From positions 434,001 to 498,000 of the forward strand of contig NZ_JAMSLS010000002.1 of assembly GCF_023806465.1 (NCBI RefSeq): a DNA stretch of 64,000 nt. The letters are read 5' to 3'. Below the pieces are notes generated by a model, which was given only the letters and a program-made list of their open reading frames with translations, was not told the DNA's origin and did no database searches. Below are positions 1 to 64,000 of this stretch, piece by piece. Source of the stretch: Thermomicrobium sp. CFH 73360. Its GTDB lineage: Bacteria; Chloroflexota; Chloroflexia; Thermomicrobiales; Thermomicrobiaceae. The position numbers were made by a program, and so were the translations under genes. Numbering within the stretch: the first letter of the stretch is position 1; the number at the start of each line of letters is the position of its first letter.

Positions 1-872
1 CCACCGAGATCTCAATCCTCCTCGGACCGCACCAGGATATTCCGGCCCCAGACGTGAACACGAATCCCCAGATCATGGCTTGGATCATGGATACCTACAG
101 TATGCATCGACATAGCGGAGTTGGTGTCCCCGCCGTCGTCACCGGTAAACCCACGTTACTCGGTGGCTCCGCCGGTCGCCTCGAGGCAACCGGTCGTGGT
201 GTCGTCTTCGCGATCGAAGAGGCGGCCAAGACTTCTAACATCGACCTGACAGAGGCCCGCGTGGTCATCCAGGGATTCGGCAACGCTGGATCGACTGCCG
301 CCCGGTTGCTCGACGAACTTGGGAGCCGGGTGGTCGCGGTCTCTGATTCCCGTGGGGGAATCTACAATCCGCGAGGTCTCGATATCCCCGCTGTCATCGC
401 CTATAAGCAGCAGACCGGTTCTGTCGTCGGCTTTCCGGAAGCCGAGATGATTACGAACGAGCAACTCCTGGAACTCCCCTGCGACATCCTCATTCCTGCT
501 GCGCTCGAAGAGCAGATCACCGAGCACAACGCGCCGCGCATCCAGGCCCGACTCATCGCGGAAGCGGCAAACGGACCGACGACACCAGAAGCAGATCGCA
601 TCTTGTTCGACCGTGGGGTGATTGTTCTCCCCGATATCTATGCCAATGCCGGAGGTGTCACGGTTTCCTACTTCGAGTGGGTCCAAGGTCTCCAGCACTT
701 CTATTGGACCGAGGAGGAGGTAAACAGCCGTCTGCGCACCATCATGACACGCGCCTTCCAGGCAATCCATGCCACAGCTGAGCGTTACCGCGTGCAACTG
801 CGCACCGCAGCACTGGTACTCGCTGTTCAGCGGGTCGCGGAGATCACACGGCTGCGCGGCATCTACCCGTAA
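1..872 (+). CDS. gdhA: Glutamate dehydrogenase (NAD(P)-dependent), C-terminal part, 5' truncated by window edge
   Basis: Catalyses reversible oxidative deamination of glutamate to 2-oxoglutarate and ammonia in the cytoplasm. The open frame runs in from position 3 without a start. It carries the ELFV-dehydrogenase segment PAPDVNTNPQ (the Asp of this motif is catalytic in the family) followed by the Rossmann domain with GFGNAGSTAA. The family is about 420 residues, so roughly the last 290 are present. The GTG at 54 is an internal Val codon of the VNTNP motif and not a start. A hairpin terminator follows at 901. Coenzyme preference cannot be told from sequence alone. Confidence 0.95.
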   Translation, partial: TEISILLGPHQDIPAPDVNTNPQIMAWIMDTYSMHRHSGVGVPAVVTGKPTLLGGSAGRLEATGRGVVFAIEEAAKTSNIDLTEARVVIQGFGNAGSTAARLLDELGSRVVAVSDSRGGIYNPRGLDIPAVIAYKQQTGSVVGFPEAEMITNEQLLELPCDILIPAALEEQITEHNAPRIQARLIAEAANGPTTPEADRILFDRGVIVLPDIYANAGGVTVSYFEWVQGLQHFYWTEEEVNSRLRTIMTRAFQAIHATAERYRVQLRTAALVLAVQRVAEITRLRGIYP

Positions 873-900
873 ACCGAGGACCTCAGGTGGGAACGTGAAT

Positions 901-950
901 GGAGGCCGGTTCTCCCTTGCACTCCGCTGAGCCGGCCTCCGTTTGCGTTT
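901..950 (+). terminator. Rho-independent terminator after glutamate dehydrogenase
   Basis: Perfect 9-bp arms GGAGGCCGG (901-909) and CCGGCCTCC (932-940) are followed by the T-rich GTTTGCGTTT. It lies 28 nt after the gdh stop codon. Confidence 0.8.
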
Positions 951-1617
951 CGCTGGCTCCTAAGCTGTGGTGGCGGAAAAACGATCGCCTGTGCCATTAA
1001 GGTAAACCGACGAGCGGCTCGGAGTAACAACATCTGACCTGAACGAGACGGGCGCTCCCTGAAAAGTACCCGACCGTTCGATCCGGAACGGCTCCGCCAC
1101 AACACCAGCGAGAAGGCTGCTATGCAACGCGCCTGTGCTCTCCGCGGAGACTCGTGAGGCCCTGCAGATCGCGCCTCGCGATCCCGGCCGGTAAAACGGA
1201 CGAAAACTTGGTCCGCAACACCTTGCCCCCTACACAGTGCACTGTCCCTCGTTGCGCCCACTGTTACGCCATACCTCTTCGGTCCATCCTACCGGGGAGA
1301 CGACAGCACCACTGATGAAAAGGTGATCCACGTTGAGGAGGTGGTAAGGAACTCCATCACTCACGTCTCCCACTGTACCAGTATTGCATCTTGCCAAAAC
1401 CGGAGAATCACGCCTCCTTACAAGTGACAGTGTAAGCTCAGGGTGACACCAACAAAATGCCAATGTGGTCGGGCAAAGCGTCTGTCCTTCGTTCTCTACA
1501 AAGGAGGCGCACAGGCAACATGCCGCGCGGAGAAAAAAATGCTCACGCTTTGTCGAGGCACCAAGGATCGTCCTGAGTCACGAGGCCTGCGTTCAATCGG
1601 GGCCCGAGCGGATCCAC
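951..1617. other. Intergenic region with no supported gene
   Basis: About 670 bases between the gdh terminator and the 3' end of the TrkA gene. Short open frames exist on both strands (for example 1230-1463 on -), but none has a recognisable motif together with a good ribosome binding site. No tRNA or riboswitch consensus was recognised. Confidence 0.5.
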
Positions 1618-2286
1618 CTACCGCGTTGCCGGAACGCACAGGAGTTCGCGGAGCTCCGCCTCACGCTGTTGCTTGGTGACAATGATCAGTTCGTCACCCG
1701 GCTCAATCATCGTCTGCCCCGTGGGGATAATAAGTTCACCCCGGCGGAGAATCGCGGTGATGATCGACTCCGGCGGAAGCGGCAGCTGCCAGATCGGCTG
1801 ATGCACAACCGGCGACTCGGCAGCAACCTTGGCCTCGACGATGGCGAGATCCGCGTGGCGTAAAGCCAAGAGATGCACGAAGGGTCGCTCGGGGATCTGT
1901 TGCTCGATCAGACTCAGGATGACGTTCGTCTGGCTCACCGTGACGTCGATCCCTAACCGGCGGAACAGCTCTTCGTTCTTCGGATTGTTCACCCGCGCGA
2001 TCGTCCGTCGGACACCAAAACGCTCCCGAGCGACCTGACAGATAACGAGGTTATCCTCGTCGTCTCCGGTGACGGCAATGACCACGTCGGCCCGCCCGGC
2101 ACCAGCCGCTGCGAGCGTCGCTACCTCGGCCCCGTCCCCCTGCATGACGATGGCACCGAACCGGTCACGGTAGAGCTGTACTTTCACTGGGTTCTTCTCG
2201 ATAAGGAAGACTTCATACCCTTCATTCACCAGAGTCTTCGTCAAGTAGTAACCGACTTTGCCTCCGCCGACGACGATGATGTACAT
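1618..2286 (-). CDS. trkA: TrkA-type RCK K+ transport regulatory protein with N and C domains
   Basis: Cytoplasmic nucleotide-gated regulator of a Trk/Ktr K+ uptake channel. 222 residues. The N-terminal RCK Rossmann domain (about 1-120) has GGGKVGYYLT and an acidic residue at the end of strand 2 (LIEKN), typical of NAD(H) binding. A TrkA_C ligand-binding domain follows (about 135-220). It is last in a - strand run after a second RCK protein and a UspA protein. No TrkH/KtrB membrane subunit is in the window, so the partner must be encoded elsewhere. Confidence 0.9.
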   Translation of the reverse strand: MYIIVVGGGKVGYYLTKTLVNEGYEVFLIEKNPVKVQLYRDRFGAIVMQGDGAEVATLAAAGAGRADVVIAVTGDDEDNLVICQVARERFGVRRTIARVNNPKNEELFRRLGIDVTVSQTNVILSLIEQQIPERPFVHLLALRHADLAIVEAKVAAESPVVHQPIWQLPLPPESIITAILRRGELIIPTGQTMIEPGDELIIVTKQQREAELRELLCVPATR

Positions 2287-2319
2287 GTGTTCTGCTCCTC
2301 ACTCGGCTGCCCGGCGGAC

Positions 2320-2742
2320 TCAACTCGGCTCGGTGGGAACCACGTGATCGCGTACCGCGTGCTCAATCATCTCCGCGACCGTACGGGTCGGACAGATCAC
2401 GGTGAGGCCGAGCTCGCGGTAGATCTCCGCCCGGTCCGGGTCATAAATGCGGAGAATCACCTTCGGAACGCGATAGATCACTTGAGCAATCTGGGCAGCC
2501 ATAATATTCGTATTGTCATTCTCCGTTACGGCAATGAAGACATCCGCCTGCTGGATCCCCGCGTTGCGGAGCACATCCTCGTCAATCCCAGTACCGAGGA
2601 CAAGCTGACCACGGAACCCTGACGGAAGGCGCCGGAAAGCGGTCTGCCGCTGGTCAACGACCGACACGTGATGCCCCTCCTCGGCGAAGTCGTTGGCAAG
2701 CTTGGCACCAACACGACCGCAACCAATGATGATGATCTTCAC
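2320..2742 (-). CDS. Second TrkA-N (RCK) domain protein, short form
   Basis: 140 residues with only the RCK N domain: GCGRVGAKLA nucleotide-binding loop, VVDQ at the end of strand 2, and the ADVFIAVTENDNTN segment typical of TrkA-N. The TrkA_C domain is missing, which is common in paired TrkA proteins where one partner is short. Its start overlaps the UspA stop by 4 nt (2739-2742), so the two are probably translationally coupled. It probably assembles with the 222-residue TrkA downstream on the same K+ channel (inference). Confidence 0.88.
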   Translation of the reverse strand: MKIIIIGCGRVGAKLANDFAEEGHHVSVVDQRQTAFRRLPSGFRGQLVLGTGIDEDVLRNAGIQQADVFIAVTENDNTNIMAAQIAQVIYRVPKVILRIYDPDRAEIYRELGLTVICPTRTVAEMIEHAVRDHVVPTEPS

Positions 2743-3197
2743 GACGGTGCCCCACCCTGGTCAGCGACGCGGACGACGACCACGTCGCACGGTGCATTGT
2801 CAAGGATATACGGAAGCGTCTCTCCTTGTGTGAGCACTCCCAGGTTCCAACGGCTCCGCGTCGCCATGATAATCGCATCGGCCGCTCGCTCGATCGCCTC
2901 GTCGACGATTGCCGCACCAGCCACCCGCGCTTGGAGGAGTTCGGTCATCACCCGCTTCCACTTGCCACGCGCGACGCGCTGCGCATACTCCGCTGCACGC
3001 TCCAAGATCGCGGTGCCACGCTCAATCTGTTCGGGGAGCTCCACATCGAGGGCAAAGCGCTGTGGTACCTCGACGACGTAGACCAGAATCAGCGTGGTAT
3101 CACTACCAGCGCAGATGGCTGCTGCGAGGTCGATCGCCCGCTCATCATCGAGCGATCCACTCACTGGGACGACCACGCGGCGATAGGACCGCGCCAC
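2739..3197 (-). CDS. Universal stress protein (UspA family)
   Basis: 152 residues forming one Usp domain: RRVVVPVSGSLDDERAIDLA at the N terminus and APCDVVVVRV at the C terminus. The usual GxxGx9G(S/T) ATP loop is only partly kept (TRSRWNLGVLTQGE), so ATP binding is uncertain. It is cotranscribed with two RCK subunits, and Usp proteins are known partners or regulators of K+ and ion transport. It lies 22 nt after the metallophosphoesterase gene. Confidence 0.85.
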   Translation of the reverse strand: MARSYRRVVVPVSGSLDDERAIDLAAAICAGSDTTLILVYVVEVPQRFALDVELPEQIERGTAILERAAEYAQRVARGKWKRVMTELLQARVAGAAIVDEAIERAADAIIMATRSRWNLGVLTQGETLPYILDNAPCDVVVVRVADQGGAPS

Positions 3198-3219
3198 ACT
3201 CTTCCTCCGAACGCTCGAG

Positions 3220-3951
3220 TCAGTATCCGAGCGCCAGGCGTTCGATCAGCAGCTGGGGAAGTCCGGCAGCCGCCATCTCGGCCTGTACCGCTGCGATATT
3301 GTACGGTACACGCCGGAAGGTCAGCTGCCCCCGCCCTGGCTCCCAAATCATGAACGCCGCCCGCGGATCACCATCACGCGGCTGCCCCACAGAACCTGGA
3401 TTGACAAGAAACCGCCCTGCGTGAACAGTGACCACATCCCCGTCACCCGGACGAGACGGCGGCTCACCCTTGCGTGCTGCTTCTTCGCTGAGTACGAACG
3501 GAATGTGCGTGTGTCCAAAGAAGCAGAGACGCGTCCGGAGGAGATCGAAGTTCGCCCGTGCTTGCTCACTCGTGAAGACGTATTCCCAAACTGGTGCGCG
3601 CAGACTCCCGTGTACGAGCGTTACCTCATCGAGCACGAGCTTCTCGGGTAGGCTCTCGAGAAACGCTCGGTGCTCCGGTGCCAACTGGAGCATCGTCCAG
3701 CGCAAGGCGTAGCGCGCAACCGGGTTAAATCCCTCGAGCGGTACCCGTCCCAGACACGCTGCATCGTGGTTTCCGAGTACCGTGGTCGGACCAGCCCGCT
3801 CACGTATCCACTCGACGCACTCACGCGGCCGTGGCCCGTACCCCACCACGTCGCCCAAGCACCAGATACGGTCGACCGGTCCTGCCGCCGCGAAGACCGC
3901 CTCCAGCGCAGCCATATTGCCATGGATATCCGCAATCACGAGGATCCGCAT
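3220..3951 (-). CDS. Metallophosphoesterase (YfcE/calcineurin-like)
   Basis: 243-residue cytoplasmic phosphodiesterase/phosphatase with the full di-metal set: ADIHGN near the N terminus, GDVVGYGP, GNHD, VHGS and GHTH. The ATG at 3951 is chosen because AGGAGG lies 6 nt upstream and the protein then begins MRILVIADIHGN, as in the family; an in-frame start 27 nt further up lacks such a site. Substrate is not predictable. It is first in the - strand run leading to UspA and the RCK proteins. Confidence 0.9.
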   Translation of the reverse strand: MRILVIADIHGNMAALEAVFAAAGPVDRIWCLGDVVGYGPRPRECVEWIRERAGPTTVLGNHDAACLGRVPLEGFNPVARYALRWTMLQLAPEHRAFLESLPEKLVLDEVTLVHGSLRAPVWEYVFTSEQARANFDLLRTRLCFFGHTHIPFVLSEEAARKGEPPSRPGDGDVVTVHAGRFLVNPGSVGQPRDGDPRAAFMIWEPGRGQLTFRRVPYNIAAVQAEMAAAGLPQLLIERLALGY

Positions 3952-4068
3952 CGCCTGCCTCCTGTCGAGCGTAACCAATTCCGCTGCATCCGGCGAACGG
4001 CTTCTGTCACGTTCGCTCCGAGTGGTACTATGGAACTCGTCGGGGCCGCCGGGGAAGGAGGGACATCG

Positions 4069-4758
4069 ATGGTTCAGGCAGGAAACGACTGGAAGCTGTG
4101 GGGAGCGCTCGCCGGCGGAACAGCGCTGGGACTCGGGGCATGGCTCATCGTCCGCCGTCGCCAGCGCCGGACACTCCGCCAGCGGCTGGCTGAGGAATTC
4201 GACCTCGAATCCGCGCTCGGATCACTCCGGGAAGCAGTCCAGGACGTGCGCGAGCGACTTCCGATCCACGACGGGGAGATCGCCCGCTCCTTTTGGCGCA
4301 AGCGATTGCGACCACTGGTGCGGCAAACAGCGCGAACACTTCCGGAACAAGCTCGCCGCGCCCAGGCTGTCTTGCAAGCTGAGCGAGCGGCTGTCGAAAA
4401 GCTCCAGCGGAACGTCCTACCGGCGACCGAACAAGCCGCCCGGGAAGCGCTCCGCACTGCCGAGCACGCCATCGAACAAGCGGCAGCGCGCGCCCGTGCG
4501 ATGCCTGAGCGGCTCGCCGCCAAGCGTCCACGCCCGGCTCGTCCAAGCCTCTTCGCGCGCCTGCGTCGTGCCGCACAAGAGAGCGCAGCGCTCGGCTTCT
4601 GGCTTGGCGCAGCTGGAGCACTTGTCTATTTCGGGCTGCTCCGCCCGGATCAGCGGGAGCAAGTTCGGCGCGGCTTGAGTTCGCTCGCGACGCAGCTCCG
4701 CGAGCTCTGGGCCGACTTCTCGTTCAGCCAGGAGCCGCTGGCCGAGTTCACGGAGTGA
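4069..4758 (+). CDS. Hypothetical membrane-anchored coiled-coil protein
   Basis: 229 residues, no family recognised. Residues about 10-28 form one membrane segment (WGALAGGTALGLGAWLIV) followed by RRRQRR. A long Ala/Arg/Glu-rich helical stretch (about 35-185) looks like coiled coil. A second hydrophobic segment (ALGFWLGAAGALVYFGLL) lies near 190. The start is supported by GGAAGGAGG seven bases upstream. It is transcribed divergently from the metallophosphoesterase, 117 nt away. The layout suggests an apolipophorin-like or envelope spacer protein, but function is unknown. Confidence 0.75.
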   Translation: MVQAGNDWKLWGALAGGTALGLGAWLIVRRRQRRTLRQRLAEEFDLESALGSLREAVQDVRERLPIHDGEIARSFWRKRLRPLVRQTARTLPEQARRAQAVLQAERAAVEKLQRNVLPATEQAAREALRTAEHAIEQAAARARAMPERLAAKRPRPARPSLFARLRRAAQESAALGFWLGAAGALVYFGLLRPDQREQVRRGLSSLATQLRELWADFSFSQEPLAEFTE

Positions 4759-4845
4759 CTCGCGCGTCTGATCGCCACTCATTGCTGTAGGATGGAGGGC
4801 TCGACGGGCAGCCACCACACGGTGACTGTCCGTTTCTCCTCTCTA

Positions 4846-4859
4846 CCATTGTGCAATGG
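4846..4859. promoter_or_regulatory. Inverted repeat upstream of CmtR-like regulator
   Basis: CCATTG-TG-CAATGG, perfect 6-bp arms with a 2-nt centre, 48 nt before the regulator start at 4908. A plausible autoregulatory operator for a winged-helix dimer; inferred only from position and symmetry. Confidence 0.4.
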
Positions 4860-4907
4860 AGATCTTCTTCGCGTGGAACCAGTACACTTCTTCGGGGGTG
4901 AGCGAGC

Positions 4908-5342
4908 ATGGCAGACCAGGTCGAAGCACTGCGGCTGGCTGACCGAAAGCATCCGCGGACTCTGCCCGTCCGCAGCCGTCGGATGGACGCGCCTTCTGAG
5001 CCAGGAGAGGTCCCCCCGACGATTCTCGCCCGTTTTCTCCACGCGCTTTCCGATCCGACTCGCCTCCGCATCCTCGATCTCCTGATACGTGAGCGAGAAC
5101 TGCACGTCAGCGCGTTAGTCGAACGACTCGCGCAGCCACAAGGACGCGTCTCTGCGCACTTGACCTGTTTGCGCACTTGTGGGCTGGTACGCGTCCGCCG
5201 TGAGGGGAAGTTTCGCTTCTACGCCATCACCGACCAACGTATCCCTGCTCTGCTCGCCCTGGCGCGTGAACTCGCGCGCCCACGTGAAGCGGCAATCGCC
5301 AATTGTGCATACGCGGAACATCATGATCTCATGGGGGGTTGA
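4908..5342 (+). CDS. ArsR/SmtB-family metal sensor of the CmtR type
   Basis: 144-residue winged-helix repressor (ALSDPTRLRILDLL, then the recognition helix GRVSAHLTCLRTCGLV). Cys87 and Cys91 lie in the recognition-helix region and Cys133 near the C terminus. This matches the spacing of the Cd(II)/Pb(II) site of mycobacterial CmtR (Cys57, Cys61, Cys102). An N-terminal extension of about 35 residues precedes the domain. The start is supported by GGGGTGAG upstream. Its stop overlaps the next gene, and it probably controls the 2-TM protein and CcdA-like transporter downstream. Confidence 0.85.
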   Translation: MADQVEALRLADRKHPRTLPVRSRRMDAPSEPGEVPPTILARFLHALSDPTRLRILDLLIRERELHVSALVERLAQPQGRVSAHLTCLRTCGLVRVRREGKFRFYAITDQRIPALLALARELARPREAAIANCAYAEHHDLMGG

Positions 5343-5557
5343 GCGTGCGCGAGTTCTTCCTGGCTCCATGCCGTATCGGTTGGTTACTTGTTACGGTCGT
5401 GTTGGTAGCTTATGGCATCACTACCGGCCAGTGGACGGTACTCCTCGCCGCTGCGGCACCAGCTGCTGGTGCCTTCATCGCCTGGTTCGCTGGGCGGCGA
5501 ATGCCTGCCTGTTCTCTCCCGGACACACCACAGGGTAAGGGAACGAGCCGTGACTGA
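5339..5557 (+). CDS. Small two-TM membrane protein in CmtR-CcdA cassette
   Basis: 72 residues from a TTG start overlapping the regulator stop by 4 nt; GTG at 5345 is an alternative. Two hydrophobic segments (about 13-31 and 33-50) and two cysteines (Cys11 and a Cys in RRMPACSLPD). No family is recognised, although the size and position recall small MerT-like or thiol-transport accessory proteins. It overlaps the downstream CcdA-like gene by 8 nt, so the three genes form one operon. Confidence 0.7.
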   Translation: MSVREFFLAPCRIGWLLVTVVLVAYGITTGQWTVLLAAAAPAAGAFIAWFAGRRMPACSLPDTPQGKGTSRD

Positions 5558-6284
5558 GTTCCAGGTATGGGTCGCAAGCTGGCTCTCAGCAATCGCAAGT
5601 TGGTTACCGTTTGGTTATGCCTTCGGTGCTGGGATGCTGGCTGCCGTGAACCCTTGTGGGTTTGCGATGCTCCCTGCCTACCTGGCACTTTACCTTGGTA
5701 CAGGAGAGGACAACTCCACCCGCATCGTGCCACGGCTGGCGCGAGCGGCGTTGGTCGGGAGCAGTGTGTCGTTCGGCTTCACGACGCTCTTTGTCCTGGC
5801 GGGACTCATCGTGTCGCTCGGCGGCACATTTCTCTTTCCGATCATGCCATGGGTCGGCATCAGTATTGGCATCCTTCTCGTCGCTCTTGGAGCTGCGCTG
5901 TTCCTTGGTCGCGTGACAACTCCAATGTTCTTTGAGCGCCTCGCGGACCGCATCGGACATCGCGACGAGCGGTCAGTGCGGAGTTTCTATTTGTTTGGGC
6001 TCGCCTACGGATTGGCCTCGCTGAGCTGTACGCTCCCCGTCTTCATGGTTGCGGCCGGGAGCGCACTGCTCAGCGGGAACGTCCTCCGAGGTACGCTTCA
6101 ACTTGCCAGCTACAGCCTCGGTATGGCAAGTGTGATTGTCGCATTGACCTTTGCGCTCGCCTTTCTCCGCCTTGGTCTTCTCCGCGGACTGCGCCGCGTT
6201 GTTCCTTATGTCCAAACGGCTACTGCCGCCTTGCTCGTGTTCGCCGGGACGACCATTGTCCTCTACTGGTGGTCATATCGCTAA
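5550..6284 (+). CDS. CcdA/DsbD-like transmembrane thiol-disulfide transporter
   Basis: 244-residue polytopic membrane protein with six predicted helices in two halves. AAVNPCGFAMLPAY in the first and LASLSCTLPVF in the second supply the conserved Cys pair that shuttles reducing equivalents across the membrane in CcdA/DsbD. GTG at 5550 is preferred, with GGTAAGGG upstream. Following a CmtR-type sensor, it may deliver electrons or thiols for metal detoxification rather than for cytochrome c maturation; that role is inference. Confidence 0.82.
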   Translation: MTEFQVWVASWLSAIASWLPFGYAFGAGMLAAVNPCGFAMLPAYLALYLGTGEDNSTRIVPRLARAALVGSSVSFGFTTLFVLAGLIVSLGGTFLFPIMPWVGISIGILLVALGAALFLGRVTTPMFFERLADRIGHRDERSVRSFYLFGLAYGLASLSCTLPVFMVAAGSALLSGNVLRGTLQLASYSLGMASVIVALTFALAFLRLGLLRGLRRVVPYVQTATAALLVFAGTTIVLYWWSYR

Positions 6285-6299
6285 GTGGCGGAAGGCAGG

Positions 6300-7160
6300 A
6301 TGGACCAAGCAGGGGCCTTATCTGGGAGAGAAATCGTATCACCGGGCACCCTGGCGTTGATTGGTTCTGGGGAGACCTCTCGCTCTGGCCGACAGGCTTT
6401 CGCAGCACTGTTCGCTTCCCTCTCCCCTCCCGTCCACGTCGCGATCCTCGAGACCCCCGCAGGATTCCAGCCAAATGCCGCACTGGTTGCTCGGAAGCTG
6501 GGCGACTTCCTGCGCGAGCATTTGCCGGAATACCGCACCGACGTTCGCTTCGTACCGGCGCGCCGTCGTGGCAGTGTCTACGACCCTGATGCACCGCTCG
6601 TCGCCGAACCGCTCGCATGGGCGGACTGTATCGTCGCTGGTCCTGGCAGTCCCACCTATATGATTCGCCAACTTGCCGGGACACTCACCTGGCAACTCAT
6701 CGTCACACGTTGGCGAACCGGTGCACGGCTCGCCTTCGCAAGTGCCGCCGCGATTGCTGTAAGCCGCTTCGCTCTCCCGGTGTACGAAATCTACAAAGCC
6801 GGCGCTGACCTCCACTGGAGCGAGGGGCTCGATTTGCTCGGCCCCCTTGGGTATCAGCTGGCGATCGTCCCGCACTGGAATAACCGCGAGGGAGGCGAAG
6901 AGCTGGACACGAGTCGATGCTTCATGGGGCAAGAGCGCTTCGCTGCTTTGTGGCGTCTCCTCCCACCTGAGGTGGCCGTGCTCGGCCTTGACGAGCACAC
7001 CACGTGTCTCCTCGACTTCGCGTCCGGGAGCGCCCGCGTTCTCGGTGTGGGCTCCGTGACGATCCTCGCCCAGGGTACTGAGCGACGGATCGAGCGTGGC
7101 CAGTCCTTCCCACTCGCGTGGCTGAAGACAGAGTCACTCATCCGATCCGCCGACTCATGA
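6300..7160 (+). CDS. Peptidase S51 / class I glutamine amidotransferase-like (cyanophycinase-like) protein
   Basis: 286 residues. GTLALIGSGETSRSGRQA at the N terminus and AGPGSPTYMIRQL correspond to the flavodoxin-like core of cyanophycinase/S51 proteins. At the nucleophile elbow the sequence reads LAFASAAAIAV, so the usual GxSAGA motif is altered (FASAAA). A GTG at 6285 directly abuts the preceding stop. ATG at 6300 has GGAAGG in front and is preferred. Its 3' end overlaps the convergent MFS gene by 6 nt. Substrate unknown. Confidence 0.72.
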   Translation: MDQAGALSGREIVSPGTLALIGSGETSRSGRQAFAALFASLSPPVHVAILETPAGFQPNAALVARKLGDFLREHLPEYRTDVRFVPARRRGSVYDPDAPLVAEPLAWADCIVAGPGSPTYMIRQLAGTLTWQLIVTRWRTGARLAFASAAAIAVSRFALPVYEIYKAGADLHWSEGLDLLGPLGYQLAIVPHWNNREGGEELDTSRCFMGQERFAALWRLLPPEVAVLGLDEHTTCLLDFASGSARVLGVGSVTILAQGTERRIERGQSFPLAWLKTESLIRSADS

Positions 7161-8417
7161 ACTTCGTGGAGTGGCACCTCTCCGGCCCCGATAGGTCTCC
7201 GGAGCGGCAAGCCAAAAAAGAAACCCAAGACTCACGATTCCCACGGCCGTCGCAACCAGCGTTACGCGGATTCCAACCAACCCTGCCGCCACCCCAAGCA
7301 GTGTCGGACCGATGACATACCCGAGCTCGGAAAGCATTCGGTAGGCGCTCATCGCTGCTGCGGTCATGCCCGGAGGCACAACATCAGCCGCATATGCAGC
7401 CGGAGCTCCACCCCCAATCCCACTGGCCATTGCCCAGACGACACAGGCGACGAGGAACCAGAGATAACTCGGCGCGAAAGCGAAACCGACCAACCCGAAA
7501 CCGCTGAAGAGCGTGGCGGGAGCAATGACGACCTTCCGCCCAAACAGATCAACGAGGACGCCGGCCGGATAGGCCATCAGCAACGACACAACACTCACCG
7601 CGGCAAGCCCGAGACCAATTTGGGCTGGTGCAAGCCCAATTTCACGCTCGGCATGTAACGGTACCAGCGTGAAGAGCGCTCCCGTCCGGGCGAAGAAGGT
7701 CCCGAAGGTGACGACACCAATCAGCAACAATGGACGATGGCGCAGCACTGCGACGAATTGCCGTCCAAAGACGAACTCCCCCTCTCGCCCCGTTGACTTG
7801 GCTCCTGCTTGCCGGGTTTCTGGCAGCCGCCAGAATGCCAAGACCCCCACTACCACGCCGACGATCGCATAGACCCAGAATGGCAGACGAAGTCCCCCGT
7901 ACTGCGCCAGGATTCCACCCGGTATTGGACCGAATCCGACGCCGAAGAGGAAGACTGCTTGATAGATTGCCATTGTCCGGCCACGCGTTGCCGGCTCCGT
8001 GATATCGGCGAGCACGATCTGTCCACTGGTCAGGACCATCGAGGCGCCGCTCCCAGCGACGAACCGGCCAGCGAGGAATACTGGGTAGTTTGGTGCGATC
8101 GCGCAGATCGCGTTCCCGAGGGCCGTCAGCATCCCGCCGAAAAACAGCGACCAGCGTCGTCCCGAACGGTCCGCCACCCAACCTGCTGGCGCAGAGGAGG
8201 TAAAGCGAGCGAGCCCATAGACGGCAATGGCAAGTCCAATGAGTGCCTCCGGAACGCCATACGCCTGAGCGTAGAGAGGGACGATGGGCACAATACTCCC
8301 AAAACCAAGTTGGTTGATCCCAACAATCGCAGAAATCCAGACAAGCACGCGCTGTCTTCGGTACCATGAGGAAACGAAGCGGAGCGTGGCAGGGGTGCGA
8401 CGCGTGATCACACCCAT
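7155..8417 (-). CDS. MFS transporter (drug/multisolute efflux type)
   Basis: 420-residue inner-membrane permease with 12 predicted helices. It has motif A after TM2 (GWVADRSGRRWSLFFGG), a related copy after TM8 (GVLVDLFGRK), and GRFVAGSGAS in TM4. The family exports drugs or small metabolites using proton motive force; substrate cannot be assigned. Start at 8417, the second of two adjacent ATGs, gives the better spacing from AAGGGAG. It is divergent from the cupin gene by 71 nt. Confidence 0.88.
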   Translation of the reverse strand: MGVITRRTPATLRFVSSWYRRQRVLVWISAIVGINQLGFGSIVPIVPLYAQAYGVPEALIGLAIAVYGLARFTSSAPAGWVADRSGRRWSLFFGGMLTALGNAICAIAPNYPVFLAGRFVAGSGASMVLTSGQIVLADITEPATRGRTMAIYQAVFLFGVGFGPIPGGILAQYGGLRLPFWVYAIVGVVVGVLAFWRLPETRQAGAKSTGREGEFVFGRQFVAVLRHRPLLLIGVVTFGTFFARTGALFTLVPLHAEREIGLAPAQIGLGLAAVSVVSLLMAYPAGVLVDLFGRKVVIAPATLFSGFGLVGFAFAPSYLWFLVACVVWAMASGIGGGAPAAYAADVVPPGMTAAAMSAYRMLSELGYVIGPTLLGVAAGLVGIRVTLVATAVGIVSLGFLFWLAAPETYRGRRGATPRSS

Positions 8418-8488
8418 CATGCGCTCCCTTTCGCCATCCGTTGGTGCGCAGTATCTCGGCAGCACTTCTGTGATTTGGGAGATGTGGG

Positions 8489-8812
8489 ATGAGTGAAAAC
8501 GTCCGTGTGACACGCTGGCAGGGGAAGACGCCCCCAAGCGAGGCTGAACTGCTCGCTGCCCTCGCCGCCGAGGGACTCACCGCCTACCGCTGGTCGAATG
8601 GTCCTGGTGATCGCTATGCACCGCACATCCATAACTATCACAAGGTCCTCTATGTCGTCTCGGGTTCCGTTACCTTCCAACTCCATCCTGGCGAGTCGAT
8701 CACACTTGACCCAGGCGACCGCCTCGACCTTCCTGCTGGGACAGTCCACAGCGCCGTCGTCGGTCCAGAGGGTGTGGTTTGCCTTGAGGGTCATCGCCCG
8801 GCCTTATCCTGA
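8489..8812 (+). CDS. Small single-domain cupin protein
   Basis: 107 residues, one beta-barrel cupin. The metal-binding set is seen as HIHNYHKVLYVVSG (motif 1: two or three His, then Lys in place of Glu) and PAGTVHSA (motif 2). Function may be a sugar isomerase-like or sensor protein; substrate unknown. It sits between two MFS genes and its 3' end overlaps the convergent second MFS gene by 9 nt. ATG supported by GGGAG upstream. Confidence 0.82.
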   Translation: MSENVRVTRWQGKTPPSEAELLAALAAEGLTAYRWSNGPGDRYAPHIHNYHKVLYVVSGSVTFQLHPGESITLDPGDRLDLPAGTVHSAVVGPEGVVCLEGHRPALS

Positions 8813-10030
8813 TACCGGACGAGTTCGCCCAATGTGTGCCGGTACCAGCAATGCGAACGGTACGCCAGCCAGTGAGGCACCGACGGTTAGCCAGAATGCC
8901 CGCTCGATCCCAATCGCGTCCGCGACCGCCCCGAAGGCGAGTGCGAGCACGCTCTGTGCGACGAAACTTGTCGCCAGCGTGAAGCCTGAAAGTGGGCCGC
9001 GCGCCTCTGGAGCAATGTCATTCGCGAGCGCCAGGGTCACCGATCGAGGTGGGGTGGCAAATACCCCGATGATGACGAGCAACGGGAGCATCAGCCAGCT
9101 CCCGTCCTCGATTGCAAGATACAGCGCCAATAAGGGTGCAGTACCAAGCGAGGAGAGGAGCAAGGCCCCCCGCCGTCCGACCCAGTCGGAAAGCGAGCCA
9201 CCCACCAGCCCACCGATGATTCCGCTCGCGTAAAACGCCGAAAGCGCGAGCCCTCCATACCACTCACTCCGTCCGCGCTGCAGCAGGTATTCGACCAGGA
9301 AGAAGCTCGGCGGTGTCACTGCTGCGGTATTCGCTACGACCGAACCTAAAAGACCGATGAACGGTCGTCGCCGATCGCGTAGCAAGGCACGCAGCCGGAC
9401 GCTTCCGGCATATCGCCGCGCAATGGCGTCGCTTGCTTCGGTGCGGAGCCGCAGGTAAAGCGTGAGCGATGCTGCAAGCCCGACAACCATGACGATCGGC
9501 ATTCCGTCAAGCGTGAAGTGGGCTATGACAGCGGTGAGGATCAGCGGCGCAACCGTACGGGCGAGCTCGCCACCAGCCATAAAGATGGCCATGGCCCGGC
9601 CGAGTCGCTGCCCACCAAACTCACCGACCAGCGCCACCGCCGGGGCATGGAACGCCGCTGAGGCGAGTCCCGAGACGAGCAGCAGGAGCAGAACGAGGGA
9701 GAAGTGCGGTGCAATGCCGACTGATGAGAGCGCGAGCGCGGCAACTCCCGGAGTGAGCACCACAAACCACCGGCGGCTCGTTCGATCCGCGACATAGCCA
9801 AGAAACGGCTGGATAATCGAGGGCAACTGCTGAGCAGGAACCATCGCGCTCGCCCAGAAGAGCGAGACACCGAGCTTGGCCTGGATCGCAGGGACAAGAA
9901 CGCCAAGAAAGGAAGGGTACAGATCGTGAGCAAAGTGCGCCCACGACATTAACGCGACCCCGCCCGCATCCCAGAAGGTGCGCTTTTCTGCCGCCTGCGC
10001 CCGAGCGACCGCTGCTGGCTCTCCTGCCAT
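8804..10030 (-). CDS. MFS transporter, YfcJ/Fsr-like
   Basis: 408-residue membrane permease with 12 predicted helices. SWAHFAHDLYPSFLGVLVPA at TM1 is the hallmark of fosmidomycin-resistance-like MFS, with motif A variant GYVADRTSRRW and the second copy GGSLSDWVGRRGA. Exports small molecules by proton antiport; substrate unknown. A longer in-frame extension exists, but ATG at 10030 directly precedes the family N terminus and lies just downstream of a -10 element and an inverted repeat. Confidence 0.87.
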   Translation of the reverse strand: MAGEPAAVARAQAAEKRTFWDAGGVALMSWAHFAHDLYPSFLGVLVPAIQAKLGVSLFWASAMVPAQQLPSIIQPFLGYVADRTSRRWFVVLTPGVAALALSSVGIAPHFSLVLLLLLVSGLASAAFHAPAVALVGEFGGQRLGRAMAIFMAGGELARTVAPLILTAVIAHFTLDGMPIVMVVGLAASLTLYLRLRTEASDAIARRYAGSVRLRALLRDRRRPFIGLLGSVVANTAAVTPPSFFLVEYLLQRGRSEWYGGLALSAFYASGIIGGLVGGSLSDWVGRRGALLLSSLGTAPLLALYLAIEDGSWLMLPLLVIIGVFATPPRSVTLALANDIAPEARGPLSGFTLATSFVAQSVLALAFGAVADAIGIERAFWLTVGASLAGVPFALLVPAHIGRTRPVSG

Positions 10031-10053
10031 TGCCTTACTCCCGTATCCTCGTT

Positions 10054-10084
10054 CGTCCGGTGCCGGACGACCCCCGCCAGTATA
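10054..10084 (-). promoter_or_regulatory. Promoter -10 and inverted-repeat operator of the MFS gene
   Basis: On the - strand TATACT (10084-10079) is followed by a perfect 7-bp inverted repeat CGTCCGG-TG-CCGGACG (10054-10069). The repeat ends 23 nt before the start codon, which fits a repressor site downstream of the promoter. No adjacent repressor gene was seen. Confidence 0.45.
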
Positions 10085-10349
10085 GTCCTCGACTTCCGAG
10101 ACAGGGCAGTCTCGTCCGACTCTCTGCAACAGCTTGCCGCTGACCGTGTGTCGCTGTTGCGTCCCGCGATCTCCCCGAGGAGGCCGAGTTCGCCGCAATC
10201 CGCTTCCCGCTGTCGCCTCACTCTGTCTCCACCCTCTGCTACTCCTGTTTCGCGGCGAGCCTCATCGTCTCCCCTTGATACCGTCTAGTGGATCCTCTAC
10301 ACTGTCGATAGGGTTTCCTGGTGACCAGTGCACCGAACGGATAGTCTGA
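10085..10349. other. Intergenic region between MFS gene and acetoin dehydrogenase operon
   Basis: Divergent intergenic space. Besides the MFS promoter, TACACT near 10299 followed by GTCGATAGGG could be a -10 for the + strand operon. No ORF with good support and no activator gene are seen. Confidence 0.35.
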
Positions 10350-11762
10350 ATGGCTACTGTGCTCGTCATTCCGAAGCTCGGTTTGACGATGACAGAGGGA
10401 CGAGTCGGCCGGTGGCTCAAACAACCTGGTGAGCCGGTTCAGGCAGGCGAGCCAGTACTTGAGGTGGAGACCGAGAAACTGACTGTGGAAGTCGAAGCAC
10501 CTGCCTCTGGTATTCTCGCCCACATCCTTGCCGAAGAGGGCGTTGTCCTGCCTGTCACCACACCCGTCGCGGTGATTGCCGAGCCGGGAGAAGCAGTCGA
10601 CCTCGCATCGCTTTTGCCGGCCACCTCCGGAGCGGCCGTGACACCAGTGATGGCCGCTGGCTCGACTATGCAGAAACAAGCTCGTGCGCAGGGCCCCACA
10701 CCAACTGGAGAAATCCGGGCAACGCCGGCTGCACGAAAACTGGCACGCGATCACGGCATCGACCTTGCTCGCGTCCGCGGCACGGGCCCGGGTGGGCGCA
10801 TCACGGCCGAGGACGTCGAGCACTATTTGGCCTCACAGAGCACCGCCTGGCCACGCGGTGAACCGGTGCACTTCTGGAGCGATGGCCTGACGCTGGCAGG
10901 AGAGCTGTTCGTGCCGCTCGGTGCAGATGCTGCCCTGCCGGGCGTCGTCCTCTGCACCGGAATCCAGGGGATCAAGGAACTCGGCATGCCACTCCTGGCC
11001 CAGGCGCTCGCTGATGCTGGGTATGCTGCACTCATTTTCGACTACCGCGGCTTTGGTGCGAGCGAGGGACCACGGGGGCGGTTGTTACCACAGGAACGGA
11101 TTCGGGACGCCCGCGCTGCGCTTACCTTTCTTGAGACCCATCCGATAATCGATCGCACGCGGCTTGCCATCCTCGGCCTGAGCCTCGGCGGCGCTCACGC
11201 CCTCTCGCTTGCCGCCATCGATGACCGTGTGCAGGCCTGCATCGCAATCGCTCCAGTGACGAATGGATGGCGCTGGCTGCGGAGTCTCCGCGCAGAGTGG
11301 CAGTGGCGCGTCTTCTTGGAAGAACTTGCAACCGATCGTCGCGAACGCGTGCGGAGTGGAACTTCCCGCCGCGTTCGGCTTTCGATCGTCATGCCTCCTG
11401 ATCCGGAGACAGATGTGACACTGCGTGAACTCGGCAAGCGTTATCCGGAGTTCGCTATCGATCCGGAGATCACACTCGAGTCGGCTGAAGCGCTCCTTGA
11501 GTACGCGCCCGAACGCGAAATCGCTGAGATCGCACCGCGCCCCGTCCTCCTCATTCACGGTGTCCAAGATGTCTTGGTAGCCCCTGACGAGTCGCGCGCA
11601 GCGTACGCGCGGGCTGGCGATCCGAAACGCCTGACCCTAGTGGAGGGAATGGGGCATTTCAACTGGCTGAACCCGCAGCATGCGGTGTTCTGCCGCGTCA
11701 TTAACGAAGTGACAGGGTGGCTCCGCCAGTGGCTCCTTGGAGACGGGTCGCGAGTAGGGTAG
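10350..11762 (+). CDS. acoC: Lipoyl / E3-binding / alpha-beta hydrolase fusion, AcoC-like E2 component
   Basis: 470 residues with three modules. Residues 1-80 form a lipoyl domain with the lipoylated Lys43 in VETEKLTV. Residues 121-160 form a peripheral-subunit binding domain (ATPAARKLARDHGIDL, then GTGPGGRI). Residues 170-465 form an alpha/beta hydrolase with nucleophile Ser278 in GLSLGGA, Asp407 in HGVQDVLV and His436 in GMGHFNWL. The normal acyltransferase catalytic domain (HxxxDG) is absent. Lipoyl-hydrolase E2 proteins are known as AcoC in acetoin cleavage. E1 alpha, E1 beta and AcoX follow, so it should transfer the acetyl or acyl product from E1; the exact acceptor is uncertain. Confidence 0.85.
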   Translation: MATVLVIPKLGLTMTEGRVGRWLKQPGEPVQAGEPVLEVETEKLTVEVEAPASGILAHILAEEGVVLPVTTPVAVIAEPGEAVDLASLLPATSGAAVTPVMAAGSTMQKQARAQGPTPTGEIRATPAARKLARDHGIDLARVRGTGPGGRITAEDVEHYLASQSTAWPRGEPVHFWSDGLTLAGELFVPLGADAALPGVVLCTGIQGIKELGMPLLAQALADAGYAALIFDYRGFGASEGPRGRLLPQERIRDARAALTFLETHPIIDRTRLAILGLSLGGAHALSLAAIDDRVQACIAIAPVTNGWRWLRSLRAEWQWRVFLEELATDRRERVRSGTSRRVRLSIVMPPDPETDVTLRELGKRYPEFAIDPEITLESAEALLEYAPEREIAEIAPRPVLLIHGVQDVLVAPDESRAAYARAGDPKRLTLVEGMGHFNWLNPQHAVFCRVINEVTGWLRQWLLGDGSRVG

Positions 11763-11772
11763 GAGGTGCCTT

Positions 11773-12765
11773 ATGGAGATCCCGCGTGAACGGCTGCGTT
11801 GGATCTACGAGCGAATGGCGCTCATCCGCGCCTTCGAGGATCGGGTTGCTCAGGAGTTTGCAGCTGGGAAACTCCCGGGCTTCGTCCATCTCTACGCAGG
11901 CGAGGAGGCGATCGCTGTTGGGGTCTGCGCCCACCTGACGGACCGGGACTACATCACGAGCACGCATCGTGGTCATGGGCACTGCATTGCTAAAGGGGTG
12001 GACGTGAAGGCGATGATGGCCGAACTCTTCGGCAAGGCGACCGGCGTCTGCAAGGGGAAGGGCGGCTCGATGCACATCGCCGACGTCGACAAGGGGATGC
12101 TTGGTGCGAACGGCATTGTCGGGGGTGGACCACCAATCGCCTGTGGTGCGGGGCTCATGGCGAAGACGCTGGGTACTGACCAAGTCGCGGTCTGCTTCTT
12201 CGGCGACGGCGCAGCGGAACAGGGAACGACGCACGAGGCGATGAACCTGGCCGCGATCTGGAAGCTTCCCGTCGTCTTTGTCTGCGAGAATAACCTCTAC
12301 GCCGAATCCACCCCCTGGACATACCACTGTGCTGCGCCGGACATCGCCTCACGAGCTGCCGCATACGACATGCCGGGTATCTTGGTCGACGGCACGGATG
12401 TCTTTGCAGTCTATGAAGCAGCAGGAGAAGCGATCGCCCGTGCTCGGCGCGGAGAGGGACCGACACTGCTGGAGTGCCGGGCGTTCCGCTACTACGGGCA
12501 CTTCCAAGGAGATGCGGTCTCGTATCGCACGCCTGAGGAGGAGGCAGCCTACCGGCAACGTGATCCGATCCAGCGCTTCCGACAAACCGTACTGAGCCAA
12601 GGGCTGCTCAGTGAGGACGAACTCGATGCAATCGACACCACGGTGCAGCACGAGATCAACGAGGCGGTACGATTCGCCGAGTCAAGTCCCTTGCCACCGC
12701 CTGAGGACTGTCTGACAGACGTCTACGTCAGCTATCCAGTCGAGCAGCTCGCTTTCCGGCACTGA
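11773..12765 (+). CDS. acoA: Acetoin/2-oxo acid dehydrogenase E1 alpha subunit
   Basis: 330-residue ThDP-dependent subunit. The ThDP motif begins GDGAAEQGTTHEAMN and ends CENN. STHRGHGHCIAKG and GKGGSMHIAD are typical of the AcoA/PdhA family. Together with AcoB it would cleave acetoin (or decarboxylate a 2-oxo acid) and pass the acyl unit to the lipoyl arm of the upstream E2. It starts 10 nt after acoC with AGGAGG upstream. AcoX at the operon end favours acetoin over pyruvate. Confidence 0.9.
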   Translation: MEIPRERLRWIYERMALIRAFEDRVAQEFAAGKLPGFVHLYAGEEAIAVGVCAHLTDRDYITSTHRGHGHCIAKGVDVKAMMAELFGKATGVCKGKGGSMHIADVDKGMLGANGIVGGGPPIACGAGLMAKTLGTDQVAVCFFGDGAAEQGTTHEAMNLAAIWKLPVVFVCENNLYAESTPWTYHCAAPDIASRAAAYDMPGILVDGTDVFAVYEAAGEAIARARRGEGPTLLECRAFRYYGHFQGDAVSYRTPEEEAAYRQRDPIQRFRQTVLSQGLLSEDELDAIDTTVQHEINEAVRFAESSPLPPPEDCLTDVYVSYPVEQLAFRH

Positions 12766-12784
12766 CGAGAGGAGGAACTCGACC

Positions 12785-13804
12785 ATGGTCGTGGCAACAC
12801 GCGTCCTCAGTTATCGTCAGGCGATCAACGAAGCGTTGCGGCTCGAAATGCGCCGCGATCCGACCGTCATCCTGATGGGCGAGGACGTCGCCGGTGGGGC
12901 AACCGTCCAGCATATCGAACAGGAAGGAGCCTGGGGTGGCCCCCTCGGCGTCACGAAGAGTCTCGTGAGCGAGTTCGGTCGACAGCGCGTCCTTGATACC
13001 CCGATCAGCGAGGCCGCCTTCATCGGGGCGGCGGTGGGCGCAGCAGTGACAGGCCTGCGGCCAGTCGCCGAGCTGATGTTCGTCGACTTTTTCGGTGTCT
13101 GCATGGATCAGATCTTCAATCAGGGCGCAAAGTTGCGCTACATGTTTGGCGGGAAGGCCAAGGTACCTATGGTCATCCGCACCATGATCGGCGCAGGTTT
13201 CGGTGCTGCTGGACAGCACTCGGGATGCCACTATTCAGTCTTTGCCCACATGCCTGGTCTCAAGGCAGTTGCACCCGCCACACCCTATGACGCAAAGGGG
13301 CTCCTCATTGCCGCCATCCGCGACGATGATCCGGTCATGTTTTTCGAGCACAAGATGCTGTACGACATGACGGGTGAGGTACCCGAGGGCGACTACGTGA
13401 TTCCGATCGGTAAGGCAGATATCAAGCGCCAGGGGAATGACGTCACGATCGTCGCGATCTCCCGGATGGTGCATATCGCACTCGAGGCTGCCAAGCGGCT
13501 CAGCGCCGACGGGATCGAAGCTGAAGTCGTCGATCTCCGCTCGCTCTCACCGCTCGACGAGGACGCTGTGCTCAGTTCACTTGCCAAGACCCGACGCTTG
13601 GTCGTCGTCGACGAGGATAATCCTCGCTGCTCAGTCGCTGCGGACATCGCCGCGCTTGCAGTCGACAAGGGCTTCGATTATCTCGACGCCCCGGTGAAAC
13701 TCGTCACGGCGCCACATACGCCGGTTCCCTTTAGCCCCAGTCTGGAGCAGTACTACATCCCCACTCCGGAACGGGTGATTGCGGCCGTACGGGAGATCGT
13801 GTGA
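12785..13804 (+). CDS. acoB: Acetoin/2-oxo acid dehydrogenase E1 beta subunit
   Basis: 339 residues, transketolase pyrimidine-binding and C-terminal domains: MGEDVAGG near residue 31, DTPISEAAFIGAAVG, and EVVDLRSLSPLDEDAV at the C-terminal domain. It supplies the second half of the ThDP site shared with AcoA. Length matches the family (about 325-340). It overlaps acoX by 4 nt (GTGA), so the two are translationally coupled. No E3 (dihydrolipoamide dehydrogenase) gene is in the window. Confidence 0.92.
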   Translation: MVVATRVLSYRQAINEALRLEMRRDPTVILMGEDVAGGATVQHIEQEGAWGGPLGVTKSLVSEFGRQRVLDTPISEAAFIGAAVGAAVTGLRPVAELMFVDFFGVCMDQIFNQGAKLRYMFGGKAKVPMVIRTMIGAGFGAAGQHSGCHYSVFAHMPGLKAVAPATPYDAKGLLIAAIRDDDPVMFFEHKMLYDMTGEVPEGDYVIPIGKADIKRQGNDVTIVAISRMVHIALEAAKRLSADGIEAEVVDLRSLSPLDEDAVLSSLAKTRRLVVVDEDNPRCSVAADIAALAVDKGFDYLDAPVKLVTAPHTPVPFSPSLEQYYIPTPERVIAAVREIV

Positions 13805-14823
13805 GCGGGAACCACCGAGCAGCTGATGATGCCCCGGGGGTGGTCGGCATCATCGCCAATCCTGCAGCCGGCAAGGACGTCCGGCGGCTCGTCGCACTTG
13901 CCTCGACGTTCGACAACCAAGAGAAGGTCCGGATTGCCCGCCGGGCGCTTGCCGGCCTGGCCGCCACAGGTGTGCGCCGTGTCTATTACCTTCCGGACTC
14001 GTTTGGAATCGTCACGCGAGCGGCTGAGAGTAACCGCTTCAACCTCGACCTGGAGCCGATTCCCGTGCCATGCACCTTCACGGCAAGCGACTCTGAGCAA
14101 GCAGCAAGGTGGCTCGCCGAGCACGGTGCGGCTTGCATTCTGACGCTTGGTGGTGACGGAACGAACCGCGTGGTCGCACGCGGCTGCCGGGAAGTCCCGC
14201 TCGTACCGATCGCCACCGGCACGAACAATGTCTTTCCCTATCTGGTGGATGGCACAATCGCAGGTCTCGCGGCAGGACTGCTCGCGACAGGGCAGCTGGA
14301 CGATACGTGCCTAGAGCAACGACCACGCCTCGAGGTTTGGATCGATGGGACATTGGTGGACATCGCGCTCATCGATGTGGCCGTGTCGCGTGAGCGCTTT
14401 CTCGGCACACGCGCGATCTGGGATCCCAACACCATCGATCAAATCATCGTCTCGCGTGTGATCCCCGGCGTCATCGGCTTGGCGGCCGTGGCAGCGGCAC
14501 TCTCTCCAAACCCTGCGCCAACTGGAGCATTTGTGGAGCTCGGACAAGGTTCCATTTGCGTGACCGTCCCGCTGGCTCCTGGTCTGGTGACAAGAGTGCC
14601 AATCCGCGCCTGGTCCCCGCTGGAACTTGGTGCCGAGATCATCCTCGGGCAACGCCCCTGCACACTGGCCCTGGACGGCGAGCGGGAGCTCCGTATCGAG
14701 CACAGCCACCACGTCGTGGTGCGCCTGTCAGGGAGTGGTCCGCTCGTCCTCGACCCACGCCTCGCGTTGCGTGAAGCCGCCCGACGTGGCTGTTTCCTCA
14801 GTCCTTTCACCAGCGCTGTGTAA
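13801..14823 (+). CDS. acoX: AcoX-like ATP-NAD kinase-fold protein
   Basis: 340 residues with the NAD-kinase signature GGDGTNR and a downstream Gly-rich stretch (ATGTNN), plus an N-terminal GIIANPAAGKDVRRL. AcoX proteins accompany acetoin dehydrogenase operons; their reaction is not established and is probably nucleotide-related. GTG start overlaps the acoB stop. The 3' end overlaps the convergent DUF488 gene by 96 nt, which is unusually long. Confidence 0.85.
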   Translation: MSGNHRAADDAPGVVGIIANPAAGKDVRRLVALASTFDNQEKVRIARRALAGLAATGVRRVYYLPDSFGIVTRAAESNRFNLDLEPIPVPCTFTASDSEQAARWLAEHGAACILTLGGDGTNRVVARGCREVPLVPIATGTNNVFPYLVDGTIAGLAAGLLATGQLDDTCLEQRPRLEVWIDGTLVDIALIDVAVSRERFLGTRAIWDPNTIDQIIVSRVIPGVIGLAAVAAALSPNPAPTGAFVELGQGSICVTVPLAPGLVTRVPIRAWSPLELGAEIILGQRPCTLALDGERELRIEHSHHVVVRLSGSGPLVLDPRLALREAARRGCFLSPFTSAV

Positions 14824-15168
14824 GTGTTTCTCAAGGAACGCACGGAGCACAACCGCACTGTTGTGTACCCGATCCCGCGCGCTGTAGAGCAGCGTGATCG
14901 GTCCACGCTGTGCAGCGGCCAGCAAGGGTTCCCAGGCCTGCGGATGGGCGAGAAGCTCCTCCCGATAACGCTGTTGGAACTCTGGCCACTTGGCCAAATC
15001 GTGGCCAAACCACCGCCGCAAGGCATCGCTCGGGGCTACCTCGCGCAGCCAAGCGGTGATCACTACGTCCTCCCGGCGCATCCCACGCGGCCACAGTTGT
15101 TCAACGAGATACCGTTCGCCGTCACTCGGCTTGACAGGATCGTAGACTCGCTTGAGCTGGATAGTCAC
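14728..15168 (-). CDS. DUF488 family protein
   Basis: 146 residues. RVYDPVKPSDGERYLVEQLWPRG and LLYSARDRVHNSAVVL are the conserved DUF488 segments. The family is usually about 115-120 residues; the extra C-terminal 25-30 residues here lie in the overlap with acoX and may be run-on sequence. GTG at 15168 is chosen because GGAGG lies 9 nt upstream. It starts 4 nt after the mgtC stop, so the two are cotranscribed. The biochemical role of the family is not settled. Confidence 0.82.
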   Translation of the reverse strand: MTIQLKRVYDPVKPSDGERYLVEQLWPRGMRREDVVITAWLREVAPSDALRRWFGHDLAKWPEFQQRYREELLAHPQAWEPLLAAAQRGPITLLYSARDRVHNSAVVLRAFLEKHLHSAGERTEETATSGGFTQREAWVEDERTTP

Positions 15169-15172
15169 GGCA

Positions 15173-15655
15173 CTACTCCTCCGAGAGCTCGTCAATCGGC
15201 CGCTCACGAAGACGCTCGGGAATCCGCAGGTACCGCTCCAGCCGACGCACCAGAACAATCGTCGCGACGGCAAGAAGCGTACCCAGGATACCAATCAAGT
15301 AATAGCCGGCCCCGACCAGCATGCCAATCGCTGCTGCAACCCAGATCCCAGCAGCGGTCGTCAGCCCGTAGACACGATCACGCGAACGCAGGATCATCCC
15401 ACCCCCGAGAAACCCCACCCCGGTCACGATCGTCGACCCAATGCGACTCGGATCGATGAGGATTCCTACAGTCGGCTGGGAGAACTGCTGCATGAGGAGC
15501 ATGGCGCAGACCATGAAGAGCGCCGAGCCCTCAGCAACAAGCATGTGCGTCCGGATTCCGGCCGGTTTGGCACTCAGCTCCCGTTCAAAGCCGAGCAAGC
15601 CACCAAGCAGGAGTGCGATGATGAGGCGAACAGTCGCTTCGGTCTCGCTAAGCAT
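15173..15655 (-). CDS. mgtC: MgtC/SapB family inner-membrane protein
   Basis: 160 residues with about four membrane helices and the family landmarks LLGGLLGFERELSAKPAGIR, THMLVAEGSALF and GVGFLGGGMIL. The cytoplasmic C-terminal domain of virulence-type MgtC is missing, so it is of the short SapB kind. Role in Mg2+ or membrane homeostasis is known from the family; the precise function here is open. Cotranscribed with DUF488. No Mg2+ or Mn2+ riboswitch was recognised upstream. Confidence 0.85.
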   Translation of the reverse strand: MLSETEATVRLIIALLLGGLLGFERELSAKPAGIRTHMLVAEGSALFMVCAMLLMQQFSQPTVGILIDPSRIGSTIVTGVGFLGGGMILRSRDRVYGLTTAAGIWVAAAIGMLVGAGYYLIGILGTLLAVATIVLVRRLERYLRIPERLRERPIDELSEE

Positions 15656-16173
15656 CCATCTCTCCTGTCTGATGCGAGCGTCGCTCCGCGTCTCTGAGCC
15701 AGCGCCCGCCGGAACACGCTGTCACCAACCCGTGGTGCAGGAGTCTACTCCTCCCATGAGAAGGCGACCAACCCGGAAAACCCGGCCGATGTCGATGGCC
15801 TCGGTGCATTGCCCGTCCGCTCCGAGCGCACATGAGCAACCGGGGAAGAACTTCCATCCGAGCGTTGGGAGAATTCCCCGTCTTCTCGGCTGAGAACTGG
15901 AGGGCCAGGAGTAAGAGACCGACTTTCACTACCCACTGCCCAATTTTGCGCCGAGGTAAGTGCCAGGAAAGACGCGTGGGCCGAAAGTCCTGGTCAGACG
16001 TTCCTACCCCCTTGAGAAAGGGCGCGCCCTTGGAAATCTCTCGCGCTTCGTCGATTGTGATCACGCGTGCAGCGTTCCACTGCGCTGCCCAGGGCTTTGC
16101 GTGCACCCCGCAGTGCAGTGGCAGCGTCGACTAGGTACCCAGTCAACACTGGACGCCAAAGACAAGGACAATG
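15656..16173. other. Intergenic region upstream of mgtC
   Basis: About 520 bases with no ORF that has both a ribosome binding site and recognisable motifs. It probably contains the mgtC promoter and leader. I looked for yybP-ykoY and M-box consensus segments and did not find a convincing match. Confidence 0.4.
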
Positions 16174-16548
16174 CTAACGGTGCGTCAACGTGCGGAGAAG
16201 CGCGCGCAACGCCGCAACACGGCCATAGGTTCGGATGATCGGCCGCGCTACCGTTTCCCCGACAAACTCGACCGTCCCTTTCGCCTTCGTCATCGTCTCG
16301 GTCGCTGCTGCCAGGAGCGGGATGAGGTGATCGCGAATGAGGAGGCCGAGCCAAATCGCTACCCCCACGAGCACTCCAAGCAACAGGACAACAAGCACCG
16401 TCGTCAACGCGAGGAAGATCACCGCAATGTCACGGACACGTTCAAGCGGCGACTGCTCCGGGCCTCCCAGGAGATACAGGACGACGAAAAGAAGGATAAA
16501 AAGCGCGAGTAACCCGCCGACGATAAGCCATATCCAGCCGCGCCGCAT
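16174..16548 (-). CDS. Hypothetical two-TM membrane protein
   Basis: 124 residues: an N-terminal helix (about 5-27), a second (about 41-72), then an amphipathic tail with AAATETMTKAKGTVEFVGETV resembling the DUF948-like helical tails of small envelope proteins. No firm family. It is third in a - strand group with another membrane protein and a lipoprotein upstream, suggesting an envelope function. Confidence 0.6.
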   Translation of the reverse strand: MRRGWIWLIVGGLLALFILLFVVLYLLGGPEQSPLERVRDIAVIFLALTTVLVVLLLGVLVGVAIWLGLLIRDHLIPLLAAATETMTKAKGTVEFVGETVARPIIRTYGRVAALRALLRTLTHR

Positions 16549-16602
16549 CCTCTACCCCTTCCCTTCCGGTCGCTCCGGCTCTTGCGTGCCGCGACCATCA
16601 CT

Positions 16603-16890
16603 TCACCGTTGCGGTCGCTCCGTTGGCGTCGTAAACAGCCACAAGAGCGTGAGGACGAACAACGCACTGAGTGCGCCCTCCACCAGAGGGATAGTACCGA
16701 GTCGGTAGAACGCTCGGCCGAGAAGCCCGCTCGCGATGACACCTCCAAGAAAGCCGATCACGCCGCCGAGCCAATAGACCGGCAGCTGCCAGAGCCGCCG
16801 ACCAAACAGCGCGTGCCAGCCTAACCCCAGCATGCTACCGAGCAAGCTCGCAATGAGCAAGCCTGCTGGTATCCCCTCACTCTCCAGCAT
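16603..16890 (-). CDS. Hypothetical small membrane protein, three TM segments
   Basis: 95 residues rich in Gly/Leu, with segments about 9-25, 35-57 and 68-86. The layout of alternating Gly-rich helices is reminiscent of small integral membrane proteins of the glycine-zipper kind. No family assigned. It lies 9 nt after the lipoprotein stop, so they share a transcript. Confidence 0.6.
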   Translation of the reverse strand: MLESEGIPAGLLIASLLGSMLGLGWHALFGRRLWQLPVYWLGGVIGFLGGVIASGLLGRAFYRLGTIPLVEGALSALFVLTLLWLFTTPTERPQR

Positions 16891-16899
16891 TGGCCCCGC

Positions 16900-17550
16900 T
16901 CATGAAGTGATCTGCACCCAGAACAGATACACAGCTCTCGGTGTCTTATCCGGTCGCGGATTCTTGGGATGCTGAGGCCACTCCACCTCGACCTGGACAA
17001 AGTACGCACCGGAAGCGAGGTCAGGGACTGTCCAGTCGAAGGCCGCACCGTGCTGCGTTGGCTCTGCCGTCAGAGCCGGATCAGTCTTCAGCACGAACCC
17101 CTTCGGCGCATCTGGGTCAGGAGCAATTTTGTCGTAGTTCCCCTCCTGGGGATACACGGCAAGCTTCACGCTTTGCGGTGGCCGGTCCTCACCGAAGGTG
17201 AAGTGGAGTTCCTCACCCACCTTCACAGCTAAAGGCTGCTCACTTGGTAAGACAAGGCCTGGTGCAGTGGTCTCACCAGCAAAACCGGAATCGAGAACCC
17301 AGAAGAACGGCCCAAGCGTTGCCGTTTGCTCACCGTTCGCCGCACGCACCCTGAGATCCGGTGGCTTGAGAACAATCCGCCCAGGAGTCACCGTCACTAC
17401 AGCGGTTGGCACAGGGGTGGCTTCCTCCGTGGCCACCTGCGTCGGGACGATACTTGCCGGAGTCGACGTCGGTGTCCCGCCACTCGGTCGACACGCAATG
17501 GCAACGAACGAGACCAGCGTGAGTCCAATCAACAGTCTTCGCAACCGCAT
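16900..17550 (-). CDS. Secreted lipoprotein, unknown function
   Basis: 216 residues. The N terminus is MRLRRLLIGLTLVSFVAIAC, a lipoprotein signal with Cys20 as the likely lipidation site. A Thr/Pro-rich linker follows (about 22-55), then a globular beta-rich domain ending in YFVQVEVEWPQ. No catalytic motif is visible. The ATG at 17550 is chosen because it begins the signal peptide and follows AAGGGGACGGG; longer in-frame extensions would bury the signal. Confidence 0.72.
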   Translation of the reverse strand: MRLRRLLIGLTLVSFVAIACRPSGGTPTSTPASIVPTQVATEEATPVPTAVVTVTPGRIVLKPPDLRVRAANGEQTATLGPFFWVLDSGFAGETTAPGLVLPSEQPLAVKVGEELHFTFGEDRPPQSVKLAVYPQEGNYDKIAPDPDAPKGFVLKTDPALTAEPTQHGAAFDWTVPDLASGAYFVQVEVEWPQHPKNPRPDKTPRAVYLFWVQITS

Positions 17551-17677
17551 TGTTCCCGTCCCCTTCACCGTTACGACGGCAGAGCAACCTGTGTCCACCG
17601 CCAGCGCCGACTCTACCACAGTCAACAGGCACCTCTCGCTGTCACACCAGCCCATCCAACCGGTGTTCTCAGGAGAT

Positions 17678-17703
17678 GGAGCAGGGTCAGTTGACCCTGC
17701 TCC
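17678..17703. promoter_or_regulatory. Near-perfect 26-nt inverted repeat between divergent lipoprotein genes
   Basis: GGAGCAGGGTCA-GT-TGACCCTGCTCC: 12-bp arms without mismatch around a 2-nt centre. It lies 67 nt before the start at 17770 and 127 nt before the divergent start at 17550. It could be a dimeric repressor site or a cruciform/RNA hairpin; there is no T-tract on either side. Confidence 0.5.
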
Positions 17704-17769
17704 GAGGGACGGCCGGAGGTGAAGGCATTCGCATGAGTCGGAGCTGCAAAGGAAGGAGGTGCCGCCAGA

Positions 17770-18108
17770 ATGAAGAGGTCAATGCATCGGACGATAGTGA
17801 TCACGATTGTGCTCCTGACTTTGGCGTTCGTCACCACTGCTGCCTGCCGCGGTGGCGGCGCGGCTACTCCAACACCAACCCACGCAGCGACCCCGGCTGC
17901 AGCGCCACGCACACCTGCAGCCTCGCCCGCTACGACTCCGCACACCACACCAGCCGTCACACCAGCCAGGACACCGACAACACCGGCACGCACACCAACC
18001 GCGACGCCAGCGCGGACACCAGCGGCAACTCCAGCTGCCTCACCTGCCGGGACGCCGCGTGCCACACCGAGCCCGGCTCGTCCTCCACTTGCTACTCCGA
18101 CGCCATGA
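17770..18108 (+). CDS. Low-complexity Thr/Pro/Ala-rich lipoprotein
   Basis: 112 residues. N-terminal signal with lipobox-like VTTAAC, then GGG and about 80 residues built almost only from Ala, Pro and Thr with occasional Arg and Ser, in loose ATPARTP-type repeats. It would be a surface-exposed extended rod or glycosylation substrate (inference). No enzymatic domain. The repeats raise the chance of length variation between strains. The sigma factor gene follows on the same strand. Confidence 0.65.
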   Translation: MKRSMHRTIVITIVLLTLAFVTTAACRGGGAATPTPTHAATPAAAPRTPAASPATTPHTTPAVTPARTPTTPARTPTATPARTPAATPAASPAGTPRATPSPARPPLATPTP

Positions 18109-18218
18109 GGTAGGGAAAAATTCCCGAGCGACCTCCGGTCCGTTCTGGCCGCTGGGGTAAGGTGTCACACAAAGAGCCCCAGCGGTGTTTTTCTCTAGAT
18201 GTGCCCAGTGGGGTGTTG

Positions 18219-18785
18219 ATGGCGGTGCCACGCGTGACGAGTCTGCACGATGAAGATCTCCTCGAGGCAATCCGCCGAGGACAGGAGGAGGCTTTCACTG
18301 CCCTCTACGAGCGCTATCGGCCCCTCGTTTTGCGCATCGCACTTCGTATCGTCGGAAACGCCGAAGACGCAGAAGATATCTGCCAAGAGGTCTTTGTTCG
18401 CCTGTTCCAGCAACCGCCAGCATTGGAGGGACCACAGGCACTTCGGCTCTGGCTGGCCCGCGTGACGACGAATACCGCACTCAACGTTCTCCGAAGTCGA
18501 CGCCGTGCGCAGTTCCACTGGGCCCGCTGGCTCCGCCTGGAGTGGCTGCACCGACAACGGCGGGACGAAGGGTACGAGCGCGCCGAAACCGCAGCGCTCG
18601 TGCGAGCTGTACTCGACCAGCTTTCGGATCGCGATCGTGCACTCCTCGCACTGCGCGCAAGCGGCCTCAACTACGAGGAAATCGCCACAACGCTCGGGAT
18701 TCGTCCAAGTTCGCTCGGCACCTTGCTGGCACGCGCCGAACGCCGCTTCCGGGAGAGGTACGAGGCACTCACGCGTATGGACTAG
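18219..18785 (+). CDS. ECF sigma factor
   Basis: 188-residue RNA polymerase sigma-70 family, extracytoplasmic type. Region 2 reads ALYERYRPLVLRIALRIV with GNAEDAEDICQEVFVRLF. Region 4 has LALRASGLNYEEIATTLGI and GTLLARAERRFRERYE. ATG at 18219 has GGGGTG upstream; a GTG at 18162 (207 residues) is an alternative. It is 21 nt upstream of a zinc-finger anti-sigma-like gene, which presumably controls it. Confidence 0.9.
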   Translation: MAVPRVTSLHDEDLLEAIRRGQEEAFTALYERYRPLVLRIALRIVGNAEDAEDICQEVFVRLFQQPPALEGPQALRLWLARVTTNTALNVLRSRRRAQFHWARWLRLEWLHRQRRDEGYERAETAALVRAVLDQLSDRDRALLALRASGLNYEEIATTLGIRPSSLGTLLARAERRFRERYEALTRMD

Positions 18786-18806
18786 CATTCGAGAGGAGGT
18801 GAGGCA

Positions 18807-19916
18807 GTGCGACTATGGCGAAGGCAGTGCCCGTCCGAAGGGCGGTTGCGTCGTTACCTTGATGTTCCGGATGATCCATTCATCCACACGCACTTGGAGA
18901 ACTGCGCCACCTGCCAGAGCCGGCTTGCCCGCCTGCGGGCAAATGCCGACTTCGCTGCGCGGGCCCTCATTGCGCTGGAGAGCGCAGCCAGCACCCCGCG
19001 TGTGTTATCGTCACAACCGCGAAAGGAGATCCCTATGCGTCGCCTGCGTGCCCCGGCTCTCGCGCTCGCCGTCACAACGACCATCGCCCTCGTTGTCTGG
19101 CTCGCCCCTGTCGGTGCTTTAGCCGACCAACTCGTCCAACGCTTCCGGGTCCAACAGTTCGCTGCAATCACCATTCCAGCCGACACGGTGCAAGTCCTGG
19201 CTACTCAGCTCGAGGCAATTCCCGAAGAAAACCGCGCGACTTTCCGGGAACAGTTCGCCCAAGCATTGCAGGTCACACCACAGGAGCATATCGAAGGCGT
19301 TCGTGAAGTGAGTTCTCTTGAGGACGTAGCTCTCCATCTCGGCCGGAGACCACTTCTGCCAAGTGAGCTCCCATCCACGTTCTCCGAGATTCAGCCACGC
19401 TATCTCATCGGTGATCCGCGCCGGACGGAGACGACCATCGACGTGGCGCGCGTCCAGCAGGCACTGGGAGCGATCGGGCTCCGCTTTGCGAGCCTCCCCG
19501 ATCCCTCTGTGACACCAACGGTCACCGTCGCCGTTGATATTCCCGCAAGTGCTGCCCAGGTGTGGCAGACCAGCGACGAGCATGCACTCGTTGTGGCGGA
19601 GCTCGAGAGCCCGGTGCTTGAACTTCCAGCCGAAATTGACCCGGAGCTCCTTCGCGAAGACCTGCTGATGCTCCCCGGACTTCCGCCTGACGTCGTCGCC
19701 CAGATCCGCTCCGTGCGCGACTGGCGACAGACGCTCATCATCCCCCTCCCGGAGGGCGCAACCTCGCGGTCAATCTCGCTACGCGGCTCGACTGGGCTCC
19801 TGATCGAATCACCGGATGGGGCAGCGGTCCTCTGGCAAGAACGTGGCATCCTTCATGTTGTTGGAGGGCATGTGAGTGCGAATGAGGCGGTCACAGTGGC
19901 ACGCTCACTCCGCTAA
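18807..19916 (+). CDS. Anti-sigma-like membrane protein with zinc-finger motif and large extracytoplasmic domain
   Basis: 369 residues. N-terminal zf-HC2-like motif His-x3-Cys-x2-Cys (THLENCATCQ, about 28-37) typical of ZAS anti-sigma factors. One TM segment (LALAVTTTIALVVWLAPVGA, about 85-105) follows, then about 260 extracytoplasmic residues with no recognised catalytic motif. It would hold the upstream ECF sigma factor inactive until an envelope signal. GTG start with GAGGAGGTGAGG upstream. The size of the outer domain suggests direct sensing. Confidence 0.8.
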   Translation: MRLWRRQCPSEGRLRRYLDVPDDPFIHTHLENCATCQSRLARLRANADFAARALIALESAASTPRVLSSQPRKEIPMRRLRAPALALAVTTTIALVVWLAPVGALADQLVQRFRVQQFAAITIPADTVQVLATQLEAIPEENRATFREQFAQALQVTPQEHIEGVREVSSLEDVALHLGRRPLLPSELPSTFSEIQPRYLIGDPRRTETTIDVARVQQALGAIGLRFASLPDPSVTPTVTVAVDIPASAAQVWQTSDEHALVVAELESPVLELPAEIDPELLREDLLMLPGLPPDVVAQIRSVRDWRQTLIIPLPEGATSRSISLRGSTGLLIESPDGAAVLWQERGILHVVGGHVSANEAVTVARSLR

Positions 19917-19939
19917 GCCAACGATCGCTCGAGGGAGAC

Positions 19940-19967
19940 GGGGCGAGCAGTGACTGCTGCTCGCCCC
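19940..19967 (+). terminator. Strong hairpin at end of sigma/anti-sigma operon
   Basis: Arms GGGGCGAGCAG (19940-19950) and CTGCTCGCCCC (19957-19967), 11 bp perfect with a 6-nt loop, 23 nt after the stop codon. There is no clear T-tract, so termination efficiency is uncertain. Confidence 0.55.
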
Positions 19968-19995
19968 GCGCGGCTGTAGCACGGGAAGCGAAGCC

Positions 19996-20952
19996 GTGAG
20001 CAACAACACTGTTCCACAACACGGCGACTGGGCAATCGAGACGAATGGTCTACGGAAAGTTTTTGGTGACCGTGTCGCTGTCGCAGACCTCTCGCTTACC
20101 GTCGGGTATGGTGAGGTCTTTGGGTTCCTCGGTCCGAATGGCGCAGGCAAGACAACCGCCGTCAAGATGTTGGTCGGGCTGATCCGGCCCACTGCCGGCA
20201 GCGGCCTGGTACTCGGGCGACCACTCGGTGATCATCATGCCCGTCGGCAGATCGGTTACTTACCGGAACTCTTCCGTTTCCATGATTGGCTGACCGGTGA
20301 GGAGCTGCTTGATCTCCACGGCCAGCTCTACGGACTCAGTCGTGCTGAGCGCCGACGCCGCATTCCTGAAGTTTTGGAACTCGTTGGACTGGCTGAGGCA
20401 GCGCGCCGTCGGGTACGCACCTACTCCAAAGGGATGCAGCAACGGATCGGGATTGCCCAAGCGCTGCTTGGCTCACCCCGGCTAGTCATTCTGGATGAGC
20501 CAACATCGGCACTCGACCCACTTGGGCGCCGCGACGTGCGTGACCTGATTCGCCGCCTGCGGGCTGACGGTGTGACCGTCTTCCTGAATTCGCACCTTTT
20601 GAGCGAGGTAGAGGCCATCTGCGACCGGATTGCCATTGTCAACCGCGGTCGTGTCATTGCTCTCGGGCCGATGTCCTCACTTTTAGCCGGCGAACTGGTC
20701 GTCGAGTTCCGACTTGGTGCTCTACCAGATGGCACACTCGCTGCACTGGAGCGCGTCATCCAAATCGATGCCGTGCAGCACGGTGAACGCCCTGTGCTCG
20801 TCGCCCGAGCCACCGACGAGACAGCAGTTGCACAGGCGGTTGATCTCTTGGTCCGTGCTGGCGTTCCGGTCTATGGGGTCATACCAGAGCGTCGCTCTCT
20901 CGAGGATCTCTTCGTCCAACTCGTGAACGAGGAACGGTCGGAGCCACAATGA
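19996..20952 (+). CDS. ABC transporter ATP-binding protein (ABC-2 type)
   Basis: 318 residues: Walker [11 protein letters not shown]-loop region, signature variant YSKGMQQR, Walker [13 protein letters not shown] and switch His in NSHLLSE. A C-terminal extension of about 90 residues after the switch is typical of DrrA/CcmA-like ATPases of ABC-2 exporters. GTG start; its stop overlaps the permease start (ATGA). Substrate unknown. Confidence 0.93.
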
Positions 20953-21806
20953 AAGCCCTCGTCATCGCGCAGCTGACATTCCGGGAGGGACTGCGAAAGA
21001 AGCTTGTCCTTGGTGTCGTCCTCTTGAGCCTCGTCTTCGCGGCGCTCTACGTTTGGGGCTTCCACCTCTTTGTGCAAGACTGGCGTGCGATGGAAGCCCA
21101 CCGACAGGCACAAGGTGCAACCACCATACTTCCCTATGAGGTCTTCGCCAGCGCGATGGTGCTCCTCGGACTCTGGACCGTCAACTTTCTCGCCGGTGTC
21201 ATGACCATCTTCGCCGCGGTTGGCACGATTGCGAGCGAGATCGAACAGGGAACACTCCATGCGATTGTCCCGAAGCCGATCCGCCGCTGGGAAATTGTGC
21301 TCGGCAAGTGGCTTGGCTATGCCGGGATGCTGGCAATGTACATCGGTGTCATGGTCGCAATTGTCACCACGACAGCTCACTTCATTGGTGACTACCAGCC
21401 ACCAAACATCCTCCAGGCCTATGGCCTTATCCTGCTCGTTGCGTTGATGTTGTTAAGCCTCACGATGCTCGGCAGCACCCTCTTTTCGACCGTTGCCAAC
21501 GGTGTCATTGTCTTCATGCTGTATGGCATGGCCATCACTGGAGGACTCGTGGAACAGATCGGCACTGCGCTTGATAACGACGTCCTCGTACGCATCGGCG
21601 TGATCGTCTCGATCCTCGTCCCCAGCGACAGCATGTGGCGGCTCGCGAGTTATCTTGTCCAGCCACGCATTGCGGTCAATTTCTTGGGGCCGAACCCGTT
21701 CGGGACGACGGTACCACCGAGCTCGCTCGCTGTCTGGTACAGCGTCGGATACATGGTCGTTCTCTTGCTGCTCGCCATGGCTCGCTTCCAGCGACGCGAT
21801 CTTTAG
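20949..21806 (+). CDS. ABC-2 type permease
   Basis: 285-residue integral membrane partner of the preceding ATPase with six predicted helices; the long loop after TM1 and the EQGTLHAIVPKPIRRWEIVLGKW segment are typical of ABC-2 permeases, the latter being the coupling-helix region. It starts inside the stop of the ATPase gene, so the pair is translationally coupled and forms an exporter whose substrate is unknown. Confidence 0.88.
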   Translation: MKALVIAQLTFREGLRKKLVLGVVLLSLVFAALYVWGFHLFVQDWRAMEAHRQAQGATTILPYEVFASAMVLLGLWTVNFLAGVMTIFAAVGTIASEIEQGTLHAIVPKPIRRWEIVLGKWLGYAGMLAMYIGVMVAIVTTTAHFIGDYQPPNILQAYGLILLVALMLLSLTMLGSTLFSTVANGVIVFMLYGMAITGGLVEQIGTALDNDVLVRIGVIVSILVPSDSMWRLASYLVQPRIAVNFLGPNPFGTTVPPSSLAVWYSVGYMVVLLLLAMARFQRRDL

Positions 21807-21872
21807 TCCTATGTCTGCGGCATACTGACGAACGTCGACGCGGGATGTAGCGCCGCGCGAACGGGAGGGGAT

Positions 21873-22508
21873 ATGGACATCGAGATTGTCACGCTTCCTT
21901 GTGGACCGTTGGAGACGAATGCCTACCTCATTGTGGATGGGGACCGTGCGCTCCTCATCGACGCGCCGCCCGAGTCGTTCCTGGCTGTACTTGATGAACT
22001 CGAGCGACGACACGCCCGGCTGGAGCGGATCGTCATTACGCACACGCACTGGGATCACATCGTGGATGCTGCCAAACTGCGACGTGAGACCGGTGCGCCA
22101 ATCGCTGCGCACCCAGAAGCCGTCCCGCGCCTCGAACAGCCCCGCTCGCTCCTGACGCCCTTACCGTTCGCCATCGAGCCAGCACCGCCAGATGAACTCC
22201 TGGACGACGGAGACACGCTTTCCTTTGGCCCCCTGCACTTCCAGATCATCCACACACCAGGGCACACACCAGAACAAATTTCTCTCTACGAGTCCACTCG
22301 TCGCTGGTTTTTCGGGGGTGACACACTCTTCCCTGGCGGGTACGGACGGGTTGACCTGCCGGGTTCAAGCATGGAGCAAACTGTCCAAACCTTACGCCGT
22401 CTGCTTCAGCTTCCGGACGAGGTGATTGTCTTCCCCGGCCACGGTCCGACGACGACGATCGGCCATGAACGACCGTGGATCGAGCAACTGGTCAGCCAGT
22501 GGCGCTAA
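21873..22508 (+). CDS. Metallo-beta-lactamase-fold hydrolase (glyoxalase II-like)
   Basis: 211 residues with the HxHxDH metal motif as HTHWDHIVDAA, HTPGHTPEQISLY, GGDTLFPGGYGRVD and a C-terminal FPGHGPTT. These match the YcbL/GloB-type branch, cytoplasmic thioester or related hydrolases. Its last 4 nt overlap the convergent M16 peptidase gene. Physiological substrate not predictable. Confidence 0.9.
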   Translation: MDIEIVTLPCGPLETNAYLIVDGDRALLIDAPPESFLAVLDELERRHARLERIVITHTHWDHIVDAAKLRRETGAPIAAHPEAVPRLEQPRSLLTPLPFAIEPAPPDELLDDGDTLSFGPLHFQIIHTPGHTPEQISLYESTRRWFFGGDTLFPGGYGRVDLPGSSMEQTVQTLRRLLQLPDEVIVFPGHGPTTTIGHERPWIEQLVSQWR

Positions 22509-23776
22509 TCGCCACGTGCTGCCGTGAGGAGCGGCTCAGGATCGTCAAACGGGCCGATGACCGCGAGCGCGAACCGGTCAGGACGGAAGAGTTCCTGCGC
22601 CAGTGCCTGGATTTCTTCGCTTGTCACCGCACGGATACGCGCAATGACCTCTTCTGGCGTCAGCACCTCGCCAAAGACGAGCTCCTGCCCGCCGATCCAG
22701 CTTGCCACCGCGCGGCTATCTTCAAGACCCATGACAATCCGACCGACACGCAGCTCCTTCATCCGCTCAAGTTCCTCTGTCGGCACCGGCTCACGCACCA
22801 GCTTTTCCAACTCGTTACGCACCGCCCGAAGTGCTCGCTCCGCCCGCTCCACGTCTGTGCCGGTATACACCACACCCTGTCCCACGTCAGCGTACTCGCG
22901 CAGATACCCGTAGACTTCATAGGCTAGGCCCTGCCGTTCACGGATCTCCTTGAAGAGCCGGGAACTCATGCCTGAACTCAAGACCGCATCGAGCATTCCC
23001 TGAACAAAGCGTCGCTCGTCGGTGTAAGGCAACGCTGGCCAGGCTACGCAGAGATGTGCCTGCTCGGTCGGCCGATCGAGTAGCTGGACGCAGGGGCGTG
23101 CATCCGCAAGCCGCGCCGGATGTGAGTCAGCAGGTGGCCCAGGCTTAAGGTCACCAAAATACTGCTCGACCAGCTCGACAACCTGCTCGTGGACGAGGTC
23201 ACCAGCTGCCGCAACGACCAGCCGATCCGCACGGTAATGCTCGTGGAGATAAGCGATCAATTCATCACGCGTGATCGCCTCGACTGTCTCCTCCGAACCA
23301 ATGATTGGCCGCCCCAACGGGTGGCCGTTCCAGAGCGCCTGGTCGACGAGATCGTGGATGTAATCGTCCGGTGTATCACGGATCCCGTGGATTTCTTCGA
23401 CGATAACGTGCCGCTCCTTCTCGAGTTCGACCGGATCGAAGAGTGAGTGTCGCAGCATATCGGCGAGAACATCGAATGCCAGCCCTACGTGGGCGCTCGG
23501 CACCTTCACCCAGTAATCAGTCGATTCGCGACCAGTCGAGGCGTTCATGATACCGCCGACCCCTTCGATCGCCTCACTAATCAGAACTGGATCGGGGCGG
23601 CGCTCCGTTCCTTTGAAGAGCATGTGCTCCAAGAAGTGCGAGATCCCCGCAAGATAAGCACTCTCGTACCGTGAGCCAACACGCACATAAATGATGATCG
23701 TCGCCGAACGGACGTGAGGCATTCGGCTCGTGACGATGCGGATCCCGTTCGCAAGTTGTGTCTTCTCGTGCTCCAT
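22505..23776 (-). CDS. M16 family zinc peptidase (insulinase/MPP-like)
   Basis: 423 residues. The inverted zinc motif HFLEH in GISHFLEHMLFKGT lies near residue 46 and the third ligand Glu about 75 residues on in KERHVIVEEIHGIRD. Active-site domain and R/Y-pair domain (DERRFVQGMLDAVLSSGMSS) are both present. Family members degrade peptides or process precursors and act in the cytoplasm. ATG start. Codes convergently with the MBL gene. Confidence 0.93.
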   Translation of the reverse strand: MEHEKTQLANGIRIVTSRMPHVRSATIIIYVRVGSRYESAYLAGISHFLEHMLFKGTERRPDPVLISEAIEGVGGIMNASTGRESTDYWVKVPSAHVGLAFDVLADMLRHSLFDPVELEKERHVIVEEIHGIRDTPDDYIHDLVDQALWNGHPLGRPIIGSEETVEAITRDELIAYLHEHYRADRLVVAAAGDLVHEQVVELVEQYFGDLKPGPPADSHPARLADARPCVQLLDRPTEQAHLCVAWPALPYTDERRFVQGMLDAVLSSGMSSRLFKEIRERQGLAYEVYGYLREYADVGQGVVYTGTDVERAERALRAVRNELEKLVREPVPTEELERMKELRVGRIVMGLEDSRAVASWIGGQELVFGEVLTPEEVIARIRAVTSEEIQALAQELFRPDRFALAVIGPFDDPEPLLTAARGD

Positions 23777-23802
23777 TCTTCACACTCGTTTCCTGGCTTT
23801 GG

Positions 23803-24282
23803 TCACTCACCGGTAACGCGGAGCAGGAGGTGCAGTGCTGCCTCAGCCGCCTGCGCGATATTCTCCCAGCGGTCTCCCGTAAACCGGTACTCTTCTACCA
23901 CTATTCCGTCTGGGCCATCGCAGGCAATGTAGACTAGTCCGACCGGCTTCGTCGGCGTGCCCCCACCTGGTCCGGCGATCCCCGTCGTCGCCACAGCATA
24001 CTCGGTCTTGAGGAGTGCACGCACACCGCGCGCCATCGCCTCAGCGCATTCGGAGCTCACCGCGCCCACGGTACGAAGGATCTCCTCAGGAACACCCAGT
24101 ACGTCCCGTTTCACGGCATTGCTGTAGGCGATGATTCCACCAATGTAGTACTCGCTGCTGCCGGGAACAGAGGTTACCAGATGGCCGATCAGACCACCCG
24201 TACAAGATTCCGCCGTCGCAAGCGTGTGTCCCCGCCGGGTGAATACCTCGTAAACTCTCCGTGCGAGCAGATGTTCCGGCAC
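23803..24282 (-). CDS. CinA C-terminal domain protein (nicotinamide-nucleotide amidase)
   Basis: 159 residues. TAESCTGGLIG near the N terminus and TTGIAGPGGGTPTKPVG are the CinA_C/PncC signatures. Family activity is deamidation of nicotinamide mononucleotide to NaMN in pyridine nucleotide recycling. The GTG at 24282 is preferred because GGAGGGGA precedes it and the protein then begins at the usual family N terminus; TTG at 24309 is the longer alternative. The N-terminal CinA domain is absent. Confidence 0.85.
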   Translation of the reverse strand: MPEHLLARRVYEVFTRRGHTLATAESCTGGLIGHLVTSVPGSSEYYIGGIIAYSNAVKRDVLGVPEEILRTVGAVSSECAEAMARGVRALLKTEYAVATTGIAGPGGGTPTKPVGLVYIACDGPDGIVVEEYRFTGDRWENIAQAAEAALHLLLRVTGE

Positions 24283-24318
24283 GTCTCCCCTCCAGAGCGC
24301 GAAAAGCAAGTATACCGC

Positions 24319-25584
24319 TCAACTCGACGGCTCGAGGGTCAGTTCATCAAGCCGATTAGCGAGCCAGATCGACGGCAACAGCATCGCCATGATCGTTGCG
24401 AGGACAAGTGCACTCCCAACCAAGGAAAAGGCTCGAGCAGCGCCCACCCAGTCTCCGATCCAACCGCCGATACCGTTCGCTGCAATCAGCACGGTGAAGA
24501 GCACCGTCGAGCGTAGCGCGAAGATCCGGCCCATAAGGTGCGCCGGCGTCGCCCGCTGCACGATCGTCACGCTCGGTATAAGAAACAGCATGTTGCCGAG
24601 GCCCGTCAAAGCAGTCAAGCCGACCCCGAGCCAAAGGGGCGGCTCCAGTCCGAGGCCAAAGAGACCAACACCCATGACCACGAGTCCGCCCAGCACCAGT
24701 GAGCCAAGGCGGCGCGCATTCAGCGCCCCCATGAGCATCGCCCCCGCGACACTCCCGACGCCGATTCCGAAGTTCAACATGCTGTACGCCACTTCGCCAC
24801 GCTCGGGGCGGGCATAGGCATACCCCACGAGGAGGGGCATCGCCATCCCAATCGCTACCGCGCCCAGCGTGACGATTGCCGTATTTGCCCGGACAAGTCT
24901 GTTGCCGACCAAAAAGCGAATCCCCTGGAAGAGATCACTCCAGACTGTTTGCACGCTCGCCGCCTCCAACCGCTCGTGACGGGGAAGGCGGAGCGGCCAA
25001 AGTACGGCAGCCGAGCAGAGGTATCCCAGCGCTGCAACGGCAAACGCCCCAATCAGCCCCTGTTCCGCCCCGAACGCCGCTACAAGTCCCCCGACGAGCA
25101 GTCCAGCGAGCGGATACCCTCCGATATCGCCAAGACTCTCCGCAAGCGAAGACAGCGAGTTCGCTGTCGTCAACTGCCCACCTCGAACCACGGAGGGAAT
25201 CGCCGCCATCTTCGCCGGACGGTGCAGGATTGCTGCCGCATTGATGAGGAAAAGCAATGGATAGATGCTGAGAACCCAGGTCCAACTCGCAAGTGGCAAC
25301 GCGAGGACAAGCGGGACACGCAGCAGATCGGAGGCAATCATCACCACGCGCCGGTCAAACCGATCAACAATCACCCCAGCCAGCGGCCCTAGCAGGAGAT
25401 CAGGCAGTCCTGAGGCTAAAAAAGCCAAACCAGCAACCGTCATTGAACCGGTCAGCTGGTAGACCAGTGCAGCCAGCGCGACCCGATGAATCCGGTCACC
25501 AATGGTCGCAAAGAGATCGGAGCTCCAAAGCGCTGCGAAGCGCCGGTTCCCTACCAGCAACCGCAGCGGCTCCCGCCACTGCAC
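24319..25584 (-). CDS. MFS transporter (EntS/MFS_3-like)
   Basis: 421-residue permease with 12 predicted helices. FAALWSSDLFATIGDRIHRVALAALVYQLT at TM1 and motif A GVIVDRFDRRVVM mark the MFS_3 branch that exports siderophores, macrolides or other lipophilic compounds. GTG start with GGGAGGGG upstream. It lies 36 nt from the CinA gene and may be cotranscribed. Substrate unknown. Confidence 0.86.
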   Translation of the reverse strand: MQWREPLRLLVGNRRFAALWSSDLFATIGDRIHRVALAALVYQLTGSMTVAGLAFLASGLPDLLLGPLAGVIVDRFDRRVVMIASDLLRVPLVLALPLASWTWVLSIYPLLFLINAAAILHRPAKMAAIPSVVRGGQLTTANSLSSLAESLGDIGGYPLAGLLVGGLVAAFGAEQGLIGAFAVAALGYLCSAAVLWPLRLPRHERLEAASVQTVWSDLFQGIRFLVGNRLVRANTAIVTLGAVAIGMAMPLLVGYAYARPERGEVAYSMLNFGIGVGSVAGAMLMGALNARRLGSLVLGGLVVMGVGLFGLGLEPPLWLGVGLTALTGLGNMLFLIPSVTIVQRATPAHLMGRIFALRSTVLFTVLIAANGIGGWIGDWVGAARAFSLVGSALVLATIMAMLLPSIWLANRLDELTLEPSS

Positions 25585-25677
25585 CCCATCCCCTCCCTTG
25601 GTGACAGCACCGCGTCATCCTATAGGAAAGTCGTACTGGAGTATAACCGGCCAAACATGACTTGTGGCGATCCGCCG

Positions 25678-26538
25678 TCAGGATTCGTCCGGAGGTCGGA
25701 CGCCTTTGAGCTCCAGCGCACGAATATCCGCCTCAACCTCCGCCAGCTGCCGCTGGACGACCGGAAGCCGGTCACGTGTCCGCTGCCAGTCGCGGTAGAC
25801 TTCGTCGCGCTCTTGTCGAAAACGGTTCCGCTCAAGGAGGAGCTGCTGTCTCTGCCAGTCACGTGCAGTGCAGGTCGGACAGCGTCCACGCACGTCGCGC
25901 CAGCCCCCACATCGCTCACACGGGCGCGCAAGATCGGCGAGTGTCAGCGGCACCCAGACCACACCCTCGCGGCGTGCGGCCGCGAGCGCATCCATCGCCA
26001 GCAGTTCCAAGCTCGCGGCGAGGGTCTCGAGGAGTTCCTCACACGGACGACCGTACCCGACTTCCGCCAGGAGCGCTGCCACATCCCCTTCCACCCGTCG
26101 GAGCCGCGCTGGTGCAATCTGATGTCCACGCTCTGCCCAATCAACTTCCTCCACCCAACGGAAGGTCATCCCATTGATCTCAAGCAGAACGGTCGCTGGT
26201 TGCGCGTCGGCATCGACTGTCACCGTCACAGCAACTGCTGGCAGTGCTGGTTCTGGAGCTTGCGCAGAGTTCACTTCAAGCTGCCTGAGTTCTGCCTCTA
26301 CCTCAGCCAGCGCAGCTTCCAGCTCGCGGATCCGCTGTGCCCAACGGTTTTCTGGTAAGAGGGCTTGCTCCGCCTGCGCCAGGTCATACTGGAGTGCCGC
26401 GCGGCGCTCCAAGAGGCGCACGAGCCGCCGGCGCTCCGCTTCGCGCACGTAGGACGAGGCTGAGTCCACTGCCTCTCCTGCCTCACCCGTGTTTTCCGGC
26501 TTCCGCTGCAAGAAACGTTTCCAGGACATCGTGATCAC
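25678..26538 (-). CDS. Coiled-coil protein with zinc ribbon, unknown function
   Basis: 286 residues. Two heptad-like stretches (about 30-95 and 222-280) flank a central globular part (about 110-205) and a putative Zn site CERCGG then CPTC (about 208-225). It lacks signal or TM. Its start overlaps the M50-like gene stop by 4 nt, so they are coupled. The pairing of a coiled-coil/zinc protein with a membrane HExxH protein suggests a joint envelope or proteostasis function, which is inference only. Confidence 0.65.
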   Translation of the reverse strand: MITMSWKRFLQRKPENTGEAGEAVDSASSYVREAERRRLVRLLERRAALQYDLAQAEQALLPENRWAQRIRELEAALAEVEAELRQLEVNSAQAPEPALPAVAVTVTVDADAQPATVLLEINGMTFRWVEEVDWAERGHQIAPARLRRVEGDVAALLAEVGYGRPCEELLETLAASLELLAMDALAAARREGVVWVPLTLADLARPCERCGGWRDVRGRCPTCTARDWQRQQLLLERNRFRQERDEVYRDWQRTRDRLPVVQRQLAEVEADIRALELKGVRPPDES

Positions 26539-27512
26539 CTGCCATCGAGTTCGAGCGCATCGGTCGCGGTCTGAAGCCGTCGTAGAAGCTCAACCAACGG
26601 CGACGGACGAACAAACAGCGTGTCTTCTCTGAGAACTGCGCGCCAGGTCGCCCGTGGGGTTGGTGGCTCGCCAGTCAAGGCAACAGCCTTCACCACATTG
26701 GCACGCTCGTCGACCCAAGCCCGCAACAACCGCTGTCTACCATCACGCTGCCAGCGCAGTTCGAGGAGAGGCTTCCCGTCAGCCACCTCGCACCGGACGA
26801 TGAGCGGTGAGTCCTCTGCGCCAAGATGTTCCGCTGCCTCGGCGAGTTGCCGCCATGCCAGGCCTCGCTGGTCGGCCTCATCGAGTCGCCAAGGGATGCC
26901 AATGCGCTCGGAAACACGCCAGCGCAACCAGCGACTTCGCCAGAGGGCTACACCGGTCAGAAGCAGTCCCCCATGCACGATGCCAAGCCATAGCGGATAG
27001 GGCCACTGTGCGCTATAGAGCTGCATCCAGTCACCGTACAATCCACTCACCAGGTCGAGCGCAGGATAAAAGACAAGAGTCGTCGCCACGATCAACCCAC
27101 CACTCGCGAGGCAAACAACACTGACCGGCCGATGCACCCTCACGAACAGCCCGATCGCGAGCATTGCGAGGGCGAGCACCAGACTAACCACGTTCCCACT
27201 CAGCGCGATCCAGAAGTGGCCGGCCGGACTTGTTACATCGCTATACTCTACCCAACCAAGGAACAGAAGATAGCCAAATCCGGTCACCCGACCGCCCGCC
27301 AGCCAGACCGCGACCATGTGTCCGACCTCGTGGAGTAGCACTCCAAGCGGAACAACCAGAAACAGCGCAATTTCGACAAGGAGTGAGCGTTGTGCCGAGC
27401 TGAGCGGTTCAGCAAAGAGAAATTGCCGCCCACGCCAGGCCCGCACGAGTGCCCGCAGCGAGAGTGCGGCCATTGCCAGACTGACGAGCTGCAGCGTCGA
27501 AAACGTTGGCAT
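26535..27512 (-). CDS. M50-like membrane zinc metallopeptidase
   Basis: 325 residues. The zinc motif HEVGHMVAVWLAGG lies in the third membrane segment (about 75-90), and about five to six helices occupy the first 190 residues; the C-terminal 130 residues are cytoplasmic. Site-2-protease-like organisation is suggested, though the second conserved motif (NxxPxxxxDG) is only weakly seen as FYPALDLVSG. ATG at 27512 with AAGGTGG is chosen over GTG at 27524. It could cleave membrane proteins. Confidence 0.7.
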   Translation of the reverse strand: MPTFSTLQLVSLAMAALSLRALVRAWRGRQFLFAEPLSSAQRSLLVEIALFLVVPLGVLLHEVGHMVAVWLAGGRVTGFGYLLFLGWVEYSDVTSPAGHFWIALSGNVVSLVLALAMLAIGLFVRVHRPVSVVCLASGGLIVATTLVFYPALDLVSGLYGDWMQLYSAQWPYPLWLGIVHGGLLLTGVALWRSRWLRWRVSERIGIPWRLDEADQRGLAWRQLAEAAEHLGAEDSPLIVRCEVADGKPLLELRWQRDGRQRLLRAWVDERANVVKAVALTGEPPTPRATWRAVLREDTLFVRPSPLVELLRRLQTATDALELDGR

Positions 27513-27550
27513 CGGGTGATCCACCTTACCGGAGGATACTCTGCATCACC

Positions 27551-28216
27551 TCAGTCTACTGTACAGCCACGGTCACTGCGCGACCCTGAGACACAGGGAT
27601 GACCAGGAATGAGGAAGCGCCACAGCAACGACGTCCCGCGGCGAATGCCGATACGCGTCGTACAGGTGACCTCGGCAACCTGCCGGCCCGGTTGGATCCA
27701 GAGAGGTGGCCCATCAAGCGGAAGACCGTTGTGCGCCAGTGTGATCCCAAAAGCGATCGCCAGCGCACCAGGACCACTTGCCAGGCGCACCGGAGCGAGC
27801 TCCCGAGCGGTGCGACGCTGACGCAGCCGTCGTGCTCGCATTGTCTCGAGTCCGACGAGCGGTGCAGCCGCGCGGAGCAGCACGGCACCAGCTTGGCTCT
27901 CCGGTTCCGTCACGACGTTGCAGCAGGGATACATGCCGTAAGCGCGGTACACGTAGGCATGTCCCGGTGGTCCCCACATCACCCGTACCGGCCCGTTCCG
28001 ATAGCGCGCCGCATGCGACGCCGGATCCTCTGGCCCACCGTAGGCCTCAACTTCTACCAATTCCCCCGCCACAAGTTCCCCTTCAACAACGCTGACCAGG
28101 ATCGCCCCAAGGAGTTCCCGAGCAACCTCGACCGCCGGCCGCGCGTACCACTCCCGCGGTAAGGCGAGCGCAGGGTCGAGCTGAAGCGACGCGAGTATAT
28201 TGGTTCGCTGGCTCAT
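27551..28216 (-). CDS. 3-methyladenine DNA glycosylase (AAG/MPG family)
   Basis: 221 residues. VARELLGAILV, EVEAYGGPEDPASHA (the catalytic Glu region), VYRAYGMYPCCNVV and LASGPGALAIAFGI are diagnostic of alkyladenine glycosylases that excise alkylated purines. Family length is about 190-210. ATG at 28216 follows GGGGG; an upstream in-frame ATG (28294) is possible. The C-terminal residues extend beyond the domain. It lies downstream of valS on the same strand. Confidence 0.9.
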   Translation of the reverse strand: MSQRTNILASLQLDPALALPREWYARPAVEVARELLGAILVSVVEGELVAGELVEVEAYGGPEDPASHAARYRNGPVRVMWGPPGHAYVYRAYGMYPCCNVVTEPESQAGAVLLRAAAPLVGLETMRARRLRQRRTARELAPVRLASGPGALAIAFGITLAHNGLPLDGPPLWIQPGRQVAEVTCTTRIGIRRGTSLLWRFLIPGHPCVSGSRSDRGCTVD

Positions 28217-28552
28217 GATAGCCCCCAGTGCCTTCGACTCCGGCTCCGCGGGCGAGCGAGCCTCGCCACCTCGTTCCCGGAGGATAGTCTCCATCACTGT
28301 CCCCGCGCCCCCGGAGTACCGCTCAATTCGTCTTCCTCGTGGTAGAGCAGCGACGGTCAGACTTCGGCGAACCGATGAAGCGGACGGCTGGCGGCAGCCG
28401 ACCGGTGCACCCAGAACGGACAGGCCGCCAGAGTGCACGTCAAGCGAGAGCACGCTCAGCTGACCACCAGTCCTGGAGCAGGCGCACTGGCGACCGCCGG
28501 TGGAGAGGGGACGATGACAAAGCCCCGCAACCGTTGCGTTCTCGCTGGCGGC
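28217..28552. other. Intergenic region between valS and alkyladenine glycosylase
   Basis: 336 bases. A weak hairpin (CGCAAC/GTTGCG, 1-nt loop) followed by GGCTTTG sits at 28526-28540 on the - strand, just after the valS stop. Nothing else of note. Confidence 0.3.
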
Positions 28553-31231
28553 TCAGGCCAACTCCTCAAGCCGCGCCTGGAGAAGGCGTACACGCTCCTC
28601 GTTCTCGGCAAGTTTGGCACGATGCCGTTCCACGACGTGCGCCGGAGCGCGGGTCACGAACTGCTCATTCGCCAGAAGCGTGCGCGTCCGTTCGAATTCA
28701 GCGAGGAGCTCTTCCAGTTCGCGCTGCAGCCGTTGTCGCTCCGCCTCAATGTCCAGCATACCGCGCAACGGCAGGTAGATCACTGCATCGTCCACAATCA
28801 GCGAGACGACTTGACGCGGTGCCTCGAGAAGTTCGTCGACATATTCGAGTCCATCGCTGGCAATCCGCGCCAAGAAGCGGAACACGCCTTCGCTGTCCTG
28901 GAACGTCCGCCGGTGCGAGCCAGGGAAGATGATTGCCTGGATCCAGCGGGCCGGCTCCACCCCAGCCTCGGCCCGCGCATTGCGCACCGCCCGGATTGCT
29001 TCCATCAGGAAGGCAAACTCCTGCTCTGCCTCGTCGTCCATCTGCGTCGTATCTGGCTGGGGCCAGGGAGCGACCATAATGCTCTCGCCAGCGTGCGGTA
29101 GTCGTTGCCACAGTTCCTCGGTGAGAAACGGCATGAACGGGTGGAGCAATCGCAGTGCCCGCTCCAGGACAAAGGCCAGGGTCTGCCGCGCGGCCTGCGC
29201 GCTTGTACCGCCCACGTTGATCGCCACTTTGCTCGCCTCAATGTACCAGTCACAGAACTCGGACCAGAGGAAGTCGTAGAGCGTATGGCCGGCCTCGTGG
29301 AACTGATACCGCTCCATGAGGTCAGTCACCGTTTCAGTGACACGTTGCAGTCGGCTCAGGATCCAGCGGTCGGCCAAGCTGGCCGACTCTCGCGCCGGAG
29401 GCAGCACACTCCCGTCTTGCGCGCAGTCGATCGTCCCGCCGGCAAGTGCACGTAGCGTGTAGCGGGTGGCATTCCAGATCTTATTCGCGAAGTTGCGGCT
29501 CGCCTCGACCCGGCTTAGGCTAAGCTTCATATCGGTACCGGGGCCAGCCATCGTCACCAGCGTAAAGCGCAACGCATCCGCGCCGTACTGCTGCGTCACC
29601 TCAGTCGGGTCGATCACGTTCCCTTTCGTCTTGCTCATCCGCTGACCGCGCTCGTCGCGCACCGTGCCATGCAAATAGACGGTATAGAACGGCACCTCAC
29701 CCATGAATTCAAGGCCAAGGAAGACCATGCGCGCGACCCAGAAGAACAGGATGTCGTACCCCGTCTCCATCACCGAGCCGGGATAGAAGTACTGCAGATC
29801 CTCGGTCTCGTCCGGCCACCCGAGCGTGCTAAACGGCCACAGTCCGCTTGAGAACCAGGTATCCAGCACATCTGGATCTTGCTCGATGCGCGTACTCCCG
29901 CAGTGCTCACAGCGATCGATCGTCTCCTCGGCCGTCACGGTCAACTGCTCGCAGTCCTGGCAGTACCAGACCGGTATGCGGTGTCCCCACCAGAGCTGCC
30001 GCGAGATACACCAGTCGCGCACGTTTTCCAGCCAGTGAAGATAGACGGCACGGAAGCGCTCGGGGATAAACTGGAGCGTTCCATTGCGGGCCACCTCGAT
30101 TGCGGGCTGGGCAAGCGGAGCCATGCGCACGAACCATTGCTTGCTGATTAGTGGCTCGACCACTGTTCCACAACGCTGACAGTGGCCGAGGCTGTAACGA
30201 TGTGGCTCCGTCCGCACGAGGTAGCCTTGTCGATCGAGTTCCTCGACAACGCGACGCCGTGCTTCCTGGATGGTCAGCCCCGCAAACGGCCCAGCCGCCT
30301 CGTTCAAGGTGCCGTCCGGATTCAGGATGTTGACCGGCGGCAGTTTGTGCCGCTGGGCGATCTCAAAGTCGGTGAAATCGTGGGCTGGTGTCACCTTCAC
30401 CGCCCCGGTGCCAAAAGCCGGATCAACCGCTTCGTCAGCGACGATTTGCAGTCGCCGCCCCAGCAGGGGCAAGATCGCGGTCTTCCCCACAAGGTGCCGG
30501 TAGCGCTCGTCGTCCGGGTGGACAGCCACACCAGTATCGCCGAGCATCGTCTCCGGTCGTGTCGTCGCCACGACCAGTGACTCGTCACTTCCTTCCACCG
30601 GGTACCGCAGGTAATAGAGCGTCCCTTCCAACTCCTCGTGGTCAACCTCAAGGTCTGACAGCGCAGTCATACAGCGCGGGCACCAGTTGATGAGGCGCTC
30701 ACCACGATAAATCAGCCCTTTGTCATAAAGCCGCTTGAAGGCCGTCCGCACTGCCCGTGACGGGCCAGGATCCATCGTGAAGCGGAAGCGTGTCCAATCG
30801 CAGGAGGCACCAAGGATCCGCAGCTGCTCGCGAATGCGGCCGCGGTAGCGGTTCATCCAATCCCAGACACGCTCCAGGAACTTCTCCCGCCCCAGATCGT
30901 GCCGAGTCAGCCTCTCCTTGAGGAGCTCCCGTTCAACGACCCACTGCCCAGCGATCCCCGCATGATCCGCCCCGGGCAGCCAGAGCGTCGGGTAGCCCTG
31001 CATGCGCCGCCAACGGATCATTAAGTCCTCGATCGCGACGAAGAGCGCGTGTCCCATATGGAGCTCGCCGGTGACGTTCGGCGGCGGCATGATGATGACG
31101 AACGGCTTGCGACTCCAGTCGATCGTCGGCGTGAAGTACCCCTGTCGCTCCCACCAGTCGTACCAGCGCGCCTCCACCGCCTGCGGCTGGTAGGTCGGGG
31201 CAAGTTCGTCGGAGCGCGCCACGTGCGTCAT
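28553..31231 (-). CDS. valS: Valyl-tRNA synthetase
   Basis: 892-residue class I aminoacyl-tRNA synthetase charging tRNA-Val. PPPNVTGELHMGHA (HIGH motif, about 49-62) and RMSKTKGN (KMSKS loop) are both intact; the CP1 editing domain (TTRPETMLGDTGVAVHPDDE) and the C-terminal tRNA-binding coiled coil (ERQRLQRELEELLAEFERTR) are present. Length matches the family. A long leader of up to 900 bases lies upstream. Confidence 0.97.
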   Translation of the reverse strand: MTHVARSDELAPTYQPQAVEARWYDWWERQGYFTPTIDWSRKPFVIIMPPPNVTGELHMGHALFVAIEDLMIRWRRMQGYPTLWLPGADHAGIAGQWVVERELLKERLTRHDLGREKFLERVWDWMNRYRGRIREQLRILGASCDWTRFRFTMDPGPSRAVRTAFKRLYDKGLIYRGERLINWCPRCMTALSDLEVDHEELEGTLYYLRYPVEGSDESLVVATTRPETMLGDTGVAVHPDDERYRHLVGKTAILPLLGRRLQIVADEAVDPAFGTGAVKVTPAHDFTDFEIAQRHKLPPVNILNPDGTLNEAAGPFAGLTIQEARRRVVEELDRQGYLVRTEPHRYSLGHCQRCGTVVEPLISKQWFVRMAPLAQPAIEVARNGTLQFIPERFRAVYLHWLENVRDWCISRQLWWGHRIPVWYCQDCEQLTVTAEETIDRCEHCGSTRIEQDPDVLDTWFSSGLWPFSTLGWPDETEDLQYFYPGSVMETGYDILFFWVARMVFLGLEFMGEVPFYTVYLHGTVRDERGQRMSKTKGNVIDPTEVTQQYGADALRFTLVTMAGPGTDMKLSLSRVEASRNFANKIWNATRYTLRALAGGTIDCAQDGSVLPPARESASLADRWILSRLQRVTETVTDLMERYQFHEAGHTLYDFLWSEFCDWYIEASKVAINVGGTSAQAARQTLAFVLERALRLLHPFMPFLTEELWQRLPHAGESIMVAPWPQPDTTQMDDEAEQEFAFLMEAIRAVRNARAEAGVEPARWIQAIIFPGSHRRTFQDSEGVFRFLARIASDGLEYVDELLEAPRQVVSLIVDDAVIYLPLRGMLDIEAERQRLQRELEELLAEFERTRTLLANEQFVTRAPAHVVERHRAKLAENEERVRLLQARLEELA

Positions 31232-32135
31232 CGAGTCCCACCTCCACGTCGAGTGTCGCGATCGAGAACCAGATTACCCTCAAGCAGCACTCACTACTCA
31301 CGAGCGGCCAATCGACGCGTGCCGTACTCGTCGGAAGGAGCACCCTTCCATCGGACGGCCTCTCCCGGCAAGCGTACCGACCGCCAGCGCACAACGTCAA
31401 CGAGCCACGCGACACAGCGCATGGGCGCCTTTCCAAACCGTTCCCGATGCCCAGGCTCACCCTGGCGTGAAAACCGGCCACACCCACGACGCGATGGCCG
31501 ACTCTTGAACACTGCGTCCTCTCGCCCCCATCTCGTTCCCGGTCTATTGTCGCGCCTCCGGCATCCTGACAAGGCAGCGAGCACCAGGACCCGGGAGCCA
31601 AGCGCTGCCCGGCGATTGACTGCCCACACTATCGAAACAGGAAAGGGAGCTTGAGCGTTGACCCCTCCCTGGCCTCTTCCTCCTCGCACCACGCTCGCTC
31701 ACCAGCTCTTCAGCCGCTCGACGCGGCGATCGCTCGGCCGGCTCTCAAGCATGCAGCCAATGTGGGGCAGGGGGCATCTCCGCGCATAGGCTCCGTGTGA
31801 CATCACCGATGCGCTCGAGTGCGATGCGTGGCGCCTCTCAGGGTACGCCTCACGTCCGCGTCCCGCTATCCAGCCACATTGTCGGAGATATTACGTCCGG
31901 CTCAACTCCTGCACCCTGGCGGGAAAAGCGAGGAACGCTGGTTCTTCGGCGGTAACGCCTCCCGTTGTCCCTCGTTTCCTACCCTTGAGGGAACCCGGCC
32001 AATTCAGCCCAGGTCGGCGATCCGTACCCGGGTTCACCCAGCGTTCATTCTCCACCCTCGCCACTTTTCCGCACGCTGCCACGATTGCACGCTGGCTCGG
32101 ACGAGCAGGGCAGCTCCTGTCCCGGAGCACGCCCT
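31232..32135. other. Long non-coding stretch upstream of valS
   Basis: 904 bases between the last LysW-operon gene and valS. No ORF has recognised motifs. A hairpin AGGGAG/CTCCCT (31644-31649 and 31665-31670) followed on the - strand by TTCCTGTTT may be a weak terminator for the lysine operon. A T-box leader was considered but its consensus was not convincing. Confidence 0.4.
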
Positions 32136-32432
32136 TCACTCCTCCAGCTCGACCGATGCCGCGGGGACACGCTGGGCCAGCTGTTCTTGGAGGGCACTGA
32201 GCAATCGCTGCTCGGTCTCCAGGACGTGATCAGTGACCTCACGGAGGCGGCGTGTCAAGCGCGCCGAAAGGGTTAGTGCCCTCGCCGCAAGACGCAGCGC
32301 CTCGCCGGTCGTCAGATCCTCGCGTGCCGCTTGCGCGAGCAGCTCGGCCATTCGTTCTTCGTAGGTCGTCACCATCACACCGAAACTGCGCAGGATGACG
32401 CGCGTCGTCTCGCTCGATCGCTGCTCAGTCAC
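32136..32432 (-). CDS. Small helical protein at the end of the LysW operon
   Basis: 98 residues, almost all helical: a short N-terminal basic part, then FGVMVTTYEERMAELLAQ, a Leu/Arg-rich amphipathic segment and LREVTDHVLETEQRLLSALQ. No family recognised. GTG at 32432 follows GGAGGAGG with 7-nt spacing and overlaps the lysJ end by 8 nt, so it is coupled to the pathway. It may be a structural or regulatory partner of pathway enzymes, but nothing in its sequence proves this. Confidence 0.65.
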   Translation of the reverse strand: MTEQRSSETTRVILRSFGVMVTTYEERMAELLAQAAREDLTTGEALRLAARALTLSARLTRRLREVTDHVLETEQRLLSALQEQLAQRVPAASVELEE

Positions 32433-33636
32433 GCTCGCCTCCTCCACCTGATCCGGCGCGCAGCGCCTCCAGCGCCTCGCTGATCCGTACCACTGCAAAA
32501 TCAATGTCTTCACGGGTCAGGATCAAGGGCGGCAGGAGCCGCACCACCGTCGTGCCAGCAGGGAGCGCTAGCACTCCGCGCTCTTGCATCGCCTTGAGAA
32601 CGGGCGTCGCACGCGTCTTCAGATCAACACCGAGCATCAGTCCGAGTCCGCGCACCTCGCGCACGAGTGGGTGACGCAAGGCGAGCAGCTGCTGACGGAA
32701 ATAGGCACCAAGCTCCTTGGCAGCAGGGATCAGGTGGTCATCTTCGAGGGTCTGAAGCGTTGCCAGTCCAGCCGCACAGGCAAGCGGGTTCCCTCCGAAG
32801 GTGCTCCCATGGACACCAGGAGGCAACGCCAGCGCCACATCTTCTGTCAGGAGTGTCGCGCCAATCGGGACACCATTGGCCAACCCTTTGGCCACACAGA
32901 GGAGGTCCGGTGAAACTCCTGCGTGCTGGCAAGCAAACCAGGCACCGGTGCGGAACGCCGTCTGCACCTCGTCAAAAATAAGGAGTGCACCGCGATCTCG
33001 CGTGATCCGCCGCGCCGCCTCCAGGAAACTCGGATCAGCTGGATAAATTCCTGCCTCGCCTTGCACCGGCTCGAGAATCACCGCTGCCGTCTCCTGGTCG
33101 ACGGCGGTCTCCAGCGCCACGGCGTCGCCGTAGGGGACATGCGTCACTTCCGGCAATACAGCGAGGAACGGTTGGCGATATTTCGGCTCCCCTGTCGCCG
33201 CTAGCGCTCCGAGCGTCCGACCGTGGTAGCCGCGCCGTGCCGCCACGATCTTGCGGCGCCCGGTTACTGCCCAGGCGAACTTCAGCGCTGCCTCCACTGC
33301 CTCCGCGCCGGAGTTACTCAAGAACACGCGCACTAATCCATGAGGGGCGAGAGACAATAGCTTTTCCAGGAATGCCGCCCGCACGTCCGAGGCGAATGAC
33401 TGGTGACAGCTCAAGAGTCTCCCCGCCTGCGCGACGATCGCAGCAGTGACACGAGGATGGGCATGCCCCAGGAGATTGACCCCGTAGTTGCTCATCAGGT
33501 CGAGATACCGCTGCCCGTCACTATCATAGAGCCACACCCCTTCGCCACGCACTAACGCGATACCGCGCTTGGCATACAGCGGTGGCTGGAGCATCTCGTC
33601 GAGCTGGACGATCGTTGCCGTCGATCGCGCCGTCAT
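32425..33636 (-). CDS. lysJ: [LysW]-aminoadipate semialdehyde / acetylornithine aminotransferase
   Basis: 403-residue PLP enzyme. LIFDEVQTAFRTG binds PLP with Asp, and the Schiff-base Lys lies in LLCVAKGLANGVPIG. It would aminate [LysW]-aminoadipate semialdehyde to [LysW]-lysine (or the glutamate semialdehyde analogue to [LysW]-ornithine). Its start overlaps the lysZ stop by 4 nt (ATGA). Family members often serve both lysine and arginine synthesis. Confidence 0.9.
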   Translation of the reverse strand: MTARSTATIVQLDEMLQPPLYAKRGIALVRGEGVWLYDSDGQRYLDLMSNYGVNLLGHAHPRVTAAIVAQAGRLLSCHQSFASDVRAAFLEKLLSLAPHGLVRVFLSNSGAEAVEAALKFAWAVTGRRKIVAARRGYHGRTLGALAATGEPKYRQPFLAVLPEVTHVPYGDAVALETAVDQETAAVILEPVQGEAGIYPADPSFLEAARRITRDRGALLIFDEVQTAFRTGAWFACQHAGVSPDLLCVAKGLANGVPIGATLLTEDVALALPPGVHGSTFGGNPLACAAGLATLQTLEDDHLIPAAKELGAYFRQQLLALRHPLVREVRGLGLMLGVDLKTRATPVLKAMQERGVLALPAGTTVVRLLPPLILTREDIDFAVVRISEALEALRAGSGGGGERD

Positions 33637-34478
33637 GGTCGCACCTCGACCCGGCTCCCGGCGATCAGCACTGTCCCCGCGCCGGCAAGTGCCCGCTGGA
33701 TAGGCTGTGGCACACGTGCATCAGCAAACACCACTCGGCCGATCCCGGCCTGCACCGCCTTGCACCCTGCCTCCACCTTCTTCTTCATTCGCCCCTGTGC
33801 CGCCGTCATCGCCGCCTCGACACTCGCCGGATCGTCTACATCAATGGCGGAAATCAGCGAGTCCGGATCACGCACGTCCCGCAGGAGGCCAGGTGTATTC
33901 GAGAGGATGACCAGCGCATCAGCCCGCAGTGCAATCGCAAGCTGCATTGCCAGCTTGTCGCCGTCCACATTGATCGCCTCGCCCTGGTCGCTCACCGCCG
34001 GGGGTGTGAGTACAGGCAGATACCCATGGTCGAGCAGGAGCTCCAAGAGCTGCGTATCAACTCGTTCGATACTTCCCGCATAGTCTCCCCGCAGCACCTT
34101 CGGTTTCCCATTTTCGATCGCCCGCAGCGTGTCTTTGCGTGGACCGCTGGCGATGCGTCCGTCCATCGCTGTCAACCCGACTGCGTTAACGCCACGCTGC
34201 AGCAGTCCCTCGACGAGCCGCTTATTGACCAGACCGGCATAGACCATCAACATCAGATCCATCGTCTCGCGGTCGGTAAACCGGCTGACCTGACCAGTCG
34301 AGGACATCACGAGGCGTGGCTCCCGTCCAAGCCGTCGCGTCCACTCGTCAAGTGTCGCGTTTGCCCCGTGGATGAAGATGATCTGTGTCTCATGCCAGAG
34401 CGCTGCCAGATCGTCCAGCGTCAGTGCCGGATCGATTCCTGCGCTCCCTCCCAGCTTCACGACCAACATCTTTGTCAC
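33633..34478 (-). CDS. lysZ: [LysW]-aminoadipate/glutamate kinase
   Basis: 281-residue amino-acid kinase with VKLGGSAG at the N terminus, HGANATLDEW and NVDGDKLAMQLAIALRADALV. It phosphorylates the side-chain carboxylate of the LysW-bound substrate, parallel to ArgB. GTG start overlaps the methyltransferase stop (GTGA). Neighbouring lysW, lysX and lysY distinguish it from a stand-alone ArgB. Confidence 0.9.
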   Translation of the reverse strand: MTKMLVVKLGGSAGIDPALTLDDLAALWHETQIIFIHGANATLDEWTRRLGREPRLVMSSTGQVSRFTDRETMDLMLMVYAGLVNKRLVEGLLQRGVNAVGLTAMDGRIASGPRKDTLRAIENGKPKVLRGDYAGSIERVDTQLLELLLDHGYLPVLTPPAVSDQGEAINVDGDKLAMQLAIALRADALVILSNTPGLLRDVRDPDSLISAIDVDDPASVEAAMTAAQGRMKKKVEAGCKAVQAGIGRVVFADARVPQPIQRALAGAGTVLIAGSRVEVRP

Positions 34479-35143
34479 GTCGCTCCTTTCTCCCTCGTCC
34501 TCCCACTCGGCTTTTCCCAGACTGTGGTATGCCCCAAGAGCCAGCGCCGCTGAGCGATGAGTCGGAGACCCACCCGCTCAGCTAGTTCGCGCACCCGCCG
34601 ATACCGCACGTAGTGCGGGTCCCCCATTGTCTCGACGATTGCGAGGCGCCCACCCGGTCGCAGCACCGTCGCCAACTCTTGTACTGTCGCCGCCGGGTCG
34701 GCTGTTTCGCCAAGCACATGGACAAGGAGCGCCCGGTCGTACGTATCCTGCTCCAGCGCTGCCAACGTGCCCCGCCCGAGTTCCACCAGCAGCGGCAGCA
34801 CGTTGGTCAGTCCGCGCTTTTCCGCCTGTTGCTGCACCAATTCGAGCATCCGCGGCTGCATGTCAAGTGCGGTGATTGAACCGCTTGGTCCGACACGCTC
34901 GGCCAAGGGGATCGTCAGTCGCCCCGGCCCCGCGCCAGCGTCGAGTACCCGCATGCCCGGCTGCAACTCCAGCAAGGCAGTCAGCTCCGCTGCCTGGGCA
35001 AACGAGCGCACCCCCGGCAGTGTCAAGAACCAGGCGAGCCGCGCGGAAAAGGGCCGTCGGCGAGCAAGCTTCCAGCCGAGCGCGAGACCTACCGCGAGCA
35101 GAGGGGAAATGACCCAGCGACGTCGCACCACGCGACTCCTCAC
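34475..35143 (-). CDS. Class I SAM-dependent methyltransferase embedded in LysW operon
   Basis: 222 residues. The glycine motif I reads VLDAGAGPGRL, with ITALDMQPRMLE (motif post-I) and DRALLVHVLGE. Residues about 12-26 are hydrophobic (ISPLLAVGLALGWKLA), so it may be membrane-anchored. GTG start overlaps lysY by 4 nt and its stop overlaps lysZ by 4 nt, so it is fully integrated in the operon. No known step of LysW-mediated biosynthesis needs a methyltransferase; its substrate is unknown. Confidence 0.82.
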   Translation of the reverse strand: MRSRVVRRRWVISPLLAVGLALGWKLARRRPFSARLAWFLTLPGVRSFAQAAELTALLELQPGMRVLDAGAGPGRLTIPLAERVGPSGSITALDMQPRMLELVQQQAEKRGLTNVLPLLVELGRGTLAALEQDTYDRALLVHVLGETADPAATVQELATVLRPGGRLAIVETMGDPHYVRYRRVRELAERVGLRLIAQRRWLLGHTTVWEKPSGRTREKGAT

Positions 35144-36198
35144 AACGGGTGCAGCCCCGGAAACTCGAGGGCCAATGTCTCGGGAAAGCCAAGCCGGATG
35201 TTCATCGCCTGGACCGCTTGTCCTGCTGCGCCCTTCATAAGGTTGTCAATTGCCGACATCACCACGAGCCGCTGCCGGCCACCCGGGAGTTCGTCCAGTT
35301 CCCAGCCGATATCACAGTAGTTCGAGCCAGCCAGGATCTTCGGTTCCGGATACCGGTGGATTCCGCTTGCCTCCTTGACCAGACGGATGAATGGTTCCTG
35401 GCCGTAGGCTGCGCGATAGACCTGCCAGAGATCACGGTCGGTGAGTGGTCGATTGGGGAAGACATGGGCCGTCGCCAAGATCCCCCGCACCGCTTCAACG
35501 CTCGTGACCGAGAGGCCAAGCGACGGCGTCCGTCCACAGACCGTGAGTTCCTGCAGAACCTCAGCGGTGTGCCGGTGGCCGCCCGGCTTAAAGGGACGGA
35601 TCACCCCACTCCGCTCTGGGTGGTGGCTTGCTGGCCCAGCCTCACCACCAGCCCCGGAGGAGCCCACCTTACACTCAACGGTCACTGGCATGTCCAGGTC
35701 GACGAATCCCGCGCGGAAGAGCGGGGCAAGCCCAAGAATCACTGCCGTTGAGTTGCAGCCTGGGGAGGCGATGTACCGCGCTGTCCTGATTTCCTCACGG
35801 TGGAGCTCTGGAAGTCCATAGACAACCTGGCCAAGCAACTCCGGCCGAGGATGCGACCAGTGGTACCATGTCTCATAAGCAGCCGGGTCCCGTAAGCGAA
35901 AATCTGCAGAAAGGTCGATAACAACCGGCGCAAGTTCGAGCAGCCGGTCCACAATCGGAGCCGTCTCCCCGTGCGGCAAGCAGGCGAAGAGCACCTCGAC
36001 CGGCTCGAGCGCCTCGGGCGGGACAAATTTCAAGGTTGTGCGCTTGCGGAGGTTCGGGTGCACCGTATGCACGAACTTTCCGGCTCGCGACCGCGAGGTG
36101 ACGTGCTTTACCTCGACTTCCGGATGATGAAGCAACAAGCGCAAGAGCTCCCCACCCGTGTAGCCTGAGCCTCCGAGGATCGCGACGGTCACTGCCAT
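35140..36198 (-). CDS. lysY: [LysW]-aminoadipyl/glutamyl phosphate reductase
   Basis: 352 residues. LGGSGYTGGELLRLLL at the N terminus is the NADP site; the catalytic Cys lies in SPGCNSTAVILGL; LPHGETA is the ArgC family signature. It reduces the LysW-bound acyl phosphate to the semialdehyde. The long ArgC/LysY-specific insert region after residue 180 (GSSGAGGEAG) is intact. It is 34 nt downstream of lysX, one of the few gaps in the operon. Confidence 0.92.
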   Translation of the reverse strand: MAVTVAILGGSGYTGGELLRLLLHHPEVEVKHVTSRSRAGKFVHTVHPNLRKRTTLKFVPPEALEPVEVLFACLPHGETAPIVDRLLELAPVVIDLSADFRLRDPAAYETWYHWSHPRPELLGQVVYGLPELHREEIRTARYIASPGCNSTAVILGLAPLFRAGFVDLDMPVTVECKVGSSGAGGEAGPASHHPERSGVIRPFKPGGHRHTAEVLQELTVCGRTPSLGLSVTSVEAVRGILATAHVFPNRPLTDRDLWQVYRAAYGQEPFIRLVKEASGIHRYPEPKILAGSNYCDIGWELDELPGGRQRLVVMSAIDNLMKGAAGQAVQAMNIRLGFPETLALEFPGLHPL

Positions 36199-36232
36199 CC
36201 AGGTACCACCTCTCCCTCCCGTGGTCTTTCCA

Positions 36233-37117
36233 TCAGTGGCTCAACGCCATCGCGGGCGACGCTCCCTGCGTCGCCCGCGCCAGCACATAATCGGCGATGA
36301 GTCCCGCCACGTCGACATGGGTCGTGCGCATCAACCCCTTAAACTCAACACCGCCGTTGACTTCCAGGACTTCGAGCCCATCCGCCGTCTCGACGAGATC
36401 GACACCCGCGATCTCCAACCCGATTGTGTGTACAGCCCGCAATGCGAGTTCGGCTAGCTGCGGTGTCACTGGACAGGGATGAGAGACTGCCCCACGTGCC
36501 ACATTCGTCACCCAGTGCTCAGCAACACGGTATGATGCCGCAACCACCTGGTTGCCGACGACGAAGACACGCACGTCGCGCCCCGGCTTATCGACATATT
36601 CCTGGAGATAGAAGACGCCATGGTGGAAGGAGCCGAGCACCCGCTTGTGCTGCAACACCTCACGCGCTGCGGCAGGAGAATTGACACGGGCAAGCAGTCG
36701 TCCCCAAGAGCCAGTCACCGGCTTAATGACCGCTGGATATCCCAGCTGCTCGAGGGCCGCAAGAGCACTCTCCACATCGAAGGCGACGAGCGTGCGGAGC
36801 GTGGGCACACCAGCTGCTGCCAGGAGCCGCGTCGTCAGCACCTTATCATCGGCGATGGCAGTCGCCTGGCTCCGGTTGACCGTGGGGATTCCGGCAGACT
36901 CGAAGAGGCGCAGGGCTACCTGCCCACGGCTGTGCGCCATGCACCGGTCAAGGACAAGATCGACCTGCGGCCAGCTGTGTTGGTTCGTAAGATCAAACAC
37001 GAGCTGGCGGTCATAAAGCCGCACGACCTCTGCGCCTCGCTCAGCCAATGCACGCAGGAGGAGTTTCTCCTCTTCTCGGACATGCGAGAGTAGCACCCCG
37101 ATCCGCGGCGTACTCAC
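36233..37117 (-). CDS. lysX: [LysW]-aminoadipate/glutamate ligase, active ATP-grasp enzyme
   Basis: 294 residues. ATP-grasp fold with [15 protein letters not shown] (the SWGR lid typical of LysX), TNVARGA, and the Mg2+-binding C-terminal [10 protein letters not shown]. It ligates the alpha-amino group of aminoadipate (or glutamate, as ArgX) to the C-terminal glutamate of LysW. GTG at 37117 overlaps the lysK stop by 4 nt and is preferred over the upstream ATG. Substrate specificity is not settled by sequence reading. Confidence 0.9.
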
Positions 37118-38208
37118 GACTCGTCCCCCCATCGCCCACCCACGATTTGTGCCGCGATCCGCTCAATCGCCCGCTGGAGCACGGCGATACCGCGCAAGAA
37201 CTCGTCGATCGCGATGTGCTCGTTCGGCGTATGGTCCAGCCGGGAGTCGCCCGGACCATAGGCGACGATTGGACAGCCCCAAGCCGGACCGACGATATTC
37301 ATGTCTGACGTTCCCGTTTTTACCTTCAGTTTCGGCTCACCTCCGAGCTCACGGATCGCTGAGAGAAACGCTGAGACCAATGGTGAGCGCTTATCGACTC
37401 GAAAGCCTGCCGCGTTGACTGTCACCACGACCTCCCCAGCACCGGCAAGTCGCTGCGCCACTGCGACCGCCCGTTCTGGCGGGAAGTCCGGCGGCAAGCG
37501 GAGGTTGGCCCGCAACCAGGCCTGTTCGGTCAGTCCGTCTCCATTGGTGACGATGCTGAGCAAGGTCGGTGTGACGCAATCGAAGGCACGCGTCCGTCCA
37601 GCATTCTGCTCGTCACACCAGCTGACGAGAGCATTCCAAAAGGCAACCGCGTCTTCCGCTGCCGTCGTGCTTGGTCCGGCAGCATGCGCTGACGGTCGAA
37701 CGATCCGATACTCAATCGCTACTGACCCTTTGTAACCGAGTACAACGCCGTCCCAGCCGCTCGGCTCACCGATGATCACCGCATCCGGACGCGAGTGATG
37801 TTCGACGAGCCAATTCGCACCACGCGAACTCATCACTTCTTCCTCCACCGCCCCAACGACAGTAAGGCGGATCCCCGGAGGAAGCGCCGCTCGGGCACCG
37901 GCCAGCACAAACGCCGCAAGCGGTCCCTTGGCATCGACTGCGCCACGGCCATAGAGCAACCCGTCCATCTGCCGCACCGGAATCCGACCTGGCACAGTAT
38001 CGATGTGCCCAAGCAACATCAGCTCACGTGAACCAGATCCACGGACCCCGACCGCGTTCCCCGCTTCGTCCGGTGCTGCCTGGTAGCCGAGCTCCGTCAT
38101 GCGAGTGCACAACCACTCGACGGCCGCCGCTTCTTGGCCCGAAAGACTCGGGATACGGAGGAACGCTTCGAGGAAGGCAGCAGCTTCGACGGCGAGCTCG
38201 GTCGTCAT
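37114..38208 (-). CDS. lysK: [LysW]-lysine/ornithine hydrolase
   Basis: 364-residue M20-type zinc hydrolase: GHIDTVPG gives two metal ligands, [17 protein letters not shown] the bridging Asp and [15 protein letters not shown] the catalytic Glu. It releases lysine or ornithine from LysW in the last step. It starts 1 nt from the stop of the LysX-like protein and overlaps lysX by 4 nt. Confidence 0.92.
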
Positions 38209-38209
38209 C

Positions 38210-39046
38210 TCATTCCCTCGTCCCTGGAGTTGCTTGCTGAACCTGTTCCATCACGAACGCGACAATCCGCTCCGCGATCGGCACTCCTTGCTCGGCCAGC
38301 TCGCGGAACTGCAAAAGATTTTCGGCAGAGAGGACGATCGGCTGACCGTCCCGTTCCACGACGTCAAGAACGTAAACGCCGCTGCCGAGTCGTCCAACAA
38401 GCGCACTCGCCAGCGGCTCCCAACGTTCTCGCTCCTCGAGCGTTAGCGGCATGTCGCCGCCCCGTCCTTGCAGAATCGCAAGGAGCTCTGTCCCAACGAT
38501 CACCATCCGCCGTACTGCACCCGGCTCAGCGACCGCCTGCTGGACCAGCACTGCTCGCTCCTCGCCGAGCACCCGGCGATGCTCAACCAGCGCCTCAGCA
38601 GCATCCGGATCCTCGACAAACGCGATCGGCATCATCGGGTCCACCGTCAGCGATTTCAGGTACACCGGATATCCCAGTGACGCGATCGCGCGGAAGGTTG
38701 CCGCCTCACCGAAGGCAACGATTGTTGGTGGCGTTGGGATCCCAGCCACGACAAGATGCCGGAGGAACGCCAGGCGATCCGCCAACAGCCGCGTCGTCGC
38801 CGGGCGGTTTACGACTACCGCGCCACGCGCTGCCAGCAGCGCAGCAAGCGCAGCCGACTCCGGGGTTGCCTGTTCTCGGTCAAGTGCGATGGCCGGCAAC
38901 TCCACCCCATCGTCCTGCAAGGGAATGGCGACTTCATTGGGATCGTACAACCGGGCCTCCCAGCCCACGGCCGCAAACGCCTGCTGGAGCAGGCGCTCCT
39001 CAACCCGCAGTCGCTCGGCGAGCAGCGCGAGCGTGGCCATCGTCAC
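38210..39046 (-). CDS. LysX/RimK-like paralogue with degenerate ATP-grasp site
   Basis: 278 residues aligning along their length with the LysX encoded two genes away ([25 protein letters not shown] matches its [12 protein letters not shown] region). Key positions differ. [16 protein letters not shown] replaces the LysX segment [13 protein letters not shown]. No ARGA loop is seen. At the Mg2+ site the sequence is [10 protein letters not shown] where LysX has [10 protein letters not shown], so both Glu residues and the Asn are changed. It is probably non-catalytic and could be a LysW-binding partner. GTG at 39046 overlaps the lysW stop by 4 nt. Confidence 0.78.
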
Positions 39047-39198
39047 TCGCCCCAGTCCTCTTCCTCAGCCGGTGCAAGGCCTAGCTCGAGTGGATCGACC
39101 GAGAGGACTTCGAGATCGGCTCCGCACTCCGGGCAGGAGACAATTTCCCCCACCTCGACGTCCGTCAGACCGAGATTGGCACCACACTCTGGGCACAT
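39043..39198 (-). CDS. lysW: LysW amino-group carrier protein
   Basis: 51 residues: a zinc ribbon with CPECG at residues 2-6 and CPECG at 22-26, an acidic C-terminal part, and the invariant tail EDWGE. The gamma-carboxyl of the terminal Glu forms an isopeptide bond with the substrate amino group. The ATG at 39198 is preceded by GGAGGGA. It is first in the operon, as in many LysW loci. The acidic tail is what pathway enzymes recognise in the family. Confidence 0.95.
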
Positions 39199-39230
39199 CG
39201 TGGGTCACTCCCTCCACTCCAGACAACGTT

Positions 39231-39272
39231 CCGACAAAACGAATCGGCGGTGAGCTTGTGGGCTCACCGCCG
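39231..39272 (-). terminator. Terminator-like hairpin (possible attenuator) before lysW
   Basis: On the - strand an 11-bp perfect stem CGGCGGTGAGC/GCTCACCGCCG (39245-39255 and 39262-39272) with a 6-nt loop is followed by ATTCGTTTTG. It lies 33 nt ahead of lysW in the direction of transcription, in a position where premature termination could control the operon. Confidence 0.65.
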
Positions 39273-39285
39273 CTCCGGCTCTACG

Positions 39286-39390
39286 CTAACGCGTCAGGTC
39301 AACAGGACCGTCCGCGGGCGCTTCCGGTTGCGGCAGGAGCCCCCAGGCACCTGGGGGCGGGGATAGGTGCGGGGGTAGCCAGGACAGCAT
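39286..39390 (-). other. Possible leader ORF and second hairpin upstream of lysW
   Basis: A 34-codon open frame starting MLSWLPPHLSPPPGAWGLLP ends 14 nt before the terminator-like stem. It overlaps a strong stem CCCCCAGG/CCTGGGGG (39340-39357). It contains no Lys codons and only one Arg codon (the last), so a classical lysine attenuator peptide is not obvious. The ribosome binding site (CAGGGG) is too close to be convincing. Confidence 0.3.
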
Positions 39391-40384
39391 AGCCCCTGGC
39401 GCTCACTGCCCCAGGTTTCTCTGCCGTCCGGTTCATTCTCTCAATACCCCGTCCCATCGTCCGTCCCCGGCCTCCTGCCGCAACGGGACTTGCAGGTAGA
39501 CTCTAGCACATCGGGTATGGTGAGCGCAAGAGGGATTTGTAGCGAGCAAATTTCTTCCTGCTAAGGCCGACGCGCTGCACAGCAATGGAAGACCGAGCTT
39601 TGCCTTGATCCGGTCGACGGAACCCCTCCTGAACTCGCAACGCCTGGCGCAGTGAAAGAAGGAACACTCGCCTTCATTTGGACTCGAACTATCCGCTGTC
39701 TCTCCTGTGCATTTCCTAACGCGGGCCAATGCCATGCACAGATACCCCTACTCCGCCACCAGCATTCTGCTCGCTGCTGGCTCCCCAGCCGGATAGGTAA
39801 ACCTCAGAGGCGACAACAACTCATGCCCATTGCCTTGACCCTGTTTGGGGAACCCCTCCGTGCGGCCGACCACAATCTGGCCAGCCGCGTTGAGGGCGCT
39901 CATGGAACGCCGCGAAAAGCCCGGCGAGATTCCTTGGATGATCCACTCCGTGTTACTGAACTTGGTCGCAGAGGCGCGATTGACACCACCGGGATGAAAG
40001 GCGGAGACCATTGCGCCATAATACCCCCGTTGGGCCTCCGCGCAATGGCTGACACCACGGATACGTTTCGTCATTTCCTTCAGCGAAGATATCCCGTTGT
40101 GAATAGCCATGGCAAGCAGCGTATGAGCTTCTGCTGAATCGCGCACTTGTCATCGATCTCGTGCGAACAGATCTCCGCGAATGATCATCCAGCTTCCCGC
40201 GTTGGAACACCTCACCTCGAGCCTTCTCCCCTTTCACTCGCTCAATCTGCCGTTAGAGCTCTTCCTGCGCACGAAGCGAGAAGTGACACAACGATACCTA
40301 GGCCCAACACCAATAGAGTCAGAGATTTTCTCATTTCCATTCCTTTCCTGTTCTGCTATCCTAGGAAACAAAGGAGGTAGAGCG
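39391..40384. other. Long region without a well-supported gene
   Basis: About 990 bases between the lysW leader and the SufR-like regulator. Apart from the possible ORF at 39748-40146, nothing is recognised. G+C and base composition appear lower near 40150-40384, where GATCCTAGGAAACAAAGGAGG-like sequence leads into the regulator gene. Confidence 0.4.
39748..40146 (-). CDS. Possible ORFan or gene remnant
   Basis: 132 residues from a GTG start, with codon use close to neighbouring genes (mostly G/C third positions). It includes HTLLAMAIHNGISSLKEMTK and AMVSAFHPGGVN. No family recognised and no good ribosome binding site. It might be a decayed fragment of a larger gene. Low confidence. Confidence 0.3.
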   Translation of the reverse strand: MRDSAEAHTLLAMAIHNGISSLKEMTKRIRGVSHCAEAQRGYYGAMVSAFHPGGVNRASATKFSNTEWIIQGISPGFSRRSMSALNAAGQIVVGRTEGFPKQGQGNGHELLSPLRFTYPAGEPAASRMLVAE

Positions 40385-41053
40385 ATGCGCCAAGCAACAA
40401 TCACCCCCGACCGACCCTCGACCCGGGAGCAACTGCTTACACTGCTGAAAAAGAGCGAGGGTCTCACCGCTGATCAGCTCGCCCGGATGCTCGGGATTAC
40501 CTCCATGGCCGTCCGCAAGCACCTCACCGCGCTCGAGCGTGACGGGCTTGTCACGACTTCCCTCCAGCGACGCAAGATCGGTCGGCCAGCTCGTCTCTAC
40601 CGCTTGAGTCCCCAGGCCGATGCGCTGTTCCCGCAACAATACGACGCGATGCTCACCGAAGTCTTGCGTGACCTGGCAGCGCTGGATGGCCCCGCCAAGG
40701 TCGACCTTCTGCTGCGCCGTCGCGTTGAGCGTGTTGGTCAGACGCTCGCTCGGGAACTCGAGGGCACGCCCACGCTCCGTGAGCGCGTCCGCAAGCTCGC
40801 CGAAACGCTCGATGGGTTTGGCTACTATACGACCTGGGAGCAGCTCGACAGCGAGACGTTCCGGCTTTGCCAGTATCACTGCCCGATCCGCCAGGTCGCA
40901 GCCAATTTCCCAACCACCTGTGACGCCGAGGTCGAACTCTATCGGGCGCTCCTGCGCGCTGACATTGAGCGACGCTGCCATCTTGCCTCTGGCGATCCCT
41001 GCTGTTCCTATCTGATCCGCGCTCCGCAGACAGCAGCCGTCGGAGCATCTTGA
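40385..41053 (+). CDS. Winged-helix transcriptional regulator with Cys cluster (SufR-like)
   Basis: 222 residues. The N-terminal HTH (TADQLARMLGITSMAVRKHL, about 29-48) is followed by a helical domain and a C-terminal cysteine set: Cys in RLCQYHCPI, TTCDAEVELYRALL and ERRCHLASGDPCCSYL. In SufR-type regulators similar cysteines bind an iron-sulfur cluster and repress suf genes. No suf operon is next to it here. ATG is supported by AAAGGAGG seven bases upstream. Its target genes are unknown. Confidence 0.82.
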   Translation: MRQATITPDRPSTREQLLTLLKKSEGLTADQLARMLGITSMAVRKHLTALERDGLVTTSLQRRKIGRPARLYRLSPQADALFPQQYDAMLTEVLRDLAALDGPAKVDLLLRRRVERVGQTLARELEGTPTLRERVRKLAETLDGFGYYTTWEQLDSETFRLCQYHCPIRQVAANFPTTCDAEVELYRALLRADIERRCHLASGDPCCSYLIRAPQTAAVGAS

Positions 41054-41058
41054 GTCGT

Positions 41059-41202
41059 CTACGACAGTGGGATCGTTCCGAGGAGCGCGAGGCTCAGCGC
41101 CAAGACTGCACAACTCAGAAGACCAAAGAGGATCCCCAGCAGTGCCGCGGTACGAAACCGTGGTTGCTGGCCTTTCCTTTCCTCGCTACCGCTTCGGCTC
41201 AT
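41059..41202 (-). CDS. Small membrane protein overlapping the 3' end of the metal ATPase gene
   Basis: 47 residues: a charged N-terminal stretch (MSRSGSEERKGQQPRFR) and one long hydrophobic segment (about 18-43) containing one Cys. GGGGGAG lies 3 nt before the ATG, which sits 17 nt inside the ATPase gene in another frame. Too short for automatic ORF lists. Could be an accessory subunit of the pump, comparable in place only to the small CcoS that follows CcoI. No family match. Confidence 0.5.
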   Translation of the reverse strand: MSRSGSEERKGQQPRFRTAALLGILFGLLSCAVLALSLALLGTIPLS

Positions 41203-43297
41203 TCGCTCCCCCGAAACCTAATCGCGCACTGTTGCCAAGGATGAAAACATCCGGCACCACTTGCGCTGTCGCCGCCAAGGTCGGCGGCAGGATACCCAAG
41301 GCTGCCAGGCTGAGTCCGGCCAGATTGTAGAATGCCGTACCTGCAAGATTTACCCAGGCTGTGCTCAGCGCGCGCCGCGCCCAACGGATCACTTCTGGCA
41401 CGAGCATCCAGTCCTCACGCAGTAACACCACGTTTGCCGTTTCGGCTGCCAGCGCCGTACCAAGCCGTCCCATCGCAATACCCACGTCGGCCTGGGCTAG
41501 CGCCGGCGCATCATTGATTCCGTCACCAATCATCGCGACAATCCGACCAGCCTCCTGGTATGCCCGCACGACCGCCAGCTTGTCCTCGGGTAGCAATCGC
41601 GCCCGCCAACGAATGCCAAGCGGACCGGCGAGTGCCGCAGCCGCCTGCTCATGGTCACCGGTGATCAGCTCGATGTCCCGTATGCCGAGTCGCCGCAGTT
41701 CGGCAATCGACTCGGCTACACCCGGTCGGAGTTCGTCAGCGAATGCCAGCACACCGAGGCGCTCCCCCTCCCATTCGACCACCACGACCGTCTTGCCCTG
41801 CGCCCGAAGCTGCGCGACCGGCTGCCAGTCCGCCTCGTCGGGCGAAGGCGCGCGAACACGCACCGTTGCACCGCTGATCCGCGCTGTCACACCGACGCCG
41901 GGATCAAAGGAGAACGATTCTGGTGCAGCGAGCCCAAGCCCTCGCTCGCGCGCGGCCGCGCGGATCGCCTCAGCAAGGGGATGTTCGGCGTAGCGCTCGG
42001 CCGTCGCAGCAAGTCTCAGGAATTCGTTCTCGCCGACACGCCCGTCCGCCACAACGACGTCGGTCACCACTGGACGACCCAGTGTGAGTGTCCCTGTCTT
42101 GTCCAAGAGCACCACGTCAACCCGCGCGAGTCGTTCAATCACCGCACCACCCTTGATCAGTACCCCCCGGCGTGCTGCACGTCCAATCGTTGCGACCAGT
42201 GCCATCGGCGTCGCGAGTGCGAACGCACACGAGCACGCGACAACAAGCACCGCCGCCACCGCCAGTGGATCGCGGCGGAGGAGCAACGTCAGCACCGCAA
42301 CACCAGCGACAACCGGGAGATACCATCCAGAGAAACGATCGGCAACGCGCTGCAGACGCCCCGGATTTGCTTCTGCCGCCTCGACGAGCCGCACAATCCG
42401 CGCGAACGCCGAGTCCGATGCTGGCGCTGTCGCCTGCAATCGCAGATACCCACTCCGGACAACGGTCGCAGCGTAGACGTGCTCTCCCGCACCGACTGCG
42501 CGCGGGAGCGGCTCGCCCGTCAACGCCGCCTCGTCGACCAGCGCTGTTCCTTCGATCACCGTTCCGTCCACAGGCACCGCCTCACCGGAACGGACGACGA
42601 CAACGTCCCCCGGCACGACACTTCCAGCCGGAATTTCCATCTCCTGGCCGTTCCGCTCGACACGGGCACGCTGGGGTGCCAAAGCCGCGAGTTCACGTAG
42701 TGCTCGTCCTGCCTCACTTCCAGTACTCTCCTCCAAAACAGCACCAAGGCGCATGAATACCACGACAATCGCCGCTGCCGCCCATGCACCGACCGCTATC
42801 GCGGCAAGCGCGCCAAGGGTCATCAGCGTGTGCGCAGTCACCCGTCGTTGCAGCACGGCACGTGCTACGTCACGGAAGACCGGCCAACCACCAGCGACAA
42901 TGCCGGCGAGCCAGAGCGGCCAGGGAATCCACGAGTTTAAGCGATCCACAAAACCGGCTAACTCCGCCGCCACGACTGCGAGCACTACCGCAACAGCCAC
43001 TGCGCTTATGACGAGCACGCGCCGCCAGGCACGATCCACCACTCCCGTCTCCTCGCCGACCGGGTAACCAGTCTCAGCCAGAACCCGCTCGACGGTCGCA
43101 CGATCGACGCGTGATGGATCGACCACGACCGCAACCTTCCGTGCCAGCGGGAACGCTTCGACCTCGAGCACTCCCGGAACCCTCTGCAACGCTTGCTCCA
43201 CGTGTCGCGCGCACTCGGCGCAGTCAACCCCCTCCACCGGCAGGACGAGCGTCGTCCCGTCGGCACGTTTCTCAGTCGATAGACGTTGCTCGTCCAT
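41186..43297 (-). CDS. Heavy-metal P1B-type ATPase with unusual CSC motif
   Basis: 703 residues: N-terminal metal-binding domain with GVDCAEC (Cys26, Cys29), A-domain TGEP, phosphorylation site DKTGTLTLG (Asp399), the HP motif (YAEHPLAEA) and GDGINDAPALAQADVGIAMG. TM6 reads ACSCAFALATP (Cys355-Ser-Cys357), so the usually invariant Pro of CPC is replaced by Ser. The last TM has AATAQVVPDVFILGNSARL. Exports or imports soft divalent or monovalent metals at the cytoplasmic membrane; specificity uncertain. ATG at 43297 overlaps the regulator gene by 26 nt. Confidence 0.88.
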   Translation of the reverse strand: MDEQRLSTEKRADGTTLVLPVEGVDCAECARHVEQALQRVPGVLEVEAFPLARKVAVVVDPSRVDRATVERVLAETGYPVGEETGVVDRAWRRVLVISAVAVAVVLAVVAAELAGFVDRLNSWIPWPLWLAGIVAGGWPVFRDVARAVLQRRVTAHTLMTLGALAAIAVGAWAAAAIVVVFMRLGAVLEESTGSEAGRALRELAALAPQRARVERNGQEMEIPAGSVVPGDVVVVRSGEAVPVDGTVIEGTALVDEAALTGEPLPRAVGAGEHVYAATVVRSGYLRLQATAPASDSAFARIVRLVEAAEANPGRLQRVADRFSGWYLPVVAGVAVLTLLLRRDPLAVAAVLVVACSCAFALATPMALVATIGRAARRGVLIKGGAVIERLARVDVVLLDKTGTLTLGRPVVTDVVVADGRVGENEFLRLAATAERYAEHPLAEAIRAAARERGLGLAAPESFSFDPGVGVTARISGATVRVRAPSPDEADWQPVAQLRAQGKTVVVVEWEGERLGVLAFADELRPGVAESIAELRRLGIRDIELITGDHEQAAAALAGPLGIRWRARLLPEDKLAVVRAYQEAGRIVAMIGDGINDAPALAQADVGIAMGRLGTALAAETANVVLLREDWMLVPEVIRWARRALSTAWVNLAGTAFYNLAGLSLAALGILPPTLAATAQVVPDVFILGNSARLGFGGANEPKR

Positions 43298-43652
43298 CGT
43301 CCACCCCCACTGCGTCGCTTTGCCAGACAGCGGGCTCATAGCGCGGACATGCCGCAACGCCCCAGGCCGTTTCCGCGAGTACGTCTTCAGCAAGTCCCAG
43401 CAGGACGGCAATCCGCTCATCACTCAGGCTGTAGCGGACAAACTGTGCCGCCCGCTCCCGACTCACCAGCCCACAGTCCCGAAGACACCGCAAGTGATTC
43501 GACACGTTGGTCAGCGTCAGTCCGGTGCGTTCGGCGAGCTCGCCAACGGTACATGGCCCACGGCGCAGCACTTCCAGGATGGCCAAGCGACTCGGATCGG
43601 CAAAGCCACGGAATAACTTGGCTTTCAGCTCGAGAGCTCGACGGTCTACCAT
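43272..43652 (-). CDS. CmtR-type ArsR/SmtB metal sensor of the ATPase operon
   Basis: 126 residues, winged helix (FADPSRLAILEVL, then TNVSNHLRCLRDCGLV). Cys56, Cys60 and Cys102 match almost exactly the Cys57, Cys61, Cys102 of mycobacterial CmtR, a Cd(II)/Pb(II) sensor. Upstream of the metal ATPase it overlaps by 26 nt, it should derepress the pump on metal binding. An inverted repeat 13 nt before the start suggests autoregulation. It shares the motif and the 42-residue Cys spacing with the regulator at 4908. Confidence 0.9.
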   Translation of the reverse strand: MVDRRALELKAKLFRGFADPSRLAILEVLRRGPCTVGELAERTGLTLTNVSNHLRCLRDCGLVSRERAAQFVRYSLSDERIAVLLGLAEDVLAETAWGVAACPRYEPAVWQSDAVGVDDGRATSID

Positions 43653-43664
43653 GCTGCCTCCAGC

Positions 43665-43684
43665 ACTTCAGCAAATTGTGAAGT
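43665..43684. promoter_or_regulatory. Probable operator of CmtR-like regulator
   Basis: Perfect inverted repeat ACTTCA-N8-TGAAGT, ending 13 nt before the regulator start codon (43652, - strand). Position overlapping the ribosome binding or promoter region fits autorepression. Confidence 0.5.
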
Positions 43685-43956
43685 ACAGACTACCGTTTGT
43701 AAGCGATGCCCGTCAAGTAGTCAGGTCGATGAGATGCTCGCGGGCCAGACAGGAACCGCCGTTGTAGACGGTACGTTCTGTGTTCAAGGACCGGGCCACT
43801 TCTCGCCGCCGCGGCTCAGTCGCAGACCTGGGGGAGAGTCCGGGTCAGTCGGCCACAAGCGCAGTCAGATTCAACGCAGCAATCCAGCGGAGGCCGATTT
43901 GTTTTAATCGGAAGGTGAGATGAGCGGTCCGGACGAGCGAGCAGGAGCAACAGACG
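43685..43956. other. Divergent intergenic region between metal regulator and metG
   Basis: Must hold promoters for both the - strand metal operon and + strand metG. No further hairpin or ORF is convincing. metG is preceded by GCAGGAGCAACAG. Confidence 0.35.
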
Positions 43957-45711
43957 ATGTCTGAAACGATCGGTGTCTTTGTCGCGTGGCCGTACGCGAA
44001 TGGTGATCTCCATCTCGGTCATGTGGCTGGCGTCTATATTCCCGCCGATACCTTTGCCCGCTATCATCGCCTTCGCGGCAATCGCGTACTCATGGTCAGC
44101 GGGAGCGATGCCCACGGGACACCGATCACCGTGGCCGCTGAGCGCGAAGGCGTCACCCCAGAGGACATCTTCAAGCGCTATCACCGACGCTTTCTTGAGA
44201 CCTATCAACAACTCGGAATCTCTTTCGATCTCTTCACCCATACGCATACACAGAACCACTTCCGCGTCTCCCAGGACATCTTCCGCACACTCTATGAGCG
44301 TGGATACATCTTTACCCAGACGCAGATCCAGCTCTACTGCGAATACGACCGCCGCTTCCTTCCTGACCGCTATGTGGAGGGTACCTGTCCCTACTGTGGG
44401 TACCCGAACGCCCGCGGCGACCAGTGCGACAACTGCGGGCGCACTCTCGATGCTATTGAACTCATCGACCCACGGTGTCGCCTCTGCGGCCGGCGTCCCG
44501 TCCCTCGGGAGACGGAGCACTTCTTCTTCGACCTACCGGCGTTCACTGATCGCCTGCTCGCCTATCTCGACCGGCAGACACACTGGCGCCCCAACGTCCA
44601 GCACTTTGTCCGGAACTTCATCCAGGACGGCCTCAAGCCGCGGCCAGTCTCCCGCGACCTCGAGTGGGGGATCCCTCTCCCAATTCCCGGATACGAGCAG
44701 AAGGTGATGTACGTCTGGTTCGAGGCGGTGATCGGCTACCTCTCGGCCAGTATTGAGTGGGCGCTCGCCGAAAATCGACCAGGGGCCTGGGAGACGTGGT
44801 GGCGTGATCCAGCCGCTCGCGGGTACTACTTCATTGGGAAGGACAACATTCCTTTCCATGCCATCATCTGGCCTGCCGAGCTCATGGGCTACGATGAGAC
44901 CCTCAACGTGCCGTACGATATTCCTGCCAATGAATTCCTCAACCTCGAGGGTCAGCAATTCTCGACCAGCCGCAACTGGGCAATCTGGGTACCTGATTTC
45001 CTCTCTCGCTACGCGCCTGATCCGCTCCGCGACTACCTCACCAGCATTGCCCCTGAGTCGCGTGACAGCGAGTTCACCTGGCAAGGTTTCCTGGAGCGAA
45101 ACAACAACGAGCTTCTCGCAACGTGGGGGAACTTGGTTCACCGTATCCTGACCTTCGTCCACACCCGTTTCGCGGGACGTGTGCCGGAGCCACGTGAGTT
45201 CGACGGTCGTGATCGTCTCCTGCTCGACCAGATCGCGACCGGCTTTCAGCGTGTCGGGGAACTCTACGAACGAGTAGAACTGAAGGCAGCCCAGCGTGAG
45301 GCGATGGCGCTGGCGAGGGAAGTGAATCGCTACCTCGACGAGAAAGCGCCGTGGTTCCAGATCCGCGAGGATCGGCAGGCTGCCGCCACAACGCTCTTCG
45401 TCGCCTTGCGAGCCATCGACTCTCTCAAGCTGCTTCTGGCTCCGATCCTTCCCTTCTCAAGCGAGCAACTCCACCACATGCTCGGCTACACTGAACCGCT
45501 CTTCGGCGAATTGGTCATCGAACCAGGACCAGAGACCGGCGGACATGAAGTGCTCCGCTATCGACCAGCCCCCAGTGAGGGACGTAACCGCTGGGTGCCG
45601 AGCACCTTAGAAACGGGGCGACCATTACCGCCTCCCCAGCCGCTCTATCAGAAGCTGGACGAAGGAATTGTCGAGCAGGAGCGACAACGCCTTCTTGCGC
45701 AGTCTCGCTAG
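43957..45711 (+). CDS. metG: Methionyl-tRNA synthetase
   Basis: 584 residues, class I. PYANGDLHLGHVAG gives the HIGH-like motif. Two zinc knuckles are visible (CPYCGYPNARGDQCDNCG, then CRLCG). The loop normally KMSKS reads QFSTSRNWAIW, a known MetRS variant. The anticodon-binding helix domain is complete, but the C-terminal tRNA-binding (EMAP-like) domain found in longer homologues is absent. Charges tRNA-Met and tRNA-fMet. Confidence 0.95.
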   Translation: MSETIGVFVAWPYANGDLHLGHVAGVYIPADTFARYHRLRGNRVLMVSGSDAHGTPITVAAEREGVTPEDIFKRYHRRFLETYQQLGISFDLFTHTHTQNHFRVSQDIFRTLYERGYIFTQTQIQLYCEYDRRFLPDRYVEGTCPYCGYPNARGDQCDNCGRTLDAIELIDPRCRLCGRRPVPRETEHFFFDLPAFTDRLLAYLDRQTHWRPNVQHFVRNFIQDGLKPRPVSRDLEWGIPLPIPGYEQKVMYVWFEAVIGYLSASIEWALAENRPGAWETWWRDPAARGYYFIGKDNIPFHAIIWPAELMGYDETLNVPYDIPANEFLNLEGQQFSTSRNWAIWVPDFLSRYAPDPLRDYLTSIAPESRDSEFTWQGFLERNNNELLATWGNLVHRILTFVHTRFAGRVPEPREFDGRDRLLLDQIATGFQRVGELYERVELKAAQREAMALAREVNRYLDEKAPWFQIREDRQAAATTLFVALRAIDSLKLLLAPILPFSSEQLHHMLGYTEPLFGELVIEPGPETGGHEVLRYRPAPSEGRNRWVPSTLETGRPLPPPQPLYQKLDEGIVEQERQRLLAQSR

Positions 45712-46045
45712 CACAACACTGCTCCTTGTACCTCGCTACGGGAGCAGGTGTCACGGGCCCTGCGGAGCGCGGCTTGCTTGAGCAAGCGCGTCGCTGGCTC
45801 CTGATGGCTGGGTTCACCGTGAGTCTCTGTAAGCCCTCTGGGGCTGAAATGTGCGGACCACAGGGCGGTGGACTTTCCATCAGTGACGATGGGGTCGAGG
45901 AGGGCAGTTTGTGACCCCATGACATGGACAGATTTCATGGCCAACGCGTTGCAGGCTGGCCCACCTCGATCTCTCGGCGAAGGTGGTGCCCCGCTGCCCA
46001 ACAGTGATCGGATCTTCCGGTTCCAGAGAAGCCGCCGATCCCCCG
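45712..46045. other. Intergenic region between metG and the lytic transglycosylase
   Basis: 334 bases between convergent genes. An imperfect long-loop stem CTGCTCC/GGAGCAG (45719-45725 and around 45750) lies close after metG without a T-tract. No gene recognised. Confidence 0.35.
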
Positions 46046-48301
46046 TCATTCCATACGGTAGAGCTCTTGGTAGGCACGGTACCCGGCGTAGACTCGCTGG
46101 ACGTAGGCGTACGTCTCGCGATAAGGGATCCGCTCGGCAAAGAGATCAGGGTCGTTTGTCGGCCGTTCGCGCAGCCACTGTTGCACTGCACCAGCTCCTG
46201 CGTTGTAGCTGGCGAGCGCAAGAAAGAGTTGCCCTTGGAACTGCTCGAGACGACGTGCAAGTTCGGCAGCCCCCAACAAGATGCTTGTCGCCGGATGGAA
46301 CAAGTCGTCTGGAGTCCAGCGCATCAGACCGAGTTCCCGGGCAAGTGTTGCACCGGTATCCGGCATCACTTGCGTAAGTCCACGTGCCCCGACCGGTGAA
46401 ACCGCCGTTGGTTCGAACGCGCTCTCTTGACGGATCAAGGCAGCCAGCAACAGGGGATCGACGCCGAATCGGGCCGTTATCGGAACAAGCAACTCAGGAT
46501 ACGGTACCGGAGCGAGTAGTGGAGCGACGACAGTCTGTGGCACCTCCCTGACAGTGGCAAGACGCAGCCCAATCCGATACGCATACGCCGCCTCGCCGCG
46601 CCGCAAGAGTTCCCATCCGAAGACCGCGAGCGCAATGGGATCGGCACGGAGCTCATCGGCGGCGACATCAACCTCCCAGCCGGCCGCCTCGCGCTCACCG
46701 AGATCGAACAGAAGCAACGCGCGTCGCGCCGCACCGCTTGCCTGGACACGCTGCGCTGCGGTTTCGGTCGTCGCGTCGAGGCTCGCCAGCCACGTGGTTA
46801 ATGAGCGATCGTCCGGCACCAGGGAACCGACCTGCCCTGGTGCCTTTGCGACCGGTAACTCACCACGCAGGAGCTCGCGTGCTCGCTGACCGTAGAAGTT
46901 TTGAGGTTCGCTCAGCAGCACCTGCTGCCATGCCTGTTGCGCGCCGGCAAGGTCACCGCGCGCTGCAAGTGCCTTGCCGTACCAGAAACTGGCACGCACA
47001 TCGCCACCTGCGGCAAGCCCCTCCCAGAGTGCGCCGGCGCCCGCCGTGTCGCCACGTCCGTAGGCCAGGAGACCGAGTCTGAACTGGGCCTCGCGTGCAG
47101 CCGAACTTCCCGGATACTGCGCAAGCACGCGTCGGTAAAGTTCCTCAGCACCAGCCTCGTTGTTCCACTCGACAAGCGTTCCCGCTGTGACAAGCGCATC
47201 GGGTGTGCGGCCATCCTGCGGATATCGCTCGCCCATCGCCACCAACTCCTGAACACCAGTCACGAGGTCTCCGCTCCGCACCCGCGCGATGGCCCGCTGG
47301 TACCAGGCATCGGCACGCGTCGGGTCAGTATCGAGAATGGCTGAATAGGCAGCGATTGCATTCCCGTAGCGTCCGGTGGCGAATGCAATCGCGGCACGGC
47401 GCTCAGCGGAGACAGTGCTGCCCGCTCCCAGGGCATCCAGTTCATCGAGTGCTTGCGCGGCTGCAGTACTCTCCGGTGCTGTTTCAATGGCCATGAGGAG
47501 ATCGGTCTGTGCTGCCGGCACGTCCCCAAGTTCGCGCGCCGCGCGGGCGCGTTGGAGAAGAAGCGTCGCGCGGTAACTCGGAATCGTCGCAAGCTCCAAG
47601 AGGCGGGTTACCGCCTCACGGACAGCGAGAAAGTCACCGCGTTGCTCTGCACGCGCCTTCCGCCACTCCAGCGCAGCCACAGCCAGTCGCCTGATCGGTG
47701 CGGTTGTCACAATCTGGTCAACCAGCTGTTCTGCTTCCGCCTCTCGTCCGGTACCAGCTAAGAGATCCAGTGTACGGTACTCAAGATACGGCGCAAGTTC
47801 CGGAAGGAGGTGAGCCGCGACGCGGAGTTGCTCGGACGCCTGCTCGCGCTCCCCAAGCGTGGCTAAGGCGCGGGCAGCGATGACCGCTGCTATTCCTGCT
47901 GGGCGCTGATCCGGTGCCCGCTGTGCTGCTTCAACAGCAAGTTCCAGTGCCACCTGTGCGTCCCCACGCTCGAGTGTCGCCCGCGCCAGGAGGAGCCGTG
48001 CTTCCAGCCGTTGCGCCGGATCAGGAGCTCCGAGAGCACCGGCCAAGAGTTGAGCCGCTTCGGCCGGTGAACCAGATGCCAGCAGTCGCCGTGCCTGCTC
48101 GAGCGCCAGAGCTGGGTCGGTCGGTACGGGCAGGGCTTGGGCTGCTGGCGTTCGCACCAGGTCTGCGGCGGCGTGTTCGCCAGGAGGTGTTGCACCGGGA
48201 ACCACCGCAGGAACCGGCGCCTGCCAGCTCGCAGTGAATGCGACAAGGAGCACAGCCAGTAGGAGCGAGGCATGCAGGAGTCCGCGCCCTTGACCTGTCA
48301 C
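46046..48301 (-). CDS. Soluble lytic murein transglycosylase with TPR-like repeats
   Basis: 751 residues. A signal peptide (LLHASLLLAVLLVAFTASW) is followed by about 520 residues of Ala-rich helical repeats of TPR type (for example AIAAYSAILDTDPTRADAWY). A C-terminal SLT catalytic domain has the catalytic Glu in IRQESAFEPTAVSPVGARGL and LASYNAG. It cleaves glycan strands of peptidoglycan outside the membrane. The GTG at 48301 is chosen because it precedes the signal peptide and follows GGGAGGGA; the longer frame is not needed. Confidence 0.9.
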   Translation of the reverse strand: MTGQGRGLLHASLLLAVLLVAFTASWQAPVPAVVPGATPPGEHAAADLVRTPAAQALPVPTDPALALEQARRLLASGSPAEAAQLLAGALGAPDPAQRLEARLLLARATLERGDAQVALELAVEAAQRAPDQRPAGIAAVIAARALATLGEREQASEQLRVAAHLLPELAPYLEYRTLDLLAGTGREAEAEQLVDQIVTTAPIRRLAVAALEWRKARAEQRGDFLAVREAVTRLLELATIPSYRATLLLQRARAARELGDVPAAQTDLLMAIETAPESTAAAQALDELDALGAGSTVSAERRAAIAFATGRYGNAIAAYSAILDTDPTRADAWYQRAIARVRSGDLVTGVQELVAMGERYPQDGRTPDALVTAGTLVEWNNEAGAEELYRRVLAQYPGSSAAREAQFRLGLLAYGRGDTAGAGALWEGLAAGGDVRASFWYGKALAARGDLAGAQQAWQQVLLSEPQNFYGQRARELLRGELPVAKAPGQVGSLVPDDRSLTTWLASLDATTETAAQRVQASGAARRALLLFDLGEREAAGWEVDVAADELRADPIALAVFGWELLRRGEAAYAYRIGLRLATVREVPQTVVAPLLAPVPYPELLVPITARFGVDPLLLAALIRQESAFEPTAVSPVGARGLTQVMPDTGATLARELGLMRWTPDDLFHPATSILLGAAELARRLEQFQGQLFLALASYNAGAGAVQQWLRERPTNDPDLFAERIPYRETYAYVQRVYAGYRAYQELYRME

Positions 48302-48718
48302 ACTCCCTCCCGCCGAGTACTGCGAACCGCCACTGTGAGGATACCGCTGGCAACCCTCATCCCCGGGAATTGAGCGTGGGACTTCACCCCGGCGAGCACG
48401 AATCAGGTTTTCTTCCAAAGTCCCCGTTGCAGGGGGCGTACACGAGAGCAACAGTCCAGCGTGCTTCAGCCAGGCGCCATTCCGCCAAAAGTGTTGTTGG
48501 CGAACCAAGAACAGGACATGAGACGTGGTGCTCGGCGCTGTTCGACCACCCTTACCTGGTGTGGTGCAATGTACCCCCCTTGCAGTGCAGGAGAACCGAG
48601 CCGTCCCCCCCGCCGCCGCACATATCGTCGACAATCATGGTCTTACGTGAGCCAAGGAGAATCTGTTTACACAGTGTTTACGCAGCCGATCCTATTCTCA
48701 TTTCGGGAGGAGGATACT
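48302..48718. other. Intergenic region with repeated TGTTTAC element
   Basis: 417 bases between divergent genes. Before the first SHOCT gene two copies of TGTTTAC stand 11 nt apart (48664-48670, 48675-48681), which could be a binding site for a regulator. No ORF is supported. Confidence 0.35.
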
Positions 48719-48991
48719 ATGGAATGGCGAGTATGTTGGCATGGTCCGTTTCATGCAGGTGCACTCCGCGATTTGGTTTGGATTCTCGATTTGATTGGGA
48801 TCCTGTCCTGGCTTGCTCTTCTCATAGCGGTCGTATTGCTGGTAGTGTGGTTAGCACGCCGGATCGGTAGCGAGCCCATCGGCACACCAAGCAAGAGAGC
48901 TCGCGACATACTCGACGAGCGCTACGCCCGTGGTGAAATTACCCGTGAGCAATATCTCGAGATGCGCCGTGATCTGGAACACAGCGGATAA
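48719..48991 (+). CDS. SHOCT-domain membrane protein, first copy
   Basis: 90 residues. One TM segment (about 27-47, LALLIAVVLLVVWLARR) precedes a C-terminal SHOCT domain (ARDILDERYARGEITREQYL). The N-terminal 25 residues include one Cys and several His/Trp. ATG preceded by GGGAGGAGG. SHOCT proteins are small and of unclear function, often in envelope or metal-stress loci. About 85 nt separate it from the second copy, which has its own promoter. Confidence 0.8.
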   Translation: MEWRVCWHGPFHAGALRDLVWILDLIGILSWLALLIAVVLLVVWLARRIGSEPIGTPSKRARDILDERYARGEITREQYLEMRRDLEHSG

Positions 48992-49026
48992 GAGCAAAAA
49001 ATTTCCGAAATTGTAACGCCTTTGAG

Positions 49027-49046
49027 ATACCCGGATGGGGTATACT
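49027..49046 (+). promoter_or_regulatory. CsoR-type copper operator overlapping a promoter -10
   Basis: ATACCC-GGATG-GGGTAT (49027-49043) is a perfect 6-bp inverted repeat with 5-nt spacing, the same half-sites and spacing as the copZA operator bound by CsoR. TATACT (49041-49046) overlaps its right half as a -10 element. The start of the second SHOCT gene follows at 49076. Confidence 0.65.
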
Positions 49047-49075
49047 CGACAATAGGTGACGAGAGGAGGGAGACG

Positions 49076-49357
49076 ATGATGCCCTGTCCATGGTGTGGCC
49101 CGTGGGGTAGCGGCATGATGTGGGGTTGGGGCAACTGGTGGTGGGGGCTCATCATGATGATCTTCTGGTTGCTCATCCTCATTGGTATTGTGCTCTTGGT
49201 CGTCTGGGCGATCCGACAAATCGTCCATCGGGAGGGAACGCCTGCGGGCACGAGCCGGGCACTCGAAATCTTGCAGGAGCGATATGCGCGAGGGGAGATC
49301 ACCCGCGAGCAGTACGAGCAGATACGGCGTGACCTTCTCGGTGGAGCAAGCGGATGA
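49076..49357 (+). CDS. SHOCT-domain membrane protein, second copy, Met/Trp/Cys-rich N terminus
   Basis: 93 residues. The N-terminal part is rich in Met, Trp, Gly and Cys (MMPCPWCGPWGSGMMWGW), a composition seen in copper-handling peptides. One TM (about 24-44) follows, then the SHOCT domain (LEILQERYARGEITREQY). It shares the C-terminal part with the upstream SHOCT gene. AGGAGGG lies 7 nt before ATG. The 3' end overlaps the cytochrome c gene by 4 nt. Regulation by copper is inferred from the operator. Confidence 0.82.
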   Translation: MMPCPWCGPWGSGMMWGWGNWWWGLIMMIFWLLILIGIVLLVVWAIRQIVHREGTPAGTSRALEILQERYARGEITREQYEQIRRDLLGGASG

Positions 49358-49830
49358 GCCGAAATCTGCTTGTGCTGGCCATTTTATTGCTTCTGGTCGG
49401 CACGCTCGGTCTCGGGATCATTGGCGCTCTCGCAAGCCGACAAATCAGCCGCGGTTTCAGTCCCGAGGAACGTGGACGCTGGATCTACTCGACGGCCACT
49501 GATCCAGATTCCGGAGCGCCGATTCCCTATAGCGGCGGCATGATGATGCCCATGGCGTGCGCAGACTGCCACGGCATCGATGGCCGCGGCCTCCGCACAC
49601 CGATGTTTGTGAGCCCGGATATCCGCTACCGCAACTTGACCGATCCCCAGGGTATGATCGAGCCCAACGGCAGTCGTGGACGCACGTACCACTCCGATGA
49701 GGAGATTCGCCGGGCAATCACTGAGGGGATCGGTCCTGATGGCGAGCCTTTGTCCTGGCCGATGCCGCGCTGGCAGCTGACTGATCAGCAGTTCCGTGAT
49801 CTCTTGGCGTATTTGAAGGCACTGCCGTAA
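49354..49830 (+). CDS. Membrane-anchored cytochrome c
   Basis: 158 residues. An N-terminal signal anchor (LLVLAILLLLVGTLGLGIIG) precedes a monohaem domain with Cys69, Cys72 and His73 in ACADCHGIDGRG and a likely axial Met in SWPMPRWQL. Such proteins accept or pass electrons on the outside of the membrane. It is coupled to the SHOCT gene by a 4-nt overlap and therefore to the CsoR-type promoter, linking copper and redox chemistry. Confidence 0.88.
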   Translation: MSRNLLVLAILLLLVGTLGLGIIGALASRQISRGFSPEERGRWIYSTATDPDSGAPIPYSGGMMMPMACADCHGIDGRGLRTPMFVSPDIRYRNLTDPQGMIEPNGSRGRTYHSDEEIRRAITEGIGPDGEPLSWPMPRWQLTDQQFRDLLAYLKALP

Positions 49831-49905
49831 TCCGTTCTCATGCCGACACGAGCGACGTATGCTGGCTTGCTACAATGCAGCCGACGAGCCAGCGCGGAGT
49901 CTGCG

Positions 49906-50697
49906 ATGACCGTTGAACTCAGCGTGATTATCCCAGCCTACAACGAGGAACTGCGTTTGCCGCAGACACTTGCGGCAGCGCAGGCCTATCTCAGCCAACA
50001 ACCATGGAGCTGGGAGCTTCTCGTCGCTGATGATGGAAGCGATGACGCAACGCCGGAACTCGTCCGCCTCTGGAGCCAACAGGATCCGCGCATCCGACTT
50101 CTGCGCCTCCCGCACCGCGGCAAGGCTGCCGCCGTGCGGAGCGGCGTTCTCTCCTCGGTAGGCACCTATGTTCTCTTTATGGATGCTGACCTTTCGACCC
50201 CCATTGAGTACGTCGAGCAAGCCTTAGCGTTGCTCCGCGAGGGCTGGGACGTGGTGATCGGGTCCCGCGAAGGCGCACTCGCCCGCCGCATCGGTGAACC
50301 CTGGCATCGCCACGCAATGGGTCGCGTGTACAACTGGCTTGTGCAGCTCCTGCTCCTGCCAGGTATCGATGACACTCAGTGCGGCTTCAAGGGGTTCCGC
50401 CGAGAGGTCGCGGTGGACTTGTTCCACCGGTCCTTGCTCTATCGAGACACTCGACATCCCCCGCGCGGACCGCGCGTCACCGGCTTCGACGTGGAACTCC
50501 TCTTTATTGCCCGGAGGCGCGGATATCGCATAGCCGTGCTGCCAGTCACCTGGCGACACGTGGAGGGCTCCAAAGTCCGTCCAGCCATCGATGCCCTCCT
50601 CATGCTCCGCGACGTCATCGCCGTGCGCCTGCACGCATGGCGCGGTGCCTACGACGGTGTGGCATTCCCGGTCGAGGAGCGGATTCCTGGTGACTGA
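49906..50697 (+). CDS. Glycosyltransferase family 2, dolichyl/polyprenyl-phosphate type
   Basis: 263 residues. VELSVIIPAYNEELRLPQTL, VADDGSDD, MDADLSTPIEY (DxD) and DDTQCGFKGFRR are characteristic of GT2 polyprenyl-phosphate glucosyl/mannosyltransferases. It would transfer a sugar from a nucleotide donor to a membrane polyprenol, cytoplasmic side. No membrane segment is obvious. ATG at 49906 is chosen because it starts the domain; longer frame lacks support. Confidence 0.88.
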   Translation: MTVELSVIIPAYNEELRLPQTLAAAQAYLSQQPWSWELLVADDGSDDATPELVRLWSQQDPRIRLLRLPHRGKAAAVRSGVLSSVGTYVLFMDADLSTPIEYVEQALALLREGWDVVIGSREGALARRIGEPWHRHAMGRVYNWLVQLLLLPGIDDTQCGFKGFRREVAVDLFHRSLLYRDTRHPPRGPRVTGFDVELLFIARRRGYRIAVLPVTWRHVEGSKVRPAIDALLMLRDVIAVRLHAWRGAYDGVAFPVEERIPGD

Positions 50698-50736
50698 TTC
50701 CGCGCGCCGACGGTGAGTGTCCAGGGGAGACCAAAC

Positions 50737-51765
50737 ATGCAAACGCTCTACGCGACGACCGGTGACAATGTCATTCTGCTCCGGGAGACTACGCGCGGCT
50801 GGACAGTCGAACCACTCCTCCATGGGGTGGGCGCTCAGTGCCTTGCAGTCGATCCGATCGATCCCCAGTACCTTCTCGTTGGTACCTTCGATGAGGGAGC
50901 TTTCCTCTCTGCAGACGGCGGACAATCCTGGAGACGCGCCGAAGGTCTTCCGGCGAGCCGCGTCCTCTCGGTGGCAATCAGTCCATCATGGCGTGTAGGC
51001 GGGCGCGGCGTGCTCTTCGCTGGATGCGAGCCAAGCGCACTCTACTGGAGCGAAGACGGTGGGCGACATTGGCATGAAGCGAGCGCGCTACGGCAACTAC
51101 CCAGCGCACCGACCTGGTCGTTCCCACCACGCCCCTGGACCTCACACGTCCGCTCGATCGCGCTTTCTCCATGCGATCCTGGTTTGGTTCTGGTCGGGAT
51201 CGAGCTCGGTGGCGTCCTGCGCAGTACCGATGGCGGCATAACGTGGGCTGACCAGCGTCCAGGTTGTTATCTCGACTGCCATGCACTTCTCCTCCATCCC
51301 GCCATGCCGGGGCTTGTCTTCGAGGCAGCCGGCGGTGGCGTGGCACGGAGCGAGAATGCCGGAGACACCTGGCATACGGTGGACGAGGGGCTCGATTGCC
51401 GCTACGTCTGGGCAGTGGCAAGTCCGCCGGACGATCCAACGACTTGGTTCGTCTCCGCCGCACCAGGACCGCGAGAAGCGCACGGTCCTGGACCTCACCG
51501 AGGAGCGATGCCCAACCGAGGTGGGGCTGCGCAGGCACGGATCTACCGGCGCCAGGAGACAAACCCATGGGAACCGATCGCAGGTTATCCCGAGCCACTT
51601 TCTTCGATGCCCTATGCGCTGGTTATCCCACCGACCGAGCCACGTACGCTCTACGCCGGTTTCCGCGACGGTCAGCTCTGGCGCGGGACTGAGCTTGGAA
51701 GTGCGTGGCAAAAGCTGGACATCCAGCTCGACACCATTTTCACCCTCGTTCCTGTTCCTGCATGA
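50737..51765 (+). CDS. Beta-propeller protein with Asp-box (BNR/VPS10-like) repeats
   Basis: 342 residues. At least four Asp-box motifs SxDGGxxW-type: SADGGQSWRR, SEDGGRHWHE, STDGGITWAD and SENAGDTWHT. The fold is a beta propeller like Ycf48/sortilin or sialidase-like proteins. No signal peptide, so it is probably cytoplasmic. The ATG at 50737 is chosen with GGGGAGA upstream. Function unknown; may bind proteins or glycans. Confidence 0.78.
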   Translation: MQTLYATTGDNVILLRETTRGWTVEPLLHGVGAQCLAVDPIDPQYLLVGTFDEGAFLSADGGQSWRRAEGLPASRVLSVAISPSWRVGGRGVLFAGCEPSALYWSEDGGRHWHEASALRQLPSAPTWSFPPRPWTSHVRSIALSPCDPGLVLVGIELGGVLRSTDGGITWADQRPGCYLDCHALLLHPAMPGLVFEAAGGGVARSENAGDTWHTVDEGLDCRYVWAVASPPDDPTTWFVSAAPGPREAHGPGPHRGAMPNRGGAAQARIYRRQETNPWEPIAGYPEPLSSMPYALVIPPTEPRTLYAGFRDGQLWRGTELGSAWQKLDIQLDTIFTLVPVPA

Positions 51766-52060
51766 AGAACTCACACCCCAAAACATAGGATCTTTGAGCA
51801 AGTATGAGATCGTTCACTTGTGGATCAAGTCGAGGATTGCCACCACCGTTCCATTGTTTCTCTCAGGGGGCCGCGGCGCACCAAACTGCCTCGCCCTTTG
51901 GCGCCCTCTCACACGGCAACCAGGGACAGGCTCTCCGGACAAGCTGACACGCAGTCACGAGACAGGGAGGCACTTGCCCCTCATCCTGTTCTCCTCACTC
52001 GGCAGACGATCGGCGTGGGCGCCGGACCGACAGCTCGCAGGCGGATCGGGTAGGCACATT
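51766..52060. other. Intergenic region, no gene
   Basis: 295 bases between convergent genes. Contains A/T-richer stretch at 51766-51800 (CCCCAAAACATAGGATC) and nothing recognisable. Confidence 0.35.
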
Positions 52061-53311
52061 TCAGGCTCTTGGCACACGGCTGCGGGTCCAACCGAGTCGC
52101 CAGACCCACGCCAGGACGAGAAGATTGGTTCCGCTCAGCAACCATAAGCCAAGAGCAAAGCGTTGCGGATCCCCGGCACTGAGCTGGCCGATTGTCGTGC
52201 CGAAAAGGAAGGCAAGTGCAGTGCTCCCAAAGCCAACCAGACTGCTGGCAAATCCGGCGATGCCCCCGAGCGGTTCGAGCGCCGCGCTGTTTGCATTGGG
52301 GAAGATAAGGGCGATGGAGAAGAACATCAAGAGCACCCCCAGCCAGAAGAGTAAAAAGGAGCTCTTGAGAAGACTGACGGAGAGGAGATAGGTTGTCGCG
52401 GCGCAGAGCAGTCCGAGAGCAGCGGGAAGCACACGCCGCAACCCCAGGCGAGTAATCAGCGACCCATTTAGCAGCGTGCCCACCACCTGTGCCGCGCCAC
52501 CAGCCGCAAAGGCCACTGCAAACGCCTCGTTGGAGAGGCCGAAGTGCGTCTTGACGATTTGGGCAGCACTCGCCAAGTAGGCTTGCAAGACACCATAGCT
52601 GAGCCCCAGGATGAGCGTGAAGGCGACACTCGTGCGGGTCGTCCAGAAAGCCCTTGCTGCCCGCCACAGATGAGCCGGATTTTGCACAGTACGCCGCTCT
52701 GGGGGCAAGGTATCCGGGAGTCGAAGGAGCAACCAAGTGAGTAAGACCCCCGCTAAGATCCCCATGAAGCCAAATGGTGCGTGCCATCCCCACCGCAACA
52801 GCGCCACGCCGATCGCCGGAGCAAAAAGTGGAGAAGCTAAGAGCACCATGAAGGCAAAGGAGAGGATTCGAGCCATCGCCTCTCCATGAAGCGTGTCGCG
52901 CACCAATGCTGTGCCGGTCGCTCGCAACCCTGAAGCAAAGGCTCCTTGCACGAAGCGCAAGACGAGTAAGAGACCGAAACTTGGGACAAAGAGCATCAGC
53001 AACACTGCCAAACCATATCCCAGAGCAGAGACAAGCAGTGGCACACGACGCCCGATCTGGTCACTCAGCGGGCCAAAGAAGAGTTGCCCTACGGCAAAGC
53101 CCAAGAAGTACATGTTGATGACCAGTTCGGTCCGGGTGTCCGAGATACCAAACCATGTCGCCATGTCGTGCAATGCAGGAAGCATAATGTCGATGGCGAA
53201 GGCACTCATAGCCATCATAAGGCCGAGCAGCGCGGTCAGCTCCCAGGTAGCGAGCACTCTGGTCTCCGTACGAGTCGTTGCCGACGCGGCCGCCTTTTCG
53301 CTGTTTCCCAC
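52061..53311 (-). CDS. Bcr/CflA-type MFS efflux transporter
   Basis: 416 residues with 12 predicted helices. MAMSAFAIDIMLPALHDMA, motif A variant FGPLSDQIGRRVPLL and the TM4-5 region RFVQGAFASG match the Bcr/CflA subfamily of multidrug exporters. The GTG at 53311 is chosen because GAGGGGGAG stands directly upstream; the ATG at 53329 lacks a ribosome binding site. Substrate unknown. Confidence 0.88.
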   Translation of the reverse strand: MGNSEKAAASATTRTETRVLATWELTALLGLMMAMSAFAIDIMLPALHDMATWFGISDTRTELVINMYFLGFAVGQLFFGPLSDQIGRRVPLLVSALGYGLAVLLMLFVPSFGLLLVLRFVQGAFASGLRATGTALVRDTLHGEAMARILSFAFMVLLASPLFAPAIGVALLRWGWHAPFGFMGILAGVLLTWLLLRLPDTLPPERRTVQNPAHLWRAARAFWTTRTSVAFTLILGLSYGVLQAYLASAAQIVKTHFGLSNEAFAVAFAAGGAAQVVGTLLNGSLITRLGLRRVLPAALGLLCAATTYLLSVSLLKSSFLLFWLGVLLMFFSIALIFPNANSAALEPLGGIAGFASSLVGFGSTALAFLFGTTIGQLSAGDPQRFALGLWLLSGTNLLVLAWVWRLGWTRSRVPRA

Positions 53312-53368
53312 CCGCTCCCCCTCTCTCATTCGGCCGAGTATTCGATTCGATATCACCCGGCCGATCAT

Positions 53369-53773
53369 CCGAGTTTAGTACGAAATATCACATGTCGGCG
53401 AACAGCCTGTTCCGCACTCCCTTGGTTGCCAATCCTGCTACGGTGCGAGAAGGATTGTCACGCAGTCGTGCATCTCCCTCGCAGGAGGAGTGAGCGCCCG
53501 AGTGCCGCTCCGCGCCCTCCGCGCCACACGGCACGCGTCAGCCTCTGCAACCGACGAAGATCATGGAATCCCTAAGTACCAACGGACAGGATTGTCAGAC
53601 CTGGGGGAGCACTCAACCCGCTACCGCAGACGAGACACAAGAAGGTCCTGAACCACCGTGCCAAATCGTCACGAAAGCCCGAGACCACGGGAACCCCTCT
53701 ATTCCCGTCCTGTGCTCACACTGGAACACGAAGGGCCCTTCGAATCTGACACAAGATTGAGGAGGTGTCTATC
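53369..53773. other. Intergenic region, no gene
   Basis: 405 bases. GGAGGTG before the gene at 53774 is the only clear element. No tRNA, hairpin or ORF with support. Confidence 0.35.
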
Positions 53774-54982
53774 ATGCGACGCTTCATGAAGGTACTTCTC
53801 ATCGGAGCCGGTGGGCTTCTTGCGGTCTGCATCCTGCTTGCGGTCCTGATCCAAGGCGGGGGGAGTGAGAAGCCCACACCGGCGCAGGTGGCCGGTGCTA
53901 CGACACCGACAGCAGCACCGGCAGCTGGGACTGTAACGCCGCAACTGCACGAGCTGACAGCGACTACTCCACCGCAAGCCGCTCAGGAGCCGACCGCTGC
54001 ACCACAAGCAACGCCGACGCTGCCCTGGGGTACAAGCAAGGAAGATGTCCACGCAACGCTGGTTGAAGGCCAGACGGCTGAACTCACCGATGGGAAGGAG
54101 GTGTACCGTCTTACCCTCGAAAAGATCGTCGATGGTGCTGCTTCAACAAATCCGTTCCAGCAACCAAAGGAGGGAAACCGGTACCTCTTGTTCTCAATTC
54201 TCATCGAGAATGCCGGAACGCGCTCCCATCTCATCTCAGCGAGCAACTTCCAACTCCGCACGGTAGCTGGTTTCGACTATGAACCGGTTTTCGCGCCGGT
54301 TGGCTTCACTGAAGGAGACGCCCTCTCCCAGGAAATTGGCCCAGGCGGGAAGGCACGCGGGATTGTTGTCTTCGAGCTCCCCACGGATCAGCAGCCGCTT
54401 TTCCTGAAGTTCGACCCGAACCCAATTACCTCGGCCGAGCTCTATTTCGATGCGCCGAACGCGCTGGAACTCGTCCAGTCTGGAGCCACAAGCCAACCAG
54501 TCGCCGCGGCACCAGAGGGTACTCCAGGCGATCAGGCCGGCAAGAGTTGGGGAACGAGTAAGAACGATCGGCACGTCCCGCTCGTCGCTGGACAGAGCGG
54601 CGCGATCGCCGATGGGAAACAGGTCTACCGTATCACACTTTTAGCCATTGTTGATGGTGCTACGTCCAGCAATATGTTCGTTCAGCCAAAGGAGGGACAC
54701 AAGTTCTGGCTCGTCCAGGTGCAGTTCGAGAACGCGGGAACGAGCTCGACCATCCTCACATCCACAGAGTGGGCACTCCGGACACAAGATGGGTTCGACT
54801 ACGAGCCAGAGATCATGGCAACGGGCTTCGCAGAGGGAGAAATCCTGAGTGGTGAGGTGGGGCCTGGGGGCAGAAAGCAAGGAATCGTCGTCTTCCAGAT
54901 CCCACAAGATGCCCAGCCACTCTTCCTGAAATTCGACCCGAACCCGTTTACGAGTGCCGAACTGTACTTCGACGCGCAGTGA
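53774..54982 (+). CDS. Membrane-anchored protein with two DUF4352-like domains
   Basis: 402 residues. An N-terminal membrane anchor (VLLIGAGGLLAVCILLAVLI) and a Thr/Ala/Pro linker (about 35-80) precede two copies of an Ig-like domain. Each starts WGTS (residues 85 and 259) and includes VYRLTLEKIVDGA-type and FLKFDPNP segments. DUF4352 domains are extracellular and of unknown function. The domains differ but clearly derive from one duplication. ATG at 53774 follows GAGGAGGTG by eight bases. Confidence 0.8.
   Translation: MRRFMKVLLIGAGGLLAVCILLAVLIQGGGSEKPTPAQVAGATTPTAAPAAGTVTPQLHELTATTPPQAAQEPTAAPQATPTLPWGTSKEDVHATLVEGQTAELTDGKEVYRLTLEKIVDGAASTNPFQQPKEGNRYLLFSILIENAGTRSHLISASNFQLRTVAGFDYEPVFAPVGFTEGDALSQEIGPGGKARGIVVFELPTDQQPLFLKFDPNPITSAELYFDAPNALELVQSGATSQPVAAAPEGTPGDQAGKSWGTSKNDRHVPLVAGQSGAIADGKQVYRITLLAIVDGATSSNMFVQPKEGHKFWLVQVQFENAGTSSTILTSTEWALRTQDGFDYEPEIMATGFAEGEILSGEVGPGGRKQGIVVFQIPQDAQPLFLKFDPNPFTSAELYFDAQ
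54026..54454 (+). repeat. First copy of tandem DUF4352-like domain
   Basis: Encodes residues about 85-227. Matches the second copy (54548-54979) in WGTSK, YRLTL/YRITL, QPKEG and LKFDPNP segments. Confidence 0.75.
54548..54979 (+). repeat. Second copy of tandem DUF4352-like domain
   Basis: Encodes residues about 259-402. Same order of conserved blocks as the first copy; probably an old internal duplication. Confidence 0.75.
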
Positions 54983-54992
54983 CGACGTCTGT

Positions 54993-55018
54993 GGGGTGGG
55001 AGTTGACTCCCACCCCTT
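54993..55018 (+). terminator. Hairpin after the DUF4352 gene
   Basis: Near-continuous stem GGGGTGGGAGT/ACTCCCACCCC (54993-55003 and 55006-55016) followed by TT. A terminator or intercistronic stabilising hairpin before the gene at 55045. Confidence 0.6.
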
Positions 55019-55044
55019 GAAATGGTGGGAAAGGACAAAACATC

Positions 55045-55389
55045 ATGCGGATCGCAGCGCTCGTCTTTGGGATTCTCGGCGGTGTCGTCGGGCTCGTCGC
55101 AGCTATTTTCGCACTAGGCATTGGGGGCTTTGCTGCGGCGTTTGGCGCAGAGGGAGCTGGCACGGTTGTCGGTGGAGGATTGGCAGCTGTCGTGCTTGCT
55201 GCGCTCGGCATTGTTGGGGGTGCGCTTGCCCTCGGCCGCCCAGGTGCCGGTGCCGTACTTCAGCTCATCGCCGGCCTGGCCGGTCTATTGGCGGTTGGGC
55301 TCTTCTGGATTCCTTCCGCGATCCTCTTTGGGATCGGCGCACTGACTGCTGCACTCGGGAGACGGAGCGGTCGCGCTCGTACTACGTGA
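55045..55389 (+). CDS. Small four-TM Gly/Ala-rich membrane protein
   Basis: 114 residues with about four hydrophobic segments separated by short Gly-rich turns (MRIAALVFGILGGVVGLVAA at the N terminus). Similar small proteins are annotated DUF4064-like, but identity is uncertain. It follows the DUF4352 protein, and such membrane/secreted pairs are common in Gram-positive-like envelopes. Confidence 0.7.
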   Translation: MRIAALVFGILGGVVGLVAAIFALGIGGFAAAFGAEGAGTVVGGGLAAVVLAALGIVGGALALGRPGAGAVLQLIAGLAGLLAVGLFWIPSAILFGIGALTAALGRRSGRARTT

Positions 55390-55431
55390 CACACAACCCT
55401 CGACAAGGAATCAGAGAATGGAGGAACCACG

Positions 55432-55635
55432 ATGCGACGCCGAAGGAAACGCTCGTATCCCGCTCACCGCGTGTTCGTGACACGGCGCTCTCGTTCCTCG
55501 AGCGTACCGGAGGAGCAGCAAAACGAACGCCAGTGCAAGGGCAAGGCGAAGGAAAGCTGGCTAGAGGAGGCAGGTGACGAGTATCCGAACCGGATCATCC
55601 GTGAGCGTTGCGACGAACTCCGCGCAGCGGACTAA
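55432..55635 (+). CDS. Small basic protein, uncertain
   Basis: 67 residues, strongly charged (MRRRRKRSYPAHRVFVTRRS at the N terminus, acidic patch later). GGAGG stands 6 nt before the ATG, and its stop overlaps the convergent WYL gene end by 4 nt, which supports it as real. No family. Confidence 0.4.
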   Translation: MRRRRKRSYPAHRVFVTRRSRSSSVPEEQQNERQCKGKAKESWLEEAGDEYPNRIIRERCDELRAAD

Positions 55636-56669
55636 CGTGCTACCTCCGCCACTCCGGGTTGCACAGCCTCACGCACGCCATACTTCCGCAGGATACCGCG
55701 TGCGTGTGCAAGGACCTGCTCACGGAGCGACTCTGGACGAATCACCGTGACCTCGACGCCATAGTACAGCACCCAGCGAACGAAGTCCGGTGTGATGGGC
55801 AGACGGACACGGAAGCGTACGCGTCCATCGGGAAGTTGCTCGACCTGCTGCGTCGGATGCCACTCTTCCTCGGCAACCCACGGTGCTGCCGTCTCCGAGA
55901 ACTCGAGTTCGACTTCTTCGGCCGGAACGTCACGTGCCTCGAACATCCCCCAACTCGCCGCCAAGAAGTCTTGGAGTGAAAACTCGGGGCGAATCTGAAA
56001 CGGAACCCGCGTCATCCACAGGTTCTCGATCCGATCGACCTTCAGCGTGCGGATCGCACGACGGAGATGACACCACCCAATGACATACCAGGAGCGTCCA
56101 AAGGGGACAACACAGTACGGATCGAACCGTCGCTCCACCCGCTCCCCACCACGGGACGCGGTGCGATAGCTGATCTCGACCGTATACTGGAGTGCCATCG
56201 CCTCAAAGAGCAGACGCAGACGAGTCGCTCGACGCTCGTCCGTCTTGCTCGGCTGACGCACGCGCGCCGTCTTCCCCAGGAGTTCACGCACCCGATCCGG
56301 GAGGATCGCACGCAACCGAGCGAGTGCCGCACTGAGCTCCTGCCCAGAGACCCCAGGAACAAAGTGCCCTGCCTCGGCAGCCAACAGCAACGCCAGTGCC
56401 TGTGCCAGGTCAAGCTGGAGTGAGGGGAGCCGCGGCACCGATGCCAGGTAATAGCCTTGACCGCTCGGATCACGCTCAATTGCGAGCTCTAAACGCTCAC
56501 GGAGGAGCTGCAGATCCTTCGTAACCTGACGTTCTGTCACTCCATACCGCTCGGCTAACGCTGCCCGGTTATACTGACGCGGGTACTGGCCAAGTAAGAG
56601 CACCATGTCAACCAGCCGAGCAACTCGGTCGCCTTCTCCGTGGCGTTCTAACCGTGCCCCGCGTGGCAT
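55632..56669 (-). CDS. WYL-domain transcriptional regulator
   Basis: 345 residues. The N-terminal HTH (RAALAERYGVTERQVTKDLQ, about 36-55) is followed by a WYL domain with WYVIGWCHLRRAIRTLKVDR and a C-terminal WCX extension. WYL proteins sense ligands or nucleic acid damage and often regulate defence or DNA repair. ATG at 56669 with GGAGG. Target genes unknown; the WecG operon starts 138 nt away on the other strand. Confidence 0.88.
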   Translation of the reverse strand: MPRGARLERHGEGDRVARLVDMVLLLGQYPRQYNRAALAERYGVTERQVTKDLQLLRERLELAIERDPSGQGYYLASVPRLPSLQLDLAQALALLLAAEAGHFVPGVSGQELSAALARLRAILPDRVRELLGKTARVRQPSKTDERRATRLRLLFEAMALQYTVEISYRTASRGGERVERRFDPYCVVPFGRSWYVIGWCHLRRAIRTLKVDRIENLWMTRVPFQIRPEFSLQDFLAASWGMFEARDVPAEEVELEFSETAAPWVAEEEWHPTQQVEQLPDGRVRFRVRLPITPDFVRWVLYYGVEVTVIRPESLREQVLAHARGILRKYGVREAVQPGVAEVAR

Positions 56670-56806
56670 TGTTCCTCCATCCTTTCGGTCGATGCCCACA
56701 GTATAGCGATTGACCAGTCATCAGCACTATCCCATCAACGGTATCCTTCCTGTGGAACAGGAGTGATGCCGCACGCTGCAGGAGACACCATCCAGCGAGG
56801 GTAGCG

Positions 56807-57565
56807 GTGACCTCATCACGACCACACCGTATCCGGATTCTTGGGCTCCCCCTCGACGATGTGACACTCGCCGAGGCTGTCATTCTGGTCAAAAGCTGGT
56901 GCGCTGTCGCCGACACACTCCAGCAGATTGTGACGCTCAACCCGGAAATGGTCATGGCAGCGCGCCGCAACACTGCCTTCCGAGCCGTCATCGAGGGCGC
57001 CGCGCTGGTAACCGCCGATGGCGTGGGCCTGATCGCCGCCGCCAGGTTGCGTGGGACACCACTCCGCGGCCGGGTGACCGGTGTCGATCTCGTCGAGGCG
57101 CTGGCCACCGCCGGGCTGCGCCTTTTTCTCTTGGGTGCGGCTCCGGGAGTAGCTGAGCGGGCCGCATGCGTTCTTGAGCAGCGCTTCGGAGCGACTGTCG
57201 TCGGCACCTGGGCTGGATCACCGCGTCCGGAAGACGCTTCTCATGCACTCGCGCGGATCGCGGCAGCCCGTCCCCAGGTGCTTTGCGTCGCCTATGGCGC
57301 CCCGGCGCAAGACCTTTGGATTGCGCGCTATCAAAACGAGCTCACGCGCGCAGGCGTGCGTGTCGCGCTCGGTGTGGGAGGGACGTTCGACTACCTAGCT
57401 GGTGTCGTTCCACGCCCCCCAGAGGTGATTCGCCGTCTCGGGCTCGAGTGGTTGTATCGTTTGATCCGGCAGCCGTGGCGCTGGCGTCGCCAGCTGGTGC
57501 TCCCCTACTTCGCCGCGCTGGCCTCGCTGGAGGCGATCCGTGCTCGGCTTGGCCCGGTAACGTGA
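56807..57565 (+). CDS. WecG/TagA/CpsF-family glycosyltransferase
   Basis: 252 residues. LPLDDVTLAEAV, LNPEMVMAARRN, TADGVGLIAAARLRG, GVDLVEALA and GTFDYLAG match the GT26 family that adds N-acetylmannosamine or similar sugars to lipid-linked precursors in teichoic acid or exopolysaccharide synthesis. GTG start. Followed at 10 nt by a B-box membrane protein and a heptose-kinase-like gene. Confidence 0.9.
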   Translation: MTSSRPHRIRILGLPLDDVTLAEAVILVKSWCAVADTLQQIVTLNPEMVMAARRNTAFRAVIEGAALVTADGVGLIAAARLRGTPLRGRVTGVDLVEALATAGLRLFLLGAAPGVAERAACVLEQRFGATVVGTWAGSPRPEDASHALARIAAARPQVLCVAYGAPAQDLWIARYQNELTRAGVRVALGVGGTFDYLAGVVPRPPEVIRRLGLEWLYRLIRQPWRWRRQLVLPYFAALASLEAIRARLGPVT

Positions 57566-57575
57566 AGGAGGAGCA

Positions 57576-58127
57576 GTGTTCGCAGCGCTCGACGAGCAGC
57601 AGTGCCCACGCCACCCGACGATCTCGACGCGACTCCGCTGCAGCAAGTGCGGTACCCCAATCTGTCCTCGCTGCATGGTTGAAACACCGGTTGGCTTTCG
57701 CTGCCCCTCCTGCGCCGGACTCTCCGGCCTCGCCTGGAGCGACGTGCCGACGAGGCTCCTTCTCCGCGCGGGACTCGCCGGACTTCTCGTCGCTGTCACG
57801 GTGGGCTGGCTGTGGAGCCGTGCACCAGCCTGGCAATTCTATCTCGCTTTGCTTCTTGGGTTCGGTGTGGCCGAGGCAATAGCCTGGGCAGCTCGAGCCC
57901 AGCGCGGGGTCGCCCTGCAAATACTGGGGATGATCTGCGTTGCCCTTGGGCTTCTTCTCTCGCGTCTCTTCCTCCTTGGGCGAGCTGGCCTGAGCCTCGC
58001 TGAACTCGTGACGCATCTCGGTGAGACCCGTCTGTGGGCGCTTCTTCAGCTCCGGCCACTTCCTGACCTTTTGTTCGTGGCTCTTGCGTTGCTGATTCCG
58101 TTCGTGCGCTTCCGGGTGCGACGATGA
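57576..58127 (+). CDS. Membrane protein with N-terminal B-box-like zinc finger
   Basis: 183 residues. The N-terminal 50 residues hold CPRHPTISTRLRCSKCGTPI and CPRCMVETPVGFRCPSC, a zinc-binding B-box-type pattern. About four TM helices follow (62-80, 88-106, 112-131, 160-177). Rhomboid-associated proteins often carry this finger, but no rhomboid domain is here. Function in the polysaccharide operon unknown. GTG start with AAGGAGGAG; stop overlaps the next start (ATGA). Confidence 0.78.
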   Translation: MFAALDEQQCPRHPTISTRLRCSKCGTPICPRCMVETPVGFRCPSCAGLSGLAWSDVPTRLLLRAGLAGLLVAVTVGWLWSRAPAWQFYLALLLGFGVAEAIAWAARAQRGVALQILGMICVALGLLLSRLFLLGRAGLSLAELVTHLGETRLWALLQLRPLPDLLFVALALLIPFVRFRVRR

Positions 58128-59131
58128 TGACACCGCAGCACGACTATCGGCGGATCCTCGACACAATTCCGCAGAAGCGCTTCCTGGTGATCGGTGATTT
58201 GTATCTGGATCGCTACATCTTCGGTGAGCCTGTCCGCATCTCGCGGGAAGCGCCGGTGCTCGTCCTGGAAGAACGCAACATTGAGCACCGTCCCGGTGGT
58301 GGAGCAGCGCCCGGTCTTGCCCTCGCCGCACTTGGCGCACATGTCCAACAACTCGGTATCATCGGTGACGATCCGGAAGGTGCTCTCCTCCGCCAGCTGC
58401 TGACCGAGCGCGGAGTCGAGACGAACGGCATTCTGGTTGATCCGAGCCGACCGACGACGGTAAAGACGCGCGTCGTTGCTATCGGCCCCTACAATGTGCT
58501 GCCGCAACAGCTCGTCCGCGTCGATCGGCAAGTTCGTCATCCACTCGACGGTCACTTAGAGGCGCAACTTGCTGACCTCATCGGACAAAGAGCGGCGAAC
58601 GTGGACGCCATTGTGCTTTCCGACTACCAGAGCGGTGCACTCACCCCACGCGTCATTGCTGCGGCGCTCGCCAGCGGGAAACTCTCAGCCGTCGACTCGC
58701 AAGGTCGGCTCGACGCCTTCCGCGGAGCGACAGTCGTGAAGTGCAACCGTGCCGAGGCGGAGCGCTTCCTCGGCCGCTCGCTTGCCTCGCGTGCTGCGCG
58801 AGCGACCGAACTCACCGCGCTCTGGCAAGCGCTCCAGTGTCGTGCCCTCGTGGTTACCCTTGGTGGCGAGGGTGCTGCACTGGTGACTGCAGCCGGCTAT
58901 TGGGAACTCCCGCCGCCAGCAGTCCGTGCCGTCTTTGACGTCACCGGAGCGGGGGACACCGTTCTTGCTGTCCTCGCAGCCGCTTTGTCCGTCGGAGCCG
59001 ATGCGGTGGCTGCGCTTACGCTGGCACAGCTGGCGGCAAGCATCGTCATCGGCAAGTTCGGCAACGCACAAGCGAATCGTGAGGAACTCCAGGCAACACT
59101 CGATGCCTATGCGCCACTGACCGATCAGTGA
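58124..59131 (+). CDS. PfkB-family kinase resembling HldE/RfaE heptose-7-phosphate kinase domain
   Basis: 335 residues. GDLYLDRYIFGEPVRISREA matches the HldE N-terminal signature, and DVTGAGDTVLAVLAAAL holds the catalytic Asp and anion hole. It would phosphorylate a heptose- or hexose-phosphate to feed ADP- or GDP-heptose synthesis. The nucleotidyltransferase half is missing, and no LPS is expected in this lineage, so the product likely decorates a surface glycan. Overlaps the preceding gene by 4 nt. Confidence 0.85.
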   Translation: MMTPQHDYRRILDTIPQKRFLVIGDLYLDRYIFGEPVRISREAPVLVLEERNIEHRPGGGAAPGLALAALGAHVQQLGIIGDDPEGALLRQLLTERGVETNGILVDPSRPTTVKTRVVAIGPYNVLPQQLVRVDRQVRHPLDGHLEAQLADLIGQRAANVDAIVLSDYQSGALTPRVIAAALASGKLSAVDSQGRLDAFRGATVVKCNRAEAERFLGRSLASRAARATELTALWQALQCRALVVTLGGEGAALVTAAGYWELPPPAVRAVFDVTGAGDTVLAVLAAALSVGADAVAALTLAQLAASIVIGKFGNAQANREELQATLDAYAPLTDQ

Positions 59132-59156
59132 CCGGCGCGCGACTCACCTCCCCAGC

Positions 59157-61043
59157 TCATGCCGCTGGCTCGACGGCAAACTGCAATCGGTACAAGCGTG
59201 CGTAGAGTCCTCCCTGTGCCAAGAGTTCCTGGTGTGTTCCCTGCTCGACGATCCGGCCCCCATCCAACACCAGGATCCGATCGGCGGCAAGCACGGTCGA
59301 GAGCCGGTGCGCAATGACGAGCGTCGTGCGCCCGCGCATGAGCGTGGCCAGCGCCTCTTGGACAAGGCGTTCCGAGGCCGAGTCGAGCGAAGACGTCGCC
59401 TCGTCGAGCACCAGCACGGGTGGATCAACGAGCAGGAGCCGAGCGAGGGCCAGCCGCTGCTTTTCCCCGCCCGAAAGCCGGTAACCACGCTCACCGACCA
59501 CCGTCTGGTATCCCTCTGGAAGTTCCAAGATCCGGTCATGGATCTGCGCGGCACGTGCCGCAGCCTGGAGCTCCGTGTCAGTCGCCTCCGGCCGTGCATA
59601 GCGAAGATTGGCCGCCACTGTGTCGTGGAAAAGGTACGGATCCTGTGTCACCATCCCGATCGTCCGCGCGAGCGTCTCCAATGAGAGATCACGCACGTCA
59701 TAGCCATCGAGTGTGATCCGACCCCGTGTCGGATCGAAGAGTCGGGCGATGAGATACGTGATCGTCGTCTTCCCTGCGCCACTCGGGCCGACGAGCGCGA
59801 CGAGTTCTCCTGGTTCGATGCGGAAGGAAACACCAGCAAGTGCCCAGTAGCGGATCGTTGCTCGCTCGCTCGGCTCCGGTATCCCAAGCAATCCATCATT
59901 GGGGGGTAACTCGGTGAGGTAGGTGAACCAGACGTCCTCAAAGGCAATTGAGCCGCGTGGTCGCTCGAGACGGACGGCATCTGGACGCTCCACTATCTCG
60001 ATCGGACGATCGAGCAGCTGGTAGACACGCTCGAAGCTTACGAGGGAGGTCGCCAGGTCAACGTGCGTGTTCAAGAGGGCAGTCACCGGGCCGTACAACC
60101 GCACCAGATAGACAGTGAAGGCGACAAGCTCACCGGTGCTCATACTTCCTTGGATCGCGAGGAAGCCTCCCGCGCCAAAGACAAGCGCTGTGCCCACCGC
60201 CGCGCCAAGACCGTACAGCAGCATAAGCCAGCGCCCGGCAACCGCCAACTGCACCCCGATGTCCCGAACCGCCGCTGCGCGAGCCCGAAACCGTTCTAGC
60301 TCGTCCTGCTGGCGGCCGAACAGCTTCACCAAGAGGACTCCGCTCACCCCAAGCGTCTCCGTGAGCTGGGCCGTCATCGCGGCATTCCGCTCCATTTGTG
60401 CGCGCGTGAGTTGGCGCAGCATCCGCCCGAATCGACGCAAGGGCACGAGGAGCAGGGGAAACACGAGGAACGCAAGCAGCGTGAGCCGCCAGTCCATCGC
60501 CAGCATGGCCACAAGTGACACGATCACCAGTGCGACATTGCTGACAAGCGTTGTCACTGTATTCGTCACCGCACGCTGTGCTCCCACAACGTCATTCGTC
60601 AGACGGGACACAAGTTCGCCCGCCTTGACACTCGTGAAGAAGCGAAAACCTTGGCGCAAAAGGTGCTCATACAGTGCACTGCGCAGGTCGTAAATGATTC
60701 CCTCGCCGACACGTGCACTCAGTTGCCGCTGCCCAACACCGATGAGCCCAGAGAGGAGCGGCAGAAGGATCATGCCGAGACTTAACAGCACGAGGAGCTG
60801 CACATTCCCGGCATGACTCGCCGTGGGGAGCGCCTGGTCGATTGCGAACCGAAGAAGCTGAATTTGGAGCGCATCGAGGATGGCACTAACCAGGATCGCC
60901 GCAACCATCACGATGATCGGCCAACGGTACGGCAGCGCCGAGCGGAGGACACGCCCGAGGACGGCACGATCGATCACTGGACGCCCGTCTAACTCAGCAC
61001 TGCGCCAATGACTAGACCAGATGGGGGGAGGAAGACCAAGCAT
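59157..61043 (-). CDS. ABC exporter, fused TMD-NBD (MsbA/MDR type)
   Basis: 628 residues. Six TM helices in about 40-330, then the NBD with GPSGAGKTTITYLIARLFDP, LSGGEKQRLALARLLL (signature), LVLDEATSSLDSASE and IAHRLSTV (switch). Exports lipids or drugs. It lies convergent to the HldE-like gene, 25 nt away. It is a homodimer candidate; substrate unknown. Confidence 0.93.
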   Translation of the reverse strand: MLGLPPPIWSSHWRSAELDGRPVIDRAVLGRVLRSALPYRWPIIVMVAAILVSAILDALQIQLLRFAIDQALPTASHAGNVQLLVLLSLGMILLPLLSGLIGVGQRQLSARVGEGIIYDLRSALYEHLLRQGFRFFTSVKAGELVSRLTNDVVGAQRAVTNTVTTLVSNVALVIVSLVAMLAMDWRLTLLAFLVFPLLLVPLRRFGRMLRQLTRAQMERNAAMTAQLTETLGVSGVLLVKLFGRQQDELERFRARAAAVRDIGVQLAVAGRWLMLLYGLGAAVGTALVFGAGGFLAIQGSMSTGELVAFTVYLVRLYGPVTALLNTHVDLATSLVSFERVYQLLDRPIEIVERPDAVRLERPRGSIAFEDVWFTYLTELPPNDGLLGIPEPSERATIRYWALAGVSFRIEPGELVALVGPSGAGKTTITYLIARLFDPTRGRITLDGYDVRDLSLETLARTIGMVTQDPYLFHDTVAANLRYARPEATDTELQAAARAAQIHDRILELPEGYQTVVGERGYRLSGGEKQRLALARLLLVDPPVLVLDEATSSLDSASERLVQEALATLMRGRTTLVIAHRLSTVLAADRILVLDGGRIVEQGTHQELLAQGGLYARLYRLQFAVEPAA

Positions 61044-61074
61044 GACCCACCCCGCGTTCGGTCACGGCATCGCT

Positions 61075-61112
61075 GGAAAACGACGAAAGCCGGCTGAGGT
61101 CCCCCAGCCGGC
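61075..61112 (-). terminator. Rho-independent terminator after small membrane protein
   Basis: On the - strand GCCGGCTG/CAGCCGGC (61105-61112 and 61089-61096), 8-bp stem with 8-nt loop, followed by TTTCGTCGTTTT. It separates the gene at 61142 from the ABC exporter. Confidence 0.75.
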
Positions 61113-61141
61113 CAACACGCCAGACGCGTGCACCCGTGCTG

Positions 61142-61327
61142 TCACCCGAAGAGGCCGACGAGGATCATCACCACCGCCATGACGACGATCACCGCAATCG
61201 CGACCCACCCGATCATCGCCAGACGCGGCAGCCCCAAACGACGTGCTCGCACCGCCCCAGGAACGCTCCAGAGCGCTGCGAACAGCGCCAGAATCCCCAT
61301 CGACACCATTGCTGGGTTGTCCGCCAT
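61142..61327 (-). CDS. Small two-TM membrane protein
   Basis: 61 residues with two hydrophobic segments (about 5-25 and 37-58) and RARRLG between them. ATG preceded by GGAGGGGAGC. A terminator follows immediately. No family. Confidence 0.65.
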   Translation of the reverse strand: MADNPAMVSMGILALFAALWSVPGAVRARRLGLPRLAMIGWVAIAVIVVMAVVMILVGLFG

Positions 61328-61394
61328 GACCGTGCTCCCCTCCCGTCCGCGGCCACAACGCTACGCTTATCGTACCGCAGCGTGTGCATGCGCG

Positions 61395-62357
61395 TCACTC
61401 GCTCCAGCCGAAGCGCCGGTCGAGTGCAGCAAGCACACTGGCGAGGGCTGCCTCTTCCGCCAAATGGTCGTTCACCGGAATCAGCATAGTCAGGAGTTCA
61501 TCGATCTCGCTCTCCAGCAGACGCGCCAGCCGCTCACCGACCGCGTCTTGATCTCCCCAGACGACAAGGTGCTCCAGCAACGCGTCGCTTGGCACACTAT
61601 TCTCGAGTGGGAAACCAGCCGTGGCGAACATTTCGGCATAGAACGGCATGCGACCGTAGAGACCGACGACCGGTCGCGCCTTCTCGCGCATCGTGCCGAC
61701 GTCAGTCGTCATCACCACGGGCACGTGCACCACGAGGCGCGGCCGGCGACTGCGCCCAGCTGCCTGCGCTCCCGCCTCGAGTGCCGGCACAGCCTGCTGG
61801 TGGATGTAGTGTGGGGGGCACATCCAGGAGAGCACGCCATCCGCAATCTCACCGGCCAAGTGAAACGCCTTCGGCCGTAACGCCGACGTGTAGATCGGAA
61901 CAGGCGCCTTCTCGGGAAGCCGTTGTCGGACACGGAAGAATTCGCCCTGGAAATCGACCTGCCCCTCCCATAACAACGCCCGGACGATCGTGACATATTC
62001 GCGGAGATGCGAGAGTGGACGAACCATCGGGATACCAAGTGACCCCTCGATGATCGGCCGATGGCTCGGACCAAGTCCAAGGCGCACACGTCCGGGCGCT
62101 AACTGATGCACCGCAAGTGTCTGTTGTGCCGTTACGAAGGGATGTCTCGGGTAGGTCGGAATAATCCCTGTGCCCAGCACAATCCGCTCCGACTGCACCG
62201 CTGCTGCCGCGTAGACAGTGAGCGCATCGATCGTCCGACCACCAGTCACTGTCCAGAGAGCTGGGACACCGGCAGCCTCCAGACGACGGACCGCTGATAA
62301 CGCTCCAACAGCACTGCTTCGATCAGGCTGATCAATCCCGACACGCGGCCAGGCCAT
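61395..62357 (-). CDS. LLM-class F420-dependent oxidoreductase
   Basis: 320 residues, TIM-barrel. GTGIIPTYPRHPFVTAQQTL, GRVRLGLGPSHRPIIEGSLG and PVPIYTSALRPKAFHLAGEI are typical of luciferase-like monooxygenases using F420 in actinobacteria and Chloroflexota. ATG at 62357 has AAGGAGG upstream. Substrate unknown. Divergent from the deacetylase gene by 172 nt. Confidence 0.88.
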   Translation of the reverse strand: MAWPRVGIDQPDRSSAVGALSAVRRLEAAGVPALWTVTGGRTIDALTVYAAAAVQSERIVLGTGIIPTYPRHPFVTAQQTLAVHQLAPGRVRLGLGPSHRPIIEGSLGIPMVRPLSHLREYVTIVRALLWEGQVDFQGEFFRVRQRLPEKAPVPIYTSALRPKAFHLAGEIADGVLSWMCPPHYIHQQAVPALEAGAQAAGRSRRPRLVVHVPVVMTTDVGTMREKARPVVGLYGRMPFYAEMFATAGFPLENSVPSDALLEHLVVWGDQDAVGERLARLLESEIDELLTMLIPVNDHLAEEAALASVLAALDRRFGWSE

Positions 62358-62529
62358 GCTCCAGCGCCTCCTTCCCCGCTTGCGGATCCTCACGCACGTT
62401 CTGCCCGCGCCAGTCTAACATGTGCGCTGTGGTGTGGGCGCCAGTGCAGGGATTGCCCGTGCCTTCTCGTTCGGTCATCATCAGAAGCGAGAGGCAGTTA
62501 CAACCGACAAAACAAGGAGCACAAAAGAC

Positions 62530-63636
62530 ATGCGGACAGCGTACTGCTATGACGAGCGATTTCTCCAGCACGAGACTGGCCTCGACGGGCACCGTCTGCC
62601 CGACGGTGCCATTCTTGAGCCGATTGAGCACCCATCCAGCGCACGGATCATCCGGCGTACCGCACAGCTCATCGCCAGTTCGGGCCTGCTCACGGACGCA
62701 CTCATCGTTCCCGCCCGTCCGGCAACAGAGGCTGAACTCACTGCGTATCACACCCCGGAATACATTGCTCATGTCCAGCGCGTCACTGCTGAGGGTGGTG
62801 GCTGGCTCGACCCCGAGACCCCGGTCGCCCCTGGCTCGTGGGATGCTGCGCTGCTGGCGGCTGGGGCAGCCATCGAACTCACCAACGCCGTCCTGGACGA
62901 CCACGCACGTCATGCGTTCGGACTTCTCCGCCCTCCGGGACACCACGCGATGCGGGCACAAGGCATGGGCTTCTGCGTCTTCAACAACGTGGTGATCGCG
63001 GTGCGCCATGCCCAGCGCCGAGGTATCCAGCGCGTCATGGTACTCGACTGGGACGTCCATCACGGGAACGGCACGCAGGACGCCTTTTGGGACGACCCAT
63101 CAGTCTTGTTCGTCTCGCTCCATCAAGAGAACTGGTATCCAGAGGGATGGGGCGCGGTCGACCATGTCGGTGGCCCGGGTGCAGAGGGAACAACCGTCAA
63201 CATCCCACTCCCACCCGGCACTGGAAACCGGGGTTATCTCCTCGCGCTGGAGCGTGTTGTCCTACCAATCGCCCGGGAGTTCCGTCCCGAGATGGTCTTC
63301 GTCTCGGCTGGGCAGGACGCGAGCATGGATGACCCGCTGGGACGCATGCTGGTCACGATGAGTGGGTACCGACGGATGAGTGAGCTGGTTCGAGAACTTG
63401 CCGAGTCAGTCTGCGGTGGACGGCTGGTTGTCCTGATGGAGGGTGGGTACTCGCTCCGCTACGTCCCGTACTGCACCCTGGCAATCCTCGAGGGCATCAT
63501 GGGGCAGCAGAGTGGCATCCCTGATCCCCACGAGGGGACAAGTGAATTGGCACAAGCCGAGCGAGAGTTCCGCCCTGACCAAGAGTCAGCCATCGAGACA
63601 GCACGGCAGGTACTCAGCCGTTATTGGGACCTGTAA
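62530..63636 (+). CDS. Histone-deacetylase-family (AcuC-like) deacetylase
   Basis: 368 residues. [20 protein letters not shown] supplies the active-site His pair, and [11 protein letters not shown] the zinc Asp and His; the third zinc ligand lies in [13 protein letters not shown]. Bacterial relatives deacetylate acetyl-CoA synthetase or polyamines. ATG at 62530 follows AAGGAG. Substrate unknown; catalytic site is intact. Confidence 0.9.
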
Positions 63637-63701
63637 ACAACCGAGCACACTCGGCCACAGCGAAACGCGAGCACATCCAGCAGCCCGAGAGCCCGACGGG
63701 G

Positions 63702-63707
63702 TATACT
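63702..63707 (+). promoter_or_regulatory. Promoter -10 of uvrB
   Basis: TATACT 37 nt before the uvrB start, within GGGGTATACTCG, the same core as at the SHOCT/cytochrome promoter (49038-49048). No clear -35 was seen. Confidence 0.5.
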
Positions 63708-63743
63708 CGGTCGCTGCACGACGCGCTGTCGGGACAAGAGAGC

Positions 63744-64000
63744 ATGTCAGAGTTTCGACTCGTTACGCCATTTCAACCGACCGGAGATCAGCCCCAGGCG
63801 ATCGAGAAGCTCGTCGAAGGGTTGAAGCGTAGCTACCGGCATCAAACGCTGCTCGGCGTGACTGGCAGCGGGAAGACGTTCACCATGGCCAGCGTCATCG
63901 CTGCCGTGCAACGCCCAACGCTTGTGCTTGCACCGAACAAGACACTTGCTGCGCAGCTCTATGCCGAGTTCCGGGAGTTCTTTCCCCACAACGCCGTCGA
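63744..64000 (+). CDS. uvrB: UvrABC excision nuclease subunit B, 3' truncated by window
   Basis: First 85 residues of Uvr[21 protein letters not shown] is the conserved N terminus and [11 protein letters not shown] is Walker A, followed by [15 protein letters not shown]. UvrB loads on damaged DNA and is incised by UvrC in nucleotide excision repair. Runs off the end of the window. ATG at 63744 with GACAAGAG upstream. Confidence 0.95.

Follow-up and report, generated by a model that had tools for sequence, protein, structure and literature searches.

Why should an operator of the CsoR type stand in front of two genes that encode neither a known copper pump nor a known copper chaperone? In the window (the whole stretch of 64,000 nucleotides of Thermomicrobium sp. 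CFH 73360 DNA that was analysed; it lies within contig C12 of a genome of 3.06 Mb that is 99.7% complete), such an operator precedes the genes for a SHOCT protein and a membrane-anchored cytochrome c. SHOCT is a widespread domain of unknown function. The features of the locus are the following:

48719-48991, + strand: upstream SHOCT paralogue, 90 aa (Pfam PF09851), by position outside the unit that CsoR would control
49027-49043, strand-neutral: CsoR type 2 operator ATACCCGGATGGGGTAT, an exact match to ATACCC-N5-GGGTAT
49041-49046, + strand: TATACT, a -10-like hexamer that shares bases with the operator's right arm (read from the sequence, tentative)
49064-49069, + strand: ribosome-binding site AGGAGG, 6 bp upstream of the SHOCT ATG (read from the sequence)
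49076-49357, + strand: SHOCT protein, 93 aa (Pfam PF09851; alignment A3; hydropathy; cytochrome-paired homologues)
49085-49096, + strand: Cys-Pro-Trp-Cys motif, candidate Cu(I) site in the tail of the SHOCT protein (alignment A3)
49354-49830, + strand: membrane-anchored mono-haem cytochrome c, 158 aa (Pfam PF00034; AlphaFold2; alignment A2)
49540-49548, + strand: Met63-Met65, just before the haem motif (M64 and M65 invariant in 16 homologues, A2)
49558-49572, + strand: haem c motif CADCH, residues 69-73 (C69, C72 and H73 invariant in alignment A2)
49762-49764, + strand: Met137 in MPxW, probable distal haem ligand (M137, P138 and W140 invariant, A2)

The operator and the two proteins

The initial annotation had recognized the palindrome as a CsoR site with the expected spacing, and the comparison with the published consensus bears this out. 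The type 2 consensus of Streptomyces CsoR is ATATACCCCTNAGGGGTATAT, with ATACCC and GGGTAT around N5 being exactly its most conserved positions, and a TAC/GTA repeat spanning 9 bp is needed for CsoR binding (PMC3902906); the site at 49027-49043 has ATACCC/GGGTAT around a 5-nt spacer as well as TAC-X9-GTA. It is also as rare by chance in 64 kb as had been supposed: when the window was shuffled 100 times with its dinucleotides preserved, no exact match appeared. If up to two mismatches to the CsoR pattern are allowed, the window contains three matches (0.49 expected). The operator ends 32 bp before the start codon of the SHOCT gene (ATG at 49076). Its position over a -10 element is plausible, as TATACT overlaps the right arm; however, a consensus scan revealed no full sigma-70 promoter at the operator, and this part of the earlier description is therefore kept only as tentative.

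The first gene encodes a protein rich in Met, Trp and Cys (its 93 residues include 9 Trp, 6 Met and 2 Cys), and its assignment to SHOCT was confirmed by the PF09851 profile (37.5 bits; cut-off, 27). It consists of an N-terminal Met/Trp/CxxC tail (residues 1-24), a transmembrane helix (about 25-46) and the SHOCT domain (62-88). Applied to the single helix, the positive-inside rule would place the tail on the outside. The tail motif is CPWC or CPGC in the four intact genus copies, and Met-rich loops are present in the SHOCT proteins of all lineages (alignment A3). The AlphaFold2 model of the protein (pLDDT 68.6) was too weak for a fold search. Like the described SHOCT domain proteins (PF09851; PMC3581485), the window protein has its SHOCT domain at the C-terminus; unlike plain SHOCT proteins, it possesses the Met/Trp/CxxC tail and is paired with a cytochrome c. 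A text search of the SHOCT paper (PMC3581485) found no mention of copper or cytochromes.

The paralogue encoded upstream is 47% identical to the window SHOCT protein (alignment A3) and can also be found in the genomes G022, G025 and G026. Before its gene there is a direct repeat TGTTTACACAGTGTTTAC with an 11-bp period (48664-48681), which is the sole match with up to two mismatches in the own genome; G022, G025 and G026 have a related sequence in the corresponding position. This repeat could be a response-regulator site.

The second gene, overlapping the first one by 4 bp, encodes the predicted haem c protein. PF00034 (Cytochrom_C) scores 31.6 bits (cut-off, 21.3), and the AlphaFold2 model (pLDDT 88.9) has an N-terminal helix (residues 3-33) as the membrane anchor. 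The CxxCH motif, the conserved distal Met and the PF00034 profile place the protein among class I cytochromes c. Its modelled fold is generic; Foldseek returned no match at E below 0.001, and the best rows of VIA-align were cytochrome c domains (Z 8.8-6.8, middling Z being common). No multicopper oxidase domain was detected in either protein of the pair (Pfam, E up to 0.1). The closest named relative at the locus is Bacterium HR28, with a cytochrome 96% identical, and a plasmid search with the cytochrome gave a single weak match, from Roseomonas.

As the protein is by profile and fold an ordinary class I cytochrome c, it might merely be a copper-resistant spare. In that case copper would harm cytochromes or their maturation, CsoR would induce a replacement carrier, and the SHOCT protein would protect or position it, copper oxidation not being involved. 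Copper damage to haem protein biogenesis is indeed known in other bacteria. However, a spare carrier would need neither a conserved Met/Cys-rich SHOCT partner, nor invariant Met residues beyond the haem ligand, nor the linkage to CopB-type ATPases described below, and we regard this explanation as unlikely.

CsoR and its sites in the genome and in relatives

Exact copies of ATACCC-N5-GGGTAT occur three times in the own genome: in the window, 12 bp before the csoR start and ahead of csoR-copA (L009), and 34 bp before copZ (L010). The reversed control pattern had no match in this genome or in the 61 genomes of the order, whereas the exact site is present in 50 of these 61. The CsoR of the own genome belongs to PF02583 (Pfam) and contains the Cys-His-Cys copper ligands and the sequence RLRR, of the form RLXR (alignment to 4adz and 4m1p). 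Copper control of the locus implied a csoR gene and further copies of the site elsewhere in the genome, and both are there. As in the csoR-copA/copZA regulons (Streptomyces lividans CsoR, PMC3902906), the same operator is carried by the own csoR, copA and copZ; in contrast to these regulons, the window pair contains no gene for an ATPase or a CopZ-type chaperone, so the statement that its operon has no known copper pump or chaperone holds.

Across the order, 29 sites were sampled with their neighbourhoods, one per genome. Homologues of csoR, copA, copB or copZ are present in the fetched neighbourhood of 25 of them (this count includes L050, with the copper-gene homologue ~0.9 kb from the site); two sites near contig ends have no listed homologue of these genes. 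One of the 29 precedes a SHOCT-cytochrome pair, and two precede an osmC-type gene. In the own genome, an OsmC-type gene has a one-mismatch site upstream (C12:121771; L004 1501-1517), the site being exact in G023 and G025 (L045, L046); this gene is a further candidate member of the CsoR regulon. Three other one-mismatch sites of the own genome were treated as chance: two of them (C12:692684 and C23:50447) fall within predicted ORFs, and near the third (C33:815), situated between ORFs, no copper gene was recognized.

The genome encodes a second protein of the CsoR family, which is CstR-like and in which the His ligand is replaced by Met (L012 5409-5687). If this protein read the operator, the pair would answer reactive sulfur rather than copper. 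Besides the presence of the CstR-like protein, the same site at the OsmC-type gene and the sulfide-dehydrogenase-like flavoproteins encoded beside the cytochrome at L067-L069 could be quoted for such a function. However, the exact sites precede csoR-copA and copZ, while no CsoR-type site was seen upstream of the cstR-like gene in the sequence read there, and in Thermus neither the CstR-like protein nor CsoR binds the DNA sites of the other (PMC10318464). Regulation by sulfur is thus very improbable. CsoR is therefore taken as the regulator, and its control over the SHOCT-cytochrome pair appears very likely from the sequence data.

In five genomes of the genus, the distance from the site to the SHOCT start is 31-33 bp, and 9 of 12 operator columns are invariant, compared to 1 of 30 upstream columns (Fisher p = 4.5e-6; note that the site served as the anchor of the alignment and is thereby somewhat favoured). 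As G022 hardly differs from the own genome, there are effectively about four comparisons rather than five. In G025, the left arm of the operator has decayed to ATAGTC, and this copy may therefore bind CsoR weakly. The expectation of a CsoR site at every copy of the pair had to be rejected, since no site with up to two mismatches adjoins the pair in genus g5 or outside the order. The decayed arm in G025 and the sister-genus copies without a site would suit a chance palindrome in front of a pair that is not regulated by copper. Against this stand the shuffled sequences, the conservation of the position in the genus and the association with CopB, which is independent of the site; we consider a chance origin extremely improbable.

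Distribution of the pair and its linkage to copper ATPases

Nine of the 61 genomes of the order gave a match to the cytochrome (E below 0.001): five members of the genus including the own genome, three genomes of genus g5 and, weakly, G035; most genomes of the order lack the cassette. A SHOCT gene precedes the cytochrome gene in every genus and g5 copy, and pairs recur across the phylum; the search for the same cassette in relatives, which the initial annotation had proposed, was thus successful. Judging by this gene order, the pair is a conserved module. The g5 SHOCT proteins keep the Met-rich loop, though the operator is missing there. In G027, a frameshift disrupts the SHOCT gene and six in-frame stops interrupt the cytochrome gene (L061 5812-6531), thus the module can be lost; the operator upstream of this broken pair differs by one mismatch only. 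In the sister genus, the pair is not followed by the glycosyltransferase ORF that lies downstream of it in the window (49840-50697). Among the g5 copies, those of G018 and G021 have, at a distance of ~3-4 kb, a gene for a CopB-type ATPase with its own exact CsoR site. Thermalbibacter longus possesses the pair together with CopB.

Outside the order, SHOCT-cytochrome pairs can be found at L067-L069, L071 and L072; the linkage is looser in L077, L079 and L092. Several relatives have no copper gene nearby: the cytochrome gene adjoins a molybdopterin oxidoreductase gene in genomes of Dehalococcoidia size, and the gene for the flavoprotein mentioned above at L067-L069. Downstream of the cytochrome, L068 encodes another SHOCT protein (1074-1331), which is rich in His and Met and has no obvious transmembrane helix; related SHOCT stretches occupy a similar position in L067 and L069.

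Five of 12 relatives outside the order (G071, G235, G236, G249, G397) possess a CopB-type ATPase gene within 1.5 kb of the cytochrome gene. The control was one cytochrome c family of the own genome, for which the corresponding number is 0 of 21 outside the own organism family (Fisher p = 0.003) and 0 of 30 in all. It was used instead of a binomial estimate of the CopB linkage, which was set aside as it assumed numbers. The linked ATPases have a CPH motif and a His-rich N-terminus. The gene order is cytochrome-SHOCT-ATPase in L095 and ATPase-cytochrome in L091, the latter with a divergent response regulator gene and a gene for a sensor kinase having a Met-rich sensor region. L096 contains genes for the ATPase, a Met-rich CPWCG protein and the cytochrome, followed at some distance by COX1 and FixO-type genes. 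The CPWCG protein has no SHOCT match, and its motif resembles CPWCGPW of the window SHOCT protein. The whole L096 cluster spans 1906-11380; its FixO-type protein is a multi-haem fusion, and an NDH-2-like flavoprotein is encoded upstream.

Because relatives adjoin CopB-type ATPases, a copper-handling role is supported independently of the operator, and we are fairly confident that the pair has a role in copper homeostasis. The system had been described as possibly copper-sensing or copper-handling; the neighbourhoods are in line with handling, whereas sensing would be the task of CsoR and not of the pair. As to the kind of handling, the oxidase genes of L096 may be read in two ways. Their proximity is a point for the replacement carrier discussed above. 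It would likewise fit copper trafficking without redox chemistry, in which the SHOCT protein would be a membrane Cu(I) buffer or a partner of a Cu-ATPase and the cytochrome would either be an accessory or help to supply an oxidase with copper. The Met-rich loops of the SHOCT proteins and a SHOCT gene of L092, which is located downstream of CopB and away from the cytochrome gene, are consistent with trafficking as well. However, in L091 and L098 it is the cytochrome gene, not the SHOCT gene, that adjoins CopB, and derepression through CsoR points to copper excess rather than copper supply. Trafficking without redox chemistry therefore seems quite unlikely.

A possible role in copper oxidation

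The reading that we prefer, and consider reasonably probable, is that the two genes form a CsoR-derepressed, membrane-anchored copper-handling redox module, the redox function being suggested by the haem c domain. Apo-CsoR on 49027-49043 would block the promoter until released by Cu(I), and the pair would then be made together with CsoR-CopA and CopZ, the cytochrome c probably being translationally coupled to the SHOCT protein. The outward Met/Trp/CxxC tail of the latter may bind Cu(I) exported by CopA (by CopB in relatives), while its SHOCT domain, inside, may anchor or oligomerize the protein. In the least certain step, the cytochrome c, with its invariant Met beside the haem, would take an electron from Cu(I) and pass it to the respiratory chain, so that less toxic Cu(II) would be left outside, as with a haem-based counterpart of a cuprous oxidase. 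This electron transfer is conceivable, though we would not call it probable. Still more tentative is the idea of a new kind of copper detoxification, in which, instead of a multicopper oxidase or alongside one, a CsoR-controlled, membrane-anchored cytochrome c and its Cu(I)-binding SHOCT partner oxidize exported Cu(I) and feed the electrons into the respiratory chain. Several observations count against the preferred reading: the g5 and out-of-order copies without a site, the decayed arm in G025, the degradation of the cassette in G027 and its rarity in the order, the relatives in which it is not near a copper gene, and the Met-rich multicopper oxidase already present in the genome. If the reading is true, haem c redox proteins and SHOCT proteins would join the bacterial copper response, and copper export would be tied to respiration.

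The proposed function, though only this, is like that of the CueO-type cuprous oxidases, i.e., the oxidation of Cu(I) to Cu(II) outside by proteins with Met-rich copper sites. Unlike these multicopper oxidases, the pair has haem c, and its electrons would go to the respiratory chain and not directly to O2. The similarity to the operons of CopB-type P1B-3 ATPases lies in the relatives of the cytochrome, often together with SHOCT relatives, that share a cluster with CPH-type ATPases, whereas the window unit is without an ATPase; the protein of the own genome that matches CopB best is CopA, of the CPC type (44% identity). In open-access PubMed Central, no literature on a SHOCT-cytochrome module was found (subscription papers could describe it), nor any naming SHOCT together with copper and CsoR; papers that mention the SHOCT domain and copper do not enter the evidence for the module, and papers on CsoR regulons, cytochrome c and operators were, by their titles and abstracts, judged unrelated to the module.

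No exact or one-mismatch CsoR-type site was found near the multicopper oxidase gene of the own genome (L084 1234 onwards, C34). The encoded protein has a Met-rich insert, MPGMGTMPGMGTMPSM, and may be a cuprous oxidase, so that this organism has another candidate for that function besides the SHOCT-cytochrome module.
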